Shown one piece after another: positions 1-64,000 of a DNA stretch of 64,000 nt (position 1 is the first letter of the stretch; each line of letters opens with the position of its first letter). Under the pieces are notes generated by a model. The model saw only the letters and a list, made by a program, of their open reading frames with translations. It searched no databases and had not been told where the DNA came from. The position numbers and the translations under genes are program-made. Origin of the DNA: Acidobacteriota bacterium (GTDB lineage: Bacteria > Acidobacteriota > Vicinamibacteria > Marinacidobacterales > Marinacidobacteraceae); assembly GCA_009840635.1 (NCBI GenBank), contig VXNL01000094.1, positions 62,001 to 126,000 of the forward strand, read 5' to 3'.

Positions 1-2
1 AC

Positions 3-620
3 CGGCGAACCGGCGTCACGACGATGCTCATGGACGCCGGACTCGACACCGGACCGATCCTTCTCCAACGGGAAACCGGAATCGCCGACGCCGAAACCGC
101 GGGCGAACTCCTGGGCCGGCTCGCTCCCCTGGGAGCCGAACTCCTGATCGAGACCCTGTCGGGGCTCGCCGCCGGACGGATCGCGCCGCGGCGCCAGGAC
201 GACGACGCGGCGACGCTCGCGCCCCGCGTCCGCAAGAGCGATGCCGCCCTCGACTGGGAACTGGAGGCTCCCGCGCTGGTCAACCGGGTGCGCGCCTTCT
301 CCCCCGCCCCGGTGGCCTTCACGGCGGTACGGGAAGGGACTGCGGGGGCGGGCGCCCCACTCCGGATCCACCGCGCCGAGGCCGCAGACGGTCCACGGGA
401 GCCGGACCAGCCCCCGGGATCCTTCCGAGTCTCCGGCAACCGGCGCGCGCGCCGCCTCGTCGTGGTCTGCGGCGGCGGCACCGCGCTGCTGCCCCTCGAG
501 GTCCAGGCCGCGGGACGCCGCCGGCTCCCCATCACCGAGTTCCTGCAAGGGAGCGCCGTCCCCCCCGCCGGCCGTTTCGCGAGCGCCGCCGAGGCGGCCG
601 GGCTGACGGAGAACGGATAG
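3..620 (+). CDS. fmt: Methionyl-tRNA formyltransferase, C-terminal part (5' end outside window)
   Basis: Transfers a formyl group from 10-formyl-tetrahydrofolate to initiator Met-tRNA in the cytoplasm. The frame is open from the window edge and begins inside the catalytic domain at TGVTTMLMDAGLDTGP, the conserved stretch that follows the catalytic region of the hydrolase fold. The remainder (about 200 residues) covers the linker and the C-terminal OB-like tRNA-binding domain, including a DWELEAPALVNRVRAFSP segment typical of Fmt. It stops two bases before the next gene, so it probably heads or continues an operon with the glycerophosphodiesterase and rsmB. An fmt-rsmB pairing is common in bacteria. 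Only the N-terminal formyl-THF binding part is missing. Confidence 0.93.
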   Translation, partial: RRTGVTTMLMDAGLDTGPILLQRETGIADAETAGELLGRLAPLGAELLIETLSGLAAGRIAPRRQDDDAATLAPRVRKSDAALDWELEAPALVNRVRAFSPAPVAFTAVREGTAGAGAPLRIHRAEAADGPREPDQPPGSFRVSGNRRARRLVVVCGGGTALLPLEVQAAGRRRLPITEFLQGSAVPPAGRFASAAEAAGLTENG

Positions 621-622
621 CG

Positions 623-1516
623 ATGCGCACCCGGCTCCGACGCGCGGCGTTCTTCCTCGCCGCAGCCCTGGGGATTCTGGCCGCCATCTACGGCGTGCTG
701 GTCCTGGTGGCGAGCACGCGGCCTCCCCGGCCGGTGCATGACTTCTTCACCGCGCCGGTCCGGAACGTCGCTCACCGGGGAGGCGGCATGCTGGCGCCCG
801 AGGCCACCCTGGCGGCGTTCGCGGCGGCGGCCCGGGCGGGAGCGGACGTCCTCGAAATGGACGTCCGGCTGAGCGCCGACGGCGCGCTCGTGGTGATCCA
901 CGACACCACCGTGGACCGCACCACGGACGGGAGCGGTGCGGTCGCGGAACTGCGCCTCGAGGAGCTGCGCTCACTGAACGCCGGTCACCGTTTTCGGGCG
1001 CCGGACGGGGACTTTCCCTATCGCGCGGAGCGCCTCGCCGTACCGACCTTCGAGGAAGTCCAGGCCGCCCATCCGGACCTTCCTTTCGTCGTGGAGATGA
1101 AGACCCTGGAGACTGCGGAACCGCTCTGCCAGGCGATCCGGGAAGCCGGGCGGGAGGACCGGACCCTGGTGGCGGCTTTCGGCGGCGAATCGCTGGAGCG
1201 CTTCCGAGGCGCCTGCCCCGCCGTCGCCACCGGAGGCTCGTTCGGAGAGGTCGTGGCCTTCCTCGCCTTGTCCCTCGGGCGTCTCGCGGGGCTCTACGAC
1301 CCCCCGTTCGATGCGCTTCTCGTAAGCGAGATGAGCGGTCCCCTCCCGGTCGTGACCCCCGAGCTCCTGCGCTCCGCGCGCCAGGCCGGCCTTCCGGTGT
1401 TCGTCTGGACGGTGAACCAGGCCGAAGACATGCAGCGCCTGCTGGCGCTGGGAGTGGACGGCATCCTCACCGACGATCCGGCGACGCTCTCGGCCGTCGG
1501 CGCGACATCCCGCTGA
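623..1516 (+). CDS. Glycerophosphodiester phosphodiesterase, membrane-anchored
   Basis: Predicted to hydrolyse glycerophosphodiesters to glycerol-3-phosphate and an alcohol. The 297-residue protein opens with basic residues and one hydrophobic segment (about 8-31), so it is probably inner-membrane anchored with the TIM-barrel domain outside. The GDPD signature is complete: AHRGGG with catalytic His51, the metal ligands Glu78 and Asp80 in LEMDVR, and the second catalytic His93 in VIHDTTVDRTTDGSG. The C-terminal VDGILTDDP motif is also typical. It starts two bases after fmt and ends one base before rsmB, which indicates translational coupling. The physiological substrate cannot be read from the sequence. 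Confidence 0.92.
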   Translation: MRTRLRRAAFFLAAALGILAAIYGVLVLVASTRPPRPVHDFFTAPVRNVAHRGGGMLAPEATLAAFAAAARAGADVLEMDVRLSADGALVVIHDTTVDRTTDGSGAVAELRLEELRSLNAGHRFRAPDGDFPYRAERLAVPTFEEVQAAHPDLPFVVEMKTLETAEPLCQAIREAGREDRTLVAAFGGESLERFRGACPAVATGGSFGEVVAFLALSLGRLAGLYDPPFDALLVSEMSGPLPVVTPELLRSARQAGLPVFVWTVNQAEDMQRLLALGVDGILTDDPATLSAVGATSR

Positions 1517-1517
1517 A

Positions 1518-2939
1518 ATGTCCGGAGCGCCCCGGAAGAAGACGGCACGGCGCGCCCGAGAACGACCCGCCCAACCCCCGCGCCCCGCTTCTCCCGCCCG
1601 GCGCGCCGCGTTCGCGGTCCTTCTGCGGCTCGAACCCACCCGGGACCGGCCGCGTCCGCCCCGCCCCGATGCCCTGATCGCCCGCCTGGAGGATGCCGAC
1701 GGGCAACCCCCAGGCGACCGCGACCGGGCGCTCGCGAGAGAGCTCGTCTTCGGGGTGCTGCGCTGGAGGCGCTCCCTCGACTACGCCCTCGACACCTACT
1801 CGCGCCGGCCAGTCGGCAAACTCGATCTCCCGGTGCGCACCGCGCTTCGGCTCGGCCTCTACCAGCTTCGCTACCTGGACCGGGTCCCGGCCAGCGCCGC
1901 GGTCCACGAGTCCGTGTCCCTCGCCGCCGCTGCCGCGCGGCCCGGAGCGGCCGGGCTCGTCAACGCCGTCCTCCGCGCCTACCTCAGGGCGGACCATGCG
2001 TGGCCCCGCCCCGGCGGGGACCGGGACCTCTACCTGCGCGCCGGACTGTCGTATCCGGACTGGATCGTGGACCGCTGTCTCGGGCAGCTCGGAGCCGAGG
2101 GCGCCCGACGGAGGCTGGAAGCGGGCAACCGTTCGCCAACGGTCTTTGTGCGCGTCAGCCGGCGGCTGGCTCTCGACGAGGTCCGGGAGCGGCTCGGCGA
2201 GGAAGGCGTGAAGACGGAGCGTTTTCCGATCGCCCCCCGCTGTCTCCGGGTCACCAGCGGAAACCCTCAAGCTTCGTCGCTGTTCCGGGACGGCGCGATT
2301 CACATCCAGGATGCGGGATCGCAACTCGTGGCCTGGCTGCTTCCCGTGGACGGGGCCCGCCGCTGTCTCGACGCCTGCGCCGCTCCCGGAGGGAAAGCCT
2401 CCATCCTCGCCGGGCGGATCGAACCGCGGCCGCTGATCGCCGCCGACCTCCGGCCCGGCCGGGTGGACCTGTTGGACTCCACCGTCCGACGCCTCGCGGC
2501 AGACAACGTGCTGCGGCTCGCCGCCGACGCGGCCCGTCCTCCCTTCCCGGCGGGAACCTTCGACCGCATCCTCCTGGACGTTCCCTGCAGCGGACTCGGA
2601 ACCCTGGCGCGGAATCCCGACATCAAGTGGAGCGCGTCTCCCGCACGCGTCCGGAAGCTTGCGGAGACCGCGGGCCGCATCGCCCGGGCGGCCGCGGATC
2701 TTCTCGCCCCCGGCGGCATGATGCTCTACTCGGCCTGCTCGCTCGAGCCGGAGGAAACGACCGGGACGGTCCACGGTCTGCTCTCCGAGGGCCCCGGCCT
2801 CCGGCAGGTCTCCCTCGCGGACCGCCTGCCGGAGGCCCTGGCGCCACTCGTCGACGACGACGGCGCACTCCAGGTGGCGCCGGAAGACCACGGGACCGAC
2901 GGGTATTTCGCGGCGCTCCTGCAGCGTACGGACGCCTGA
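1518..2939 (+). CDS. rsmB: 16S rRNA m5C967 methyltransferase RsmB
   Basis: SAM-dependent methylation of cytosine 967 in 16S rRNA. The 473-residue protein has the expected NusB-like RNA-binding domain (about residues 30-165) and then a Rossmann methyltransferase domain. SAM motif DACAAPGGK lies near 284. Motif IV DVPCSGLGTL lies near 353 and carries the cysteine that assists product release. Motif VI SACSLEPEE near 405 carries the nucleophilic cysteine. The first 30 residues are Arg/Ala/Pro-rich, a low-complexity extension typical of GC-rich genomes. ATG is chosen because it follows the previous stop by one base. Its length matches the family. Confidence 0.95.
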   Translation: MSGAPRKKTARRARERPAQPPRPASPARRAAFAVLLRLEPTRDRPRPPRPDALIARLEDADGQPPGDRDRALARELVFGVLRWRRSLDYALDTYSRRPVGKLDLPVRTALRLGLYQLRYLDRVPASAAVHESVSLAAAAARPGAAGLVNAVLRAYLRADHAWPRPGGDRDLYLRAGLSYPDWIVDRCLGQLGAEGARRRLEAGNRSPTVFVRVSRRLALDEVRERLGEEGVKTERFPIAPRCLRVTSGNPQASSLFRDGAIHIQDAGSQLVAWLLPVDGARRCLDACAAPGGKASILAGRIEPRPLIAADLRPGRVDLLDSTVRRLAADNVLRLAADAARPPFPAGTFDRILLDVPCSGLGTLARNPDIKWSASPARVRKLAETAGRIARAAADLLAPGGMMLYSACSLEPEETTGTVHGLLSEGPGLRQVSLADRLPEALAPLVDDDGALQVAPEDHGTDGYFAALLQRTDA

Positions 2940-3029
2940 ACCACCGGAACGCCCCGAGAGCACCGTCCGGGTCCGCCCGGTGGGGCCCGCCCTCCGCGGC
3001 CAACTACACTTCCGGCAGGTACGACTGGC

Positions 3030-3794
3030 TTGCGCAGTTTCCGGATCCGCTGGGCGCGCGGCGGGAAATCGTCCTCGTCACGGCTGTCGCGGAGTCTGTA
3101 CTACCTCGTCATCGGATCGCTGCTCGGGGCCACCTTCGCCTTCGCCGCCGCGGCGACCTTCCTGGTGGCCTCCTCCGCCGCGGACCCCACCGTTCCGGAT
3201 CTCACCGGCCTCGAAGTGGCGGCCGCCGAAGCCGTGCTCGGCAGCGTCGGGCTGCGGCTCGCGGAGGGCCAGGCCCGCTTCGACGACCACGTTCCGGAAG
3301 GCCGCATCGTCTTCCAGGAACCGTCACCGGGATCGTTCTTCAAGCGAGGCCGTTCCGTCCAGGTGTTCCGCAGCCTCGGGCCCACCCGGCGGGTCGTTCC
3401 GCGGCTCGAGGGCAGCACCCTTACCGAGGCCCGGCGGCAACTCGAAGCGGCCGAACTCACCGTGGGACGGGTGGCCGAGGTGGAGAGCGACACCTATCTC
3501 GCCGGCCGGGTGATCGCCCAATCGCCCGTGGCTTACAGCGAGACGGTTCCCGACACCTCGGTCTCGGTGCTCCTCTCCGCCGGATCGGAACCGGAGTCCT
3601 TCGTGATGCCGGATTTCATCGGCCGTCGTTACGGGGAGATCGCCGACGACCTCAGCCGGAGCGCCGTCCGGGTGCGCGATGTGCGGAGCGTCCCCTACCG
3701 CGGGGTTCCGGCGGGCATCGTGGTGGACCAGGTACCCGCGGCGGGCGCCAAGGTGAGCCGTACCGACCGGATCGTGCTCACCCTGAGCCGGTAG
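3030..3794 (+). CDS. PASTA-domain membrane protein
   Basis: A 254-residue protein with a basic N-terminus, one transmembrane helix (about 22-45) and three consecutive PASTA repeats (about 54-116, 117-185 and 190-254), each opening with a VPDLTG- or MPDFIG-like motif. PASTA domains bind muropeptides or beta-lactams and usually sit on PknB kinases or class A/B PBPs; here there is no kinase or transpeptidase domain. It may sense or tether to peptidoglycan. The start is a TTG, chosen because it is the only reasonable start before the membrane helix; no strong Shine-Dalgarno is seen. A stand-alone PASTA gene between rsmB and rpe fits the conserved neighbourhood in which a PASTA protein sits in this slot. 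Confidence 0.85.
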   Translation: MRSFRIRWARGGKSSSSRLSRSLYYLVIGSLLGATFAFAAAATFLVASSAADPTVPDLTGLEVAAAEAVLGSVGLRLAEGQARFDDHVPEGRIVFQEPSPGSFFKRGRSVQVFRSLGPTRRVVPRLEGSTLTEARRQLEAAELTVGRVAEVESDTYLAGRVIAQSPVAYSETVPDTSVSVLLSAGSEPESFVMPDFIGRRYGEIADDLSRSAVRVRDVRSVPYRGVPAGIVVDQVPAAGAKVSRTDRIVLTLSR

Positions 3795-3808
3795 AGTCGG
3801 GGATCGGG

Positions 3809-4453
3809 ATGCGGCTCACCCCTTCGCTTCTCTCCGCCGACTTCACCCGTCTGGCGGAGGAGATCCGGACGGTGGAAGAGGCCGGGGCGCACGGGCTGCA
3901 CCTCGACGTCATGGACGGGCACTACGTCCCCAACCTGACCTTCGGGCCGATGGTGGTCGCGGCGGTCCGGCGCTGCACGGACCTGCCGCTCGACGCCCAC
4001 CTGATGATCGAGAACGCTCCGGAGCACATCGCGGCCTATGCGGACGCGGGCACCGACGCGATCGCGGTGCATCCCGAAGCCGTGCCCCATCTTCACAAGA
4101 CGATTTCGGACCTCCGCTCGCTCGACGTCCGGCCCGGACTGGCCATCAACCCGCTCTCCCCGCTGGCATCGCTCGAGGAGGCGCTGGCGGCCGTGGACTA
4201 CGTCGTCGTCATGTCGGTCAACCCGGGCTGGGGCGGGCAGCGCTTCATCGAAGGCAGCATGGACCGCGTCCGCCAGGTCCGGCGGCTCGCGGAGCGGCAC
4301 AACCCGTCCCTCGAGATCGTGGTGGACGGCGGTATCAACGCCTCGCGGGTCGCGGCGGCCCGCGACGCGGGAGCCGACGTGCTGGTGGCGGGATCGGCGG
4401 TGTTCGGGGCCTCGGATCCGGCAGCGGCGGTCCGGGAGATGCTCGCGGCGTGA
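3809..4453 (+). CDS. rpe: Ribulose-phosphate 3-epimerase
   Basis: Interconverts ribulose-5-phosphate and xylulose-5-phosphate in the pentose phosphate pathway. The 214-residue TIM barrel shows PSLLSADF at the N-terminus, metal ligands His31 and Asp33 in HLDVMDGHYVPN, a second metal ligand His64 in AHLMIE, the flexible-loop motif VVMSVNPGWGGQ (about 137-148) and the catalytic Asp in VVDGGIN (about 173). ATG at 3809 follows a GGGGATCGGG purine stretch that can act as the ribosome site. Its TGA overlaps the GTG start of the next gene (GTGA), implying coupling. Confidence 0.96.
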   Translation: MRLTPSLLSADFTRLAEEIRTVEEAGAHGLHLDVMDGHYVPNLTFGPMVVAAVRRCTDLPLDAHLMIENAPEHIAAYADAGTDAIAVHPEAVPHLHKTISDLRSLDVRPGLAINPLSPLASLEEALAAVDYVVVMSVNPGWGGQRFIEGSMDRVRQVRRLAERHNPSLEIVVDGGINASRVAAARDAGADVLVAGSAVFGASDPAAAVREMLAA

Positions 4454-4911
4454 CGGACTGCGCGGACGGGACCGCACCGTCCGCCGCTCCCACCCGCGTC
4501 TCGATCCGGGTCCGCTACGCGGAGACCGACCAGATGGGCGTCGGGTATCACGGTGCCTACCTGCCCTGGCTCGAGGTCGCGCGGACCCGTTGGCTACAGG
4601 AACACGCCCTGTCGTACCGAGAGCTGGAGGCGGGCGGCGTTCACCTGCCGGTCATCGAAGTGCGGTGCCGCTATCGGCATGCCACGCACTACGACGACGA
4701 GCTGATCGTCGAGGCCACCGCCTACCGGTACCGGCGTTCCGGCATCGGGTTCGAGTACCGCGTGGTGCGTGCCGCGGACGGCAAGCTGGTGGCGACCGCC
4801 GAGACCCGCCACGCGGCCGTGGGGCCCGATGGCCGCGCCCGCCGCCTGCCCTCGCCGGTCCGGGACGCCCTGGAACGAAGCGCGCCCGACGATGTTCCGG
4901 TCAAACGCTAG
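4450..4911 (+). CDS. YbgC/FadM-type acyl-CoA thioesterase
   Basis: A 153-residue hot-dog fold thioesterase. The family signature is visible at residues 22-43: Y-A-E-T-D27-Q-M-G-V followed by His34 and YLPWLEVAR, where the Asp is the catalytic residue of the 4-hydroxybenzoyl-CoA thioesterase/YbgC group. In proteobacteria the family member YbgC sits with tol-pal; here the gene lies between rpe and bamD, so an envelope link is possible but not shown. The GTG start overlaps the rpe stop by four bases. Acyl chain specificity cannot be read from the sequence. Confidence 0.87.
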   Translation: MTDCADGTAPSAAPTRVSIRVRYAETDQMGVGYHGAYLPWLEVARTRWLQEHALSYRELEAGGVHLPVIEVRCRYRHATHYDDELIVEATAYRYRRSGIGFEYRVVRAADGKLVATAETRHAAVGPDGRARRLPSPVRDALERSAPDDVPVKR

Positions 4912-4945
4912 CATTTCGTCGGCTGCGGCCTTTCCGCTGTGTTCC

Positions 4946-5749
4946 ATGGTTCCTGACCCCGCCGGTTCCGCCCGCCGGACCTTCCTGACCCCCGCCCTGG
5001 CGGGAGTCGTGCTGCTGGGTCTCGCGTGCAGCTCCGGGCCGCTGGCGGAGATCCCGACCGGAGCGCAGGCCGATCGGCGGCTGCTGGCGCTCGGGCAGCA
5101 GAGCCTCGAGGACCGCGACTGGGAGACGGCCCGCACCTGGTTTCGCCAGTTGCTCGACAGCTACCCGCGCAGCCAGTTCGCCGGGGACGCCCGCCTGGGA
5201 ATCGCCGACACCTACAACAACCAGCGCGGCGCCCAGAACGCGCTGTTGGCGGCCACCGAGTACCGGGACTACCTGACCTTCTTCCCGAACCATCCGCGGG
5301 CGGACTACGCGCAGTTCCAGATCGCGTTCGGCCATTTCAAGCGGCGCCGCAGCGCGGACCGGGATCAGGAGGACACCGAACTCGCGGCGACCGAGTTCGA
5401 GAAGCTGCTCGAGCTGTACCCGAACTCCCGCTACGCCGAGGACGCACGCGTCCATCTCGTCGAGTGCAGGAACGACCTCGCCACCTCGGTGCTGCTCAAG
5501 GCCGAGTTCTACCAGGACCACCGGAACTGGTGCCGGGGCGCCATTCCCCGGCTGGAGGAGATCCTGGCGAACTACCCCGAATTCGACCGCCTCGCCGAGG
5601 TCCGCCACCGGTTGGGCCGGGCTCTCACCGAGTGCGGACGCGAGCAGGAAGCGCTGGTCCACTACCAGAAGATCGTCGAGGAGCACTCGGAGAGCCCCTA
5701 CACGGAAGCGGCGCGCGAACGGATCCGCGAGATCCTCGCGCGAACCTGA
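4946..5749 (+). CDS. bamD: Outer-membrane assembly lipoprotein BamD
   Basis: Component of the BAM complex that inserts beta-barrel proteins into the outer membrane. The 267-residue product has a signal peptide with lipobox GLAC (Cys28) followed by an N-terminal SSG. Several TPR-like repeats then occur with the YfiO pattern, such as ALGQQSLEDRDWETARTWF, LLDSYPRSQFAGDARLG and KLLELYPNSRYAEDA. ATG at 4946 is preferred because it puts the hydrophobic signal core at the correct distance from the lipobox; an in-frame ATG at 4892 would add 18 residues overlapping the previous gene. A REP-like palindrome follows the stop. Confidence 0.9.
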   Translation: MVPDPAGSARRTFLTPALAGVVLLGLACSSGPLAEIPTGAQADRRLLALGQQSLEDRDWETARTWFRQLLDSYPRSQFAGDARLGIADTYNNQRGAQNALLAATEYRDYLTFFPNHPRADYAQFQIAFGHFKRRRSADRDQEDTELAATEFEKLLELYPNSRYAEDARVHLVECRNDLATSVLLKAEFYQDHRNWCRGAIPRLEEILANYPEFDRLAEVRHRLGRALTECGREQEALVHYQKIVEEHSESPYTEAARERIREILART

Positions 5750-5753
5750 GTCG

Positions 5754-6173
5754 TCAGCGTTTCGCCTCGCTGCGCTCGGCGATGCCGGCCGGAGGCCGGC
5801 GCTCCGAGCGGGACGGGTTCCGCAACTCCGACAGGCAGTCTCCCCGATGGACCAGGATCCTGAGCGCCGGCCGCCGGCCGGGAGCGGCAGCGGCGGCGAT
5901 CAAGACATCACCCGCCACCAGGCCCTCGAGCAGCGTCTCTCCGCCACGTTCGACGTCCGCCATCGCGACCGCCACTCCGACGATGCGCCATCCCTGAATC
6001 TCGGACCGGTCGAGCCGGCGCTCCACGAGGCCTTCGAGCGCCGCCCCCGGCGCCGGCTCGAAGCCCAGGACATCCACCTGCCGGTGGCGTTTTTCCCCGT
6101 AGAGGAAGCCGCGGGACCCATCCAGACCGGCCACGGCGTCCGCGCCCAGGAACACCTCGGGCAGGGCGTGCAC
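5754..6173 (-). CDS. Small hypothetical protein downstream of pgsA (possible degenerate MoaE-like fold)
   Basis: A 139-residue frame on the pgsA strand, starting with a GTG 23 bases after the pgsA stop; codon third positions are strongly G/C, which supports coding. I do not recognise the family with confidence. The middle contains GDVLIAAAAAPGRRPAL followed by DCLSEL, which resembles the central strand and helix of molybdopterin synthase large subunit MoaE (GDV..VVAVSAPHR..AF...ID.LK), but the catalytic lysine motif PIWKKE is not present. The last 17 or so residues come from a REP-like palindrome (5781-5806), so the native C-terminus may have been replaced. The true start could lie slightly upstream, overlapping pgsA. 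Confidence 0.45.
   Translation of the reverse strand: MHALPEVFLGADAVAGLDGSRGFLYGEKRHRQVDVLGFEPAPGAALEGLVERRLDRSEIQGWRIVGVAVAMADVERGGETLLEGLVAGDVLIAAAAAPGRRPALRILVHRGDCLSELRNPSRSERRPPAGIAERSEAKR
5781..5806 (+). repeat. REP-like GC palindrome, copy 1
   Basis: The sequence GCCGGCCGGAGGCCGGC followed by GCTCC matches the consensus shared with the copies near 31.8, 41.5, 53.3, 53.4, 58.2 and 58.3 kb (roughly RTGCCGGCYKGARGCCGGCGYTCC). It lies just after the bamD stop and inside the 3' end of the convergent small gene. Confidence 0.7.
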
Positions 6174-6195
6174 GAGGCGGCGCGGGACCGCGGGG

Positions 6196-6729
6196 TCAGC
6201 CAGAGAGCGCGACGCTCCGCGCTCCGGCGAAGTAGGAGAAGCCGGACCACGCGGTAAGGAAGGCGGCGATCCAGAGCCCCAACACCCCGAAGGGCGCCAG
6301 GACCTCGTAGAAGGCCCCCGCCAGGACAAGGAGGGCGGCGTACACCTGCGCGTGCATCTTGATCTTCCCGAGCAGATTGACCGGCACGCTGCTCCCCCGC
6401 TGGAGCGCCACCATCCGGAGCGCCGTCACCGCGAACTCCCGTCCCACGATCACGATCGCGACCCACGCCGGGCAGAGACCCCGAGCCACCAGGCAGATGA
6501 AGATCGTCGAAATGAAGAACTTGTCCGCGATCGGATCCAGCAGCGTCCCGAGCGCCGTGATCTGGTTCCGGCGGCGGGCGATGTGCCCGTCGAGCAGATC
6601 CGTCAGCGCCCCGCCGGCCACCAGACCGGCGCTCACCAGTTGCCAGCCGGGGAACGAAGCGAGCAGAGCCACCGCCACAAACGGCGTCAACAGAATCCGC
6701 AGTAGCGTGAGGCGGTTCGCCACGCTCAT
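6196..6729 (-). CDS. pgsA: CDP-diacylglycerol-glycerol-3-phosphate 3-phosphatidyltransferase
   Basis: Catalyses the committed step of phosphatidylglycerol synthesis at the inner membrane. The 177-residue protein carries the complete CDP-alcohol phosphotransferase motif: Asp44, Asp47-Gly48-x2-Ala51-Arg52, eight residues, Gly61, Asp65 and Asp69. Four to five hydrophobic segments surround it, and a KFF and GREF motif follow, as usual for PgsA. Length is normal. It reads away from the sugar-nucleotide gene at 6825, leaving a divergent gap of about 95 bases for promoters. Confidence 0.94.
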   Translation of the reverse strand: MSVANRLTLLRILLTPFVAVALLASFPGWQLVSAGLVAGGALTDLLDGHIARRRNQITALGTLLDPIADKFFISTIFICLVARGLCPAWVAIVIVGREFAVTALRMVALQRGSSVPVNLLGKIKMHAQVYAALLVLAGAFYEVLAPFGVLGLWIAAFLTAWSGFSYFAGARSVALSG

Positions 6730-6824
6730 CTCCGGTACACGTTCGAAGGAGTTCTCCGCGCCTCGAGCGCGGACACCGGATGCTATCAGCAGCCAGCAGG
6801 GGGAGTATCCTGTCCGACTGTTCG

Positions 6825-7901
6825 ATGAAGGCGGTCATTCTCATCGGGGGAAAGGCGTTACGGCTGCGTCCTCTCACCTTCCGCCGTCCCAAGGCCATCG
6901 TCCCGCTGCTTGCCCGCCCGTTCCTCGCAACCCAGTTCGAGCTGCTCCGCCGGGCCGGAATCACCGACATCGTTCTCGCTCTGGCGTCGCTCCCCCGGCG
7001 GATCGAAGCCACCTTCGGTGACGGGAACGCGTTCGGTGTTTCCCTCAGGTACTCGGTGGAACCGAAGCCACTCGGTACGGGCGGCGCCATCGGACACGCG
7101 AAGTCGCTGTTCTCCGAGCCCTTCGTGTGCCTGAACGGCGACTCGCTGACCGACCTCGACATCCGGGCGCTCGTCGGGACCCACGAGTCAGCCGGCGCCA
7201 CGCTCACGCTCGCGCTGACCCCGGTCGACGACGCGTCGCCCTACGGGCTGGTCCGGACCCGGGCGTCCCGGGCCGGCGGGCCACGCCACGTCCTCAGCTT
7301 CAGCGAGAAGCCGGATTCGCCGGAGCCGGGCGAGGTCAGCGTCGGCGCCTACGTCATGGATCCGGCCATCTTCGATTTCATCCCGGACCGGGGCGTGTGT
7401 TCGCTGGAACACGAGGTCTTCCCGGCGGTGGTCGCGGCCGGCGCTCCGGTCGCGGCGCACCGGCACGAGGGCTACTTCACGGACATCGGCGTTCCCTCGC
7501 GCTACCGGCAGGCTCACCGCGACGCTCTGGACGGCAAGATACGGATTCCGGGAGTGGGGCGGCCCAACCCGGGTGGAGTCATCGTGGACGAAACCGCCTC
7601 CGTCCACCCGCGCGCCCGCCTCGTCGGCCCCTCCCTGGTGGGACCCGAAGCACAGGTTCGCGAGGAGGCCGAAATCGGTCCCTACGCGGTGCTTGGGCGC
7701 CACGTGCGGGTCGAGAGGGGCGCGCGGGTGAAGGACTCGATCCTGTGGGCGCACACTCGCGTCAGCGAGGACGCCTCCGTTTCGGGAGCGATTGTGGGAG
7801 TCAGCAGTTTCATCGGGCCGGGGGCCCGCCTCTCGGGTGCGGTCCTCGGCGACAAGAGCACCGTCGCCGCCCACAGCACCGTTCCATGGCTCGACGACTG
7901 A
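6825..7901 (+). CDS. Mannose-1-phosphate guanylyltransferase-like nucleotidyltransferase
   Basis: Predicted to make an NDP-sugar from NTP and a sugar-1-phosphate. The 358-residue protein begins MKAVILIGG and has the nucleotidyltransferase signature GGKALRLRPLTFRRPK; the usual Thr-Arg is Leu-Arg here. It also has the metal/substrate motif VCLNGD near 102 and FTDIGVPSRY near 222. Residues from about 250 carry hexapeptide-type repeats of a left-handed beta helix. ATG at 6825 gives the canonical N-terminus; an upstream in-frame start adds 15 unconserved residues. It overlaps the following phosphohexomutase by 16 bases, so the two probably feed one pathway to a GDP-sugar (or UDP/dTDP-sugar) for envelope polysaccharide. 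Confidence 0.87.
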   Translation: MKAVILIGGKALRLRPLTFRRPKAIVPLLARPFLATQFELLRRAGITDIVLALASLPRRIEATFGDGNAFGVSLRYSVEPKPLGTGGAIGHAKSLFSEPFVCLNGDSLTDLDIRALVGTHESAGATLTLALTPVDDASPYGLVRTRASRAGGPRHVLSFSEKPDSPEPGEVSVGAYVMDPAIFDFIPDRGVCSLEHEVFPAVVAAGAPVAAHRHEGYFTDIGVPSRYRQAHRDALDGKIRIPGVGRPNPGGVIVDETASVHPRARLVGPSLVGPEAQVREEAEIGPYAVLGRHVRVERGARVKDSILWAHTRVSEDASVSGAIVGVSSFIGPGARLSGAVLGDKSTVAAHSTVPWLDD

Positions 7902-9259
7902 GCGCCGGCGAAGCCGGGCTCTTCAAGGCCTACGACATCCGCGGAGCGGCGCCGGCGCCGCTGTCTCCCGAACTGGCCTGGCGCGCCGGCCGCGCGTTCG
8001 CGACCTGGCTCGGGGGTGGGCGAATCGGCATCGCCCGCGACGCCCGGCTCACCAGCCCGGCGCTCGCCGGGGCGTTCGCCGCCGGCCTCGAGGGGCCGAA
8101 CGTCGAAATCCTCGACTACGGGATGTTGCCGACCGACGCGATGTGGTTCGCAGTCCGGCATGACCGTCTGGACGGCGGGGCGGTGATCACGGCCTCGCAC
8201 AATCCTCCCGGTGACAACGGCATCAAGCTCGTCGAACGCGACGCGGCGCCCGTGTTCCAGGAAAACGGCCTGCCGGAAGTACGCCGGCTGGTGGACGAGG
8301 TTCCCGATCCGCCGGACAACCCGCCGCCCGCCCCGGAAACCGGGCCGCCGCGTGAGATCGCCGAACAGTACCGGGCGTTTCTTATGAGCGTCGTGGACTT
8401 TCGCTCCCTGCCGGCGCTGCGCGTGGTGCTCGACGCCGGCCACGGTATGGGGGGACTCATGGCGGCGGAGGTCTTCTCCACGGTTCCCGGCGAGTTTGTC
8501 GCCGTGGAGTTCCGGCCCGACGGCACCTTCCCGAGCCGCGGCGCCAACCCGCTCGATCCCCGAAACCGGGAGCCCCTCGTACGCCGGGTCCTCGAAGAGG
8601 GCGCCGACTTCGGCGTCTTGTGGGATGGGGATGCGGATCGGTGTGTCTTCGTGGATGACCAGGGGCTGCACATCCCGGGGGACTTCGCGACGGCCCTGCT
8701 GGCGCCGGCCGAGATCGCCAAGGAACCGGGCACTCCGATCGTCTTCGACCTGCGCTCCTCGCGGGCGGTGCCGGACGAAGTCACCCGGGCGGGCGGCCTG
8801 CCGCGCGCCGGCCGCGTGGGGCACGCCTATCTGAAGCGGCGGATGCGGCAGGAAGACGCGAGATTCGGCGGCGAGCTCAGCGGTCACTTCTTCTTTCGGG
8901 CCGCCGGCTACGCGGACAACGCCCTGCTTCCCATCCTGCTGATGATCGAGAGGATCCGGGACTCGGGAAGGCCGCTCTCCGAGTTGGCGGGCGAGCTGCG
9001 CCGGCGCTACTTCACGGTAGACGAGGAGAGCCGGGTGGTTCCCGATCCGGCCGCCGCCTTCCGCATGGTGCGCGAGAGCTTTCCGGGCGGGAAGGTGAGC
9101 ACGCTCGACGGACTCACGATCGATTTTCCGGATTGGCGCTTCACCCTCCGGCCGTCCAACACCGAACCGGTGATGCGGTTGACCCTGGAGGCGTATCGCG
9201 AGGAACTGGCGGAAACCCGCCGCAACGAACTCCTGGCGATGCTCGAGAGCCTCCGCTGA
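7886..9259 (+). CDS. Phosphomannomutase/phosphoglucomutase
   Basis: Interconverts hexose-6-phosphate and hexose-1-phosphate. All four alpha-D-phosphohexomutase landmarks are visible in the 457 residues: catalytic serine loop TASHNPPGDNGIK (Ser about 104), metal loop DGDADR (about 248), sugar-binding GGELSGHFFF (about 330) and C-terminal phosphate-binding RPSNTEP (about 422). The start FKAYDIRG is that of the AlgC/ManB group. ATG at 7886 overlaps the end of the nucleotidyltransferase gene, supporting coupled translation. Mannose versus glucose specificity is not settled by motif inspection. Confidence 0.92.
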   Translation: MARRLSAGEAGLFKAYDIRGAAPAPLSPELAWRAGRAFATWLGGGRIGIARDARLTSPALAGAFAAGLEGPNVEILDYGMLPTDAMWFAVRHDRLDGGAVITASHNPPGDNGIKLVERDAAPVFQENGLPEVRRLVDEVPDPPDNPPPAPETGPPREIAEQYRAFLMSVVDFRSLPALRVVLDAGHGMGGLMAAEVFSTVPGEFVAVEFRPDGTFPSRGANPLDPRNREPLVRRVLEEGADFGVLWDGDADRCVFVDDQGLHIPGDFATALLAPAEIAKEPGTPIVFDLRSSRAVPDEVTRAGGLPRAGRVGHAYLKRRMRQEDARFGGELSGHFFFRAAGYADNALLPILLMIERIRDSGRPLSELAGELRRRYFTVDEESRVVPDPAAAFRMVRESFPGGKVSTLDGLTIDFPDWRFTLRPSNTEPVMRLTLEAYREELAETRRNELLAMLESLR

Positions 9260-9286
9260 AACTCCCGCGCGGGCGGGCGGAAAGGG

Positions 9287-9658
9287 TTACTTCAGGAGCG
9301 GCACGACTCCGACGACGAATCCGACGATGACCGCCGTCTGCGCCAGCATCGCCCCGAACATCCACTTGAGGAGCCGCGCCTCGAGGATTGCCATATCCGC
9401 TTTGGTGGCGAAGCCGGCCAAGTCCTCTTTGGTGGCAAAGCCGGCCATGGTCTCGCGCATGTGCCGGAGTTCCTCCAGCACCGGCTGCAGGCTGCCGGCA
9501 ACAGTCTCCGAAGTCATGGCGTATATCCGCTGATCCGCAGTATGGGCCACTGCCGCATCCCATCCGCGCTCCACGAGCAGATGGAAGAGCGTGCCTTCCC
9601 GAGCCGGTTTCTCGGATGGCGCGGGGGCTGAGGGTTGCGGCGGGGGCTGGGTGGGCAT
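9287..9658 (-). CDS. Small coiled-coil protein with C-terminal membrane anchor
   Basis: A 123-residue protein: a Pro/Ala-rich N-terminus, a stretch mentioning RGWDAAVAHTADQ, a predicted helix (about 45-95) with a duplicated GFATKEDLAGFATKAD heptad-like repeat, then KWMFG and one transmembrane helix (about 98-120) ending VVPLLK. Small tail-anchored proteins with repeated ATKADL motifs followed by KWMFG are widespread, and resemble the DUF1640/CCDC90 type; their function is unknown. The start has a good Shine-Dalgarno (AGAGGAG about 8 bases upstream). It converges with the phosphohexomutase gene and its 5' side carries the 62-nt repeat. Confidence 0.78.
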   Translation of the reverse strand: MPTQPPPQPSAPAPSEKPAREGTLFHLLVERGWDAAVAHTADQRIYAMTSETVAGSLQPVLEELRHMRETMAGFATKEDLAGFATKADMAILEARLLKWMFGAMLAQTAVIVGFVVGVVPLLK

Positions 9659-9711
9659 CGAGCGCTCCTCTGACGGATGGAGAGGGAGACCCGGTGTCTT
9701 CCTCTACTTAC

Positions 9712-9773
9712 CCAGACGTAATCCCGACCGTTTCTTCTCATTTCGGCGTGCAATGTGGAAAAGTCGAAGCGAA
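9712..9773 (-). repeat. 62-nt interspersed repeat, copy A
   Basis: Read on the minus strand, this stretch begins TTCGCTTCGACTTTTCCACA and ends TACGTCTGG. Its first 21 bases are identical, and roughly three quarters of the remainder match, to the plus-strand copy at 31877-31939. It lies 88 bases upstream of tRNA-Gly and 53 bases upstream of the minus-strand gene starting at 9658, oriented with that gene. Confidence 0.75.
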
Positions 9774-9861
9774 CGTGCGCTTTCCCGGCCCGCCGACCCC
9801 GTCGTTGCCCCGGTTTTCGCCGATGTGATGAGTCGCCGAAGAGTAGAATCCCCGGCCCCGG

Positions 9862-9937
9862 GCGGGCGTATCTCAGTTGGCAGAGTACGAGCTTCCCAAG
9901 CTCGGTGTCGCGGGTTCGAGCCCCGTCGCCCGCTCCA
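9862..9937 (+). tRNA. tRNA-Gly (anticodon CCC)
   Basis: The cloverleaf folds fully. A 7-bp acceptor GCGGGCG/CGCCCGC; D arm TCTC...GAGT; a 5-bp anticodon stem CGAGC/GCTCG enclosing loop TTCCCAA, anticodon CCC; a 5-base variable loop; T stem GCGGG/CCCGT with loop TTCGAGC; discriminator T; CCA encoded at 9935-9937. It decodes GGG. A TAGAAT hexamer at 9844-9849 is a plausible -10 box about 12 bases before the likely transcription start; no clear -35 is visible. Confidence 0.95.
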
Positions 9938-10003
9938 TCCTGTTTCCTTGTTCCGTTCCGTCCCATGGCCATATTCCGTCGCACCCATGAAGAAGAGGCA
10001 TTC

Positions 10004-10398
10004 ATGACCGAAGCGCCTCCCGCCCCCGAACGGGGCGCCCGCTCGACCTGGATCGGGCAGGACACCCTGGTCGAAGGCAAGATCACGACCCGGGAGGACA
10101 TCTGCATCCAGGGGCGTCTGAAGGGGTCCGTGGAAAGCACCGCCGCGGTGCTGATTCCGGAGGGGGGCCAGGTCGAGGCCGACATCCTCGCCCGGAACGT
10201 GACCATTCATGGCCGGGTGACCGGCGACGTGGAGGCAGTCGAGAAGGCGGAAATCGGGGCGTCGGGAGTCCTTACCGGGGGAATCCTGGCCGCCACCGTG
10301 GTCGTCCATGCGGGAGCCACTTTCGAGGGAACGGTCCGGACTCGCAGCAAGCCGGAACCGAAACCCGAGAAGAAGACCCCGAAGGACGAGACGGCTGC

Positions 10399-10402
<4 letters not shown>
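10004..10402 (+). CDS. Bactofilin family cytoskeletal protein
   Basis: A 132-residue bactofilin: a short Pro-rich N-terminus, a central beta-helical domain (about 20-105) with the repeating small-hydrophobic pattern [34 protein letters not shown] and [11 protein letters not shown], and a charged Lys/Pro/Glu tail. Bactofilins polymerise without nucleotide and scaffold cell-wall enzymes. ATG at 10004 is preferred because an AAGAGG ribosome site lies six bases upstream; an in-frame ATG at 9965 would add [13 protein letters not shown] without a visible ribosome site, although that N-terminus also looks bactofilin-like. The stop overlaps the ald start (ATGA). Confidence 0.88.
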
Positions 10403-11514
<1,112 letters not shown>

Positions 11515-11551
11515 TCCGCCGGGACGGGACCGGGCGGTAGGCAAGAGGAAG

Positions 11552-12280
11552 GTGAAGGCCGACTCTCCCGCGTCCGGCGCAGAGTTGCGCCTGTTCGCGG
11601 ACTGGGAGGCCCCCGCCGACGGACCGGCGAACATGCGGCGGGACCGGGCGCTCCTCGAGGAGGTCGCGGCGGGAGCGCCTCCGGCCCTGCGTCTTTACCG
11701 CTGGTCCCGTCCGACGCTGACCCTCGGACACGGACAGGCCGCCGGGGACGCCACCGATCCGGAGGCGCTCACCGCCTTCGGGGTGCCGTGGGTCCGCCGT
11801 CCCACCGGAGGCCGGGCGCTGCTCCACCTGCCGGACGAGCTCACCTATGCCTTCGCGGCGCCCCGCGGCTGGGCCACCGGGGTCCGGGCGGGGTACTTCC
11901 GGGTCATGGGCTCCATCTGGAGAGCTCTCTCCCGTTTCGTGCGCCTCGATCCTCCGCCGGCCGGCGCCCTGCCCCGGGACACCGCGTCACCCCGGCTGCC
12001 CTGTCACGCCGTGGCTACCGGCCATGAGATCACGGCGCGGGGTCGCAAGCTCGTGGCCGGCGCCCAGCGTTGGCGCAGGGGTGCTTTCCTCCAGCACGGT
12101 TCGATCCCCTGGACGGTGGACCGCGCCCTCACGAACACGTTGGCCGGCCTGCCGGCCGACTCCCCGGTGGACGCGGTCGGTCTCGCCGAACTGCCGGCGC
12201 TGAGCCCGAGGGACGCGCCTCCCTCCGTCGAAGACGTGGCCATCGCACTGGAAGCCTCGTTTCGCCGGAGCCCGTGCTAG
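11552..12280 (+). CDS. Lipoate-protein ligase A family protein
   Basis: A 242-residue BPL_LplA_LipB family protein, expected to transfer lipoate or octanoate to lipoyl domains. The signature VRRPTGGRALLHLPDELTYAF (about 74-94) contains the RRPTGGRxxxH lipoate-binding loop. The GRKLVAGAQRWRRGAFLQHGS segment holds the conserved catalytic lysine and the H-G-S/I motif. It lacks the C-terminal accessory domain of E. coli LplA, as in LipM/LipL-type enzymes. GTG at 11552 was chosen because an AGAGGA ribosome site sits about six bases upstream; a TTG at 11507 overlapping ald is less likely. Ligase, octanoyltransferase and amidotransferase cannot be told apart here. Confidence 0.83.
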   Translation: MKADSPASGAELRLFADWEAPADGPANMRRDRALLEEVAAGAPPALRLYRWSRPTLTLGHGQAAGDATDPEALTAFGVPWVRRPTGGRALLHLPDELTYAFAAPRGWATGVRAGYFRVMGSIWRALSRFVRLDPPPAGALPRDTASPRLPCHAVATGHEITARGRKLVAGAQRWRRGAFLQHGSIPWTVDRALTNTLAGLPADSPVDAVGLAELPALSPRDAPPSVEDVAIALEASFRRSPC

Positions 12281-12320
12281 TCTGATTTCCACGTTTCCAA
12301 CCGATCTTCAGGAGCGATTG

Positions 12321-13070
12321 ATGAACGATTCCTCACAGGGAGAACCGCCCGAGCCACTCGTGGAACCCTCCGGAGCAAACGGCGCCGCGGACGGGGATTC
12401 CGCGGGTTTGCCGGAGACGGAGGAGCTTTCGGGGATCGAGGAGCTGCAAAGCCGGATCGCCGTACTCAGTCAGGAACTGACCGACGCGAAGGATCTTGCC
12501 CGACGGGCGCAGGCGGACCTCGCGAATGTGCGCCGGAGGGCCCGGAACGAACGGGCCGAGTTCCGGTCTCGCGCCACCGAAGAAGTCTGCTCCGCGCTGC
12601 TGCCCGTGCTGGACGACCTGCACCGCGCCGCCCTCGAGGTGGAGAAAACCACCGAGCGCTGGGACGGCGATGGCGGTCAGGACGCGGCCGGGAACGTGGT
12701 CCGGGGGCTCTCCGAGGGTATTCGCCTGGTGCTGCGCCGCTTCCAGGACACGCTGCAGCGTCAGGGACTGCTTGAGATCGAAGCGGACGGTGCGCCCTTC
12801 GATCCCCGCCTCCACGAGGCGGTACAGGAGATTCCGGCCGGGCCGGGGCAGCGCGAAGGCGACGTAGCCGCAGTGCTGCGCCGGGGATACCTCCTCGACG
12901 GCCGCGTGATCCGCCCGGCCACCGTGGTCGTGGCGGGCGCGTCCCCGGAGCCCGCGGCGGTTCCCGAGGGAACCGGAGAGAGCGGCGAGGACGCGGGCGA
13001 CGACGGTAACGGAGGATCGGCCAAGGATCCCGGGGCGCCGGGATCCGCTGCCGAGCCTCTCTCCGCCTGA
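12321..13070 (+). CDS. grpE: Nucleotide exchange factor GrpE
   Basis: Releases ADP from DnaK. The 249-residue protein has an acidic disordered N-terminus (1-45), a long coiled-coil helix (about 45-100, LQSRIAVLSQELTDAKDLARR), a core with LLPVLDDLHRAAL and the C-terminal beta domain with GAPFDPRLHEAVQEI and GYLLDGRVIRPATVVVA. The last 40 residues are Gly/Glu-rich and unconserved. ATG at 12321 has AGGAG six bases upstream, and the TTG directly before it is not needed. It is followed seven bases later by dnaJ; dnaK and hrcA are not in the window. No CIRCE element was seen upstream. Confidence 0.94.
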   Translation: MNDSSQGEPPEPLVEPSGANGAADGDSAGLPETEELSGIEELQSRIAVLSQELTDAKDLARRAQADLANVRRRARNERAEFRSRATEEVCSALLPVLDDLHRAALEVEKTTERWDGDGGQDAAGNVVRGLSEGIRLVLRRFQDTLQRQGLLEIEADGAPFDPRLHEAVQEIPAGPGQREGDVAAVLRRGYLLDGRVIRPATVVVAGASPEPAAVPEGTGESGEDAGDDGNGGSAKDPGAPGSAAEPLSA

Positions 13071-13077
13071 TCCCAAC

Positions 13078-14277
13078 ATGCCCGGCACCGCGCAGCGCGA
13101 CTACTACGACGTGCTCGGCGTCGGCCGGGACGCGAGCTCGGACGAAATCAAGAAGGCGTACCGCAAGCTCGCGGTCCGCTATCACCCCGATCGCAATCCC
13201 GGCGACAAGTCCGCGGAGGATCAGTTCAAGGAGGCCTCCGAGGCCTACGGCGTCCTCGGCGATCCGGAAAAGCGGTCCCGTTACGACCGTTTCGGCCACG
13301 CCGGAGTCGGCGGCGCCGGGCAGCCGGTGAACGGCGAGATCTTCGCGGACTTCCAGGACCTGTTTCGCGGCAGTGTCTTCGACCTGTTCGGGGACATGTT
13401 CGGGGGCGGGGACCGGCACGGCCCCGCGCGCGGACGCGACATCCAGTACGAGCTGAGCATCGATTTCGACGAGCCGAAGGAGGAAAGCCGCAAGCGGATC
13501 CTCGTCTCGCGTGCGGAACCCTGCGATTCCTGCCGGGGAAGCGGGGTCGAGGCCGGCAAGCAGCCGATCCTCTGCGGCCGGTGCGGCGGGCGCGGCCAGG
13601 AGACCTTTTCCCGCGGCTTCATGGTCATGAGCCGCACGTGCTCCGGTTGTGGCGGATCCGGCAAGATCGTTCGTGATCCCTGCCGGGAGTGCGCCGGCAA
13701 CGGGCGGACACCGCGGGAACGGGAGATCACGGTTCGACTCCCCGCGGGGATCGCCGACGGGAACCAGCTACGCGTCCCCGGCGAGGGCGAACCCGGCACC
13801 CGTGGCGGGCCGCCCGGTGACCTCTACGTCCGCGTCCATGTCCGGCCTTGGCGCGGGCTGCGCCGCGAAGACAGCGACGTCCTCGGGGAAGCCACCATCA
13901 GCTTTCCCCAGGCGGCGCTCGGCACCCAAATCCCGATCGCCACGATCTGGGGGGAGGAGACGCTGCGCATCCCTGCCGGCACCCAGCCGCACACGATCCT
14001 CCGCCTGCGGAACAAGGGGTTCCCTGCCCTCCGGGGCCGGGGCCGCGGCAGTCACCTGGTGCGCGTCCTGGTCGAGGTTCCGCGGAAACTGAGCGACCGA
14101 TCGCGGGCCGCGGTCGAGGCCCTCGCGGAAGAAACCGGCCAGCCACCCGAAGCCTCCCCGGAGCCTGCCGGACAACGTTCCCGCGCCGGGGAGCCGGACG
14201 CCCGCGGAAACCCCCAAGGGAACGGAGACGGCTCGGGCAAATCCCGGTCGTCCTTCTTCGACCGCATCTTTTCCTGA
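13078..14277 (+). CDS. dnaJ: Chaperone protein DnaJ
   Basis: Hsp40 co-chaperone that stimulates the DnaK ATPase. The 399 residues show all domains in order: J domain (5-70) with HPD at 36-38, a short G/F-type linker (FGHAGVGGAG, DMFGGG), the zinc region (from about 148) with four CxxCxGxG repeats (CDSCRGSG, CGRCGGRG, CSGCGGSG, CRECAGNG), then C-terminal domains with VRVHVRPWRGLRRE. The last 60 residues are a disordered polar tail ending SSFFDRIFS, longer than usual. It is paired with grpE. Confidence 0.96.
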   Translation: MPGTAQRDYYDVLGVGRDASSDEIKKAYRKLAVRYHPDRNPGDKSAEDQFKEASEAYGVLGDPEKRSRYDRFGHAGVGGAGQPVNGEIFADFQDLFRGSVFDLFGDMFGGGDRHGPARGRDIQYELSIDFDEPKEESRKRILVSRAEPCDSCRGSGVEAGKQPILCGRCGGRGQETFSRGFMVMSRTCSGCGGSGKIVRDPCRECAGNGRTPREREITVRLPAGIADGNQLRVPGEGEPGTRGGPPGDLYVRVHVRPWRGLRREDSDVLGEATISFPQAALGTQIPIATIWGEETLRIPAGTQPHTILRLRNKGFPALRGRGRGSHLVRVLVEVPRKLSDRSRAAVEALAEETGQPPEASPEPAGQRSRAGEPDARGNPQGNGDGSGKSRSSFFDRIFS

Positions 14278-14357
14278 CGGGACCTCCGACGACGAACGCC
14301 CGGGAGAGGAGCGCGGCCGGTCCGGTGGATCCGGCGGAAGGCGATCGTCCGGGAGGA

Positions 14358-15323
14358 ATGACCTATCCGCTCGACCTGCACGGCATCCTTTCCCGGGCGG
14401 GCTGGGAAGCCGTCGTCGCGGGCGAGGACGACTTTCTCGGCGCTTCCGAGTCCGCGTCGCCGGGAGAGCGAATCCGCCTCTGGTTCGGTTCCGAGGACGC
14501 CCGCACCCGGATTGCCGCGGAGTTCCGGCAACTCCTCCGCACGGGCGCCCACCGGGCCCCCAACGAGGATCCGACTCGCGCGGGCGGCGCCCTCCGCCTC
14601 CCACCGCCTGAGCCTTCGCGCGACTGGACCGCTCTCTACCGCGAGCTCTTTCGGGGAGTGCGAACCGGGGGGTTCTTCATCCACCCGCCGCACGTTCTCC
14701 CGGAACCGGGGCGCCGGTCGCTGTTGCTCACCCCCGGACCGGCCTTCGGCACCGGAACGCACTCCACGACGCGGATGGTCCTGGAGTCCCTGGAGGAGCA
14801 TCTCCGCTCCCGCCGCTCCAGGACCCGGGTTCTCGACGTCGGGACCGGATCGGGAATCCTCGCGGTCGCCGCGGCGCTCCTCGGCGCCGGACCCGTGGCG
14901 GCGTTCGACCTGGACCCCGTGGCGGTCCGCACCGCGGCGGAAACCGCCGCCGCAAACCGGGTAGCGGGCACAATCCGCCTGTGTGAGGGCGACTATCGGG
15001 ATCCGGCGCTGGCGGCGCGGCTGCGCGCGCTCGCCCCGGCCGGCTTCGACGTGATCCTCGCCAACCTGTCGGCCGACGCCCTGACGGACTTCTGGAGTTT
15101 CGCGAGGCCCCGGCTGCGGCCAGGGGGACGGCTCCTCGTCTCGGGCTTTCTCCACGGAGAGGCGTCCCGCGTCCTTGGCGCGTTTCCCCGAGAGGAGCTC
15201 CGGACCGCGGAAATCCGGCTGGAGCTTCCCGAACCGCCCGGGGCCGACACCTGGGCGGCTGCCGTCCTGGAGCGTCGGGCGCCCCCAGGGGAACGGAACC
15301 GAGCAGCCGCTTCCGGGCGCTGA
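14358..15323 (+). CDS. prmA: Ribosomal protein L11 methyltransferase
   Basis: Trimethylates ribosomal protein L11 using SAM. The 321-residue protein has a divergent N-terminal substrate-recognition half and a typical PrmA catalytic half: PGPAFGTGTHSTTRMVLESLE (about 132-152), SAM motif LDVGTGSGILAVAAALLGA (about 159), FDLDPVAV, and the NPPY-equivalent ILANLSADAL. The ATG used is preceded by GGGAGGA, but almost without spacing, so the GTG at 14325 (11 codons upstream) is a realistic alternative start. It follows dnaJ and precedes rsmE, a common prmA-rsmE order. Confidence 0.9.
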   Translation: MTYPLDLHGILSRAGWEAVVAGEDDFLGASESASPGERIRLWFGSEDARTRIAAEFRQLLRTGAHRAPNEDPTRAGGALRLPPPEPSRDWTALYRELFRGVRTGGFFIHPPHVLPEPGRRSLLLTPGPAFGTGTHSTTRMVLESLEEHLRSRRSRTRVLDVGTGSGILAVAAALLGAGPVAAFDLDPVAVRTAAETAAANRVAGTIRLCEGDYRDPALAARLRALAPAGFDVILANLSADALTDFWSFARPRLRPGGRLLVSGFLHGEASRVLGAFPREELRTAEIRLELPEPPGADTWAAAVLERRAPPGERNRAAASGR

Positions 15324-15325
15324 CG

Positions 15326-16045
15326 ATGGGCGCCGTTCGCCGCTTCTGGGCTCCGCACGCGGCCGGTCGCCGCGATCTGCGGCTTGACGCGGCGGAAACA
15401 CACCATCTGCTACGGGTGCTGCGCCTTCGGCCGGGTGCCGAGATCGAGATCTTCGATGGGGCCGGCAACGCGTTCTCGGCGCGCTTCGTGGCGGTGGACG
15501 GCGAGTCGCGCTGTTTGGTGGAGCGCGGCGCGGCACTCCCGCCGAGGGAACCCGCGACCCGGCTCACGGTTGGCGTGGGGGTCCCAAAGGGAGACGGTCT
15601 GACCGCCATCGTCCGCCAGCTCGCCGAGATCGGGGCCGGCACGATTGTCCCGCTGATCAGCGAGCACTCGGAGGGGCGCGCGGCTCCCGACCGACTCGCC
15701 CGCTGGCGCGCCGCGGCCTTGTCCGGGACGCGCCAGTCGGGGCGGGCCACCGTGCCCACGGTGGCCGCGCCGGCTCCGTTCGAAGGCTGGCTGCGGGGGA
15801 AGCTGGCGCCCGACCGCTGGATCGCCTCGCCCCGAACGGCGAGGACGGTCCCGCAGGGAACCCCCGGCCGGCGAGCGGCCGGGGATCACGTCCTCGCCGT
15901 CGGACCCGAAGGCGGTTTCTCGGTCGTGGAACTCGAGGACGCCCATCGCCACGGATTCCGCCGTCTCGACCTCGGGGAGCGCATTCTGCGGACCGGAACG
16001 GCCGCGGTGGTGGCGGCCGCCCTGCTGCTCCGGCCGGAGGAGTAG
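15326..16045 (+). CDS. rsmE: 16S rRNA m3U1498 methyltransferase RsmE
   Basis: N3-methylates U1498 of 16S rRNA. The 239-residue SPOUT-class protein opens with a PUA-like domain (RRFWAP...HHLLRVLRLRPG) and ends with the knotted SAM site: VGPEGGFSVVELE (about 191) and LGERILRTGTAAVVAAAL. The middle motif is SGTRQSGR where many homologues have AxEQSxR, a mild deviation. It starts three bases after prmA, and both modify the translation machinery. Confidence 0.94.
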   Translation: MGAVRRFWAPHAAGRRDLRLDAAETHHLLRVLRLRPGAEIEIFDGAGNAFSARFVAVDGESRCLVERGAALPPREPATRLTVGVGVPKGDGLTAIVRQLAEIGAGTIVPLISEHSEGRAAPDRLARWRAAALSGTRQSGRATVPTVAAPAPFEGWLRGKLAPDRWIASPRTARTVPQGTPGRRAAGDHVLAVGPEGGFSVVELEDAHRHGFRRLDLGERILRTGTAAVVAAALLLRPEE

Positions 16046-16056
16046 CATCGAATCCG

Positions 16057-16995
16057 ATGTTTCTGCTCGGACAGCGGATCGGAAACTACGAGATCCAGAA
16101 GAGCCTCGGCCGCGGGACGTTCGGGGCGGTCTATCTCGTCCGGGACGTCTTCCTGGAACAACTCCGGGCCATCAAGGTACCCCACGACCAATCCCCTGCC
16201 GGACGGGAAGCGATCCTTCGTGAATCGCGCCTGTTGGCCGCGCTCGAACACCCGAACATCGTGCGCCTGCTCGCCTGCAACGAAGCCGAGGACACGCTGT
16301 TCGTCGTCATGGAATGGGTGGAGGGGCAATCACTCGCCCGTCGTCTCGACGACGAGGCCCGGCTTTCGGCGACCGTCTCCACGCGAATCGCCCGCCAGGT
16401 CCTTGCCGGACTCGCCCACGCCCACGATCGCCAGCTGCTCCACGGTGACATCAGCGCGGACAACATTCTGCTTTCCGGCGACATCGCCAAGATCACGGAC
16501 TTCGGGATGGCCCGGACGGTCCACGTCGCCGAACACGGCGCCCGCCGGTTCGGCAATCCCTACTACCTGGCGCCCGAACAGTTCCACGCCGAGGCGGTCT
16601 TCGCCTCCGACGTGTATGCAGTCGGCGTGGTGCTCTACCAGATGCTCACCGGCGACCTTCCCTACCAGGACCCCGACCCGGAGCGGCAGCGGATCCTCGT
16701 CGAGGCCGGGGGCAACGAACACCCCGGGCGGCACACCCCATCGGTTTCGAGGGATCTCGACGCGGTGGTCGCGAAAGCGCTCGCCCCGCGGGTCTCGAAC
16801 CGTTACGCCACCGCCGAGAGCATGCTCAGCGATCTTCGCGAGCTGGCCTCGTTCGGCCCCCCGCCCGAAGAGCGGCAGGCGGTGATCGACCGGATCCAGG
16901 AGGCGGAGCGGCTCCCGCGCAACTGCTGGAACTGCGGCCGCCGGCGCCACCCCGAGGCAACGCGGTGCGCACACTGCGGCGCCAGCAACCGGTAG
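16057..16995 (+). CDS. Serine/threonine protein kinase with C-terminal zinc ribbon
   Basis: A 312-residue Hanks-type kinase without a transmembrane segment. Visible kinase elements are the glycine loop GRGTFGAVYLVRD (18-30), ATP lysine Lys40 in AIKVPH, the catalytic loop HGDISADNILL (about 129), DFG (about 148), the activation-segment APEQF and DVYAVGVVLYQMLTG. The catalytic loop has HGD and Ser where the canonical motif is HRDLKPxN, so phosphotransfer may be altered, although the catalytic Asp is kept. Residues 288-312 form a CxxC...CxxC zinc ribbon (NCWNCG, RCAHCG). It lies 11 bases after rsmE; the substrate is unknown. Confidence 0.9.
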   Translation: MFLLGQRIGNYEIQKSLGRGTFGAVYLVRDVFLEQLRAIKVPHDQSPAGREAILRESRLLAALEHPNIVRLLACNEAEDTLFVVMEWVEGQSLARRLDDEARLSATVSTRIARQVLAGLAHAHDRQLLHGDISADNILLSGDIAKITDFGMARTVHVAEHGARRFGNPYYLAPEQFHAEAVFASDVYAVGVVLYQMLTGDLPYQDPDPERQRILVEAGGNEHPGRHTPSVSRDLDAVVAKALAPRVSNRYATAESMLSDLRELASFGPPPEERQAVIDRIQEAERLPRNCWNCGRRRHPEATRCAHCGASNR

Positions 16996-17022
16996 CGAAA
17001 GTCCCGCGTTACTCTCCCGCGC

Positions 17023-17577
17023 ATGCCGCGCACCCCGGACCCGTCCTCCCCCCGCCCGGCCACGGCGTGGGGCGCCGCCATCGGCCTGCTGGCGCGGCGG
17101 GATCTCAGCGAGGGAGAGGTCCGAACCAAGCTCCTGGCGCGCGACTTCGGCGAACCCGAAGTCGAGGAGGCCATCTCGCGGCTCCGGGAGCGCCGCTACC
17201 TCGACGACCGTTCGCTGGCGGAAGCGGTCGCCCGGACCCAGGCCCGGACGAAACACCAGGGACCGCTCAAGGTGCGGGCCCACCTGCGGCGGCGCCGGAT
17301 TCCCGAACACCTGGCGCTCGAGGCCATCCGAACGGAGTTCCCCGAAGGCGCGGAGGGTGAGCGCGCCGTGGTCGCCCTCAAGCGTCTGCAGCCGGCCTCG
17401 TCCCTCGATGAGCGGGACGGGGATGGCGCGGTACCGCCGGCGGAACGGCGGAAGGAGTCCGCCCGCCTCTTCCGGCGGCTGGTGGCGCGCGGGTATTCCT
17501 GGGAGGCGGCGCGCCACGCGGTGCTCGCGGACGGCCGGCCTCTCGAACAAGAGCGCGACACGGAACTCGGGACATGA
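17023..17577 (+). CDS. recX: Regulatory protein RecX
   Basis: RecX binds RecA filaments and inhibits or modulates recombinase activity. The 184-residue protein has the tandem three-helix repeats of the family: LLARRDLSEGEVRTKLLARDF, EVEEAISRLRERRYLDD with DDRSLAEAVAR, and a C-terminal repeat RLFRRLVARGYSWEAARHAV. Its stop overlaps the alaS start (ATGA), matching the frequent recX-alaS association. recA itself is not in the window. Confidence 0.9.
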   Translation: MPRTPDPSSPRPATAWGAAIGLLARRDLSEGEVRTKLLARDFGEPEVEEAISRLRERRYLDDRSLAEAVARTQARTKHQGPLKVRAHLRRRRIPEHLALEAIRTEFPEGAEGERAVVALKRLQPASSLDERDGDGAVPPAERRKESARLFRRLVARGYSWEAARHAVLADGRPLEQERDTELGT

Positions 17578-20291
17578 CTTCCGTACCCGGCACCGGGGCC
17601 GGACTGCGGCGGGCGTTCCTGGACTTCTTCGCCGCCCGGGATCACCTGGTGGTCAAGAGTTCGCCGCTCGTTCCACGGGACGACCCGACGCTGCTGTTCG
17701 CGAACGCCGGCATGAACCAGTTCAAGAACTACTTCCTGGGCCGCGAGACGCCGCCGAAACCCCGGGCGGTCAGCGTCCAGAAATGCGTCCGCGCCGGCGG
17801 CAAGCACAACGATCTCGAGAACGTGGGCCTGACCGCGCGGCATCACACGTTCTTCGAGATGCTGGGGAACTTCTCCTTCGGGGACTACTTCAAGGAAGAG
17901 GCTGTGGCTCTCGCCTGGGAGTTCCTGACCCGGGACCTGGGACTCGACCCGGGACGGCTCTCCGCGTCCGTCTTCGCCGGTGACGAGACCACCCCCGCGG
18001 ACGACGAGGCGCGCGAAATCTGGAAGTCGTACCTGCCCGAGGACCGGATTGCCTCACTCCCGGCCGCCGAGAACTTCTGGTCGATGGGCGATACCGGGCC
18101 GTGCGGCCCCTGCTCCGAGATCCACTACGACCAGGGGTCCGGCTACCGCGGGGACGACCGGTATCTCGAGATCTGGAACCTCGTGTTCATGCAGTTCGAC
18201 CGCGACGAGGCGGGGATTCTGACCCCGCTGCCCGCCCCCTCGGTCGATACCGGGATGGGACTCGAGCGCCTTGCCGCGGTGCTTTCCGGCGTGGACTCGA
18301 ACTACGACACCGACCTCTTCGTCCCGCTCATCGACGCCGTCCACGAACGCGCCTCCGGCGAGGTGGATCCCGAAACGGTACGAACGGCGGCCCGGGTGAT
18401 CGCGGACCACGCGCGCGCCACCGCGTTCCTGATCGCGGACGGCGTTCTGCCGGCGAACGAGGGCCGCGGTTACGTGCTCCGCAAGATCATCCGCCGGGCC
18501 CTGCGTTTCGGGCGCAGGGCGGGAATGCCGGAGCCGGTGCTGCCCGAGATCACCGCGCTCGCCATCTCCGGAATGGAGGACGCGTGGCCCGAACTGGGCC
18601 TTTCGCGGGACCTGATCCTGCGCGTCGCCGCGTTCGAGGAGGAACGCTTCTCGGGGACGCTCTCGACCGCGATGAACCAGCTCGAGCGGGTGCTGGCCCG
18701 GGATTCGGTGCGCCAGGCAGCCGAAGTGCCGGGCGATGATGCCTTCCGCCTCTACGACACCTTCGGGCTCCCTCTCGATCTCGTGGACGAAGTCGCGCGC
18801 GAACAGGGAATGTCGGTGGACCACGCGGCGTTCGAGGCCCGGATGCGCGAGCAGCGCGAACGCGCGCGCCAGTCGTGGAAGGGCAAGCCCGCGACGGCTT
18901 CCACGGCCTACCGCGACCTCGCGGGCGCCGAGCCGACCCGTTTTCTCGGCTATGACGGCACGGAGGCGGACGGGTGCCGGGTGCTCGCGGCGCTCGCCAC
19001 CGGGGAAGGCGAGGCTCCGGTTGCCGTCCCGGCGCTGCCCGAAGGCGCTGCCGGGGAGCTGATTCTCGACCGGACACCGTTCTATCCCGAGGGAGGCGGA
19101 CAGGTCGCGGACCGCGGACTGCTCCGCTCGGCGGGCGGGGTCGCCGAGGTCTTCGACGCCCAGACCCGCGACGGCCTGGTCGTGCACTCCGTCCGCATGC
19201 GGGAGGGCTCCATCGGCGCCGGGGAACCGGTCGAGGCCTTCGTGGACGGTACCCGCCGCCGGGGCGCGGCGGAGCACCACACCATGACCCATCTCCTCCA
19301 CGCGGCGCTCCGGGACACCCTCGGGCCGCACGTGAAACAGGCCGGCTCGCTCGTTGCCCCGGACCGGCTGCGGTTCGATTTCACCCACTTCGCGGCGCTC
19401 ACCCCGGCCGAGATCGAGACCATCGAAGGCCGCGTGAACGAGCAGATCCGGGCCGACCGGGAAGTGCTGGCGAGCGTGATGTCCCTCGATGCCGCGCTTG
19501 CCCGCGGCGCCCTCGCATTCTTCGGCGACAAGTACGGCACCGAGGTCCGCGTCATCGAGGTGCCCGAGTTCAGCATCGAACTCTGCGGCGGGACGCATCT
19601 CGGGGCGACCGGGCAGGCCGGACTGTTCGTCATCATCTCCGAGGAGTCCGTGTCCGCCGGAGTCCGCCGGGTCGAGGCGCTCACCGGCCGGCCGGCGGTC
19701 GAATACGTCGTCCGCGGACGTCGCCTCCTCGGCGACATCGGACGGGCGGCGAAGACGCGTCCCGAGGAGGCCGCCCGGAAGGTCGAGAAGCTGCGCGCCG
19801 ACTTGAAGCGGATGCAGCGGGACGTGGAGCGCCTTCAGGATCGGCTGGCGGTCGGCGCGGCGGCAAACCGGGCTGTTGATGCCGGGAGCGCCAGCTTTGC
19901 GTTCGATACCACCGAACCAACGGTTACGGTGAGTCGCGCTGCCGAAACCGTCGCCGGTGTCCGGGTATGGATGCCGGCCCCGTTCGACGGGATCTCGAAG
20001 AACGAACACCGCCGCCTGATGGACGCGTTTCGGGACCGGCAGGATGTGGGGCCCTGGGTCGCAGTTTCGGCGGCCGTCCGCGACGGGCGCGCCGCGGTCA
20101 TTCTGGGGGTCTCGCCCGAAGTCGCCGAGAGGCTGCCGGCCGACCAGCTCCTCCGGGAAGCGGCGGCGGCGATCGGGGGCCGCGCCGGCGGCCGCGCCGA
20201 CCGCGCCGAGGGAGGCGGTCCCGATCCGGCCGGTCTTCCGGCCCTGAACGACCACGTCCGGGCCGCCATCCGCAGCACGTTCGGGAACTGA
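17574..20291 (+). CDS. alaS: Alanyl-tRNA synthetase
   Basis: Charges tRNA-Ala. The 905-residue class II enzyme shows RRAFLDFFAARDHLVVKSSPLVP at the N-terminus, LLFANAGMNQFKNYFLG (motif 2 area), the RHHTFFEMLGNFSFGDYF block, motif 3 GMGLERL, the editing-domain zinc ligands HHTMTHLLHAAL (about 568) and CGGTHLGATG (about 670), and a C-terminal DHHA1-type domain. Length matches the family. It ends the plus-strand run that starts at rsmE or earlier, and the following gap before yhhQ contains a hairpin. Confidence 0.98.
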   Translation: MTSVPGTGAGLRRAFLDFFAARDHLVVKSSPLVPRDDPTLLFANAGMNQFKNYFLGRETPPKPRAVSVQKCVRAGGKHNDLENVGLTARHHTFFEMLGNFSFGDYFKEEAVALAWEFLTRDLGLDPGRLSASVFAGDETTPADDEAREIWKSYLPEDRIASLPAAENFWSMGDTGPCGPCSEIHYDQGSGYRGDDRYLEIWNLVFMQFDRDEAGILTPLPAPSVDTGMGLERLAAVLSGVDSNYDTDLFVPLIDAVHERASGEVDPETVRTAARVIADHARATAFLIADGVLPANEGRGYVLRKIIRRALRFGRRAGMPEPVLPEITALAISGMEDAWPELGLSRDLILRVAAFEEERFSGTLSTAMNQLERVLARDSVRQAAEVPGDDAFRLYDTFGLPLDLVDEVAREQGMSVDHAAFEARMREQRERARQSWKGKPATASTAYRDLAGAEPTRFLGYDGTEADGCRVLAALATGEGEAPVAVPALPEGAAGELILDRTPFYPEGGGQVADRGLLRSAGGVAEVFDAQTRDGLVVHSVRMREGSIGAGEPVEAFVDGTRRRGAAEHHTMTHLLHAALRDTLGPHVKQAGSLVAPDRLRFDFTHFAALTPAEIETIEGRVNEQIRADREVLASVMSLDAALARGALAFFGDKYGTEVRVIEVPEFSIELCGGTHLGATGQAGLFVIISEESVSAGVRRVEALTGRPAVEYVVRGRRLLGDIGRAAKTRPEEAARKVEKLRADLKRMQRDVERLQDRLAVGAAANRAVDAGSASFAFDTTEPTVTVSRAAETVAGVRVWMPAPFDGISKNEHRRLMDAFRDRQDVGPWVAVSAAVRDGRAAVILGVSPEVAERLPADQLLREAAAAIGGRAGGRADRAEGGGPDPAGLPALNDHVRAAIRSTFGN

Positions 20292-20294
20292 TCC

Positions 20295-20316
20295 CCGGGC
20301 GCGGCGGCCCGCCCGG
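20295..20316. terminator. Possible bidirectional terminator hairpin between alaS and yhhQ
   Basis: CCGGGCG (20295-20301) and CGCCCGG (20310-20316) form a perfect 7-bp GC stem around an 8-base loop, in the 34-bp gap between two convergent genes. There is no T-run on either side, so intrinsic termination is uncertain. Confidence 0.35.
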
Positions 20317-20325
20317 CGCCGGCCG

Positions 20326-21051
20326 TCAGAACATCCGGGTTCGCGCCGGCCTGTCGTCCGCGGGGGCTTCCTCGATCCCGAGCCGGTTTCGCAGGAACCA
20401 CACCGCCCCGTAGACGAGCGGAGTGTCCACGACGGCGACGAACCACTTGAAGACCACTCCGTTGGCGATCAGGATCGGCAGCCGCTCCGGGGTGATCTCG
20501 CTTGCCCCCAGCAAGGAGAGGATGGTGGTCACGAGGATCGTGTCCACGAGTTGCGAGGTGAACGTGGAGGCGTTGTTCCGAAGCCACAGATGGCGTCCTG
20601 CGGTCCGGCGCTTCCAGTAGTGGAAGAGCCGGATGTCGAGGTACTGCGCCCCCAGATAGGCGCACATCGAAGCTGTGACCGCAACCCCCTGGATCCCGAA
20701 GACCAGGTCGAAAGTGGCGTCGCTCACGGCGCTCCAGCCCGCCGCCGGCACCCAGTTGGAGAGCATCACCAGGCCCACGACGAAGACGCTCGCAAAGAAC
20801 CCGGCCGTCACCAGTTGGCTCACCCGCCGGCGGCCGTAGAACTCCGACAGCACGTCCGTGCAGATGAACGTGACCGGATACGCCAGGATCCCCACCGAGA
20901 GTTCCATCCGCGGCTCCAGGCCGATCAGGCCGAGAACGGGAATCTCCCAGACGAAGAACTTCCGGAAGATCAGGTTGCAGGCGATGAGCGCCGCGATGAA
21001 GACCGCGGCGAGGGTCAGGAAGACCTGCTCGCGGACGCGAGGGTTTTCCAC
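20326..21051 (-). CDS. yhhQ: Queuosine precursor transporter (YhhQ/DUF165 family)
   Basis: Integral membrane protein predicted to import preQ0/preQ1 for queuosine modification of tRNA. The 241 residues contain six hydrophobic segments. The family landmarks AACNLIFRKF-like start, PVTFICTDVLSEFYGRR (about 58-75), the internal SNWVP segment and STFTSQLVDTILVTTIL are all visible. It is the last gene of a minus-strand group with aguB, seven bases apart. The C-terminal 20 residues are charged and unconserved. Confidence 0.9.
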   Translation of the reverse strand: MENPRVREQVFLTLAAVFIAALIACNLIFRKFFVWEIPVLGLIGLEPRMELSVGILAYPVTFICTDVLSEFYGRRRVSQLVTAGFFASVFVVGLVMLSNWVPAAGWSAVSDATFDLVFGIQGVAVTASMCAYLGAQYLDIRLFHYWKRRTAGRHLWLRNNASTFTSQLVDTILVTTILSLLGASEITPERLPILIANGVVFKWFVAVVDTPLVYGAVWFLRNRLGIEEAPADDRPARTRMF

Positions 21052-21057
21052 GGTCCG

Positions 21058-21945
21058 CTAGCGCGCTTTCCCGGGATCCGGCGCGACCCGCAACAGGCCG
21101 CCGTAGGTGTCCGTCCGCCGGTCCCGGAAGAACTGGAGCAGCTCCCGGAGTTCCCGATTCCGGCCGAAGTCGAGATCGGCGAACACGACGTCGGGGTCCG
21201 CGCCGGCGCGGGCGACCACCTCGCCGAAGGGATCGCACACGAAGCTGCCGCCGTAGTAGGTCATGGGACCCTCGACCCCCACCCGGTTGGGAGCCCCGAC
21301 GAAGACGCCGTTCGCGATCGCGTGACCGCGCATGACCGTCCGCCACGCGTCTTCCGAGGAGTAGTCCGGACGATCCGGCTCGCTGCCGATGGCGGTGGGG
21401 AAGAGCAGCAGGTCGGCGCCGCCGAGAGCAAGGAGGCGCGCCGTCTCCGGGAACCACGAGTCCCAGCAGACACCGACCCCGATGCGCCCGTACGCCGTCT
21501 CCCAGACGGGATAGCCGGTATCGCCGGGCGTGAAGTAGTACTTCTCGTGGTAGCCGGGACCGTCCGGAATGTGGTTCTTGCGGTAGAGGCCGAGTTGCCG
21601 GCCGTCCGCGTCGTAGAGCACCGCGGCGTTGAAGAGCACTCCCGGGGCCGCTTCCTCGAAGACGGGCACCACGAGCACGATGCCGAGTTCGGCGGCGAGC
21701 CGGCCGAGTTCCCGAACCCGTTCCGACGGCTGCCGTTCCGCCAGCCGCCAGCCTTCTACCGCGACCTGCCGCGGGAAGTACGGGAGGTCGTACAACTCGG
21801 GAAGGCAGACGATCCGGGCGCCGCCGGCGGCCGCCGCGCGAACGGCCTCGACCGCGCCCCGGTGCGCGGCGTCCCGACTCGGCTCGATCGCCCGCTGGAT
21901 GAGGGCAAGCCGGGGGCGGCCGGTTGACTGCGGGTCAGCGGGCAT
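21058..21945 (-). CDS. aguB: N-carbamoylputrescine amidase
   Basis: Carbon-nitrogen hydrolase that converts N-carbamoylputrescine to putrescine, CO2 and ammonia. The 295 residues carry the nitrilase-fold triad: Glu50 in CLPELYDLPYF, Lys123 in YRKNHIPDGPGYHEKYYF and Cys160 in GVCWDSWFPETARL. The DGPGYHEKYYFTPGD stretch is characteristic of the plant/bacterial AguB group rather than of generic amidases. The presence of aguA in the same strand group supports the assignment. Confidence 0.93.
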   Translation of the reverse strand: MPADPQSTGRPRLALIQRAIEPSRDAAHRGAVEAVRAAAAGGARIVCLPELYDLPYFPRQVAVEGWRLAERQPSERVRELGRLAAELGIVLVVPVFEEAAPGVLFNAAVLYDADGRQLGLYRKNHIPDGPGYHEKYYFTPGDTGYPVWETAYGRIGVGVCWDSWFPETARLLALGGADLLLFPTAIGSEPDRPDYSSEDAWRTVMRGHAIANGVFVGAPNRVGVEGPMTYYGGSFVCDPFGEVVARAGADPDVVFADLDFGRNRELRELLQFFRDRRTDTYGGLLRVAPDPGKAR

Positions 21946-22009
21946 CGGCTAATTCTGCCGTGCGCGGGCCCGCCGGCAAGGCGCCGGGGCGGGCCGGGGA
22001 ACGGTCACG

Positions 22010-23389
22010 CTATCCGGCCACCAGACCGAGCAGCACGAATCCGGCGAGTGCGGCTCCCGCGCCGATGAGGGCGTAGGGGAACTGCGTCCTGACGTGTTCC
22101 ATGATGGAACACCCGGCGCTCCGCGCGGCAAGTACGGTGGCGTCCCCGTAGAAACAGGCGTGGGAGCCGAAGGCGCCCGCGGAAACCAGCGCTCCCAGCG
22201 TCAACGGCAGCGGAGCTCCCAACTCCGTCGCGAGGCCGACCACCACGGGCATGCTGACGGTGTACGCCCCCCAGAACGATCCGGTGGCGAACGCGACTCC
22301 CGAAAGGGTGACGAACACGAGCGCCGGAAGCATCCAGGCGCTCGCGATGGGCTGCACGCTGCCGATCACGAACCCGGTCAGGCCGAGGGCGGCGTTCACG
22401 TCCCGCAGGATGAAGGAGACGAGCACGATCCCGAGGGGGTAGACCATCTTCTCCATGCCGAGGAAGGCGCCGTCGGCGACGGGTCCCAGGCCGCCGGCTG
22501 GCCTCACGAGCGCGGTGAGGAGCAACGCCAGCCCCAGGGCGGTCACCACGCCAAAGAGTGCATCCCCGCCGAGTGCCAGGGTGGCCGCAGGCAGCACCAG
22601 GATCGGGATCAGGAAGGCCGGCGTCCGCAGGCCGGGACGCGCCGGCGCCTGGTTGGCGGTCGGTTCGAGGCTCTCGTCGAGCGCCGCGGTCGCCGGAACG
22701 GCGCCCGACCGGAGTTCGCGCTCGGCAGCCGCCATCGGCCCGAGATCCCGGACCGCCCCCAGGATGACCGCGAGCACCAGCAGGATCGCGAACCACGGGT
22801 AGAGGAGATAGGGGATGAGGGAGACGTAGAGCTCTGTCCCGCCGCCCGCCTCGGCGAGCCCGTTCGCTTCGAGGAGGCCGGCGATGAAGACCGTCCAGGT
22901 CGAAGCGGGTATCAGCACGCAGATGGGCGCCGCCGTGCTGTCCACCACGTAGGCGAGGCGGGCCCGCGAGATGCCCATCCGGTCCGCCGCTCCCCGAAAC
23001 GCCGCCCCGACCGCCAACGCGTTCAGGTAGTCGTCCACGAAGGTCACCACACCGAGTCCGAAGGCGCCCAGCAGGACCCCCCGGCGTGTCCGGAGCCGGC
23101 GGGAAAGCGCCTCGCCGAAGGCCTTCGATCCTCCGGCGCGCGCCAGGATGCCGATCAGGGCGCCGAAGAGCAACACCACGAGGACCACCCAGACGCTCGC
23201 CGGCTCGGCCATCACGGACTGGGCATTGTCGAGAAACGCGCCCAGGAAGCCCCCCCGCGAAAGCATCAGGTGCCCGAGCAGCGACCCGAAGATCAGGGCT
23301 TCCAGCGGCCGGCGGGTCCATACCGCAAGCCCCAGGACCGCGAGGCTGGGTATCAGGCTGAGCGCGCCCCAGCCCCCCGCGCCGCTCAC
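22010..23389 (-). CDS. NhaC family antiporter between aguA and aguB
   Basis: A 459-residue inner-membrane transporter with about 11-12 hydrophobic segments and the Na+/H+ antiporter NhaC family layout: PLEALIFGSLLGHL near the N-terminus, FVDDYLNALAVGAAF (about 123), DSTAAPICVLIPASTW (about 157), and a second half with KMVYPLGIVLVSFILRDVN and FATGSFWGAYTVSMPVV. A charged loop (about 235-270) separates the halves. The family exchanges sodium or organic substrates for protons. Its position between the agmatine deiminase and N-carbamoylputrescine amidase genes suggests that it may carry a substrate or product of that pathway; this is inference. Confidence 0.85.
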   Translation of the reverse strand: MSGAGGWGALSLIPSLAVLGLAVWTRRPLEALIFGSLLGHLMLSRGGFLGAFLDNAQSVMAEPASVWVVLVVLLFGALIGILARAGGSKAFGEALSRRLRTRRGVLLGAFGLGVVTFVDDYLNALAVGAAFRGAADRMGISRARLAYVVDSTAAPICVLIPASTWTVFIAGLLEANGLAEAGGGTELYVSLIPYLLYPWFAILLVLAVILGAVRDLGPMAAAERELRSGAVPATAALDESLEPTANQAPARPGLRTPAFLIPILVLPAATLALGGDALFGVVTALGLALLLTALVRPAGGLGPVADGAFLGMEKMVYPLGIVLVSFILRDVNAALGLTGFVIGSVQPIASAWMLPALVFVTLSGVAFATGSFWGAYTVSMPVVVGLATELGAPLPLTLGALVSAGAFGSHACFYGDATVLAARSAGCSIMEHVRTQFPYALIGAGAALAGFVLLGLVAG

Positions 23390-23477
23390 GCGCTCACGAC
23401 CGCAGGACCAGGTCCGGTGCGCTCCAACCCGTCCTTACCCTTCGACAACGGCTGGCGCAGGTTCCGTCGCACCCCCG

Positions 23478-24791
23478 CTACCGGACCGCTCGACGGGGTT
23501 CCTGTTGGAGGATGCAGTGGATTCCGCCGCCGCCGAGGTTCACGGCCATGGCGTCGAGGGGCAACACCTCGCGGCCCGGAAACACCTCGCGCAGGATGGC
23601 GAGCGCCCGCTCGTCCTTCTCCCTCAGGCTCTCCGGCATTCCGGGCTTCCAGTACTTCTGGGCCAGCACGAGGCCGTTCGTCACCTGGAAGTTCAGATAG
23701 CTCGCCGCCGCGACCACCTTGATTGCGTCGTCCGGCGCGATGGTGGATCCGTCCTCGTATTCGAGCGGCTGGATGTAGTCGAACACGCCGTCCCCGGCCC
23801 GCATCGTTTCGAAGAGCGAATCCGGCGCGGGCACGCGCACGATGCGGAAGGGGTTTCCGTCCTGGTCCGTCGCGGCGCTCAGCCTCCGGAAGCTCTCCTC
23901 GAGCCGTTCGTGACTGATGGCGGCGATGGGATCGGTCCGGCGTTCCTCCTCCGTGACTTCGGCGAGCAGGATCGTTTCCGGGTCCGCGAAGCGGGCGAAC
24001 TCATCCACGTGGCCGCCGGTGGTGATGACGGTGTAGACGCCGCCCGGGAGCCGGCCGCGGAACGTCAGTTCGTCCTCGGCCATGCCCTCGGCGAGCCAGA
24101 TGACCTTCGAGATCCCCAAAGTGCGCCGGAACTCCTCCTCCATGGCCTCGAAGGTCCATCCCGGGTTGCGCTGGAGCTCCACCGCCTCCACGGCGAGCAT
24201 CACGCCCTTGCCGTTGAACTCGCGCGAGCCGCCTTCGCTGATCAGCGCCGACTTCACGACCTCCAGCCCGAGGAGGTCGGCGACGTGGCGGTCCACGGCC
24301 TCCTCGAGGCGGGAGTTCGGGCTGTCCGGGGACTCGTAGCCCCACATGTTGAATCCGAAATCGACGACCCGGAGGCCGCCTCGATCACCCCGCAAGAAGA
24401 TCGGTCCCATGTCCCGCATCCAGATGTCGCCGTGCGGCACGGCGTGGATGGCCACGTGACCGTCCGGCACTTCCTCTTGCCGAATGCGCTCCCGGATGCG
24501 ACCCGCCTCGGCATCATCCTGGGCCAGCAGCTCGATGGCCACTCTGCCCTCGGTGGCGCGAATGATGTCGATGAGGAGCGGCTCGGTCGACAGTCCCCGC
24601 TTGTTCTCGTAGGTCGGCCAGGCCATCCAGAGGGCGCGGTGCGGTTCGAACTCGGCCGGGAACACGAACGACTCGGCCGCGGGGGCCGCTTCGGAGGCCT
24701 CTTGCGGGTCGCCCCCGCACGCGCAGATCGTGGTCAGGAGCAGGGCGCCCGCGGGATTCAGGGCACTGGAGATACCGCCGGGAGGCCGCAC
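23478..24791 (-). CDS. aguA: Agmatine deiminase (peptidylarginine deiminase fold), exported lipoprotein
   Basis: Converts agmatine to N-carbamoylputrescine and ammonia. The family features are PAEFEPHRALWMAWPTYENK (about 46), DIWMRDMGPIF (about 126), GGHVDEFARF and the C-terminal catalytic cysteine in GGGGIHCILQQEPR (Cys426). Unusually, the first 25 residues look like a signal peptide with a lipobox ICAC (Cys25) followed by GGD, so the enzyme is probably attached outside the cytoplasmic membrane. The n-region has only one Arg, which weakens the prediction slightly. It leads the minus-strand group with the NhaC-type transporter and aguB. Confidence 0.9.
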   Translation of the reverse strand: MRPPGGISSALNPAGALLLTTICACGGDPQEASEAAPAAESFVFPAEFEPHRALWMAWPTYENKRGLSTEPLLIDIIRATEGRVAIELLAQDDAEAGRIRERIRQEEVPDGHVAIHAVPHGDIWMRDMGPIFLRGDRGGLRVVDFGFNMWGYESPDSPNSRLEEAVDRHVADLLGLEVVKSALISEGGSREFNGKGVMLAVEAVELQRNPGWTFEAMEEEFRRTLGISKVIWLAEGMAEDELTFRGRLPGGVYTVITTGGHVDEFARFADPETILLAEVTEEERRTDPIAAISHERLEESFRRLSAATDQDGNPFRIVRVPAPDSLFETMRAGDGVFDYIQPLEYEDGSTIAPDDAIKVVAAASYLNFQVTNGLVLAQKYWKPGMPESLREKDERALAILREVFPGREVLPLDAMAVNLGGGGIHCILQQEPRRAVR

Positions 24792-24836
24792 CGCCCCGAC
24801 TATACTCGCGGCCGCACTGGATCATTGGGGCACCGA

Positions 24837-25154
24837 ATGGCGGACGGCATCAAGAGCGACGAGTTCTTCCGCATCGCCGCCCTGGCGTCGGTCGCCCCTC
24901 CCGAGGGAGAGACGCGGACACGGAACCTTCTCGCCGCCCGCAAGGTGCTCGGGACCTACACGTCGCGGGTCGTGGAGACGGCCAGGAGCGAACCCGAAGC
25001 GCAGCCCGGAGGTCCTTCCGGCGAGGACGCCGCCTGCCCGCTCCGTCCCGACGAGCCGCGCGACGGTTTTCCGGACGGCAAGGCTTTCGAACTCGCTCCC
25101 GAGCGCGGCGAGCGTTTCGTCCAGGTTCCGCGGGTGCTCGGAGGCGGGACGTGA
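24837..25154 (+). CDS. gatC: Aspartyl/glutamyl-tRNA amidotransferase subunit C
   Basis: Small subunit of GatCAB, which amidates Glu-tRNA-Gln or Asp-tRNA-Asn. The 105-residue protein is divergent in its first half (IAALASVAPPEGETRT where LARL typically occurs) but ends with the diagnostic LRPDEPRDGFPDGKAFELAPERGERFVQVPRVL pattern, quoted here only as its key blocks LRPDE, AFELAPER and VQVPRVL. The GTGA overlap with gatA confirms the pairing. A TATACT hexamer at 24801-24806 could be the -10 of its promoter, which would overlap the 5' edge of divergent aguA. Confidence 0.82.
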   Translation: MADGIKSDEFFRIAALASVAPPEGETRTRNLLAARKVLGTYTSRVVETARSEPEAQPGGPSGEDAACPLRPDEPRDGFPDGKAFELAPERGERFVQVPRVLGGGT

Positions 25155-26560
25155 CGCCCGCCGGGGAGGACCCCTCCGGGTTCCCGCTTCCTCCCGGGGA
25201 CCTCGACGTCGCAGGGGCGACCGCGGCCGCGCTCGACCGCGCCGAAGAGGTCGACCGGCGCATCCAGGCCTTCCTGCATCTCGACCGGGAGGGCGCCGCG
25301 GCAACCGCCCGGCGGCTCGAGCGGCAGCCGCCGGACGCCCGGGGACCTCTCTTCGGACTCCCGGTCGCGGTGAAGGACAACATCGCCGTCCGCGGGTTGC
25401 CGTCGACCTCCGGATCCGCCCTCCTCGGCGCCTATCGGGCACCCTACGACGCCACCGTGGTGGAACGCCTCCGGTGCGCCGGCGCGGTGATTCTCGGCAC
25501 GACGAACCTCGACGAGTTCGGCATGGGTTCCGCCACCACGAGCGGGTTCCGGGGCCCGACCCGGAACCCGGTGGACCCCGAGCGCATCGTCGGCGGTTCG
25601 TCGGGAGGTCCGGCAGCGGCCGTCGCCTCCGGAGCGGTCCCGGTAGCCCTCGGAACCGATACCGGCGGCTCCGTCCGGCTGCCGGCGGCGCACACCGGCA
25701 TCTTCGGGCTCCGCCCCACCTACGGGCGCGTCTCCCGTTTCGGGATCACGGCGTACGCGTCTTCCTTCGATCAGGTCGGCTGCCTCGCGGCGCATCCCGA
25801 AGGGCTCGGCCGGGTCCTCTCGGTCATCTCCGGGGCCGACCCCCGCGACGCGACGAGCGTCGATCGGGAGGTGCCGGACTTCGCGGCTGCCGCCGCCCGC
25901 CCCGCCTTCCCCCGCACCGTCGTGGCCTGCAGCGACGACGACATCGCAATCCTGGACTCCCGGTCCCGGGCAGCGTTCCACCGGGCGCTCCACCGGTTCG
26001 AAGCGGGAGGATCCACGATTCGCCGTTTCCGACTGCCGGAAGCGGTCACCACCATTTCCGCCTACTACGTCCTGGCGTGCGCGGAAGCCAGCTCGAACCT
26101 CGCCCGCTTCGACGGCATGCGCTACGGCAACCGGGTGGAGGGTGACGGAACCCTCGCCGCGGCGATACGCGGCAGCCGGACCGCCGGATTCGGAGACGAG
26201 GTGCGCCTGCGGATCCTGCTGGGGACGACGGTTCTCTCGCAGGGCTACCGGGATGCCGTCTACGCGGCGGCCACCGCGGCGCGGAAGGCGATCCGGGACC
26301 GGCTGCTCGGCCACTTCGAGCAAGGAGAGTTCCTGCTCATCCCCGTTGCCAGAACGGCCCCCCGGCGACTGACCGATGCGGTCGCGGCGGGCGCGGACTA
26401 CGACGGGGACCGGTTCACCATCCTGGCTTCCCTCGCCGGGCTCCCTGCCCTCGCGGTCCCTGCCGGCGAGCGCGACGGGCTGCCATTCGGCGTCGAGTTG
26501 ATGGCGCCTCCCTGGCAGGAGGCCGCTCTCCTCTCGGCGGCCGCCGCCTTCACCGGCTAG
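25151..26560 (+). CDS. gatA: Aspartyl/glutamyl-tRNA amidotransferase subunit A
   Basis: Amidase subunit that releases ammonia from glutamine for the transamidation reaction. The 469 residues contain the amidase-signature triad: Lys75 in PVAVKDNIAV, the cis-Ser in GGSSGGPAAAVA (about 149) and the nucleophilic Ser in GTDTGGSVRLPAA (about 177). The GatA-specific YGRVSRFGITAYASSFDQVG block follows. The GTG start overlaps the gatC stop. gatB is not adjacent: the next gene is convergent thiL, 15 bases away, so the third subunit must be encoded elsewhere. Confidence 0.95.
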   Translation: MTPAGEDPSGFPLPPGDLDVAGATAAALDRAEEVDRRIQAFLHLDREGAAATARRLERQPPDARGPLFGLPVAVKDNIAVRGLPSTSGSALLGAYRAPYDATVVERLRCAGAVILGTTNLDEFGMGSATTSGFRGPTRNPVDPERIVGGSSGGPAAAVASGAVPVALGTDTGGSVRLPAAHTGIFGLRPTYGRVSRFGITAYASSFDQVGCLAAHPEGLGRVLSVISGADPRDATSVDREVPDFAAAAARPAFPRTVVACSDDDIAILDSRSRAAFHRALHRFEAGGSTIRRFRLPEAVTTISAYYVLACAEASSNLARFDGMRYGNRVEGDGTLAAAIRGSRTAGFGDEVRLRILLGTTVLSQGYRDAVYAAATAARKAIRDRLLGHFEQGEFLLIPVARTAPRRLTDAVAAGADYDGDRFTILASLAGLPALAVPAGERDGLPFGVELMAPPWQEAALLSAAAAFTG

Positions 26561-26575
26561 CTGTTCCCGAGGCCG

Positions 26576-27625
26576 TCACCGGCCGGCCCACGAGTCCCAC
26601 CCGCGGCGCGGCAGCGGCTCGGTGGCTCCGCCGGCGCGCTCAAGCCGGATCCCCTCGCCCGCCGCGGCAACCCGCCCTATCCGGGTGACCCGGACTCCCG
26701 CGCTACCCGCAGCGGCAATCACCTCCTGCGACGGCCCCGCGATCAGCAGTTCGTAGTCCTCGCCTCCGAAGAGCGCCGCTTCGAGACCCCGGGCGCCCTT
26801 CCCGGCGAGCGGCACCCGGGCGGCCTCGACAAAAGCCCCGACGGCGCTGGCAGCGGCGAGGCGGTGCAGGTCGAGGGCCAACCCGTCCGAGAGATCCATC
26901 CCGGCGTGCGCGGCGCCCGCGAGGGCCGCGCCGGCATCAAGACGCGGCGCCGGATCCAACTGCCGGGCCACGAGCGCCTCTTCCTCCTGATCGAAGCGTG
27001 TCATTTCCCCTTCGCCCGGCCGCCGCAACAGGGCCAAGCCGAGCGCGGCCCCGCCCAGGTCTCCGGTCACGAAGAGCCCGTCCCCCGGCTTCGCCCCGCG
27101 CCGCCGGAGGAGCGGGGCGCCCGGAGCTGCGGCACCGGCGACCGCGACGTGGAGCCCGATCCGTTTTCCGGCGGTGATGTTCCCTCCCACGAGGGGCGCT
27201 CCCAGTTCCACGGCCCGCTCCGCCGCCGCCGCGGCGACCCGGGCAGCGACCGCCTCGTCGGCCGGCGGAGCGACGAGAGACACGAGGGTGCCGGCGGGAC
27301 GGCCGCCCATCGCGGCAATGTCGCTCACCGCGGCGGCAACGGCTCGGCGTCCGATGGCCCGCGGCGGATGAAGACTGCGGTCGAAGTGGACGCCTTCCTC
27401 CACCGCGTCCGTCGTCAGCAGCAGCGTGCCGCCGCCGGGCCAGGCAAACGCCGCCGCGTCATCTCCCGGCCCCAGGATCAGGTGGGGAGCCTCCTTTCCG
27501 CGCCCTCCCGGAGGCGCCGGAAGGACATCCAGAATGCGGCGGAGTAACCGGTCCTCTCCGGTCACGGCGCTGCGTTTGCCGTGTCCACGCGCCGCGAGCC
27601 GGCAGCCGCCACCGAACGGCGTCAA
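26576..27625 (-). CDS. thiL: Thiamine-monophosphate kinase
   Basis: ATP-dependent phosphorylation of thiamine monophosphate to thiamine pyrophosphate. The 349-residue protein shows ILGPGDDAAAF (metal/ATP site, about 50), TTDAVEEGVHFD (about 70), AVSDIAAMGG (about 99), VGGNIT, GDLGGAALGLALL, MDLSDGLALDL and FGGEDYELL, the full ThiL series. The TTG start overlaps the zapA stop (TTGA); an internal GTG 20 codons later would give the more usual N-terminus. It ends the minus-strand translation/cell-division operon. Confidence 0.93.
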   Translation of the reverse strand: MTPFGGGCRLAARGHGKRSAVTGEDRLLRRILDVLPAPPGGRGKEAPHLILGPGDDAAAFAWPGGGTLLLTTDAVEEGVHFDRSLHPPRAIGRRAVAAAVSDIAAMGGRPAGTLVSLVAPPADEAVAARVAAAAAERAVELGAPLVGGNITAGKRIGLHVAVAGAAAPGAPLLRRRGAKPGDGLFVTGDLGGAALGLALLRRPGEGEMTRFDQEEEALVARQLDPAPRLDAGAALAGAAHAGMDLSDGLALDLHRLAAASAVGAFVEAARVPLAGKGARGLEAALFGGEDYELLIAGPSQEVIAAAGSAGVRVTRIGRVAAAGEGIRLERAGGATEPLPRRGWDSWAGR

Positions 27626-27933
27626 TCCGGAGGAGCGGTCGCCTGTTCCATCCGCCGGACGAGTTCGGCGAGCCGGCCCCGGACGGCGGCCACCGCTTCC
27701 TCGACATCCGCCGGCCCGGCCTCGCTGGCCGCTCGCTGCCGGAGCAGTTCGTCCCCCATGTTGAGTGCGGCGAGGATTGCGACCTCCTCTTTTTCGAGGT
27801 GCGGCGCCGCCTCGAGGATCTCTCCGATCCGTTCGTTCACGAGCCGGGCGACCGCCGCGAGGTCGGCTCCCCCCTGGTCGGAACGCAGCCGGTACGAGCG
27901 TCCGGCAACTTCGACTTCGACGGTGTCGCTCAT
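27622..27933 (-). CDS. zapA: Cell division protein ZapA
   Basis: Promotes FtsZ protofilament bundling at midcell. The 103 residues have the ZapA head domain (VEVEVAGRSYRLRSDQ, the ARLVNERIGEI block) and a C-terminal coiled coil from about residue 60 (VAILAALNMGDELLRQR, then an Ala/Glu-rich helix). Size matches the family. It follows a second small coiled-coil gene, a pairing often seen with zapA. Confidence 0.87.
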   Translation of the reverse strand: MSDTVEVEVAGRSYRLRSDQGGADLAAVARLVNERIGEILEAAPHLEKEEVAILAALNMGDELLRQRAASEAGPADVEEAVAAVRGRLAELVRRMEQATAPPD

Positions 27934-27946
27934 CGCCGCCCGGGAG

Positions 27947-28231
27947 CTAGGTCGGAATCCCCGCGCCGGGGTCCCCTCCCCCGGTGACGGCGCGGAGCGC
28001 CTTCCGGATCACCTCGCGTTCGTCACGGAGGATTCCTGCCGCCCGCTCGGCCCGCTCCGCACGGGTCCTGGCCTGCTGCTCCGCATCCCGCAGCGCGTCC
28101 CGCTCCCGCTCGGCCTCGCGCACGCTGGCGTCCGTCGCTTCGGCGATCCGCCCGCTGACCCTCTCGAACGCGGATTCCGCCCGCTCGATGTCCCCGAGCA
28201 ACTCCCGGACGGCGGCAGCGGGGTCGGACAC
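27947..28231 (-). CDS. Small coiled-coil protein upstream of zapA
   Basis: A 94-residue protein that is helical over almost its whole length, rich in Ala, Glu and Arg with heptad spacing (about 5-80: LLGDIERAESAFERVSGRI, REAERERDALRDAEQQARTR). No signal peptide or membrane segment. I do not recognise a family. It sits between rplT and zapA, with 9- and 13-base gaps; position and coiled-coil character would suit a divisome partner of ZapA such as a ZapB-like protein, but this is inference from context only. Confidence 0.72.
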   Translation of the reverse strand: MSDPAAAVRELLGDIERAESAFERVSGRIAEATDASVREAERERDALRDAEQQARTRAERAERAAGILRDEREVIRKALRAVTGGGDPGAGIPT

Positions 28232-28240
28232 GGGACGCCC

Positions 28241-28615
28241 CTATTCGGGACCGGATCCCGCCGAGAGCGCCTCTCGGGCGCGTTCCACCAGGGCGTCGAA
28301 CGCTCCCGGATCGTGCACCGCCAACTCCGACAGCTGTTTCCGGTTCACACCCACTCCCGCCAGCGACAGACCGTGCGCGAACTGGGCGTACGGGAGTCCC
28401 CGCTCCCGCGACGCCGCGCTGATGCGGGTGATCCACAGGCGGCGGAAGTCGCGCTTCCGTGTGCGGCGGTCGCGGTAGGCATACGACAGGGCGCGATCCA
28501 GCGCCTGCATCGCGTGCCGGTAGAGCTTGCCGCGCATCCCGCGGTAGCCTCGGGTCTGTTTGAGGACCCGCCGGCGCCGATCCCGCCGGTGGGTCCCGCG
28601 TTTCACTCGGGACAT
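28241..28615 (-). CDS. rplT: 50S ribosomal protein L20
   Basis: Primary binder of 23S rRNA during 50S assembly. The 124 residues begin MSRVKRGTHRRDRRRRVLKQ and carry the basic N-terminal tail, KLYRHAMQALDRALSYAYRDRR and the C-terminal globular block RLWITRISAASRERGLPYAQF plus LAVHDPGAFDALVERAR. The infC-rpmI-rplT order is the conserved one. No L20 autoregulatory pseudoknot could be recognised by eye in the short gaps. Confidence 0.96.
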   Translation of the reverse strand: MSRVKRGTHRRDRRRRVLKQTRGYRGMRGKLYRHAMQALDRALSYAYRDRRTRKRDFRRLWITRISAASRERGLPYAQFAHGLSLAGVGVNRKQLSELAVHDPGAFDALVERAREALSAGSGPE

Positions 28616-28647
28616 GGTGTCTTCTCCAACTCTCTGGCCACCGGCTC

Positions 28648-28842
28648 CTAGCCGATGATCCGGGCGATCATCTTCGCTTCGCCCTCGAACACCCAGGCCC
28701 CGCTGCGCAGGCGGCGGCGGCGCTTCGCGGACTTCTTGGTGAGAATGTGGCTGTGGTAAGCGCAGCGACGGCGTACGCGGCCGCTGGCGGTCTTGCGGAA
28801 CCGCTTCGCGGCCCCGCGGTGGGTCTTCATCTTCAGTTTCAT
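28648..28842 (-). CDS. rpmI: 50S ribosomal protein L35
   Basis: Small basic protein of the large subunit, 64 residues, beginning [21 protein letters not shown] with the typical [22 protein letters not shown] core. It lies between infC (15 bases upstream) and rplT (32 bases downstream) in the standard operon. Confidence 0.95.
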
Positions 28843-28857
28843 GATGGTTCCTGTGGG

Positions 28858-29472
28858 TCAGCCGGTTCCGTCGCGCTGGGCCCGACGGACCCGGGGCGCG
28901 TGAGCGTCGTCCTCCGAACCCGCTTTACCGGCGCGTTCGGTCCGGAGCGCTTCGAGCAGGCGGCGGCTGGGAGCGAGGATCATGCTCATCTGGTTGCCGA
29001 CCACGCTCGACCGGGATTCGACGGTCGCGATCTCCGCGAGTTGCTGGGTGACCTCGTCGAGAATGCGGTCCCCGAGTTCCCGGCGGCTCCGCTCGCGGGC
29101 CCGCTTGAACCAGATCGTGGCCTTGACCTTGTGACCTTCATGGAGGAAACGCTCAATCTGCTTCATCTTGGTGGCGCGGTCGTGCTCTCCGATGATGATG
29201 CGGAACTTGACCTCCTTGACCTGGTTCTGTTTCTGGTGTCGCTTGGAATCCTGGGATTTCTTGCTCTGCTGATACACGAACCGGCCGTAGTTCATGATCT
29301 TGCAGACCGGAGGCATCCGGTTCGGCACGATCTCGACGAGATCGAGTCCCCGGTCGGCGGCCAGCCGCCGGGCATCCATCAGGGCGAAATCTCCAAGTTT
29401 CTCGCCGTCCTCGCCGATCACCAGGACGATGGGAGCTCGGATTCGGTCGTTTACCCTGAGAGAACTATCGAT
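28858..29472 (-). CDS. infC: Translation initiation factor IF-3, AUC start codon
   Basis: Prevents premature subunit joining and proofreads the initiator codon. The 204-residue product includes the full N-domain (VNDRIRAPIVLVIGEDGEKLG) and the linker and C-domain (VKEVKFRIIIGEHDRATKM, FLHEGHKVKATIWFKRARE). The only possible start that keeps the conserved N-terminus is ATC at 29472-29470: an in-frame TGA lies two codons upstream, and no ATG, GTG or TTG occurs before VNDRIRAP. A later GTG (29421) would delete the first 17 residues. E. coli infC uses AUU for autoregulation by IF-3, so a similar scheme is expected. The last 20 residues are a basic unconserved tail. Confidence 0.94.
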   Translation of the reverse strand: MDSSLRVNDRIRAPIVLVIGEDGEKLGDFALMDARRLAADRGLDLVEIVPNRMPPVCKIMNYGRFVYQQSKKSQDSKRHQKQNQVKEVKFRIIIGEHDRATKMKQIERFLHEGHKVKATIWFKRARERSRRELGDRILDEVTQQLAEIATVESRSSVVGNQMSMILAPSRRLLEALRTERAGKAGSEDDAHAPRVRRAQRDGTG

Positions 29473-29483
29473 GGATCACCTCC
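29470..29483 (-). promoter_or_regulatory. Extended Shine-Dalgarno and AUC initiation site of infC
   Basis: On the minus strand GGAGGTGATCC (29483-29473) is complementary over about ten bases to the conserved 16S rRNA 3' end. It stands immediately before ATC (29472-29470), with six bases between GGAGG and the start codon. Such a strong site combined with a discriminated start codon fits IF-3 autoregulation. Confidence 0.8.
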
Positions 29484-29582
29484 GCACCGCGGGCGGGTCG
29501 GCGGATTATCGCCACTTCGGACCCGGTTCGCCAGCGACAGCCCGCTTTTCGCCGGATCATTCGGTTCACCGGACGCGCCTCG

Positions 29583-31484
29583 TCAGGGGCTGAGTGACCG
29601 GTTCCGGGTGAGCTCGTCGAGACGCTCGGAGAGCGCGGCGGCCGTCATGGCTTCCTGACCCCGCCGGCCCCGGGTGCGCACCGCCAGCGTGCGTTCCTCC
29701 ACCTCCCGGTCCCCGAGCACGACCATGAACGGGACGCGCCCCACCTCGGCCTCGCGGATCTTGTAGCCCATCTTCTCGCGGCGGTCGTCGACGGCGATCC
29801 GGAAGCCCTGGCTCCGCAGGGCGGCAGCCACCTCCGCCGCCTGCGCCTGATGCCGGTCCGCGATGGGGATCAGGACCGCCTGAACCGGGGCGATCCAGAC
29901 CGGGAGCGCCCCGCCCGTGTGCTCGAGCAGGAGCGCGAAGAAGCGCTCCACGGAACCGAGGATCGCCCGGTGAATCACGACCGGGCGCTCCCGCCCGCCG
30001 TCTTCCGTCGCGTAGTGAAGATCGAACGCCGGCGCCTGGGAAAAGTCCAGCTGGATGGTCGCGCATTGATGACTGCGGCGGAGCGCGTCACGGACGTGGA
30101 AATCGATCTTGGGACCATAGAAAGCGCCGTCCCCGGGGTTCACCAGCCAGTCGTCTCCGGATTCGGCAAGGGCCTCCGCGAGCGCCGCTTCCGCCTGTTC
30201 CCACGTCTCGGGGCTCCCCACCGACTTTTCGGGACGCGTCGAGAGTTCGATCTGGATGTCCTCGAACCCGAACTCGCCGTAGACCTCCTTGACCAGGTCC
30301 ACGAGATCGCGAACCTCCGCCTTGACCTGATCCAGCCGGCAGTAGACGTGCGCGTCATCCTGGGTGAAGGCCCGGACCCGGGTCAGGCCGGAGAGAACGC
30401 CCGAGGGCTCGAACCGGTGGCAATGGCCGAACTCCGAGAGCCGGAGGGGCAGGTCCCGGTACGAACGGATGTCCGACCGGTAGACCAGCGCCGCGCCCGG
30501 GCAGTTCATGGGCTTGACGCCGAAACGGTTCTCGTCGGACTCGATGAAGAACATGTTGTCCCGGTAGTGGTCGAGGTGGCCGCTCCGGGCCCAGACGGAC
30601 TCGTTCAGGATCAGTGGGGTCCGGATTTCCTGGTAGGACCGGCGGTCCAGCTTCTCCCGCATGGAATCGAGCAGCCGGTTCACCACCCCCATCCCGGCGG
30701 GCAGCCAGAACACCTGCCCCGGGGCCTCCGGGAGAATCAGGAAGAGCCGCTGGTCGCGCCCGATCCGCCGGTGGTCGCGCCGCTTCGCTTCCTCGAGACG
30801 GGAGAGATGGGCCGCCATCTCCTTGCGGTCGGTAAAGCTCGTGGCGTAGATCCGCTGCATCGGAATACCGCGCGCGTCGCCCTTCCAGTAGGCGTTGGAG
30901 CTCGAGAGCACCTTGAGCGCCCGGATCACGCCGGTGTGAGGCACGTGGGGCCCCTCGCAGAAATCGAAGAAGCTCCCCACCCGGTAACAGGAGACCCGCT
31001 CGCCTCCCTTCTCGCGAACCAGTTCCACCTTCAGCAGTTCGCCCTGCTCCTCGAAGATCCGCAGCGCGTCGTCCTTGTCGAGGATCTCGCGTTCGAAGGG
31101 CACCCGCTCCTTCACGAGCTCGCGCATCCGCGACTCGATGCGGCCGAGATCCTCGGGAGAGAAGGGCTCCTCGACCTGGAAGTCATAGAAGAAGCCGTCC
31201 TCGATCGGCGGTCCGATCCCGTAGCGGGCGTCGGGGAACAGGTCCTTGACGGCGGCGGCCAGCAGGTGCGCCGAACTGTGGCGGAAAACGTGGAGCCCGT
31301 CAGCATCCTTCGGGGTCAGGAACCGCACGTCCGCGTCGGCGTCGGGGCAGTGGGCGAGATCCACTTCCCGACCGTCCACGGTGGCGGCGATGGCCGTGGC
31401 CGGGGCCACTCCGGAAAGCGGCGCTCCCGCCGGGAGTTGCACTTCGCCCCCGTCGGGGAGGCGCAGTCGGATGGATGAAGGCAC
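29583..31484 (-). CDS. thrS: Threonyl-tRNA synthetase
   Basis: Charges tRNA-Thr. The 633 residues include the N-terminal TGS domain (1-60, IRLRLPDGGEVQLPAG), the editing domain with HSSAHLLAAAVKDLFP (about 69-84) and YRVGSFFDFCEGPHVPHTG, and the class II core with the zinc cysteine in MNCPGAALVYRSDIRSYRDLP (about 326), the YCRLDQ region, and ERPVVIHRAILGSVERFFA. The C-terminal anticodon-binding domain begins PVWIAPVQAVLIPIAD. The start is GTG at 31484. It leads the infC-rpmI-rplT operon, as in many bacteria. Confidence 0.97.
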   Translation of the reverse strand: MPSSIRLRLPDGGEVQLPAGAPLSGVAPATAIAATVDGREVDLAHCPDADADVRFLTPKDADGLHVFRHSSAHLLAAAVKDLFPDARYGIGPPIEDGFFYDFQVEEPFSPEDLGRIESRMRELVKERVPFEREILDKDDALRIFEEQGELLKVELVREKGGERVSCYRVGSFFDFCEGPHVPHTGVIRALKVLSSSNAYWKGDARGIPMQRIYATSFTDRKEMAAHLSRLEEAKRRDHRRIGRDQRLFLILPEAPGQVFWLPAGMGVVNRLLDSMREKLDRRSYQEIRTPLILNESVWARSGHLDHYRDNMFFIESDENRFGVKPMNCPGAALVYRSDIRSYRDLPLRLSEFGHCHRFEPSGVLSGLTRVRAFTQDDAHVYCRLDQVKAEVRDLVDLVKEVYGEFGFEDIQIELSTRPEKSVGSPETWEQAEAALAEALAESGDDWLVNPGDGAFYGPKIDFHVRDALRRSHQCATIQLDFSQAPAFDLHYATEDGGRERPVVIHRAILGSVERFFALLLEHTGGALPVWIAPVQAVLIPIADRHQAQAAEVAAALRSQGFRIAVDDRREKMGYKIREAEVGRVPFMVVLGDREVEERTLAVRTRGRRGQEAMTAAALSERLDELTRNRSLSP

Positions 31485-31628
31485 GCTGTCTTTTTATCCC
31501 GGCCGGGGACGCCGCACAAGGCGGGCGGGGACCACCTGGCGGAGCCGGACGGCAGCCTGCCGGGGCGAACTCGCGAGAAGGCCGAAACGGGCCCTCCGCA
31601 AGGCGGCGGTCTCCCGGGAACGGAGGAA

Positions 31629-31703
31629 TGGTAGGCGCGGGCGGATTTGAACCGCCGACTTCTACCGCGTCAAGGTAGCGCTCTCCCCCTGAGCTACGCG
31701 CCT
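31629..31703 (-). tRNA. tRNA-Val (anticodon GAC)
   Basis: On the minus strand the gene folds as acceptor AGGCGCG/CGCGCCT, D arm GCTC...GAGC, anticodon stem CTACC/GGTAG around TTGACGC (anticodon GAC), variable loop AAGTC, T arm GGCGG/CCGCC with loop TTCAAAT, discriminator A and encoded CCA (31631-31629). It decodes GUC/GUU. A TAAACT hexamer 16-21 bases upstream (31719-31724) could be the -10 box. Confidence 0.95.
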
Positions 31704-31810
31704 GTCCGAGAGCGCGCGAGTTTAGCAGCCGGTCCTCCCGCACACCCGCCGGGTATCGAGCCCCCGTTCACGGGGAGGAACCCCGTCAGCGCGGGTTTCA
31801 CGCTCCCGCG

Positions 31811-31837
31811 CGATGCCAGCCGGAGGCCGGCGCTCCG
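31811..31837 (+). repeat. REP-like GC palindrome, copy 2
   Basis: GATGCCAGCCGGAGGCCGGC followed by GCTCCGA is nearly identical to copy 1 (one internal difference). It lies in the 242-bp gap between tRNA-Val and the GspE-type gene, about 40 bases before the 62-nt repeat. Confidence 0.7.
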
Positions 31838-31876
31838 ACGCGGAGCGCCCCTCCGGATACCGGCGGCGAGTGCCGC

Positions 31877-31939
31877 TTCGCTTCGACTTTTCCACATCGC
31901 GGCCCGAAACGGGAAAAACGAGGGGCGAACTACGTCTAG
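31877..31939 (+). repeat. 62-nt interspersed repeat, copy B
   Basis: Begins TTCGCTTCGACTTTTCCACA and ends TACGTCTAG, matching copy A (9712-9773) with the first 21 bases identical and one single-base indel later. It ends seven bases before the ATG of the GspE-type gene and is oriented with that gene, pointing away from tRNA-Val. Confidence 0.75.
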
Positions 31940-31945
31940 AGCCTT

Positions 31946-34900
31946 ATGGAGGTTTCCAAGTTGCTTCACGACGAACGCCCGGCCACCGGGCTTCCAGCGG
32001 TGGCCCGCGATCGGCCCGCCGCAGACCCCGTCCCTCCAGGAGGCGCCGACAAGTCCCTGGTCCCGGCATCGGCCCACCCCGGACCCCGCGCCGTCCCGAA
32101 CCCGATTCCCGGCCTGCTGACCCTCCTCCGGCGCCAGGGGCGCATCCCCGCCGCGATGGCCAGCCGCGCCGGGGCTCTCGAGCGGCTGCCTCCGCCGCGA
32201 CACGAGGCCGCGCTGGTGGCCGAGGGAATCCTCTCGGAAGAGGACATCGCGCAGGCAGTCGCGCAGGACGCCGGACTCCCTTTTCGGGCGATCAACCCCC
32301 TGGAACTCAACCCGGAGGTCGTCACCGGCGCTCTCCCGGCGCCGTTCGCCCGCCGGCACACCATCTGCGCCCTCGCCAGGGATGCGCGCACCCTGACGGT
32401 GGCGGTCGCGAACCCCTTCGACCGCGGGGCCATCGCGGACCTCGAACGGTATCTGGGGGTCCGGGTACAGGTCGTGGTCGCGACCCGTTCGGACATCGAG
32501 GGGATCAACGGCAGCCTCTACAACCTGCGGACCTCGCTGCGGGCTGCGGAAACCGAGTTGACCCACGACCACGGCGAGCACGCCGATCCGCCCGCGGCGG
32601 ACCAGGAGTTCGTTTCGGGGTCGGAGGCCGCCGGCGATCTGGAGCCCACCACCCGCCCGGTCGTAGCCGCTCTCGACAGCATCCTCCATCAGGCGTTCGA
32701 GCACCGCGCCTCGGACATCCACCTCGAACCCAAGCGCGACCACGCCCTCGTGCGTTTTCGGGTGGACGGCGTGCTGCGGACCATGCACAGCTTTCCCCGC
32801 ATCGTGTACCTGGCCGTGGTCAGCCGTCTCAAGATGCTCAGCGGGCTCGACATCGCCGAAAAGCGCCGTCCCCAGGACGGCCGCATCAAGCGCATCGAAT
32901 CGGAGAAGGAGATCGAGTTGCGGGTCTCGACCCTCCCGACCGTCTTCGGCGAAAAGGCGGTGCTACGGGTGTTCGACCCGGCGGCCCTGGTCTCGTCGCT
33001 CGAACAACTCCGGCTGGCTGAAGACGAGGAACAGCGGCTCCGCCAGATGCTGAGCCGCCGGGAAGGGCTGCTCCTGGTCACCGGTCCCACCGGAAGCGCC
33101 AAGACCACGACGCTCTATTCGGTGCTCCGGCACGTCGCGACGCCCGAGGTGAACGTCGTGACGATCGAAGACCCGGTGGAGTTGGTCTTTCCGCCGCTCA
33201 GCCAGGTACAGGTGAATCCCCGCATCCGGTTCTCGTTTGCGGCCGCCATCCGCAGCGTCCTCCGCCAGGATCCGGACATCCTCATGGTGGGCGAGATCCG
33301 GGACGCCGAAACGGCGGAAATGGCGGTGCAGGCCGCGCTGACCGGACACCTCGTCCTCTCGACCCTCCACACGAACGACGCCCCCGGCGCCATCACCCGC
33401 CTCGCCGACCTCGGCGTGCCGCGCTTTTTGATCGGCACCACGCTGGTGGGCGTCGTCGCCCAGCGGCTCGTCCGCACCATCTGCCGCGGCTGCGGCCGTG
33501 AGACCACCGTCTCCACCGGGGAAGCGGAGACCCTGTCAGCCCGCGAGGTGGCCGGACGAGCGGTCCGGGTGGGCACGGGCTGTGCGCGGTGCCGCGACAC
33601 CGGCTACCAGGGGCGGCGGGCCGTCTTCGAGATCCTGCCCATCGATTCCCTGGCGGCCGCCGAAATCCTGGGCGGCTGCACCGCGGAGGATCTCACCCGC
33701 TCCGCACGCCGCCGGGGCGTCCGGAGCCTCCGCCAGGCCGCAGTGCGCCTGCTGCTACAAGGAGAGACCACCGTCACCGAGGTGATTCGGGTGACGGGCG
33801 CCGGCGCGGATCCGGGACTCTTCGGTGATCTGCCCGAGCCGCCCGCTACCGCCCACCGGCCGCGCGCCGGCTCAGAAACCGAGCGCCCGGCTGATCAACA
33901 GGAGCAGCGCCGGGATCCCGTAGAACACCACGATCACGTAGCCGACCGCGAGACTCCGGTTCGCGACCGCGATGTCCGCAAGCCGGCGCGCCGCGGCGAG
34001 CGGGACCTGCCGGATCCGGGAAACCGGGTAGACCATCAGGATCCCGACCAGGTTGAACAGGAGGTGGACGACCGCCAACTGGAACCCCCAGTGGGCGTTG
34101 GGGCCGGAAGCCGCGAGCGCGGCAAGGAAAGCCGTAACCGTCGTTCCCACGTTGGCGCCGAGGGTGACCGGAAAAGCGTCGTCGAGGAGCAGGAGCCCGG
34201 CTCCCGCGAGCGGGACCAGCATCGAAGTGGTGATCGAGCTGGACTGGACGAGAACGGTGACGACGGCCCCCGCTCCCATGGCCAGGACTGCGTGACGGCC
34301 GAGCACCCGGTGGAGGACAGCCTCGCCCCGGCCCGCGGAAATGCTCTTCAGGGTGCGGACGAGCAGCCCGAGGGCCACGACCAGCAGCACGACCGAGATG
34401 ACGGCCAGGAGCGCGGCAGCCGCCTCGTCGGAGCCGGTCACGAGGCCTGTGAACCACTGGATCGGTATGGGAACCAGCTCGATGATGCCCTTGAGGGGAC
34501 TCTCGTAGTCGATGCCGGTTCCGAGCAGACCCCCGAACTGCGCGGAAACCGCGCCGGAGAGGCGCGCCAGGAACCCCGTCGCGATTTCGAGCGGCAGGAG
34601 GATGGCCACCGCGATCAGGTTGAACATGTCGTGGCAGGTGGCCACCTCGAAGGCCCGCCGCAGTTCCTTCCCGTCCCGCAGGTGTCCGAGCGCGGCGATC
34701 GAGTTGGTGACCGTGGTGCCGATGTTGGCGCCCATCACCATGGGGATGGCGTGTTCGAACGGCAGCGGGGACTCGGGGGCGGCGACCAGTCCCACGATCA
34801 GCGAACTCGTGACCGAGGAACTCTGGACCAGCGTCGTGGCCAGGATCCCGATGATGAGTCCCACGAAGGGGTTCGCCGAAGCCTGGAAGAAGCCGTCGAG

Positions 34901-35140
34901 GAGCCCGGAACCGAGGCCCTTGAATCCCTCCCCCAGGCCGTCGATCGCCCCCAGGAACAGGACGAAGAGCAGAACCAGTCCCGCGAAGCGCGGCAACTGG
35001 GCGAACCGGCTCCCGCCGGCCTCGCGTCCGGGTTCCATCATGCCGCCCCCCGACGGATTCCCGGTGCGGGAGGGGGCAGCGAATCCACCGGGCAACCGGA
35101 AGGCTCCGCGCCGGCGTTTCGCTTCGTCATGGATGACTGA
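31946..35140 (+). CDS. GspE/PilB-type secretion ATPase; frame continues 1.3 kb past the domain end
   Basis: ATPase that powers type II secretion or type IV pilus assembly. Recognisable protein occupies roughly residues 1-630 (to about 33830). T2SSE N-domain (LPPPRHEAALVAEGILSEED, NPFDRGAIADLERYLG); ATPase core with Walker A GPTGSAKTTTLYSVL (Ala in place of the usual second Gly), Asp box MVGEIRDAETAEMAVQAA, His box STLHTNDA; a tetracysteine zinc site (CRGCGRE, CARCRDTGYQGRRAVFEI); and end block TTVTEVIRVTG. A stop would be expected soon after, but none occurs in frame until 35138-35140. The last 430 or so codons therefore read antisense through the Na/Pi cotransporter gene and are Arg/Asp/Pro-rich without a recognised domain. 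A frameshift near 33800-33870 is the simplest explanation. Other secretion genes are absent from the window. Confidence 0.8.
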   Translation: MEVSKLLHDERPATGLPAVARDRPAADPVPPGGADKSLVPASAHPGPRAVPNPIPGLLTLLRRQGRIPAAMASRAGALERLPPPRHEAALVAEGILSEEDIAQAVAQDAGLPFRAINPLELNPEVVTGALPAPFARRHTICALARDARTLTVAVANPFDRGAIADLERYLGVRVQVVVATRSDIEGINGSLYNLRTSLRAAETELTHDHGEHADPPAADQEFVSGSEAAGDLEPTTRPVVAALDSILHQAFEHRASDIHLEPKRDHALVRFRVDGVLRTMHSFPRIVYLAVVSRLKMLSGLDIAEKRRPQDGRIKRIESEKEIELRVSTLPTVFGEKAVLRVFDPAALVSSLEQLRLAEDEEQRLRQMLSRREGLLLVTGPTGSAKTTTLYSVLRHVATPEVNVVTIEDPVELVFPPLSQVQVNPRIRFSFAAAIRSVLRQDPDILMVGEIRDAETAEMAVQAALTGHLVLSTLHTNDAPGAITRLADLGVPRFLIGTTLVGVVAQRLVRTICRGCGRETTVSTGEAETLSAREVAGRAVRVGTGCARCRDTGYQGRRAVFEILPIDSLAAAEILGGCTAEDLTRSARRRGVRSLRQAAVRLLLQGETTVTEVIRVTGAGADPGLFGDLPEPPATAHRPRAGSETERPADQQEQRRDPVEHHDHVADRETPVRDRDVRKPARRGERDLPDPGNRVDHQDPDQVEQEVDDRQLEPPVGVGAGSRERGKESRNRRSHVGAEGDRKSVVEEQEPGSRERDQHRSGDRAGLDENGDDGPRSHGQDCVTAEHPVEDSLAPARGNALQGADEQPEGHDQQHDRDDGQERGSRLVGAGHEACEPLDRYGNQLDDALEGTLVVDAGSEQTPELRGNRAGEARQEPRRDFERQEDGHRDQVEHVVAGGHLEGPPQFLPVPQVSERGDRVGDRGADVGAHHHGDGVFERQRGLGGGDQSHDQRTRDRGTLDQRRGQDPDDESHEGVRRSLEEAVEEPGTEALESLPQAVDRPQEQDEEQNQSREARQLGEPAPAGLASGFHHAAPRRIPGAGGGSESTGQPEGSAPAFRFVMDD
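33872..35041 (-). CDS. Na/Pi cotransporter family protein
   Basis: A 389-residue membrane protein with two inverted-topology halves, each with the PNaS signature: TTLVQSSSVTSSLIVGL and GANIGTTVTN in the first half (about 70-120), VTVLVQSSSITTSMLVPLAG and GANVGTTVTAFLAALA in the second (about 265-320). It is expected to couple sodium to phosphate uptake or efflux. No PhoU-like C-terminal domain is present. ATG at 35041 is preferred over the TTG at 35095, which would add 18 residues of low-complexity sequence. The plus-strand frame of the secretion ATPase gene runs through it in antisense. Confidence 0.9.
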   Translation of the reverse strand: MMEPGREAGGSRFAQLPRFAGLVLLFVLFLGAIDGLGEGFKGLGSGLLDGFFQASANPFVGLIIGILATTLVQSSSVTSSLIVGLVAAPESPLPFEHAIPMVMGANIGTTVTNSIAALGHLRDGKELRRAFEVATCHDMFNLIAVAILLPLEIATGFLARLSGAVSAQFGGLLGTGIDYESPLKGIIELVPIPIQWFTGLVTGSDEAAAALLAVISVVLLVVALGLLVRTLKSISAGRGEAVLHRVLGRHAVLAMGAGAVVTVLVQSSSITTSMLVPLAGAGLLLLDDAFPVTLGANVGTTVTAFLAALAASGPNAHWGFQLAVVHLLFNLVGILMVYPVSRIRQVPLAAARRLADIAVANRSLAVGYVIVVFYGIPALLLLISRALGF

Positions 35141-35238
35141 GCGCGGAGCAGAGCGCGGCGGACACTGCCCGCGGAGGGTAGCGGCCCCGGTCTGTCCGGA
35201 ATGTTACAAATCGGTAGGAAATTCGTCCCGCGGGAGTC

Positions 35239-36771
<1,533 letters not shown>

Positions 36772-36908
36772 GAACGGTGGCCTCCTTGGTCAGGTCCTGG
36801 TGTCACCGGCGCACTGGGAAACGAATTTAACGCGGGTGGACCGATCGGGTTCCACCGCTGGCCGATCGGCGGGCCCCGGCGCAGACCACGGGCGGCCCCC
36901 GCCGGTTG
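36772..36908. other. Divergent upstream region between DegP-type and barrel genes
   Basis: 195-bp divergent gap (with 36909-36966). Apart from the sigma-54 promoter at 36909 it holds a GC-rich imperfect palindrome (GACCGATCGGG ... GGCCGATCGGCGGG, about 36839-36877) that could be an activator site; this is speculative. No open frame of note. Confidence 0.35.
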
Positions 36909-36923
36909 TGGCACAGGCATTGC
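36909..36923 (+). promoter_or_regulatory. Sigma-54 (-24/-12) promoter
   Basis: TGGCAC (36909-36914), five bases, then TTGC (36920-36923) matches the sigma-54 consensus TGGCAC-N5-TTGC exactly in the invariant GG and GC and in spacing. It faces the barrel gene starting at 36967, giving a leader of roughly 30 bases. No obvious activator-binding palindrome was identified upstream. Confidence 0.72.
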
Positions 36924-36966
36924 GGAAAAGACCGAGCGCGACCAACCCCCTGGAAAGGAGTTCGCC

Positions 36967-37725
36967 ATGACCCGCACGCGGCACATCCTGATGACCCTGC
37001 TGGCAACGGTCTGCTTCGCCGCCGCCACGGCGGCGGAGTCCGGGCAGCCTCCCCGCCGGGGGCCGTATCCGGACGCCTCGCAACGGAGCGTGCGCGACAC
37101 GCGCTTTGCCTTCTCGACCTACGGCGGATTCCGGGTGCTGAACGTGACGAGCGATCTCTTCGCCGCCAACGAGTTCGACTTCGGGATCACCGACGATGAT
37201 TTCCGGACCGGCAGCTTCGGCTTCGAGTTCGACTTCGCCGTCCTGCCTCGGGTGGACGTCTCGATCGGCATCGACAACGGAAACGCCGAGACCTACGGGT
37301 CCTACCTCGACCTCGTGTACGAAGACGGAGGAGAGATCGAACACTCGGCGCGGCTGGCCCTGACCGACCTGAGCCTCGGCGTGCGGCTGCGGCTGCTCGG
37401 CGGCGCGGCGCGGGTACGCCCCTACCTGGTCGGCGGCTTTACCGGGGTCTACTACCGGTACACCGAAATCGGCGATTTCGTGGACTTCGAGACCGCGGAC
37501 ATCTACTACGACGTGTTCGAGGAGACGTCGTTCCTGCCCGGTTTCTTCGCCGGCGCGGGCGCCGACGTTGCGGTCGTGCGGTTTCGTGACAGCGGCAGCC
37601 TCGATCTCTTCGGCGAGTTCCGCTACGTCCGGTCCGAGGGCGAGCACACGGAGGGGTTCGACGGCTTCGGCGCCCTCCAGCTCAACCGGTCGGGCGGCCT
37701 CTTCGGCTTGCGGATCCGGTGGTAG
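36967..37725 (+). CDS. Outer-membrane beta-barrel protein, first of tandem pair
   Basis: A 252-residue exported protein: signal peptide MTRTRHILMTLLATVCFAAA cleaved near ATAAE, a short Pro/Arg-rich linker, then alternating hydrophobic/aromatic strands (FAFSTYGGFRVLNVTSD, FGFEFDFAVLPRVDVSIGID, YLDLVYEDGGEIEHSARLAL, FFAGAGADVAVVRF) ending in GLFGLRIRW, with the terminal aromatic residue recognised by BamA. It resembles small OmpW/OprF-like 8-10 strand barrels but I cannot name the family. The ATG follows GGAAAGGAG. It and the next gene are paralogues of equal length. Confidence 0.8.
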   Translation: MTRTRHILMTLLATVCFAAATAAESGQPPRRGPYPDASQRSVRDTRFAFSTYGGFRVLNVTSDLFAANEFDFGITDDDFRTGSFGFEFDFAVLPRVDVSIGIDNGNAETYGSYLDLVYEDGGEIEHSARLALTDLSLGVRLRLLGGAARVRPYLVGGFTGVYYRYTEIGDFVDFETADIYYDVFEETSFLPGFFAGAGADVAVVRFRDSGSLDLFGEFRYVRSEGEHTEGFDGFGALQLNRSGGLFGLRIRW

Positions 37726-37796
37726 CGGTCCCTGACCCGGAAGAACCGGCCCTCGCCGGCGTCGGCATAATCGGCGCCTCCGAAAGGACCACCGCC

Positions 37797-38555
37797 ATGA
37801 CCCGCTTCCGCCGAATCGTGACCTGCCTGATCGCGGCCACGTGTCTCGCGACGGGAGCCGTCGCCGAAGAGAAACCACAGCCCCCGCGCGGCGCCCGGGA
37901 CCCCGACCGTGCGCGGCCCGCCGGCGCGCGGCCCCGCTACGGTTTCTCGGCGTTCGGCGGGTTTCGTGCGCTCCAGGTGGACAGCCGGCTCTTTGACGCC
38001 AACGAGGTGGAGTTCGGCCTCACGGAGGACGATTTCCGATCGGGGCGCCTGGGGTTCGAACTGGACTACGCGCTACTGCCCATGCTGGAGATCGTCGTCG
38101 GGTTCGACACCGGCGAGGCGGAGACCGACGGGAACTACCTGGACCTGGTCTACGAAGATGGGTCCGAGATCGAACACTCGGCCCGGCTGAGGCTGACGGA
38201 CTACACGATCGGCGTCCGGGTCCGCCCCTTCCGGCTGGGACGCGCGAGTCCCTACGTCGTGTTCGGCGTGGCCCGGACGTCCTACGACTATTTCGAAGAG
38301 GGCGAATTCGTGAACTTCGAGAACTTCGACATCTACTACGACGAACTCGAGGAACGCGTGTCCTTCACGGGGTTCTTCGCCGGGGCGGGGTTCGATTTCG
38401 CGGTGGTCCGGATGCCCTTCGGGCGGCGATTGGATGTCTTCGGCGAGTTCCGCTACGCCCGTGGCGAAGGCGGGCACCGGGACGAGTTCGCCGACTTCGG
38501 CGACCTCGGCGTGGCCCGCCTGGGCGCCCTTTTCGGTATTCGCGTCCGCTTCTAG
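37797..38555 (+). CDS. Outer-membrane beta-barrel protein, second of tandem pair
   Basis: A 252-residue paralogue of the preceding gene, exactly the same length: signal peptide MTRFRRIVTCLIAATCLATG cleaved near AVAEE, then YGFSAFGGFRALQVDSRLFD, the shared YLDLVYEDGSEIEHSARLRLTD block, EGEFVNFENFDIYYDELEE, FFAGAGFDFAVVR and a C-terminal ALFGIRVRF with the terminal Phe of outer-membrane proteins. CGAAAGGACC upstream can serve as ribosome site. No separate promoter was seen in the 71-base gap, so it may share the sigma-54 transcript. Function unknown. Confidence 0.8.
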   Translation: MTRFRRIVTCLIAATCLATGAVAEEKPQPPRGARDPDRARPAGARPRYGFSAFGGFRALQVDSRLFDANEVEFGLTEDDFRSGRLGFELDYALLPMLEIVVGFDTGEAETDGNYLDLVYEDGSEIEHSARLRLTDYTIGVRVRPFRLGRASPYVVFGVARTSYDYFEEGEFVNFENFDIYYDELEERVSFTGFFAGAGFDFAVVRMPFGRRLDVFGEFRYARGEGGHRDEFADFGDLGVARLGALFGIRVRF

Positions 38556-38558
38556 CGG

Positions 38559-39395
38559 TCAACCCCCGCCGGGAGACCCGGCGGGTCCTGCCGCGCACCC
38601 CCCGGCCCTCGCTTCGGCGAGGATCTCCAGGAGGGCGGGATGCAGCAGCCCGTTCGACACGGCGATGTTCGGCCCGCCGTTGGTGAACGGCCGACCTTCG
38701 AAGTCCGAGACGACCCCGCCGGCTTCCCGCACGATCACCTCGCCGGCGGCGGTGTCCCAGGCCCTCAGCGTCTCCTCCCAGAACGCGTCGAGGCGTCCGG
38801 CGGCCACGCAGCACAGATCCAGGGCTGCCGAGCCGGCGCGGCGCACCGCCCGCACCCGCCGCATGACGCGGACGAACAGGTCCAGCGCCCGGTCCATCGC
38901 CTCCGAGGAATAGGGAAACCCGGTGGCCAGCAGCGCGTGTTGCATGTCCGCAGTCGGCGAGACCCGGATCGGAACGCCGTTCAGGTGCGCTCCGAGGCCC
39001 GCCTCGGCGGTGAACAGCTCTTCGCGGAGGGGATCGAGGACCGCACCCGCCACGACCTCCCCGCCTTCTTCATACGCAATGGACACGGCGAACACCGGGA
39101 ACCCGTGGGCGAAGTTGGTGGTCCCGTCCAACGGATCGACGATGAAGCGGCACCCGGTTCTCGAACCAGCGACCACACCGCGCTCCTCCGCCAGGATGGG
39201 CACGGCGGGCTGCAGCCGCTGCAGGCACTCGACGATTGAGGTCTCGGCAGCGTGATCCACCGCCGTCACCAGGTCGATCGGGCCCTTGAGATCGATCCCG
39301 AAGCCGCGCTCCCCACGGGCGCGATGGGCCTTCCGGACGACCGCGGCCCCGGCTTCCGCCGCTTCGACGCAGGCCCGGGCAGCGGCGCTCCTCAC
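38559..39395 (-). CDS. suhB: Inositol monophosphatase family protein
   Basis: Mg-dependent phosphatase of the inositol monophosphatase/SuhB family, 278 residues. Metal-site motifs are visible: the acidic LAEERG (about 94), FIVDPLDGTTNFAHGFP (about 107-123) and WDTAAGEVIVREAGG (about 222). The SuhB assignment within the IMP family (versus inositol phosphatase, CysQ or histidinol phosphatase) rests on overall similarity and is not certain. The GTG start overlaps the stop of the RsbW-like gene (GTGA), and it converges with the barrel pair, three bases from their end. Confidence 0.87.
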   Translation of the reverse strand: MRSAAARACVEAAEAGAAVVRKAHRARGERGFGIDLKGPIDLVTAVDHAAETSIVECLQRLQPAVPILAEERGVVAGSRTGCRFIVDPLDGTTNFAHGFPVFAVSIAYEEGGEVVAGAVLDPLREELFTAEAGLGAHLNGVPIRVSPTADMQHALLATGFPYSSEAMDRALDLFVRVMRRVRAVRRAGSAALDLCCVAAGRLDAFWEETLRAWDTAAGEVIVREAGGVVSDFEGRPFTNGGPNIAVSNGLLHPALLEILAEARAGGCAAGPAGSPGGG

Positions 39396-39847
39396 GGTGT
39401 CCGGGGCCCCTGCCGCTGAACCAGCACGACGCGCGTTCCGCCGCGGTCGGTGCGGGTCCAGGTCACCCCGTCCATGAACTGGCGCATGAAGAAGATGCCG
39501 CGCCCGCTGTCCTTGAGCAGGTTGTCCTCCAGCAGAGGATCCGGCACCTCGGCCGTGTCGAAACCCTCACCCTCGTCCTCCACGGCGATCCGGACCGCGG
39601 GACCGCTGCCGCCGCCGTCACGGGTCTCGATCTGAATCCGCAGACGCTTCGCGGGATCCATACGGTTTCCGTGACGCATCCCGTTGGTGACCGCCTCCCG
39701 GACCGCCGCCCCCATCCAGTGTGTGGCGTCCGGCTCGTAGCCGCACTGGGCGCAATGACGTTCGAAGACTCCCAACACGACCTCAACCCATTCGATCCGG
39801 GTCTCGACGTCGAGCCGAACCGTCACGGGCTCGCTTTCCGGGCTCAC
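39392..39847 (-). CDS. RsbW-like anti-sigma factor serine kinase / HATPase
   Basis: A 151-residue single GHKL ATPase domain of the RsbW/SpoIIAB type. The N-box is MGAAVREAVTNGMRHGNR (about 45-62), the G1 box VEDEGEGFD (about 89) and the G2 box SGRGIFFMRQFMD (about 113). Such proteins sequester a sigma factor and phosphorylate a STAS antagonist. A STAS protein with the phosphorylatable Ser is encoded at 49189-49536, 10 kb away, so the two could form a partner switch. No sigma factor gene is in the window. It is wedged between RNase G and suhB with four-base overlaps on both sides. Confidence 0.87.
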   Translation of the reverse strand: MSPESEPVTVRLDVETRIEWVEVVLGVFERHCAQCGYEPDATHWMGAAVREAVTNGMRHGNRMDPAKRLRIQIETRDGGGSGPAVRIAVEDEGEGFDTAEVPDPLLEDNLLKDSGRGIFFMRQFMDGVTWTRTDRGGTRVVLVQRQGPRTP

Positions 39848-41445
39848 GCGGACTTCAGGCTCGGTTCCGGAACGGCCGCGTCGGACAGGAACTCACCGGT
39901 AGCTCCGGTCTCGGCGCCGCCATCGCGCTCCACCGATCCCGGAACGAGCTCGAACTGCGGCTCCGGCAGCGCCGGCGCGTCTTCGATCGCCACCGGTCCG
40001 GCGACCACCGTCCGGATCTCGGGCAGGACAGCGGACCGGCGAATCGCCGACGCCACGGATGGCGCGGCACGGATCACGAGTCCGGCGGTGAACTCTCCCG
40101 ACTTCTTCTGGGCGCGGACCAGCACATCCTGGCAAACGGCGCCCAGCGACCGCACCCGGCCGGATCCACGGCACGCCGGACAGGAAGCCAGCAGCGCGGA
40201 CTCGAGCGAGGGACGCTCGCGTTTGCGGGTAACGATGACGAGCCCGGCCCTCGATTCGGGCGGCGCGACCCGGGTGAAGGCCGGGTCCCGGCGCAGTTCG
40301 GCCTGCAGGGTCCGGAACACGCGGTCCCGGTTCCGGCCCTCCTTCATGTCGATGAAATCGATCACGATGATCCCGCCAAGTCCGCGCAACCGGAGCTGGC
40401 GCGCGGTCTCCACCGCCGCCTCGAGATTGGTGACGGTGTTCGTTTCGTCGCGCTCCCCGGTGTCTCCGGTGAAGCTGCCGGTGTTCACGTCCACGGCCAC
40501 GAGGGCTTCCGTCTGATCGATGATGATCGACCCACCGGACGGGAGACGCACCCGGCGCCGGGTCGCCTGCTCGAAGGCCACCTCGACCCCGTATTCCTCG
40601 AAGATCGGGTAGTTCCGTGAGTAGAGCCGAACCTTGTGCTCCATTCCCGGAAGGAACTGGCGGATGAAGTTCACCATGCGTCCGTAGAGAGTCTCGCTGT
40701 CCACCCGGATGACGCTGAATCCCGAGGAGAGCACGTCCCGGATGTAGCGGAACACCATCGGCACCTCGGCCCGGAGACAGGCCGGCGGACCCGAGAGACT
40801 CTCTTTCCGGATCTCCGTCCAATCGGCCTCGAGGCGCGTGATGTCCGCGGAAAGCGTCTCCTCGTCGCGCTGCTCCGCGGTGGAACGTGCGACCCACTCT
40901 CCTTTCAGCGTGCTCCGGCGCTCGACCAGCGCCGCGATGCGGAGCTGTTCCCGCGGTCCCGCCGTGGCCCTCGAGGTGATGACCCCGGTGGGCGCGAGCG
41001 GCCGAAAATCGAAGAACCGCCCCTGGAGATTGAGATCGCAACTGACCTTGTAACCCTTGGGCCCGAGCGGCTCACGGACGACCTGCACCAGCACGGGCTG
41101 TCCGGCGCGCAGCATGTTCTCGAGCCGGAGTCCGGAGGCTCCGGACCCGCTCCCGCCTCCGGCGCCGTCTGCGTCGGCTTCCGGCACGCGGCCTTCTTCC
41201 CGCCAGGCGTCCAGCGCTCCCTGCGGAATCTGATCGATCTGGAGGAACGCGTTGCGGTGCAGTCCGATGTCCAGGAAGGCCGCCTGGGTGCTGGGCACCA
41301 CCCGCTGCACCCGTCCCCGGTAGATCCCGTGCAACACGCTCTGCTCGGAGCGGTGTTCGACACCGAGTTCCACCACCACCCCATCCTCGAGGAGAGCCAT
41401 TCGGGTCTCGCCCGGAAGGCTGGTGACGATCAGCTCTCGATACAC
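39844..41445 (-). CDS. rng: Ribonuclease G (Rne/Rng family)
   Basis: Endoribonuclease for rRNA 5' processing and mRNA decay. The 533 residues contain the S1 domain (about 30-130: YRGRVQRVVPSTQAAFLDIG, with an inserted Gly/Ser/Asp-rich loop), the 5'-sensor/RNase H-like region, catalytic Asp residues in ALVAVDVNTGS (about 316) and IIVIDFIDMKEG (about 361), and the Zn-link CPACRGSG (about 421). It lacks the long C-terminal scaffold of RNase E, hence RNase G type. The GTG start VYRELIVTSLPGETRMALLE is that of the family. Its stop overlaps the RsbW-like gene (GTGA). Confidence 0.94.
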   Translation of the reverse strand: MYRELIVTSLPGETRMALLEDGVVVELGVEHRSEQSVLHGIYRGRVQRVVPSTQAAFLDIGLHRNAFLQIDQIPQGALDAWREEGRVPEADADGAGGGSGSGASGLRLENMLRAGQPVLVQVVREPLGPKGYKVSCDLNLQGRFFDFRPLAPTGVITSRATAGPREQLRIAALVERRSTLKGEWVARSTAEQRDEETLSADITRLEADWTEIRKESLSGPPACLRAEVPMVFRYIRDVLSSGFSVIRVDSETLYGRMVNFIRQFLPGMEHKVRLYSRNYPIFEEYGVEVAFEQATRRRVRLPSGGSIIIDQTEALVAVDVNTGSFTGDTGERDETNTVTNLEAAVETARQLRLRGLGGIIVIDFIDMKEGRNRDRVFRTLQAELRRDPAFTRVAPPESRAGLVIVTRKRERPSLESALLASCPACRGSGRVRSLGAVCQDVLVRAQKKSGEFTAGLVIRAAPSVASAIRRSAVLPEIRTVVAGPVAIEDAPALPEPQFELVPGSVERDGGAETGATGEFLSDAAVPEPSLKSA

Positions 41446-41540
41446 AGAACTACAGGCATGGGCGGCGGGGCGTTCGCCGAAACCGTAGCACGGAAGCCGG
41501 CCGTTCCCCCCCGCTCGGAGCGCTTGCCCGCGGCCCGCGC

Positions 41541-41566
41541 GTGCCGGCCTGGAGGCCGGCGTTCCC
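41541..41566 (+). repeat. REP-like GC palindrome, copy 3
   Basis: GTGCCGGCCTGGAGGCCGGC followed by GTTCCC fits the shared consensus. It lies in the 338-bp gap between rodA and rng, 36 bases before the inverted-repeat element. Confidence 0.7.
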
Positions 41567-41601
41567 CGTGGATCTGCGCCGCATTCTGCGGCGCACGCGG
41601 G

Positions 41602-41786
41602 TAGCAGCCTGTGGTGAAACCCACGTGAGCGCCGAGACGGGCGAGGCGCCCGGCTGACAAGGCGCGTGAGGGAGGAATACCGGGTGTATTTCGACCGAAA
41701 CGCAACGCAGAGCGCCTCGCAGAGGCGCGGTTCAGACGGGATGCATCGCCCGTCGAACGCCGCGTGGGTTTCGCCACAGGCTGCTA
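41602..41786. mobile_element. 185-bp MITE-like element with long imperfect terminal inverted repeats
   Basis: The outer 26 bases of each end are reverse complements with 24 of 26 matches: 41602-41627 (TAGCAGCCTGTGG...) and 41761-41786 (...CCACAGGCTGCTA). A second inverted pair lies inside (41636-41657 against 41732-41754, around GACGGGCGA/TCGCCCGTC), and near the centre GCGCCTC-GCA-GAGGCGC (41712-41728) forms a perfect hairpin. No open frame of note is inside, so it looks like a non-autonomous element or a long structured RNA hairpin. The right end, read on the minus strand, starts TAG, which is the rodA stop codon. No target-site duplication beyond GG on both sides is evident. Confidence 0.75.
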
Positions 41787-42887
41787 GGTAAGGAAATTGC
41801 GCCGCCGCACCGAGGCGGCCAACCCGATGGCCGCCGCGGCGATCAGCAGCGAGTTGCCCCCGTAGCTCATGAACGGCAGGGGGAATCCCTTGATGGGGAC
41901 GATCCCCGCCACCATCGCGATGTTGTAGAGCGCCTGGAGATGGAGCATCAGAAAGAAGCCGCCCACCATGAAGGCGCCGGTCGGATCCTTGTTCTCGACT
42001 GCTTCCACGGCGATCTGAAGGAGGCGCAGGCCGAGGACCAGGTAGAGCGCGAGCACGACGACCACACCCAGGAACCCGAACTCCTCGGCAAGCACCGCGA
42101 ACACGAAGTCGGTGTGAGGAGCCGGAAGGAACTGGAGGCTGGTCTGCGGACCCTGGAGCCAACCGGTCCCGAAGAGGCCTCCCGAGCCGACCGCGATGGA
42201 AGCCTGCAACGTCTGATATCCCGCCCCCAACGGATCGCTCTCCGGGTTCAGGAAGGAGAGGATCCGGGTTCGCTGGTAGTCACGCAGGCCGAACGCCCAG
42301 ATCAGCGGCAGGGCCAGGACGGCGCTGCCGCCGGCGGCCAGCATCCATTTGCGGGAGATCGTCACGCCGCTGAAGAACACCATCCCGACCCCGATGCCGA
42401 ACAGGATCGCCGCGCTCCCGAGATCGGGCTGCGCGGCCACCGCCAGCACGAGGGCGCCGGACGCCGCGATCCAGCCGACCGTGGCGCGGCGGCTCAGGGG
42501 CTCGTGCCGGGAGCGGGCGATCAGATGGGCCAGCAGGAGCACCAGCGAGATCTTCGCCAGCTCGCCGGGTTGCACCGTCAGGGTGCCCACCTCGAGCCAC
42601 CGGCGGGTTCCCGCCCGGAGGGCGCCGGAAGTGATGGCGATCGCGCTGAGGCCGAGCGCCACCAGAAACAGCACCGGCGACAGCCGAGCCAGCTGGCGAT
42701 GATCCGTGTGGTACGCCACGACTCCGACCCCGAGAGCAAGCCCGAGCCGAATCAGATGGGCCCCGAGGGTGGCCCCGGAAGCGACTCCCCGCAGGGCGCT
42801 CTCCAGCAGCAGCAGCGCGATCGCGACCAGGAGCCCCACACAGACGAGTAGCACCCGGTCCACGCCCTCGCGCGCTCTCAGTTCCAT
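41784..42887 (-). CDS. rodA: Rod shape-determining protein RodA
   Basis: SEDS-family peptidoglycan polymerase of the elongasome. The 367 residues contain about ten membrane segments and the RodA/FtsW landmarks: TRRWLEVGTLTVQPGELAKISLVLLLA (about 113), QPDLGSAAILF (about 158), the catalytic-region LNPESDPLGAGYQTLQASIAVGSGG, FVFAVLAEEFGF, and the C-terminal PFMSYGGNSLL. ATG at 42887 gives the right N-terminus. The stop codon TAG is the first triplet of the 185-bp inverted-repeat element, so the last residues (RRRNFLT) may have been reshaped by its arrival. Last gene of mreBCD-mrdA-rodA. Confidence 0.95.
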   Translation of the reverse strand: MELRAREGVDRVLLVCVGLLVAIALLLLESALRGVASGATLGAHLIRLGLALGVGVVAYHTDHRQLARLSPVLFLVALGLSAIAITSGALRAGTRRWLEVGTLTVQPGELAKISLVLLLAHLIARSRHEPLSRRATVGWIAASGALVLAVAAQPDLGSAAILFGIGVGMVFFSGVTISRKWMLAAGGSAVLALPLIWAFGLRDYQRTRILSFLNPESDPLGAGYQTLQASIAVGSGGLFGTGWLQGPQTSLQFLPAPHTDFVFAVLAEEFGFLGVVVVLALYLVLGLRLLQIAVEAVENKDPTGAFMVGGFFLMLHLQALYNIAMVAGIVPIKGFPLPFMSYGGNSLLIAAAAIGLAASVRRRNFLT

Positions 42888-42915
42888 GGTGCGTACCTCT
42901 CGGGACGGGAATGGC

Positions 42916-44691
42916 TCACTGGTCCACCCCTCCCCCGCCGACGATCCGGGGCTCGGGAGAGTCCTCGAAGAAGGTCCGCAGAATCTCCCCGCCGATCGGC
43001 GCCGCCGCGGCTCCCCCGGCCCCGCCGTGTTCGACGACCACCGCAATCGCGATCTCCGGGTCGTCGAACGGCGCGAACCCCACGAACCAGGCGTGGGTGC
43101 GCAGCTCGTACGGCCGGTCCTCGTTGTTGGCGGCCACCGCGTTGGCGCTCGCCACCTGCGCCGTTCCCGTCTTCGCCGCGACCTCGGCCAGGGGCATCCG
43201 GGCTCGCCAGGCCGTCCCCGACACCACCGCGTCCCGCATCCCGTCGCGGATCAGTTCGAAGTGTTCGGGCAGGACTCCGCCCACCTCTCCTCCGGGTTCC
43301 ATGCCGACCAGTCTCGGCGTCGGAATGTTCCCCCCCGAGGCGACCGCCGCCGCGAGCCGGGCCATCTGGATCGGGGTCACGGAGACGGCTCCCTGGCCGA
43401 CGGAGACCGACGCCGTCTCGCTGGCGTACCAACGCTCTCCCATGACCCGGCGCTTCCATTCGCGGGTCGGAACGAGGCCGCTCGACTCGTTCCTGAGATC
43501 CACGCCGGTCGGCGCTCCGAGGCCGAAGGCCCGCGCATAGGACGCGATGACGTCCACGTCCAGGGCTTCCGACAGGCGATAGAAGAACACGTTGCACGAC
43601 TTCGAGATCGCTTCCCGAAGCGACAGGGCACCGTGACCCTCCGTGCGGTGGCAGTGGAAGGTCCGGCCCGCCACCCGAGCCCGGCCGTTGCAGGTGACGC
43701 GGGTTTCGGGCCCCACCACGCCCTCGGCCAACCCCGCGGCAGCGGTCACCAGCTTGAAGGCCGAACCGGGCGGGTAGCGGCCCTGCACCGCCCGGTTGAG
43801 CAGCGGAGTCGCCGTGTCGGCGAGCATTCGGCGGAACCTCCCGGCGTCGCCGCGAAAGTCCTCGGGATTCTCCGCCGGATAGCTGCCCAGGCCCAGCACC
43901 TCGCCGGTCCGCACGTCGAGCGCCACGAAGGCCCCGCGTTGCTCCCCGAACGCGCGGTGGGCCGCCTCCTGGAGGGCGCCGAGGACGTTGAGCTGCAGGG
44001 TTTCGCCGCGTACTGGTTCCGTTCTCCGGAGCCCGCCGGAGACCAGGACGCGCTGCCGGCTGTCCACGACCCGGTCCAGATAGCCGTCGGAGCCGAGCAG
44101 CGTGGTGTTGTAGACCCGTTCGATCCCGTCCTGCCCGACCAGGTCTCCCGAAGCCGCAGCAACGAACTCCTCGAGCAGCAACTGCGCCGCCGTGACCTCG
44201 CCGACGTACCCGAGGAGGTGCGCGGTCGCTTGACCGAGCGGGTAGTCCCGCGCCGGGACGAACTCCACCCGGACTCCCGGGAGCTCCCGCCGGCGGGCTT
44301 CGAAGAAAGCCGCTTCGGCGAACGGAATCCCGGAGCGCACCACCGCCGGGCCGCGCGCCGCGCGCGCCTCGAGGCCGGCGCGGTCCTCGTCCTCCACCGC
44401 AAGCAGTCCCAGGTCCTCGAGTTGGCGGAGTCCCGCCGTGTCGGCGAGGAGCGTGAACGACGGCTCGCTCCGGGCAAGGACCTGCCCGCCCCGGTCCACC
44501 ACGAGTCCGCGGGGAGCGCGGTGGCGTTCGGTCTGGAGATAGTTGTCCCGCGCCAGGCTGCTGAACTCCTCGCCCCGAACGATCTGGAGCTGCCAGAAGC
44601 GGACGGTCAACAGGATGACGAACGCCCAGAGCGGGTAGCGGGCGATGGTCAGCCGCCGGCGGATGCGGGCGAGATACTCGGCGTGGATCAC
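42916..44691 (-). CDS. mrdA: Penicillin-binding protein 2 (elongasome transpeptidase)
   Basis: Class B PBP that cross-links peptidoglycan during elongation, partner of RodA. The 591 residues have an N-terminal transmembrane anchor (about 18-36), the dimerisation/pedestal domain with RGLVVDRGGQVLARSEPS (about 60), and the transpeptidase domain with SxxK in YPPGSAFKLVTAA (Ser about 313), SxN in SKSCNVFFYRLSEAL and KTGTAQ (about 507). It starts 20 bases after mreD and ends 28 bases before rodA. Confidence 0.95.
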   Translation of the reverse strand: MIHAEYLARIRRRLTIARYPLWAFVILLTVRFWQLQIVRGEEFSSLARDNYLQTERHRAPRGLVVDRGGQVLARSEPSFTLLADTAGLRQLEDLGLLAVEDEDRAGLEARAARGPAVVRSGIPFAEAAFFEARRRELPGVRVEFVPARDYPLGQATAHLLGYVGEVTAAQLLLEEFVAAASGDLVGQDGIERVYNTTLLGSDGYLDRVVDSRQRVLVSGGLRRTEPVRGETLQLNVLGALQEAAHRAFGEQRGAFVALDVRTGEVLGLGSYPAENPEDFRGDAGRFRRMLADTATPLLNRAVQGRYPPGSAFKLVTAAAGLAEGVVGPETRVTCNGRARVAGRTFHCHRTEGHGALSLREAISKSCNVFFYRLSEALDVDVIASYARAFGLGAPTGVDLRNESSGLVPTREWKRRVMGERWYASETASVSVGQGAVSVTPIQMARLAAAVASGGNIPTPRLVGMEPGGEVGGVLPEHFELIRDGMRDAVVSGTAWRARMPLAEVAAKTGTAQVASANAVAANNEDRPYELRTHAWFVGFAPFDDPEIAIAVVVEHGGAGGAAAAPIGGEILRTFFEDSPEPRIVGGGGVDQ

Positions 44692-44710
44692 GATGCGCCC
44701 CCGAAAAGCC

Positions 44711-45196
44711 TCATCGCGCCTGGTACCCCGCCGGCCGGGGCCGTAGGAATCGGACCACCAGCAATCCGTAGATCACGGTGATGGGAATCCCGAACCCGGC
44801 CGCCCCCAGTTCGAGAGCGGGAACCGCGGTGAATCCGGCAACTTCACCAAGCACCCAGAGAACCACCAGATCGGCGGCGGCGGCGAACAGAAGCAGCAAC
44901 GGGATCCCAGCCCGGGTGTCCAGAGGAGGGTACTCGCGTGCACGGGCCGCCAGGAAAACGACCAGCGGCTTCGAAAAACCGTTCATCCCCAGCAGACCAC
45001 CGGAGAAGGAATCCTGCAGGAGTCCCGTCACGAGACCAAATCCGATGGCCGGACCCGGCCCCGCGAGCAGCGCCACCGCCGCGGCGGTGGCGAGCAGAAA
45101 ATCCGGCGTTACCCCTTCACCCACGGTGAGCGGAAGTACGCCGGTCTGGAGCAGGAAAGCGGCGATCACCGCGAGGGCGGCTCGCGCATAGCTCAT
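44711..45196 (-). CDS. mreD: Rod shape-determining protein MreD
   Basis: A 161-residue inner-membrane protein with five predicted helices and little else; the PDFLLATAAAVALLAGPGP and GLVTGLLQDSFSGGLLGMNG motifs are those of MreD. Its start overlaps the mreC stop by four bases (ATGA), and its position between mreC and mrdA supports the assignment. It bridges MreC to the PBP2-RodA complex. Confidence 0.9.
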   Translation of the reverse strand: MSYARAALAVIAAFLLQTGVLPLTVGEGVTPDFLLATAAAVALLAGPGPAIGFGLVTGLLQDSFSGGLLGMNGFSKPLVVFLAARAREYPPLDTRAGIPLLLLFAAAADLVVLWVLGEVAGFTAVPALELGAAGFGIPITVIYGLLVVRFLRPRPAGYQAR

Positions 45197-46041
45197 GGCG
45201 CCGCATCAGGGTCCGGCGCCATCCCGGAATCGTCCCGGCGCGGCAGCATGAACACCCGTTCCAGGGTGTCGAAGTCCACGGCCGGCTCGACGGCGACTTC
45301 GAGGAGCAGACCGGCGCCCTCGTGGACCGCTGACACGTGCCCGACCAGGAGACCCTTCGGATAGAGCTGATCGAGCCCGCTCGAGATCACCTCTTCGCCA
45401 ATCGCGATTCGCTGCCCGACCGGCACGAAATGGAGCCGGTAGCCGCTCGCGCCGTCCTCCCCGGCAGCCGACCGGACCACTCCGCGGGTGCGGCTCCCGG
45501 AGGTGATGACGGCGACGGCCGCGGTGGAAGCCGACAGCAGCTCGACCTGGCTGACCCCGGGCCCGACCGCCACGATCCGGCCCGCCAGACCGCTTGCCGC
45601 CATCACCGGAGCATCCCGCTCGATTCCGTGCCGGCTGCCCCGGTTCACGGTCACGGTGCGGTCCAGCGGCGATGCGCTGACCCCCACGACCTCGCCGGAA
45701 ACCGGCTCGCCGAGGTCCATCGCCGCCGCATCCAGGTCCGTGAACCCGCGCGCCCGCTCCAGCATTCCCCGCTGGACGGTCAGCTCCCACTCGAGCCGGG
45801 CTACGCGGTCGCGCAACTCGTCGCGGGCCAGCCGCATCTCGTGCGCCTCCCCGACGGTCTCCACCCACGACGAAACCGCGCGGGTGGAGTCGACCACCAG
45901 GCTCTGGCCCCCGCCGAACACCGCGGCCAGACCGTCACGGATCGGAAAGCTGATCCCGCTCCGCACCTGAAACGTCAGTCCCAGGAAGTTCGCGGCCAAC
46001 ACGATCCCCAGGAGGATTCCGTGGCCGCGTTTCCCGGGCAC
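45193..46041 (-). CDS. mreC: Rod shape-determining protein MreC
   Basis: Bitopic periplasmic scaffold that activates PBP2-RodA. The 282 residues show one N-terminal transmembrane helix (about 5-25), a coiled coil (about 60-95, EMRLARDELRDRVARLEWEL) and the tandem six-strand beta domains with GEVVGVSASPLDRTVTVNRGSRHGI and GLAGRIVAVGPGVSQVELL. It follows mreB by 46 bases. The Pro/Asp tail is short. Confidence 0.94.
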   Translation of the reverse strand: MPGKRGHGILLGIVLAANFLGLTFQVRSGISFPIRDGLAAVFGGGQSLVVDSTRAVSSWVETVGEAHEMRLARDELRDRVARLEWELTVQRGMLERARGFTDLDAAAMDLGEPVSGEVVGVSASPLDRTVTVNRGSRHGIERDAPVMAASGLAGRIVAVGPGVSQVELLSASTAAVAVITSGSRTRGVVRSAAGEDGASGYRLHFVPVGQRIAIGEEVISSGLDQLYPKGLLVGHVSAVHEGAGLLLEVAVEPAVDFDTLERVFMLPRRDDSGMAPDPDAAP

Positions 46042-46087
46042 CGGCTAGCTCGTACCTCTCAGGTCGGCCTAGGTTAACCCCCCGGGC

Positions 46088-47116
46088 TTACACGTCGTGC
46101 CGGGACACCTGCTGGAGCAGGTCCATGCGCTCCAGCATGACGCCGGCGCCGTTCACGACGCAGTCGAGCGGATGTTCCGCCACCTTGACCGCCAGATTCG
46201 TCTCGTCGGCGAGCAGCTCCGGCAGACCGTCGAGGAGCGCGCCTCCACCCGTCAGCAGAATGCCGTTCTCCACGAGGTCCGCGGAGAGTTCGGGTTCCAC
46301 CTTCTCGAGCACGTTCGCCAACGCGGTGAGGAGCTGGTGGAGCGGGCCGCTCAAGCCCTCCCGGATGTCCTGATCGGTCACCGTCAGCGTGGCCGGGGAC
46401 AGCCGCGAAAGGTCGCGGCCGCGAATCTCCATGCTCCGCGCCTGCATTCCCGGCCGGGCGCTGCCGAGGGCCATCTTGATCCGCTCGCCCGTCCGCTCGC
46501 CGACGAGCAGTCCGTGGGCCCGCCGCAGGTGCTCGATGATCCCCCGGGTGAACATGTCGCCCGCGGCGCGCACCGAGGTACCGGCGGCGATGCCCGAGAG
46601 CGAGATGACCGCGATGTCGGTCGTGCCCCCACCGATGTCCACCACGCAGCAGCCGATGGGGGTCGTGACGTCGAGTCCCGCGCCGATGGCGGCCGCGATG
46701 GGCTGCTGGACCAGGAACACCTCGCTGGCCCGCGCCCGGAGCACGCTGTCGCGCACCGCGCGCCGCTCCACCGGGGTGATCCTGAGCGGCACGCCGACCA
46801 CCATGCGCGGGGCCGCCCAGCGCCGCCGTACCAGCGCCTTCTGGACGAAGTGGCTGATCATCCGCTCCGCCGCCTCGAAGTCGGCGATCACCCCGTCCTG
46901 CATCGGACGGATCGCCTTGATGTGGTCGGGGGTCTTGCCGACCATGTCGTACGCGTCCGCCCCGACCGCCTCCACCCGTTTGGTGACCGTGTTCATGGCC
47001 ACCACGGAGGGCTCGCGGAGGATGATTCCCGAATCCTGCGTGTAGATGAGGGTGTTGGCGGTCCCGAGATCTACCGCGAGATCAACCGAGAAGAGACTGA
47101 GTAGGTATTTGAGCAT
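46088..47116 (-). CDS. mreB: Rod shape-determining protein MreB
   Basis: Actin-like filament that positions the elongasome. The 342 residues contain the nucleotide-binding motifs AVDLGTANTLIY (phosphate 1, about 14), VVDIGGGTTDIAVISL (phosphate 2, about 158) and LTGGGALLDGLPELL (adenosine, about 289), with EPSVVAMN and the ERRAVRDSVLRARASEVFLVQQPIAAAIG block. It is the first gene of the shape operon; the 166-bp gap to the divergent foldase gene must hold its promoter, but no clear -10/-35 pair was found. Confidence 0.97.
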   Translation of the reverse strand: MLKYLLSLFSVDLAVDLGTANTLIYTQDSGIILREPSVVAMNTVTKRVEAVGADAYDMVGKTPDHIKAIRPMQDGVIADFEAAERMISHFVQKALVRRRWAAPRMVVGVPLRITPVERRAVRDSVLRARASEVFLVQQPIAAAIGAGLDVTTPIGCCVVDIGGGTTDIAVISLSGIAAGTSVRAAGDMFTRGIIEHLRRAHGLLVGERTGERIKMALGSARPGMQARSMEIRGRDLSRLSPATLTVTDQDIREGLSGPLHQLLTALANVLEKVEPELSADLVENGILLTGGGALLDGLPELLADETNLAVKVAEHPLDCVVNGAGVMLERMDLLQQVSRHDV

Positions 47117-47282
47117 CAGGCGAGGCCGGTTAGCGGCACTGTGTCGTGGATTTCAGGAAGACCGGGACGGAAATGCGGCGAGAGAGTACCAGTGAAACCG
47201 AGATCGTGACAGTCTCAAGCCGGGCGTTTTCTTGTCCGGGTTTGCCGGCCGGCAGTCCTCGGCGGTACCATGGCCGGTTGCC

Positions 47283-49184
47283 ATGATCCTCGAGTATTTC
47301 CGCAACCGCCGATCCGTCGGCTGGTTCGTCGGGGCCGGCCTGCTCGGGCTGGTCATTCTGGCGTTCGTCGCCCTCTATTTCCCGGATTTCATGGGAGATC
47401 CGGCCACCGCCGCGATGCGCCGCGGCGTCGCCTGGGTGGACGGCGAAGCGATCCCGGCATCGACCTTCCTGGACCGCTACCGGAACGTCGCGCGCATGTA
47501 CCAGGAACAGAGCGGCGGTGAGTTCTCGCCCGCCCTGGCCCGGCAACTCGGCATACCGGAGCAGGTCGTGGGCGAACTCGTGCGTAGCCAGGTCCTGGTC
47601 CGGGAGGCGGAACGTCTCGGAATCGAGGTCACGAACACCGAAGTCGGAACCAGCATCGCCACCTCTCCGACCTTTCAGGAGAACGGCGTCTTCATCGGCC
47701 GGGACGCCTATCTCGCCATGCTGCGCGCCGCCCGGCTGAACCCGCGGGACTTCGAGGATTCCATCCGGTCCGACCTGATGACGGAGAAGCTCCGGGCGCT
47801 GATCACCGAGTCGCCGCACGTGTCCGACCTGGAACTCAGGGAGGAGTACCGGCGCCGCAACGAGAGCGCCTCGCTCGACGTCTGGTTCCTGACCGTGGAC
47901 AGCCGGCGCGGCGACGTGGAGGTCACCGAGGCGGCGGCACGCGAACGCTACGAGGCCGAACCGGCGGCGTTCGAGGTACCGGAGCAGCGGCGCATCCGCT
48001 ACCTGACGCTGTCCGAGCAGATCCTCGCCGAGGAGGTTTCGGTCCGGCAGCGTGAAATCCAGCGCTACTACAACCGCAACCTGTTCCAGTACCAGATGGG
48101 CGAGCAGGCGGAAGCCAGTCACATCCTGCTGCAGGCGGAAACCGAGGCCGATGAGGACGCCACCCGAACCCTCGCCGCCCGTCTGGCCGAGCGCGCGCGC
48201 GCCGGCGAAGACTTCGCCGAACTCGCACGGACCTATTCCGCTGACGAAGTGACCCGGGAAGCGGGGGGAGCCCTCGGAGTCTTCGGTCCCGAAGAGATGG
48301 TGCCCGAGTTCTCCGAAGCGGTCTTCAACATGATGCCGGGCGAGATCAGCGATCCCGTCCGCACCGACTACGGCTGGCATGTGGTGCGGCTCGACAGCCG
48401 GCAGCCGGCGGAGACCCGGGAGTTGAGCGAAGTGGAGGGAGAGATCGAAAGCCGCCTGCGGCAGGAAAAGGCCGGCGATCTCCTCACCGAGCGGGCCCTC
48501 GAATTGGAAGGACTCGCTGACGGCGCCGATTCGCTGGACGAGCTGACCCGCGACCATCCGCTGCTGATCCCCCAGGAATCGGATTTCTTCTCCGCCGGCG
48601 ACCCTGTTGCCGGGGCCGGGTCGGCGGAACTCTCTGCGCTCGCTTTCGAACTCCAAATCGGCGCGGTGGGCGGCCCGGTCCGGCTGCCTACCGGCTACGG
48701 CTTCGTGGAAGTCCTCGAGGAACGGCCGCCCCACGTCCCCGAGTTCGAGGACATTCGCGAGCTGGTGATCGCCGGACTCGAGGAGGAGCGGGCCCGGTCC
48801 CTCGTTGAGGAGGCTGCTCAGGCGCTCCGGGACCTCGTCGCCGGCGGCCGGACCGCCGAAACCGATCCCACGCCCCTGGAGCGCTGGTTCCGCGGCAGTC
48901 CGCTCGGGATCGCGGGAATGCTCCCGGACCACGAAGAGACGGTCTTCGGCGCCGGGGTCGGAGACGTCGTCGGCCCCCTGGAGGCGGACCGCGGCTACGC
49001 CGTCGTCCGGATCAACGGAAAGGAGGGCTTTGCCGAGACGACGTTCGAAGAGCAGAAGGAGCCCTTCCGGGCGCAGATGGCCGAAGAGAAGAAACAGCGG
49101 ATCTGGGCCGCCTTCGTCGGGGCCGCCGGCGAGCGCTACGAGATCCGTATCGACCGGCAGGCCCTCAACGACCTGATCGGCTAG
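47283..49184 (+). CDS. PpiD/SurA-type periplasmic peptidyl-prolyl isomerase
   Basis: Membrane-anchored foldase, 633 residues. One transmembrane helix (about 14-36) is preceded by the basic EYFRNRRS. The SurA_N-like chaperone region covers about 50-190 (VNGEAIP-type start WVDGEAIPASTFLDRYRN). A parvulin domain follows at about 275-370 (QAEASHILLQAE, FAELARTYSADEVTREAGGALG, GWHVVRLDS) and a second, degenerate parvulin-like half up to the C-terminus (EEQKEPFRAQMAEEKKQR). The layout matches PpiD. ATG at 47283 puts the helix at the PpiD position. It is divergent from mreB. Confidence 0.88.
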   Translation: MILEYFRNRRSVGWFVGAGLLGLVILAFVALYFPDFMGDPATAAMRRGVAWVDGEAIPASTFLDRYRNVARMYQEQSGGEFSPALARQLGIPEQVVGELVRSQVLVREAERLGIEVTNTEVGTSIATSPTFQENGVFIGRDAYLAMLRAARLNPRDFEDSIRSDLMTEKLRALITESPHVSDLELREEYRRRNESASLDVWFLTVDSRRGDVEVTEAAARERYEAEPAAFEVPEQRRIRYLTLSEQILAEEVSVRQREIQRYYNRNLFQYQMGEQAEASHILLQAETEADEDATRTLAARLAERARAGEDFAELARTYSADEVTREAGGALGVFGPEEMVPEFSEAVFNMMPGEISDPVRTDYGWHVVRLDSRQPAETRELSEVEGEIESRLRQEKAGDLLTERALELEGLADGADSLDELTRDHPLLIPQESDFFSAGDPVAGAGSAELSALAFELQIGAVGGPVRLPTGYGFVEVLEERPPHVPEFEDIRELVIAGLEEERARSLVEEAAQALRDLVAGGRTAETDPTPLERWFRGSPLGIAGMLPDHEETVFGAGVGDVVGPLEADRGYAVVRINGKEGFAETTFEEQKEPFRAQMAEEKKQRIWAAFVGAAGERYEIRIDRQALNDLIG

Positions 49185-49188
49185 CAGA

Positions 49189-49536
49189 ATGCAACTCGAC
49201 CTGAGGGAACGCGGTGGCGTCTCGCTGCTGCAGCTGAACGGCCGCCTCGTGGACGGCCACGGTGACCAGGAACTGCGGGAGGCCGTGGACGTGCTCCTCG
49301 ATTCGGGCCGCACCCGCATCGTCGTCGATCTCAGCGGGGTCAGCGCCATCGACAGCGCGGGCCTCGGAGAACTCGTCGCTTCCGCCCGGCGGGTCGCCCG
49401 CGCGGGCGGCGCGCTCAAGGCGCTCCATCCGCGGGAGCGCGTCGTGCACGTGATGAACATCGCCCGGGTGCTGCCGTTGTTCGAGGTGTTCGAGACCGAG
49501 GATCAGGCGGTCGCCAGCTTCACCACGGACGCCTGA
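49189..49536 (+). CDS. Anti-sigma factor antagonist (STAS domain)
   Basis: A 115-residue single STAS domain of the RsbV/SpoIIAA type: strand LLQLNGRLVDGHGDQELREAV, then RIVVDLSGVSAIDSAGLGELVASAR, with the phosphorylatable Ser in DSAGL (about 56). Unphosphorylated antagonists bind the RsbW-like kinase and free its sigma factor. The candidate partner kinase is at 39392-39847 on the opposite strand. It starts four bases after the foldase gene, so its expression is probably tied to that envelope foldase. Confidence 0.9.
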   Translation: MQLDLRERGGVSLLQLNGRLVDGHGDQELREAVDVLLDSGRTRIVVDLSGVSAIDSAGLGELVASARRVARAGGALKALHPRERVVHVMNIARVLPLFEVFETEDQAVASFTTDA

Positions 49537-49557
49537 GGGCCAGGCCCCGAAACGTCC

Positions 49558-50823
49558 TTGATTCCGGTCGAGGAGGCGCTCCGCCGGATCCTCGAGCGGA
49601 CCCCGCGGCTGCCGGCCGAGACGGTCGGGCTCGAAGCGGCCCGGCGCCGGGTGCTCCGGGAGAACGTGTTCGCGGATCGGGACCTGCCCCCCTTCCACCG
49701 CTCGGCGGTCGACGGCTACGCGGTCCGCGCCGCCTGCCTGGCGGGCGGCGGCCGGCTGCGGGTCGTGGAACAGATCCCCGCCGGGACGATGCCGAAGGTC
49801 CGGTTGGGTCCGGGGGAAGCGGCGGCCATCATGACGGGCGCCCCCCTGCCGGAGGGGGCGGACGCCGCGATCATGGTGGAGGACACCGTTCGCGACGGGG
49901 ACTTCGTCGTCTGGCCGGCCCCGGGAAGGACCCCGCCCCCCGTCGAGCCGGGAAACCGGGTCACCGCCCGCGGCGCCGAGGTTCAGGAGGGTGCGAAGCT
50001 CCTCGAGGCCGGCATCCGGGTCTCGCCGGCAGCCGTGGGGCTCCTCGCCACCGTCGGCAAGGTCCGGGTGGAGGTCGCCCGCCGTCCCCGGATCGCCGTG
50101 TTCTCGACCGGCGACGAACTCCGGCATCCGCGGACGGCCAGGCCGCGGCCCGCGGAGATCCGGGACGCCAACAGCCACCTGATCGCCGCCCGCTGCCGCG
50201 CGCTGGGGCTTCCGGTCCGGCGGCTGGGTTTCGCCGCCGACGACCCCGACGACCTCGCCGCGAAGGTCGCTTCCGGCCTCGGTGCGGACGTGCTCTTCAT
50301 CAGCGGCGGCGTGTCCATGGGACGCTACGACTACGTCGAGCCCGTACTCGAGCGGGCCGGGGTCCGGCTCCTGGTGACCGCGGTGGCCATCCGTCCCGGC
50401 AAACCCTTCGTCTTCGGGATCACCCGGGACGCTCCTCCGGTCCTTGTCTTCGGCCTGCCGGGCAACCCTGTCTCGGCGCTCACCACGTTCGAGGTGCTCG
50501 CCCGTCCGGCCCTGGACGCGATGCAGGGGATCGCCGATCCGGGACTGCCGCGCCCATCGGTGCGCCTGCTCGCCCCGGTCACGGCGCGCGGACCGCGGCG
50601 CGCCTTCCTGCCCGCCCGGGTGGGAGTCGCGGACGACGGGACCCTGGCGGCGCAGCCGATCCGCTCCCAGGGATCGGGCGACATCGCGGCGGTGGCGCTC
50701 GCGAACGCCCTCGTGATCGTGCCCGAGGACGTGGACAGGGTCCCCGCCGGAGCGAGCGTCGCAGCGCAGCCGCTCCCCGGGTTTCCGGACGCCGGGGCCG
50801 GATGGCATGATCCCCGGCAATGA
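49558..50823 (+). CDS. moeA: Molybdopterin molybdenumtransferase
   Basis: Inserts molybdate into adenylated molybdopterin, the last common step of Moco synthesis. The 421 residues show PPFHRSAVDGYAVRA (about 43), IMTGAPLPEGADAAIMVED (about 90), the GDEL motif in VFSTGDELRHP (about 182), FISGGVSMGRYDYVEPVLE (about 244) and VFGLPGNPVSALTTFEVL (about 299). A TTG start is used, 21 bases after the STAS gene. The stop overlaps the moaC start (ATGA). Confidence 0.95.
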   Translation: MIPVEEALRRILERTPRLPAETVGLEAARRRVLRENVFADRDLPPFHRSAVDGYAVRAACLAGGGRLRVVEQIPAGTMPKVRLGPGEAAAIMTGAPLPEGADAAIMVEDTVRDGDFVVWPAPGRTPPPVEPGNRVTARGAEVQEGAKLLEAGIRVSPAAVGLLATVGKVRVEVARRPRIAVFSTGDELRHPRTARPRPAEIRDANSHLIAARCRALGLPVRRLGFAADDPDDLAAKVASGLGADVLFISGGVSMGRYDYVEPVLERAGVRLLVTAVAIRPGKPFVFGITRDAPPVLVFGLPGNPVSALTTFEVLARPALDAMQGIADPGLPRPSVRLLAPVTARGPRRAFLPARVGVADDGTLAAQPIRSQGSGDIAAVALANALVIVPEDVDRVPAGASVAAQPLPGFPDAGAGWHDPRQ

Positions 50824-51323
50824 GTTCCGGCGGTAGACCGGCGTCCCCGGCGACCCTCAGCCATGTGGATTCCGGGGGAAGCGCGCGCATGGTGGACGTG
50901 GGAGCCAAGCCCGTCACCTCGCGCGAAGCCGCAGCCGAAGCCTTCGTAAGGATCTCGGATGAGGCGCTCAAGCTGGCGCGCCTCGGAAACGCGCCCAAGG
51001 GGAGCGTGCTGGACACCGCGCGCCTCGCCGGGATCCAGGCGGCGAAGTCCTGCGCCGCTCTGATCCCGCTCTGTCATCCCCTGCCCCTCGACCATGCCGA
51101 GGTCTCGGCGGCATTCGAGGAGACCGGGATCCGCATCGTGTCGCGGATCCGGTGCCGGGCCTCCACCGGGGCGGAAATGGAGGCGCTCACCGCGGCTTCG
51201 GTGGCCGCCCTCACGGTCTACGACATGCTGAAGGCCGCCGACCGGGCGATGGTGATCGGCCCGGTCCGCCTCCTCGAGAAGCGCGGTGGGGCGAGCGGCG
51301 ACTGGAGGGCGGACGGTGCCTGA
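50820..51323 (+). CDS. moaC: Cyclic pyranopterin monophosphate synthase MoaC
   Basis: Converts 3',8-cyclo-GTP to cyclic pyranopterin monophosphate in Moco synthesis. The 167 residues contain SHVDSGGSARMVDVGAKPVTSREA at the N-terminus, the catalytic KGSVLDTARLAGIQAAKSCAALIPLCHP region (quoted here as its blocks KGSVLDTARLAG and LIPLCHPLPL) and GAEMEALTAASVAALTVYDM with the active-site residues. It is coupled to moeA. moaA, moaB, moaD and a convincing moaE were not seen in the window. Confidence 0.95.
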   Translation: MSSGGRPASPATLSHVDSGGSARMVDVGAKPVTSREAAAEAFVRISDEALKLARLGNAPKGSVLDTARLAGIQAAKSCAALIPLCHPLPLDHAEVSAAFEETGIRIVSRIRCRASTGAEMEALTAASVAALTVYDMLKAADRAMVIGPVRLLEKRGGASGDWRADGA

Positions 51324-52155
51324 GGTCCGGGACTCGGTGCTTGCCGCTCTCGAGGCGAAGGGCTCGGCGGTCGTGGCGCTCAGCGGCGGCGTGGACAGCG
51401 CGACGCTGGCGGTCCTGTCCCACCGGGCGCTCGGGGACCGAAGCCTGGCGGTCACCGGGGTGAGCGCGAGCCTGTCCCGCCACCAGCGAGCGCTCGTGGA
51501 GTCGGTTCTCCGCACGCATCCCATGCCGCACGAATGGCTCGCGACGGATGAGCTGGCGTCGCCCGACTACCGCCGAAACGGTCCGGATCGCTGTTTTCAC
51601 TGCAAGAACGAGCTCTACCGGCTGCTGCGGGAGGTCGCCGACGCGCGCGGCTTCGCGGCCGTGCTCGACGGCACGAACTCCGACGACGTGGGAGACATCC
51701 GGCCGGGACGGCGCGCGGCGGCGCTCTACGGCGTTCGCTCACCGTTCCTCGAGGCCGGAGTCGGCAAGGCGGCCATCCGGGCGCTGGCGCGGGAACTGGG
51801 ATTGCCGGTGGCCGAGGAACCGGCTTCCGCGTGTCTCGCCTCCCGCGTTCCGGAGACGATCCAGATCGACGCGGGGGTCCTGAACCAGGTCGAGGCCGGG
51901 GAAGCGGCGCTCCGGGAGTTCGGTTTTTCCGCCTTTCGGGTCCGCCACCACGGGGAACTCGCCCGCATCGAGCTGCCCCCCGGGGAGATTCCCCGCGCCC
52001 TCAGCCCGGAGATCGGAGACCGGCTTGCGAATCGGCTTCAGAAGCTCGGATACCGCCAGGTGGCGGTAGACCTCCGCGGCTACCGGCCCGCGGGGCTCGC
52101 CGCCCCCTTCGACCCGGATCGCGATCTGGCGTTCCTGTCGACCGGCGCCAGCTAG
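51316..52155 (+). CDS. larE: LarE-type ATP-dependent sacrificial sulfur transferase
   Basis: PP-loop enzyme that adenylates a pyridinium dicarboxylate carboxyl group and donates its own cysteine sulfur to build the nickel-pincer cofactor. The 279 residues show the PP loop ALSGGVDSATLA (about 25), the conserved RCFHCKNELYRLL block (about 95), GTNSDDVGDIRPG and EPASACLASRVP (about 173), which contains the sacrificial Cys position of LarE. GTG at 51316 overlaps the moaC end and has a GGAGGGCGGA ribosome site. No larB, larC or larA is in the window, so the cofactor role is inferred from family membership. Confidence 0.87.
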   Translation: MPEVRDSVLAALEAKGSAVVALSGGVDSATLAVLSHRALGDRSLAVTGVSASLSRHQRALVESVLRTHPMPHEWLATDELASPDYRRNGPDRCFHCKNELYRLLREVADARGFAAVLDGTNSDDVGDIRPGRRAAALYGVRSPFLEAGVGKAAIRALARELGLPVAEEPASACLASRVPETIQIDAGVLNQVEAGEAALREFGFSAFRVRHHGELARIELPPGEIPRALSPEIGDRLANRLQKLGYRQVAVDLRGYRPAGLAAPFDPDRDLAFLSTGAS

Positions 52156-52162
52156 CAGCCTA

Positions 52163-53239
52163 TTGCTCGAGATCCGCATCCTCGCCGACCCCGACGAGGA
52201 CGACGGTTCGGGCCGGACCGTCGAGGTCCGGCTGATCGCCCGGCCGCGCCCGGACGAGGATCCGCTCGAGGACTCCCGGCTTTTCGCCGCGGGGGACGCC
52301 GAGCGCATCGTGGCCTTCGTCGCGGAGCTGCTCGAACGCCATGCTGCCGCGCTTCCGGCGCCCCGGCTGGAGTGCTGCCGGCGGTGTGACCGCGCGCTCG
52401 ACCCCGAGGTCGAGGGCGAAGGGCGGCGGCCCTTCGTCTGCCGGAGCTGCCAGGCGGCGGCGCGGGGTCCCGGCCCGGCCCGACCCGGGAGCACCGGTGA
52501 GGGAGTCGAAGTCCACTTTCTGGGGACGGGCGACGCCTTCGGCTCCGGCGGAAAGCGCCAGGCCGCGGTCTTCGTCCGCGCGCTCGGCAGCCGGCTGGGA
52601 CTCCTGCTGGACGCCGGACCGGGTTGCCACGCCGCCCTGCGCGCGGAAGGACTCACGAGCGACGACGTCGGGGCCGTGATGTTGAGCCACTTCCACGGCG
52701 ACCACTACGGGGGGGTCCCGTTTCTCGAGCTGGACGCGATGCGGAGCGGGCGCACCGAACCGCTGCGGGTCATCGCCCCCCCGGGTGCGCCGGAACGCCT
52801 GGCGACGCTCAGGGAATGCCTCTACCGCGATCTGCCCATCCGTTTCGAGGAGGAGATCACGGAGGCGCTCCCCGGCGAGACCATCGGCCTGCCGGCGGCT
52901 CTCGGGGACGGCACCGCCCGGGCCCTGGCGGCGCGCCACCAGCCAGGGGCCTGGGCGTTCTCCTGGAAACTGGAGCTCGGCGGCCGCACCGTCGTCTACT
53001 CGGGTGACACCGGCCTCAGCGATGAACTGATCTCCGAGTCTGCGGCGGCCGATCTCCTGATCCACGAGTGCACGTCACTCGAAGCGCTGCCCGGTCACAC
53101 CTCCCACCGCGAACTGGAGGAGGCGGCGTCCCGGATCACGGCCCGCCGGGTGCTGCTCGTCCACACCGGCGAGGACGTTCTCGGCGCGGCCGGCCTGGCC
53201 TTCGAGCGCGCCCACGACGGGTTACGGGTAGTGGTTTAG
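52163..53239 (+). CDS. Metallo-beta-lactamase fold hydrolase with N-terminal zinc ribbon
   Basis: A 358-residue protein. Residues 1-110 are an unusual N-terminal extension with an acidic start and a CxxC...CxxC zinc ribbon (CCRRCDRAL, FVCRSCQ). Residues 113-358 are an RNase Z/AtsA-type metallo-beta-lactamase domain: VHFLGTGDAFGSGGKRQ, metal motif SHFHGDHYGG (about 173), SGDTGLSDEL (about 280), IHECT, and GHTSHRELEEAA with the terminal metal His. It could be a nuclease or small-molecule hydrolase. The TTG start lies eight bases after larE, suggesting one transcript with moeA-moaC-larE. Confidence 0.85.
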   Translation: MLEIRILADPDEDDGSGRTVEVRLIARPRPDEDPLEDSRLFAAGDAERIVAFVAELLERHAAALPAPRLECCRRCDRALDPEVEGEGRRPFVCRSCQAAARGPGPARPGSTGEGVEVHFLGTGDAFGSGGKRQAAVFVRALGSRLGLLLDAGPGCHAALRAEGLTSDDVGAVMLSHFHGDHYGGVPFLELDAMRSGRTEPLRVIAPPGAPERLATLRECLYRDLPIRFEEEITEALPGETIGLPAALGDGTARALAARHQPGAWAFSWKLELGGRTVVYSGDTGLSDELISESAAADLLIHECTSLEALPGHTSHRELEEAASRITARRVLLVHTGEDVLGAAGLAFERAHDGLRVVV

Positions 53240-53276
53240 CAATCCCGCTGGGTTCGCCAACAGCCGCAATCGCACC

Positions 53277-53305
53277 GCCGGCTTGGAACGCCGGCTTCAG
53301 CCGGC
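53277..53305 (-). repeat. REP-like GC palindrome, copy 4 (inverted)
   Basis: This 29-bp unit is the exact reverse complement of copy 5 at 53420-53448. The pair forms a perfect inverted repeat with 114 bases between, in the 229-bp gap between the convergent hydrolase and tatA genes. Confidence 0.8.
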
Positions 53306-53419
53306 CCAGCCCGCCGCAGGCGGGCGGCGACACGGACCTGATTCGCCGGGATGACTCGGCTGCGCGCGCCAATGCACCCGGGGTAGCGACGCGCCGCCCG
53401 CGGTCCTGCGGACCGCTGT

Positions 53420-53448
53420 GCCGGCTGAAGCCGGCGTTCCAAGCCGGC
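53420..53448 (+). repeat. REP-like GC palindrome, copy 5
   Basis: GCCGGCTGAAGCCGGC plus GTTCCAAGCCGGC. It is preceded by the perfect hairpin GCGGTCC-TGC-GGACCGC (53400-53416). The same two-hairpin arrangement recurs at copy 6, with one mismatch in the first stem. Confidence 0.8.
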
Positions 53449-53468
53449 GCGTTTCCGCGCCGCCTGAC

Positions 53469-53696
53469 TCAGTCGTCTTCCTTGGAGGAGGAGTCGTCAC
53501 CCTCGGAGCCGGCATCCGGGTTGGTGACGCTCTTCATGGAGTTCCGGAAATTCCTGATCCCCGCTCCGAGTCCCTTCCCGAGCTGGGGCAGCCGCGAACC
53601 CCCGAAGATGAGAATGACGATCCCCAGGATGATCAGGAGTTCGGTCGCCCCGAAGGGGCCGACCAGGAGGACCGGGACCCACAGGAAGGAAGTCAT
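53469..53696 (-). CDS. tatA: Sec-independent protein translocase TatA
   Basis: Pore-forming subunit of the twin-arginine translocase, 75 residues. One short transmembrane helix (about 16-34, GPFGATELLIILGIVILIFGG) is followed by the FGGSRLPQLGKGLGAGIRNF amphipathic helix with the conserved Phe-Gly and Pro, and an acidic Ser-rich tail. TatA rather than TatB is favoured by the short tail. tatB and tatC are not adjacent. A Tat substrate (the molybdenum hydroxylase large subunit) is encoded about 5 kb away. Confidence 0.93.
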   Translation of the reverse strand: MTSFLWVPVLLVGPFGATELLIILGIVILIFGGSRLPQLGKGLGAGIRNFRNSMKSVTNPDAGSEGDDSSSKEDD

Positions 53697-53713
53697 GGGG
53701 CGATTCTATCCGC

Positions 53714-54664
53714 TTACTCCCCGCCGCCGGGAAACGGCACCGCTGCGGCCTTCGCACGCTCGTACACCACCGCCGCCACCGCGATGTCCTCGGCGGCGAT
53801 CCCCTGGGACTCGAAGAGCGCCGGCCCCGCCGCCGCGCTCCCCTTCCCGGCCGCCACCACCTCGCCGATCGTCTCGAGGTCGTCCCATGCCAGCTCTCCG
53901 GAGGCAACGAACGGCGCCAGGTCGCCGCACTCGATCCGCGCCTGCTCCCGGTCGTCCACCACGATCCGGCCGGCGTGACGCACCGCGGCGCCATCGAGCT
54001 CGCGCCGCCCGAGCGAGTTTCCTCCCGCGGCCGCCACGAACGCGCCCGGGGCGAGCCAGGCGCCCCGGACGACCGGCTCGGCGGCATTCGTGACCGCGAC
54101 CACGATGGGTTTGCCGCGGACCGCCGCCTCCCCGCTGGGCGCCGGGACGACCTCCACCCCGAGACGGGCGGACATCGTCGCCGCGAACCGGGCCCGCCGC
54201 TCCGGATTCCGGCAAAACGCCTCCACCCGGATGAGCGGGCGCACCAGCGCGAGGGCCTCCAACTGCGTTTCGGCCTGGTATCCGCACCCCACGATCCCCA
54301 CGGTGGACGCGCCCGGCGCCGCCAGGTAGTCCGCCGCGACCCCGGTGGCGGCGCCGGTCCGGATCTGGCCCAGGGCGTCGGATTCCATGATCGCGGCGAG
54401 CGATTCCGTCTCCCGGTCGAAGAGCAAGAGGACGAAGCGCATTGCGTCCCGGGAGGTCAGGTAGGTCTTCAGCCCCAGGTAGCCGAACCCGGAACTCGAG
54501 GCGCTCATCGTGTGGAGCATCCGGCCCGGCACCCGGACCCGCTGCCGGGGCCGGTTCTGGGCTTCCCCCTCGCCGAGCTCCCGGAAGACCGCCTCGACCG
54601 CGTCCAGCGCGTCGCGCATGGGAAGCGACTCGCGGACGAGCGATTCCGGAAAGTAGAGGATCAC
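53714..54664 (-). CDS. Ornithine cyclodeaminase / mu-crystallin family protein
   Basis: NAD(P)-dependent enzyme of the ornithine cyclodeaminase, alanine dehydrogenase and ketimine reductase superfamily, 316 residues. Features: YFPESLVRESLPMRDALDAVE at the start, RVRVPGRMLHTMSA, the conserved Lys in YLGLKTYLT (about 68), IMESDALGQIRTGAATGVAA and the dinucleotide fold VGIVGCGYQAETQLEALA (about 130), then DDREQARIECGDL. The GTG at 54664 gives the family N-terminus VILYFPE. The substrate cannot be assigned by motif; it is divergent from nnr. Confidence 0.85.
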   Translation of the reverse strand: MILYFPESLVRESLPMRDALDAVEAVFRELGEGEAQNRPRQRVRVPGRMLHTMSASSSGFGYLGLKTYLTSRDAMRFVLLLFDRETESLAAIMESDALGQIRTGAATGVAADYLAAPGASTVGIVGCGYQAETQLEALALVRPLIRVEAFCRNPERRARFAATMSARLGVEVVPAPSGEAAVRGKPIVVAVTNAAEPVVRGAWLAPGAFVAAAGGNSLGRRELDGAAVRHAGRIVVDDREQARIECGDLAPFVASGELAWDDLETIGEVVAAGKGSAAAGPALFESQGIAAEDIAVAAVVYERAKAAAVPFPGGGE

Positions 54665-54707
54665 CGGGGAAAAGGGTACGCGGGGCGCGTCCCGGCCCTT
54701 TCCTACA

Positions 54708-56288
54708 ATGAACGTCATGGACGTGCTGACCGCGCAGCAGATGCGCGACGCCGACCGCCACACCATCGAGGAAGCCGGGGTTCCGGCGCGCGTCCTGATG
54801 GAAAACGCGGGACGGGCGGTCGCCGACGTCGTCGCGGAGTCGGGGACGGGCGGCCGGCGGATCCTCATCCTCTGCGGGCGGGGCGGCAACGGCGGCGACG
54901 GCCTGGTGGCGCTCCGGGCGCTGGCGGCGCGCGGACTGCGGGGCACCGCCGTGCTGCTGGCCGATCCCGAACGGCTCACCGGAGAGACGAAGGCGAACTA
55001 CGAGACCGCGATGCAGCTCGCCCTCCACGTGGTTCCCTGCCCCGACGAAGCCACCTGGGAATGGGCGCTTCGCCAGACGGGACCGGACGGGCTCACCACC
55101 CCCCGTCCCGGGGTCGTCGTGGACGCGATCCTGGGCACGGGGAGTTCCGGCCCGCTCCGGGGGCTCGCCGCCCGGGTGATCGCCGACCTGGACCACGTCG
55201 GACGGTTCCGCGATGCGGTCCGGATCGCGGTGGACGTTCCGACCGGCCTTTCCGCCGACACGGGGGCGGCGCCCGACCTCTGCTTTCGCGCCGATCTCAC
55301 CGTGGCCCTCGCCGCGCCGAAGATCTGCCATTTCGTTTACCCGGCGAGCGCCGCCTGCGGAGAGATCCGGGTCGCGGAGATCGGAATCCCGCGCGTCTGG
55401 CTGAATGCTGGCACCGCGGGGGTCCGCACCAACGACGAACGCCGGGTGGCGCCGTTCTTCCCCGCCCGGGCGCCCGGCGTTCACAAGGGGCAGCTCGGCC
55501 GGCTGCTGCTCGTCGCGGGCTCCCGGCGCATGCCCGGGGCCGCGGCGCTCGCGGCGCGGGGCGCCCTGTCGGCGGGGGTCGGTCTGCTCACCGTGGCGGG
55601 CCCGACCGACGGGCTGACGGAGCTGCCTCCGGAGGCGATGCGGCTGCCCCTGCCCGCGTCCGGTGACGGGGAACTCTCGCTTGACGGGGTGCCCGAGATC
55701 GCGCAGTTCGCCGGCGATGCGATCGCGCTCGGACCCGGCCTCGGGAGCGGGGAGGAAACGAAGGAGGCAGTACGCCGGATCGTCCTCACCACCTCGCTGC
55801 CGCTCGTGCTCGACGCCGACGGGCTGAACTCCTGGGCCGGCCGGGCCGCGCGCCTCGCCCAGCGGCCGGACCTCGCGCTGACGCCCCATCCGGGCGAAGC
55901 CGCCCGGCTGCTCGGCCTGACCAGCGCGGAGGTTCAGGAGGACCGGCTGGCGACGGCCCGGCGTCTCGCCCGGGAAACCGAGGCCGCGGTGGCCCTCAAG
56001 GGACCCGGGACGCTCATCGCCGACCCGCGCGGCGCCGTCTTCGTGAACCGTTCCGGTGGTCCCGAACTCGCCGCGGGCGGGTCCGGGGACGTCCTCACGG
56101 GGGTGGTGGGAGCGCTGCTCGCCCGCCGCCTCGCTCCGCTCGAGGCGCTCTCCGCGGGCGTCTTCCTGCACGGACTCGCCGGCAGCGAAGCACGCGAGAG
56201 CAGCGGGGAAGACGCCGTCACTGCATCCGGCGTGGCCGCCCACCTCGGGAAAGCGGTGCACCGGTTGCGCCGGGAGATCTCCCGGTGA
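54708..56288 (+). CDS. nnr: Bifunctional NAD(P)H-hydrate epimerase / ADP-dependent dehydratase
   Basis: Repairs hydrated NAD(P)H. The 526 residues fuse the YjeF_N epimerase domain (about 1-220: TAQQMRDADRHTIEEAGVP, LMENAGRAVAD, LCGRGGNGGDGLVALRAL, VDVPTGLSADTG) to the ribokinase-like dehydratase domain (about 235-526: VHKGQLGRLLLVAGS, DADGLN, TPHPGEAARLLG, LAAGGSGDVLTGVVGALLA). ATG at 54708 or 54717 are both plausible. Its TGA overlaps the tsaE GTG start (GTGA). nnr-tsaE is a common pair. Confidence 0.95.
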   Translation: MNVMDVLTAQQMRDADRHTIEEAGVPARVLMENAGRAVADVVAESGTGGRRILILCGRGGNGGDGLVALRALAARGLRGTAVLLADPERLTGETKANYETAMQLALHVVPCPDEATWEWALRQTGPDGLTTPRPGVVVDAILGTGSSGPLRGLAARVIADLDHVGRFRDAVRIAVDVPTGLSADTGAAPDLCFRADLTVALAAPKICHFVYPASAACGEIRVAEIGIPRVWLNAGTAGVRTNDERRVAPFFPARAPGVHKGQLGRLLLVAGSRRMPGAAALAARGALSAGVGLLTVAGPTDGLTELPPEAMRLPLPASGDGELSLDGVPEIAQFAGDAIALGPGLGSGEETKEAVRRIVLTTSLPLVLDADGLNSWAGRAARLAQRPDLALTPHPGEAARLLGLTSAEVQEDRLATARRLARETEAAVALKGPGTLIADPRGAVFVNRSGGPELAAGGSGDVLTGVVGALLARRLAPLEALSAGVFLHGLAGSEARESSGEDAVTASGVAAHLGKAVHRLRREISR

Positions 56289-56740
56289 CGGCCGCACCGG
56301 CGGCGGCGGACTCCGTCGCCAGCCGCACCCCGGAGGACACGCTCGAAGCGGGCGCCCGGCTCGCAGCCCGCGAACCCGGCTGCCGGGCCTTCTATCTGGA
56401 GGGGGACCTGGGCGCCGGGAAGACCGTCTTCGCCAAGGGGCTTGCGCAGCACTACGGCGTGGACCCCCGCCAGGTCACGAGTCCGACCTTCGCGCTCGTG
56501 TCGCGCTACGGAGAGGGAGCGCGCCCGGTGTACCACCTGGACCTCTACCGGATCGAGCGCCCAGAAGAACTCCGGGAACTCGGCATCGAAGAGATGGAGG
56601 AGGAAGACGCGGTGGTGATCGTCGAGTGGCCGGAGCGGCTCGGACCCTACCGGCGCGCCGACGCCACGCGCGTGCGTCTCGTGCGGGAAGCGAACGGAGC
56701 CCGCCGCATCGAGATCCGGGCCGGGGTGGAGGGTCGATGA
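56285..56740 (+). CDS. tsaE: tRNA threonylcarbamoyladenosine biosynthesis ATPase TsaE
   Basis: ATPase of the TsaBDE complex that makes t6A37 in tRNA. The 151 residues show Walker A in YLEGDLGAGKTVFAKGLAQ (about 38), SPTFALVSRY (about 63), VYHLDLYRI (about 82) and the Walker B-like VVIVEWPERLG (about 106). It is coupled to nnr upstream and to the sulfatase-like gene downstream by four-base overlaps. Confidence 0.94.
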   Translation: MTAAPAAADSVASRTPEDTLEAGARLAAREPGCRAFYLEGDLGAGKTVFAKGLAQHYGVDPRQVTSPTFALVSRYGEGARPVYHLDLYRIERPEELRELGIEEMEEEDAVVIVEWPERLGPYRRADATRVRLVREANGARRIEIRAGVEGR

Positions 56741-58119
56741 ACGGCTGGCCGAATCGCCTCGCGGCGGCGGCGCTGGCCGCGCTCACCGCCGCCGCGTGCG
56801 GGGATTCGGGGCCGCAGGTTCCCACCGAGCGGTCCAACCTGGTCCTGATCACCGTCTCCTCGCTGCGCGCCGACCACCTCGGGATCTACGGCTATCCGCG
56901 CAACATCAGCCCGAACCTCGACCTGTTCGGCGCGTCGGGAGCGGTGTTCCTCGAAGCGTTGACCCCCTGGCCCGAGACCGGGCGCGCGGCGGCGGCGCTC
57001 CTCACCGGGGTGGACCCGAGCCGGAGCACGCGGGGAGAGCCCGCGCGGCTGATCGAGGGAGCCACGCTTGCGGCCCGGTTGCGCGAGCACGGCTACCGGA
57101 CCCTCGCCGCGGTCAGTCACCCGGCGCTGGCCGCCGAACTCGGTTTTGGGAGCGGTTTCGATGAGTTCCGGGAGCACTGGGGAGACCCGGCCACCGCCAC
57201 CGACCGAGTGCGGGAGTTCGGGATCGGGACGCTGGTGGACGCCACCGGAGACGCCCCCCTGTTCCTCTGGCTCCACTTCGCCGCGCCCGCCCGGCCGCAC
57301 CAGCCGCCCGAAGACGACCTGAACGCCGTCCGGAGCGACACGATGACCCCCGCCGGCCCTCAGTTCCGCGGCGGGCCCCAACCGACCGCGGCGGTCGCCC
57401 CTGGCGCCGGGTACGGAGAACTGGCGGACAGCTATGACGCCTCCATCCGGTCGGTGGACCGGGCGGCCGGCGCCGTGCTCACGAGCCTGGCGTCCGGTCC
57501 GCTGGGAGGCCAGACCCTCTTCGTGGTGGCCGGGTTGCACGGCGAGTCGCTCGGGGAACACGGCCCGCCCTTCGAATCCCCGCGCACCCTGTTCCGGGAG
57601 ACGCTCGAGGTGCCGCTGCTCGTCGGCTGGCCCGGCGGCGACGGGACGCGGGTCCCCGCTGAGACGCGTTTCGGATCGGCGGTGGGCCTGGGCGACGTGG
57701 GTCCCACGGCTCTCGAGCTGATCGGCGTGCCGCTCCCGGACACCCCGCGCCTGGGGACGATCGGCAAGTCGCTGGTTCCGGCGCTGCTCGGAGACGACCC
57801 GCGCCCGCACCGGCGCCTCTACGCCCAGTCCGAACGTGGGCTCTTCGGCGTCTATAACGGTCGGCTCCGGATGCTGCGCATCCCGGTTCCCGGTCAGGAA
57901 GCCCCCCTGTACGCGCTGTTCAACCTCGTCCGGGACCCCAACGAGGCCGAGAACGTCTATGAGCAGGCGCGGTTTTCGATGGAGCCCCTGAAGGCGCAAC
58001 TGGAGACCCGGCGGATCCAGACGGTGGCCTGGCAGCAGGAGAACGAGGGCGGTGGCGCTCCCGATCCGGACATTTCGGAGGAGCTCGGCGCCGCACTCGA
58101 GGGGCGGGGCTACCGCTGA
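56737..58119 (+). CDS. Sulfatase-fold lipoprotein lacking catalytic residues
   Basis: A 460-residue protein with a lipoprotein signal (lipobox TAAAC, Cys22) and the alkaline phosphatase/sulfatase fold. The first-strand motif reads LITVSSLRADHLGIYGY (about 38-54), where active sulfatases have LITIDTLRADHLG: the metal-ligand Asp is Ser. The nucleophile motif (C/S-x-P-x-R before the LLTG) reads PWPETGRAAAALLTG, with no Cys or Ser to form formylglycine. The later metal motif DHGE(x)GEHG reads LHGESLGEHG, so that Asp is also missing. The fold is kept end to end, which suggests a non-enzymatic binding protein, not random decay. Coupled to tsaE by ATGA. Confidence 0.83.
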   Translation: MNGWPNRLAAAALAALTAAACGDSGPQVPTERSNLVLITVSSLRADHLGIYGYPRNISPNLDLFGASGAVFLEALTPWPETGRAAAALLTGVDPSRSTRGEPARLIEGATLAARLREHGYRTLAAVSHPALAAELGFGSGFDEFREHWGDPATATDRVREFGIGTLVDATGDAPLFLWLHFAAPARPHQPPEDDLNAVRSDTMTPAGPQFRGGPQPTAAVAPGAGYGELADSYDASIRSVDRAAGAVLTSLASGPLGGQTLFVVAGLHGESLGEHGPPFESPRTLFRETLEVPLLVGWPGGDGTRVPAETRFGSAVGLGDVGPTALELIGVPLPDTPRLGTIGKSLVPALLGDDPRPHRRLYAQSERGLFGVYNGRLRMLRIPVPGQEAPLYALFNLVRDPNEAENVYEQARFSMEPLKAQLETRRIQTVAWQQENEGGGAPDPDISEELGAALEGRGYR

Positions 58120-58198
58120 GGGCCCGGCCGCTCCGGGCTACGCGCCGCGCCCGTCGCTGGTCGGCGGTATGCGGTTTCGCGGCCCTGCGGACCGCGGT

Positions 58199-58226
58199 GC
58201 CGGCTGAAGCCGGCGTTCCAAGCCGG
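58199..58226 (+). repeat. REP-like GC palindrome, copy 6
   Basis: GCCGGCTGAAGCCGGC plus GTTCCAAGCCGG is identical to copy 5 over 28 bases. The preceding GCGGCCC-TGC-GGACCGC stem is also shared with one difference, so the repeated unit is about 50 bases long. Confidence 0.8.
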
Positions 58227-58259
58227 GCGTGCCACCACGGCGATGAGGGGTTACGACGT

Positions 58260-58280
58260 GCGCGGCGCGGAGCGCCGCGC
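58260..58280. terminator. Strong GC hairpin between convergent genes
   Basis: GCGCGGCGC-GGA-GCGCCGCGC is a perfect 9-bp stem with a 3-base loop between the ends of the sulfatase-like gene and the molybdenum hydroxylase gene. It lacks a T-tract, so it may act as a transcript-end stabiliser or as part of the REP element, not as a classic terminator. Confidence 0.4.
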
Positions 58281-58306
58281 GTGCCGGTCTGAAGACCGGC
58301 GGTCCC
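58281..58306 (+). repeat. REP-like GC palindrome, copy 7
   Basis: GTGCCGGTCTGAAGACCGGC followed by GGTCCC is a compensated variant: both arms of the stem changed together (GGTCT/AGACC), so the hairpin is kept. Directly follows the hairpin at 58260-58280. Confidence 0.75.
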
Positions 58307-58314
58307 TCTGGCGG

Positions 58315-60696
58315 TTAGATCCCGGCGGCTTGCAGCTCCGCGAGGACGCGCTCCGGGCGGAGGGGGAGGCGGCGCATTCGGACGCCGGTCGCGTCGTGGA
58401 CCGCGTTGGCGATGGCCGCGGGGACCGGCTTGTGGGAGGGTTCGCCGGCGCCGTAGGGGCGGAGGTCCGGGCGGTCGGGGTTGGGGTCGCCGTTCACGAC
58501 CACGACGTCGATGCGCTCGGGGGCGTCGCGGTGGGTGAGGGTCGGGTGCGAGCGCCAGTCGATGCTCGTGACCTTTTCGGTGTCGAACCGGACCTCCTCG
58601 TAGAGCGTCCGGCTGATGCCGTGGAGGAGATTGCCCTGGATGGTGTTCTCGAGGCCGTCCGGGTTGATCACGAGGCCGCAGTCGTGGGCGCACACCATCC
58701 GCGGAACCCGGACTTCCCCGGTCTCGCGGTCCACCTCGACCTCGGCGATCACGGCGACGGTGGTGCGGGCGCGGTAGGCGTAGGCGATGCCCCGTCCGGT
58801 GAGCAGGCGTCCGCTGCCCACCCTCGCGGGTGACGGCCGGGCATCCCATCCGTAGGCCTTGGCGGCCGCTTCGACCACCGCGATCGAACGCGCCCGGCGG
58901 AAGATCTCGTCGTCGTCCGTGGCGCGCCGCAGGAGGCGCAGCCGGAACTCGACCGGGTCCGCGTCCGCGGCCGCCGCGAGCTCGTCCACGAACGACTCCG
59001 CGGCGAACGTGATCTGCGGGCCGTTCGGGTCGCGCAGGTTGCCGGTGCGGAGTGGCGTCTCGAAGACCAGCGGGAGACGGACTGCCCGCGTCTCCTCGCG
59101 GCGGTTCGGGACGTGGTACATGGCGTCCGGCCCGCCGGCGCCCCCGGGCGCCGGCCGCTCGGGCCGGAGGCCCATCAGTTGCGCGATGAGCACGGTCCGG
59201 GCCTGGTTGTAGCCGACGTGCGCGTAGTTGGCGATGCGGCCCTGATAGTCCAGCGCGACCAGGTTGCCGTCCGCATCGAGTCCCCCCCGGAGGTCGATGG
59301 CGAAGGCGGGCCCCTTGGTGTCCCACGCCGTCTCCTCGTGCCGCATCCACTGCACCCGCACGGGGCGCCCCAGTTCCTTCGCCAGGTACGCCGCCTCGAA
59401 GCCCGCGTCGTCCGCCGCCGTGCGCCCGTAGAGCTGCGGGCCCTCCATCCAGATCACCCGCACCCGCTCCGGCGGCATGCCCAGGAACTCGGCGATCCCG
59501 GTCCGGTGGCTGTACGGCTTCATGTCGTTCGTGTAGATCGTCATCTGGCCGTCCGACGGATCGGCCAGCGCGTGGGCGGGCCCGATCGCCGTGTGCCCCT
59601 GGAAGGGGACGTCGTAGGCGGCTTCGACGACGGTCGCGGCGCTCGCCAGCGCTGCGTCGGGATCACCCTCGACCTCCGCCGCCCAGCGTCCGCCCTGGTT
59701 CGGCTCCGGCTCCGCGCTCCGCAGGTAGTCGAAGAGGTCGTACGACGCCGGGAACGGCGCCGTGGCAGGCTTCTCCCAGGTGACCGCCAGACCTTCCGCG
59801 GCCTCGATCGCCTGCTCCTCGCGCTCGCACACCACCGCCACGTAGTTCCCCTCGCGCACCAGCCGGAGGAAGCCGGGCATCCCGCTCACCGAGGACTCGT
59901 CGACGCCGGTCAGCGTGGCCCCCGCGAAGGGCGGGCGCACGTTCCGGGCGTGGACCATCCCCGGGAGGTTCACGTCGACGGCCCACTCGAACGATCCGTC
60001 CACCTTGGCGGGGATGTCGTAGCGCGGGATCGACTGGCCGACCAGCTTCAGGTCCTGCACCGGCTTGATGCTCGCGACGCCGGCGGTCTGGTTGATGTTC
60101 GCGCCCGTCAGCGCCACGTCGAAGCGCCGCCCGCCGATGAGCTCCCCATAGGTGACCGTCCGCGAGGGATCGCTCAGGAGCGAGATCACCCCCTCGCTCA
60201 CGCGCAGTTCCTCCACCGGCACGCCGAAGCGCTCGGACGCCATCTCCAGCAGCACCCGCCGGGCCTCCGCCGCGATGTGGCGTCCGACCATGGCGTCGCG
60301 CTCGATCGCGTCCGAGCCTCCCGAGCCCCCCTGGTCCACGGTCAGGTCGGTGCGTCCCATGACCACCGTGGCCCGGTCGAAGGCGATGTCGAGCTCGTCG
60401 CACATCATCTGCCGGGTGGCGGTCCCGGTCCCCTGGCCGCCGTCGGTCTTGCCGACGTAGAAGGTGGCGCTGCCGTCCTCGTGCACGACCAGCCACGAGT
60501 CGAGCTGGAGGAAGTCGGGATCCGGATAGGGTCCGTCGGCCGCGGGCTGGGCCGCGAGGCCTTCGGCGGCCGCGCCCAGGGCGCTCAGGCCGAAGACGAA
60601 CAGGCCCGAGGACTTGAGGAAGTCACGCCGGGACGCGGTCCCCTCCCAGCGCCCGAGCGCACGGTCGATGGCGTTCACGTCGCGCCCGCCGCTCAT
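58315..60696 (-). CDS. Molybdenum hydroxylase large subunit, Tat-exported (isoquinoline 1-oxidoreductase beta-like)
   Basis: Large, Moco-binding subunit of a xanthine oxidase family hydroxylase acting outside the cytoplasm. The 793 residues begin with a Tat signal, TASRRDFLKSSGLFVFG, then the IorB-type layout: LVVHEDGSATFYVGKTDGGQG, QTAGVASIKPVQDLKLVGQ, RYDIPAKVDGSFEWAVDV, VEAAYDVPFQGHTAIGP, EGPQLYGR, and the C-terminal GAGEPSHKPVPAAIANAVHDA with the catalytic Glu of this enzyme family. Moco is needed, and moeA-moaC lie about 8 kb upstream. The start overlaps the small-subunit stop. The substrate is not predictable; aldehydes or N-heterocycles are typical. Confidence 0.91.
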   Translation of the reverse strand: MSGGRDVNAIDRALGRWEGTASRRDFLKSSGLFVFGLSALGAAAEGLAAQPAADGPYPDPDFLQLDSWLVVHEDGSATFYVGKTDGGQGTGTATRQMMCDELDIAFDRATVVMGRTDLTVDQGGSGGSDAIERDAMVGRHIAAEARRVLLEMASERFGVPVEELRVSEGVISLLSDPSRTVTYGELIGGRRFDVALTGANINQTAGVASIKPVQDLKLVGQSIPRYDIPAKVDGSFEWAVDVNLPGMVHARNVRPPFAGATLTGVDESSVSGMPGFLRLVREGNYVAVVCEREEQAIEAAEGLAVTWEKPATAPFPASYDLFDYLRSAEPEPNQGGRWAAEVEGDPDAALASAATVVEAAYDVPFQGHTAIGPAHALADPSDGQMTIYTNDMKPYSHRTGIAEFLGMPPERVRVIWMEGPQLYGRTAADDAGFEAAYLAKELGRPVRVQWMRHEETAWDTKGPAFAIDLRGGLDADGNLVALDYQGRIANYAHVGYNQARTVLIAQLMGLRPERPAPGGAGGPDAMYHVPNRREETRAVRLPLVFETPLRTGNLRDPNGPQITFAAESFVDELAAAADADPVEFRLRLLRRATDDDEIFRRARSIAVVEAAAKAYGWDARPSPARVGSGRLLTGRGIAYAYRARTTVAVIAEVEVDRETGEVRVPRMVCAHDCGLVINPDGLENTIQGNLLHGISRTLYEEVRFDTEKVTSIDWRSHPTLTHRDAPERIDVVVVNGDPNPDRPDLRPYGAGEPSHKPVPAAIANAVHDATGVRMRRLPLRPERVLAELQAAGI

Positions 60697-61172
60697 CGGT
60701 CTACCTCGGTTTCGGCCATTGCCGCCGCGGCGCGCTTCACCGCCGACTGGATCCGGAAGTAGGTCATGCAGCGGCAGAGAATCGGGCTCATGCCCCTGCG
60801 GATTTCTTCGTCGGACGGGTTCGAGTTGGTGTCGAGCATTGCCGCGGCCGTGAGGATCTGGCCGTTCTGGCAGAACCCGCACTGCGGCACCTGCTCGTCG
60901 ATCCAGGCCTGCTGGACAGGGTGCAGCTTTCCGTCCTCGGGCAGTCCCTCCAGGGTCGTGATCTCGCCCCGGGTACGGGAAACCGGCAGGATGCACGAAC
61001 GGATCGGGCGTCCGTCCATCAGCACCGTGCACGTCCCGCACTGGGCGAGGCCGCAGCCGAAGCGCGGCCCCCGCAGTCCGAGGTCGTTCCGGAGGACGTA
61101 GAGCAGCGGCGTCGCCGGATCGACGTCGACCGTGTGCGTCTTGCCGTTGACCGTGAGCGTGGTCTCTCTCAT
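60693..61172 (-). CDS. [2Fe-2S] small subunit of molybdenum hydroxylase (IorA-like)
   Basis: Electron-transfer subunit partnering the downstream large subunit. The 159 residues carry the plant-type ferredoxin cluster motif GCGLAQCGTCTVLMDGRPI with a fourth Cys in RSC (about 40-62), and the second, family-specific cluster CGFCQNGQI (about 101) and CRC (about 138). There is no own signal peptide, so it is expected to be co-exported with the Tat-bearing large subunit. The stop overlaps the large-subunit ATG. No FAD-binding middle subunit is present, as in isoquinoline-type enzymes. Confidence 0.93.
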   Translation of the reverse strand: MRETTLTVNGKTHTVDVDPATPLLYVLRNDLGLRGPRFGCGLAQCGTCTVLMDGRPIRSCILPVSRTRGEITTLEGLPEDGKLHPVQQAWIDEQVPQCGFCQNGQILTAAAMLDTNSNPSDEEIRRGMSPILCRCMTYFRIQSAVKRAAAAMAETEVDR

Positions 61173-61201
61173 CGATACGTCTCCCTGCCGCGCAAAAGAT
61201 G

Positions 61202-61759
61202 CTACCGGAGCGCCTCGACCCGCTCGAACGTCATCGAGTTGCCGCTCGGGAAATGGAGCGTCAGCAGGCCGCCCTCCACCGTGACCTCGCAGGGCTCGCG
61301 GTGGTTCGCGTTCGCTTCCTCGGCCGAACGCATCGCCATCGCGAGAGGGGCCGCCGCGAGCGGCCCGGCGGCGTCCCCCGCCGACAGGTGGTACTGGTGG
61401 GTGAGGAGCAGGGACCTGCCCTCCCGCGACCACTCCCCGCCCTCGGCCGACCCGCGGACCGCGGCGCCGTCCTCGCCGGTCACGAAGAAGGTCACGGACC
61501 ACTCGCCGCTGCCGCCGTCGTCGCTCCGGGCGAGGAACACGATCCGGCCGTCCACCGGGAGCGTCTCCCCGGCCGCGAGGCGGTACTCGCGCGGACGCCA
61601 GGAGCCGACGATGGGATCCGGTGCGGCGGTAGCCTGCGGGGAGACTGAATTGACGTTTGCCGGCCCCGCGGCGCCAGCGGCGAGGGGAACGGTCAGCCCC
61701 AGCGACACCAGGGCGGACCCGGCGAAAAGGACAAGAAGAGGAGGACGGTGCGTGGGCAT
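61202..61759 (-). CDS. Exported lipocalin-like hypothetical protein
   Basis: A 185-residue protein with a signal peptide (MPTHRPPLLVLFAGSALVSL, cleavage near AGAAG) and a mature part starting PDPIVGSWRPREYRL, the entry motif of lipocalin-like domains, followed by strands LPVDGRIVFLARSDD, GEWSVTFFVTGEDG, GRSLLLTHQYHLSAGD and LLTLHFPSGNSMTFERVEA. Function unknown; periplasmic ligand binding is plausible. It lies 29 bases upstream of the molybdenum hydroxylase pair on the same strand and may be co-transcribed. Confidence 0.75.
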   Translation of the reverse strand: MPTHRPPLLVLFAGSALVSLGLTVPLAAGAAGPANVNSVSPQATAAPDPIVGSWRPREYRLAAGETLPVDGRIVFLARSDDGGSGEWSVTFFVTGEDGAAVRGSAEGGEWSREGRSLLLTHQYHLSAGDAAGPLAAAPLAMAMRSAEEANANHREPCEVTVEGGLLTLHFPSGNSMTFERVEALR

Positions 61760-61846
61760 GGGGCGAACAAGGCTATCCGCTCGCCGGCGAGGGACACTCG
61801 GCGGCGGACTGAATGCGCGGCTCCTGCGGAGTAACCTTCCGCCGTC

Positions 61847-62788
61847 ATGAGGATCACGGGAGCGAGGAGGACGCGGCTCGGTCTGGCTGCCGGCCTTCTC
61901 ATCGCGCTGACGTGGTTCCCGGGGTGCAGTCTCGTCGCCAACATGGCGGTGAATTCCATCGCCGGACTGCTGGCCGAGGGCGAGGCCGTCTTCCGGTCGG
62001 ACGACGACCTCGATCTTGTGAAGGCGCCGCTCGCGAACAACCTCTGGCTGATGGAGACGATGCTGGAGACGAGCCCCGAGCACCGGGAGATCTTGCTGAG
62101 CGCCACCAAGGGCTTCCTGCTGTTCACCTACGGGTTCGTGGAGCCCGATCTCTTCGAACTCGACTTCACCCAGTTCGAGGAGAAGCAGGCGGTGCGTCGG
62201 CGGGCAGCCCGGCTCTACCGCCGCGCTACGGGCTACGGCATGCGGGGGCTGGAAGTGAACCATTCCGGGATCGAGGCGCGGCTTCGGAGCAGTCCGGAGA
62301 CAGCGGCGGCCGAACTCGAGGCCGAGGACGCCGCGCTGGCGCTGTGGACCGGGACCGCTCTCGGCGCCTGGATCGCGATGGACACGGACAACCCGGAGGC
62401 CACCGCGGATCTCTCCCTGATGGGCGCCCTGCTCCACCGCTCGCGGGAACTCGACGACACCGTGGACGACGGCGTGGTCTACGACTACCTCATGCTCTAC
62501 GAGGTGTCCCGCATCGGGGGCTCCGTCGAGCGGGCGCGCGAGTTCTACGAGCACGCCCTCGAGATCGGCCCGGAACGGCTGCCGGTGCTCTGGTCGAGTT
62601 GGGCCGAATCCGGGTCCGTCGCGAGCGGAGACCGGGGGGAGTTCGAAGCCCTGCTGCGGCAGGCGCTCGATTTCGACATCGACGGCGAGCCGGGCTCGCG
62701 CCTTGTGAACCAGATTGCGCAGGAGCGGGCCGCCTGGCTGCTCAGGAACGTCGACGACTATTTCCTCGACGACATGCAGAACCAATAG
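61847..62788 (+). CDS. TRAP transporter-associated TatT family lipoprotein
   Basis: A 313-residue lipoprotein (signal MRITGARRTRLGLAAGLLIA, lipobox WFPGC with Cys27) followed by a helical TPR-like repeat protein. The block SIAGLLAEGEAVFRSDDDLDLVKAPLANNLWLMETML and the FEEKQAVRRRAARLYRRATGYG segment match the TRAP-associated T component (TatT), known from Treponema, where it forms a trimer near the substrate-binding protein. The next gene is the DctP-type binding protein, so a periplasmic TRAP accessory role is well supported by context. The last residues are Asp-rich. Confidence 0.85.
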   Translation: MRITGARRTRLGLAAGLLIALTWFPGCSLVANMAVNSIAGLLAEGEAVFRSDDDLDLVKAPLANNLWLMETMLETSPEHREILLSATKGFLLFTYGFVEPDLFELDFTQFEEKQAVRRRAARLYRRATGYGMRGLEVNHSGIEARLRSSPETAAAELEAEDAALALWTGTALGAWIAMDTDNPEATADLSLMGALLHRSRELDDTVDDGVVYDYLMLYEVSRIGGSVERAREFYEHALEIGPERLPVLWSSWAESGSVASGDRGEFEALLRQALDFDIDGEPGSRLVNQIAQERAAWLLRNVDDYFLDDMQNQ

Positions 62789-62808
62789 AGACCAGCAGAG
62801 AAATCGTT

Positions 62809-63834
62809 ATGCCGAACGTCAGAAAGTTCCTCCTCGCCGCCCGGGGCGCCGCGCTCGTGGCTCTCGCTCTCGTCCTGCCAGCGGCCGCCGCCGAGGCGCG
62901 GGTCAACCTGCGCCTCGCGACCGTTGCGCCGCGGGGATCCGCGTACCACCTGATCCTCGACAAGATGGCCGCCGAGATCGGCCGCGAGACCGGCGGCGAG
63001 GTGCGGATCCGCATCATTGCCGGCGGCGCCGCGGGCGACGAGACGGCGATGATCAGCAAGATGCGGATCGGCCAGGTGCAGATGGCCGCAGTCTCCAACA
63101 TCGGGCTCGCCGAGCTGGACCCGAGCGCCTGGACGCTCTCCATCCCCATGGTGTTCCGCGACTACCCCGAATGGGACCACGTCCGGGAGTCCATGAACCC
63201 GGCGATCGCGGAGACGCTGCAAGGGCACGGGTTCCAGGTGATCGCCTGGGCCGACGTGGGCTGGCTCCACTTCTTCGCGAGCGACCCCATCCATAGTCTG
63301 GAAGACCTGCAGGGGCTGAAGCTGGCGGGCGCCTCGAACGACCAGACGGTCCTCGATCTCCTGCGGTGGTCGGGCTTCGACCCGGTTCAGATCAGTTCGG
63401 TCGAACTGGTGAGCGGCTTCCAGACCGGCCTCATCGAGGCGGTCCCGATGCCGATCGTCCTCGCGGAGGGATCCCAGATCTACCGCTCGGCCAAGTTCAT
63501 GAACGACCTCCCCTGGGCGCCGCTCCAGGGCGCCATCATCGTGCACGAGCAGGGCTGGGAACGGCTCGACGCGTCCCAGCAGGAAGTGGTGCTCCGGAAG
63601 AGCAACGAGGCGGCGGTCTCGTTCCGCGAGACCAACCGCGAGCAGGAGCGGAAGTCGCTCGCGGCGATGAAGTCGCGCGGCCTCGAGGTGATCGAGGCCT
63701 CCTCCGCGTTCGAGAGCGCCTGGATGGAGACCGCGGAGAAGCTCTTTCCGCTGGTCCGGGAGCAGCTCGTCTCCCCTCCGGTGTTCGACCGCATGATCCG
63801 GCTGCGCGACGAGTACCGGGCCGCCAATGAGTAG
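62809..63834 (+). CDS. TRAP transporter substrate-binding protein (DctP family)
   Basis: Periplasmic solute receptor of a tripartite ATP-independent transporter, 341 residues. Signal peptide MPNVRKFLLAARGAALVALA cleaved near AEARV, then VNLRLATVAPRGSAYHLILDKMA, AISKMRIGQVQMAAVSNIGLAELDPSAW, GLKLAGASNDQTVLDLLRWSGFDPVQ and LIEAVPMPIVLAEGSQIY. The conserved carboxylate-binding Arg of most DctP receptors is not evident at its usual place (KLAGASND in place of K(x)R), so the ligand may not be a simple carboxylate. Pairs with TatT upstream and a permease downstream. Confidence 0.89.
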   Translation: MPNVRKFLLAARGAALVALALVLPAAAAEARVNLRLATVAPRGSAYHLILDKMAAEIGRETGGEVRIRIIAGGAAGDETAMISKMRIGQVQMAAVSNIGLAELDPSAWTLSIPMVFRDYPEWDHVRESMNPAIAETLQGHGFQVIAWADVGWLHFFASDPIHSLEDLQGLKLAGASNDQTVLDLLRWSGFDPVQISSVELVSGFQTGLIEAVPMPIVLAEGSQIYRSAKFMNDLPWAPLQGAIIVHEQGWERLDASQQEVVLRKSNEAAVSFRETNREQERKSLAAMKSRGLEVIEASSAFESAWMETAEKLFPLVREQLVSPPVFDRMIRLRDEYRAANE

Positions 63835-63875
63835 CCCGTCCGCGGGCTGACCCGCGGAATCCGCCCCGGGGAACC

Positions 63876-64000
63876 ATGAGTCCGGACGCCGGAGGGGCCC
63901 TTCCGGAGGTCGCCGCCACTCCGGAGCACACCGCCGCGCCGCCCCGGAGCCGTCTCGCGGTGCTCGAGGACGCCGTCTCCGTCGGCGCCCTCGTCCTCAT
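63876..64000 (+). CDS. TRAP transporter small permease (DctQ), N-terminal fragment
   Basis: Starts at ATG 63876 (weak GGGG upstream) and runs off the window edge after about 41 codons. The visible part is a Pro/Ala-rich cytoplasmic tail, then RLAVLEDAVSVGALVL, which looks like the beginning of the first DctQ membrane helix. The call rests mainly on its position behind TatT and DctP. Confidence 0.6.
   Translation, partial: MSPDAGGALPEVAATPEHTAAPPRSRLAVLEDAVSVGALVL

Follow-up and report, generated by a model that had tools for sequence, protein, structure and literature searches.

A composite promoter with a DnaA box may tie type IV pilus and DNA-uptake genes to the replication initiator in one genus of Acidobacteriota

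The replication initiator DnaA, whose binding sites have the consensus TTWTNCACA, is known to regulate a few promoters locally, most of them promoters of replication genes. Competence responds to replication stress in some bacteria, and several competence regulons have a dedicated switch of their own (ComK, ComX/SigX boxes, or CRP-S with Sxy). Promoters read by ECF sigma factors are of the GGAAC-N16/17-CGTC type. A regulon devoted to pili and DNA uptake and marked by DnaA boxes is not known to us: a full-text search of the literature on these subjects in combination found none, and literature on pili of sponge Acidobacteriota or on ECF-controlled competence yielded nothing on point. The closest described cases are the mioC and dnaA promoters of Escherichia coli and the DnaA regulon of Bacillus subtilis, which have a consensus DnaA box at the promoter; the R5 box of mioC is the 9-mer TTTTCCACA (PMC5835720). 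In B. subtilis, DnaA is also linked to Rok, a repressor of the competence gene comK (PMC11841835).

The module that we describe here, from an acidobacterial genome and its congeners, shares a consensus DnaA box with the E. coli and B. subtilis promoters, and that box is the same 9-mer as in mioC. Unlike them, it has a single box at a fixed, activator-like position in about 13 promoters of one functional regulon; the box sits in a longer conserved block coupled to an ECF-like core, and the targets are genes for pili and DNA uptake rather than replication. At the Rok sites of B. subtilis DnaA associates indirectly, through Rok and without DnaA boxes (PMC11841835), whereas every promoter described here carries a consensus box. 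The core, GGGAA-N17-CGTCT, resembles ECF promoters but has GGGAAAAA in place of GGAAC, is coupled to the upstream block, and yielded no cognate ECF factor. All of the evidence comes from sequence comparison of draft metagenome-assembled genomes.

The window (the whole 64-kb stretch of DNA that was analysed) holds two copies of the module. The 21-nt block TTCGCTTCGACTTTTCCACAT is identical at 9753-9773 on the minus strand (copy A) and at 31877-31897 on the plus strand (copy B), and the similarity extends in both to ACGTCT, at 9714-9719 and 31932-31937, which bears out both the shared 21 bases and the repeat length of about 62 nt reported by the first-pass annotation. Dinucleotide shuffles give an expectation of 0 matches to this block, even when three mismatches are allowed.

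In copy A the DnaA box TTTTCCACA, the same 9-mer that the genus carries as DnaA boxes at oriC, occupies 9754..9762 (minus strand) within the block, which in the site logo reaches about 9 bp further upstream (GTGCAC-N-). The predicted −35 element, placed by comparison with the consensus GGGAA, is GAGAA at 9735..9739, and the predicted −10 element is the ACGTCT at 9714..9719, 34 nt past the box and with 16 nt from GAGAA to CGTCT. In copy B, on the plus strand, the box is at 31888..31896, the predicted −35 element GGGAA (likewise placed from the consensus) at 31911..31915, and the predicted −10 element ACGTCT at 31932..31937, 35 nt past the box and with 17 nt from GGGAA to CGTCT; the spacer of copy A is thus 1 nt shorter.

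Copy A leads into a minus-strand gene (9287..9658) for a 123-aa protein with a Pro-rich N-terminus, a coiled coil bearing ATKADM and ATKEDL, and a C-terminal membrane segment; it has no Pfam match and belongs to an expanded paralog family. Copy B precedes a plus-strand gene (31946..35140) for a PilB/GspE-type assembly ATPase with MshEN and T2SSE domains. This pilB gene may start at ATG 31946, 8 nt past CGTCT, or at TTG 31961, which lies 23 nt past CGTCT behind GGAGG and is favoured by the orthologs. ARAGORN places a tRNA-Gly(CCC) gene beside copy A (9862-9937, plus strand) and a tRNA-Val(GAC) gene beside copy B (31629-31703, minus strand), and each copy points away from its tRNA and into a gene, as had been described. 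Directly 3' of the tRNA-Gly gene lie a bactofilin-like gene (PF04519, window positions 10004-10402) and then alanine dehydrogenase.

The first-pass annotation had proposed a genome-wide search with tabulation of the flanking genes, and this search returned about 13 copies in the organism's own genome, before pilus/DNA-uptake genes and genes for small membrane proteins. Across its 3.58 Mb (110 contigs), TTCGACTTTTCCACA has 12 exact matches and one with a single mismatch, giving 13 sites; an additional match with two mismatches lacks the module architecture and is attributed to chance, and a reversed control pattern gives 1 match. The seven other genomes of the genus contain 5-21 copies of CGACTTTTCCACA each, for 101 sites in all eight genomes, and the two sister genera of the family contain zero. 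Because an exact 13-mer served to collect the sites, its invariance is conditioned on the search. A scan of 84,980 species genomes for the box plus ACGTCT recovered 33 loci, all in seven Acidobacteria metagenome-assembled genomes that we take to be the congeners. Matches to CGACTTTTCCACA in two class-level genomes (G034 and G038) do not show the promoter architecture, and we treat them as unrelated; matches in viral contigs, whose GC content and context differ, we ascribe to chance. At least one member of the genus appears to be a marine-sponge symbiont, apparently from Aplysina aerophoba (PMC5649159).

The adjacency of both window copies to a tRNA gene had also suggested a mobile element or dispersed repeat inserting next to such genes. 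That suggestion is refuted by the distribution, because a tRNA is found within 300 nt of only 9 of the 101 sites, and a single orthologous pilB/tRNA-Val locus accounts for seven of these nine, the others being copy A and one site in G001. Moreover, the flanks of the sites are unrelated, their orientation and spacing to genes are fixed, and orthologous positions are conserved across species; we regard this explanation as having a vanishingly small chance of being correct, and proximity of the module to tRNA genes is incidental. Comparison within five ortholog groups gives 96-98% identity for the box and 40-58% for the upstream flanks (40-54% in the region 40-80 nt upstream).

The module spans about 65 bp: GTGCAC-N-TTCGCTTCGACTTTTCCACAWT, then GGGAAAAA, then CGTCT 17 nt after GGGAA. 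The logo of 87 sites reads KTGCA-N-B-TTCGCTTCGACTTTTCCACAWT, a spacer of about 13 nt, GYGGGAAAAAA, and CGTCT 17 nt past GGGAA, followed by R. The upstream block, about 29 bp long, ends in TTTTCCACA. Spacing from CACA to NCGTCT was measurable at 96 of the 101 sites, the other five being degraded or cut by contig ends; 87 sites have 35 nt, six have 46 nt, two have 34 nt and one has 36 nt. All six 46-nt sites are orthologs located between rsmD and coaD, with the extra 11 nt lying between the box and GGGAA, and an 11-nt insertion is one helical turn. Genes lie on the same strand directly downstream of the module everywhere except at the rsmD-coaD site, with gene starts taken from a simple codon-usage caller. 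It is near certain, judging from these alignments, that the two stretches in the window belong to a single type of composite promoter, and that this promoter defines a regulon shared across the genus.

In the own genome, a search allowing two mismatches found no variant inside TTTTCCACA except a chance match; with three mismatches, the own genome and one congener (G003) together gave one added site, which has one mismatch adjoining the box. Searched with at most one mismatch, the core GGGAAAAA-N11-TTNCGTCT has 9 matches in the own genome, 9/9 at box-bearing sites. The same pattern has 19 matches in G003, the new ones being one whose box lacks one base, one with a mismatch beside the box, and one without a box. 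A mis-spaced pattern (13 N for 11 N, 2 nt extra), which serves as an unplanned control, has no match in the own genome or G003, and the core promoter alone is near background level in the sister genera. At L231:1500 (G003:C58), a core copy, GAGAAAA...ACGTCT, stands without the upstream block and is possibly a relic.

The first-pass annotation had left open a functional leader or a promoter module, and of these the promoter is upheld by the 101 sites, their rigid spacing and their short distance to genes. A structured RNA leader or riboswitch-type element would draw on the complementarity between TTTTCC in the block and GGGAAAA in the core; the GGGAATT of the pilM group, however, breaks this only possible stem. 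The two window copies have folding z-scores of +1.7 and −0.1, no better than shuffles, and no Rfam match, and the likely pilB start codon follows the last conserved element, the −10, by only about 8-24 nt. The distance shift of 11 nt is likewise that of a DNA-binding site. A leader is therefore exceedingly improbable.

The 9-mer TTTTCCACA fits the DnaA box consensus. The dnaA-dnaN gap (both gene identities checked with Pfam) contains it at 21-22 nt intervals, three times in the own genome and in G002 and twice in G003. Of its 18 occurrences in the own genome, 13 are at module promoters, 3 at oriC and 2 elsewhere. The chance of meeting the exact box in a shuffled 29-mer of the same composition is P = 3e-4. 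A search for a DnaA paralog gave none, and a paralog as the regulator was accordingly rejected. The flank GCTTCGAC, which oriC lacks, equals the box in conservation, so DnaA alone cannot explain the site.

The same flank favours another reading of the regulon, in which the block is the site of a dedicated transcription factor and its match to a DnaA box is due to chance or secondary: the block, of about 29 bp, far exceeds the 9 bp of a DnaA box, and GCTTCGAC, on its left, is the part missing from oriC. Against this reading, the promoter box is exactly the oriC box of the genus, 16 of the 18 genomic copies of TTTTCCACA are at oriC or promoters, and, in the sister genus represented by G009, oriC box, comM-promoter box and DnaA reading helix all differ together. 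We consider a dedicated factor acting in place of DnaA unlikely. Binding of DnaA to the promoter boxes, by comparison, is a prediction that we hold with good confidence.

The G009 comparison is the strongest evidence for DnaA. In this genome no consensus box is found near dnaA, and the dnaA-dnaN gap holds TTTTCGACG-GG-TTTTCGACA. Upstream of comM, 35 nt separate TTTTCGACA from a following CCGTTG, the same register as in the TTTTCCACA-35-NCGTCT arrangement of the genus. Within the 1.04 Mb searched (about 30% of the genome, chosen partly for holding dnaA and comM), TTTTCGACA occurs in two places only, oriC and the comM upstream region. The DnaA recognition helix of G009 reads RKHST, compared with RDHST or RDHTT in this genus and in solved DnaA-DNA complexes. 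This Asp-to-Lys position corresponds to E. coli 433, in a stretch (432-435) that contacts bases (PMC5043019). The change is an unusual one at a highly conserved position. Reading helix, oriC box and comM box thus differ together, in a single genome and at a single promoter; in this sister genus the DnaA box appears to have moved to TTTTCGACA along with the change in the recognition helix. At the G009 comM site the −35 region does not match GGGAA, and the −10 region is the CCGTTG. In the other sister genus, represented by G008, the comM region keeps GGGAA-N17-CGTCT without a box, a core that is near background genome-wide in G008. Its DnaA has DPST for DHST in the recognition helix, and the contig ends about 265 nt after dnaA.

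The core promoter has the ECF-type form, with a GGAA-type −35 and a CGTC-type −10 element 16-17 nt apart, and on balance its sigma factor is probably of ECF type. The own genome has six ECF sigma genes, and no matching core promoter precedes any of them (0/6); ECF autoregulation is common, not obligatory. Attempts to identify the factor through autoregulated promoters or a phylogenetic profile of the six were unfruitful, and most of the six have orthologs in sister genera.

Taken as a composite promoter, the module suggests the following mechanism. DnaA would bind TTTTCCACA, centred near −52 (near −63 in the group with 11 additional nucleotides), positions that assume a transcription start about 7 nt after CGTCT. 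A second protein on the flanking GTGCACNTTCGCTTCGAC would act together with DnaA, and the two would assist initiation by an RNA polymerase holoenzyme of ECF type. Expression of the pilus and DNA-uptake genes would then track the amount of DnaA, its ATP state or its titration, and thereby the replication cycle or replication stress. Direct control of the type IV pilus/DNA-uptake regulon by DnaA, through this combination of DnaA, a second factor and an ECF-type core, is in our judgement likely.

DnaA could instead bind the box and repress, or the boxes could titrate DnaA, as at E. coli mioC, where the same TTTTCCACA box is known to mediate repression; 13 dispersed boxes could indeed titrate the protein. 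The box lies upstream of the −35 element with fixed one-turn phasing, however, which is the geometry of an activator and not of a blocking site, and the core promoter was not found without the box in the own genome. We judge repression or titration quite unlikely. Positions near −52 and −63 are ones used by activators upstream of −35. We lean moderately towards activation rather than repression because of this upstream placement and phasing.

The genes behind the module include pilB in 8 genomes, pilM-pilN-pilO-x-secretin in 7, an N-methyl prepilin with a PilY1-like protein in 7 (prepilin peptidase lies just upstream), and comM, followed by DUF309 and M23 genes, in 6. The other targets mostly encode small proteins of two kinds, both expanded in the genus. 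The first has a C-terminal membrane anchor, in some members with ATKxD coiled-coil motifs like those of DUF1640/CCDC90; the second has an N-terminal or central membrane segment and then a coiled coil. The first kind resembles DUF1640/CCDC90-like membrane coiled-coil proteins (PF07798; PMC4786415) in its [aliphatic]-ATK-x-[DE] motif and C-terminal anchor. Among the members tested, however, the E-value of one was 2e-6, which still falls short of the Pfam cut-off, and the second kind differs in the location of its membrane segment. Tandem duplicates of small coiled-coil membrane genes, with a promoter copy before each, occur at L098, L128, L133 and L165.

The rsmD-coaD site (6 genomes; e.g. L016:7748 and L088:3316), with its +11 spacing, faces into the 3' end of rsmD in antisense orientation. 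The −10 element of this site overlaps the rsmD stop codon, and 1-2 kb further on lies a conserved plus-strand ORF of about 300-370 aa without a Pfam match, with a membrane coiled-coil gene in 4 genomes.

Competence regulons with a dedicated switch likewise have a shared promoter motif before pilus and DNA-uptake genes including comM. The present regulon differs from them in its motif and probable regulator and in the large coiled-coil membrane protein family that it includes; its observed targets comprise neither comEC nor dprA, though the draft genomes may hide some members. Because those two genes are absent from the observed targets, the term competence rests here on comM plus pili, and the chances that the link is to natural transformation rather than to pili alone are evenly balanced.

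The module suggests a regulatory connection between the control of DNA replication and DNA uptake in this acidobacterial group. It would be the first regulon for this group of uncultured bacteria, and it would link type IV pili with a so far unexplained family of coiled-coil membrane proteins. The covariation of DnaA reading helix, oriC box and promoter box amounts to a natural experiment, and makes the claim for DnaA testable in vitro. In its fullest form, to which we give about an even chance on these comparisons, DnaA would in one Acidobacteriota genus serve as master regulator, acting directly on a type IV pilus/DNA-uptake regulon that is switched by the state of replication, with a box that co-evolves with DnaA itself.
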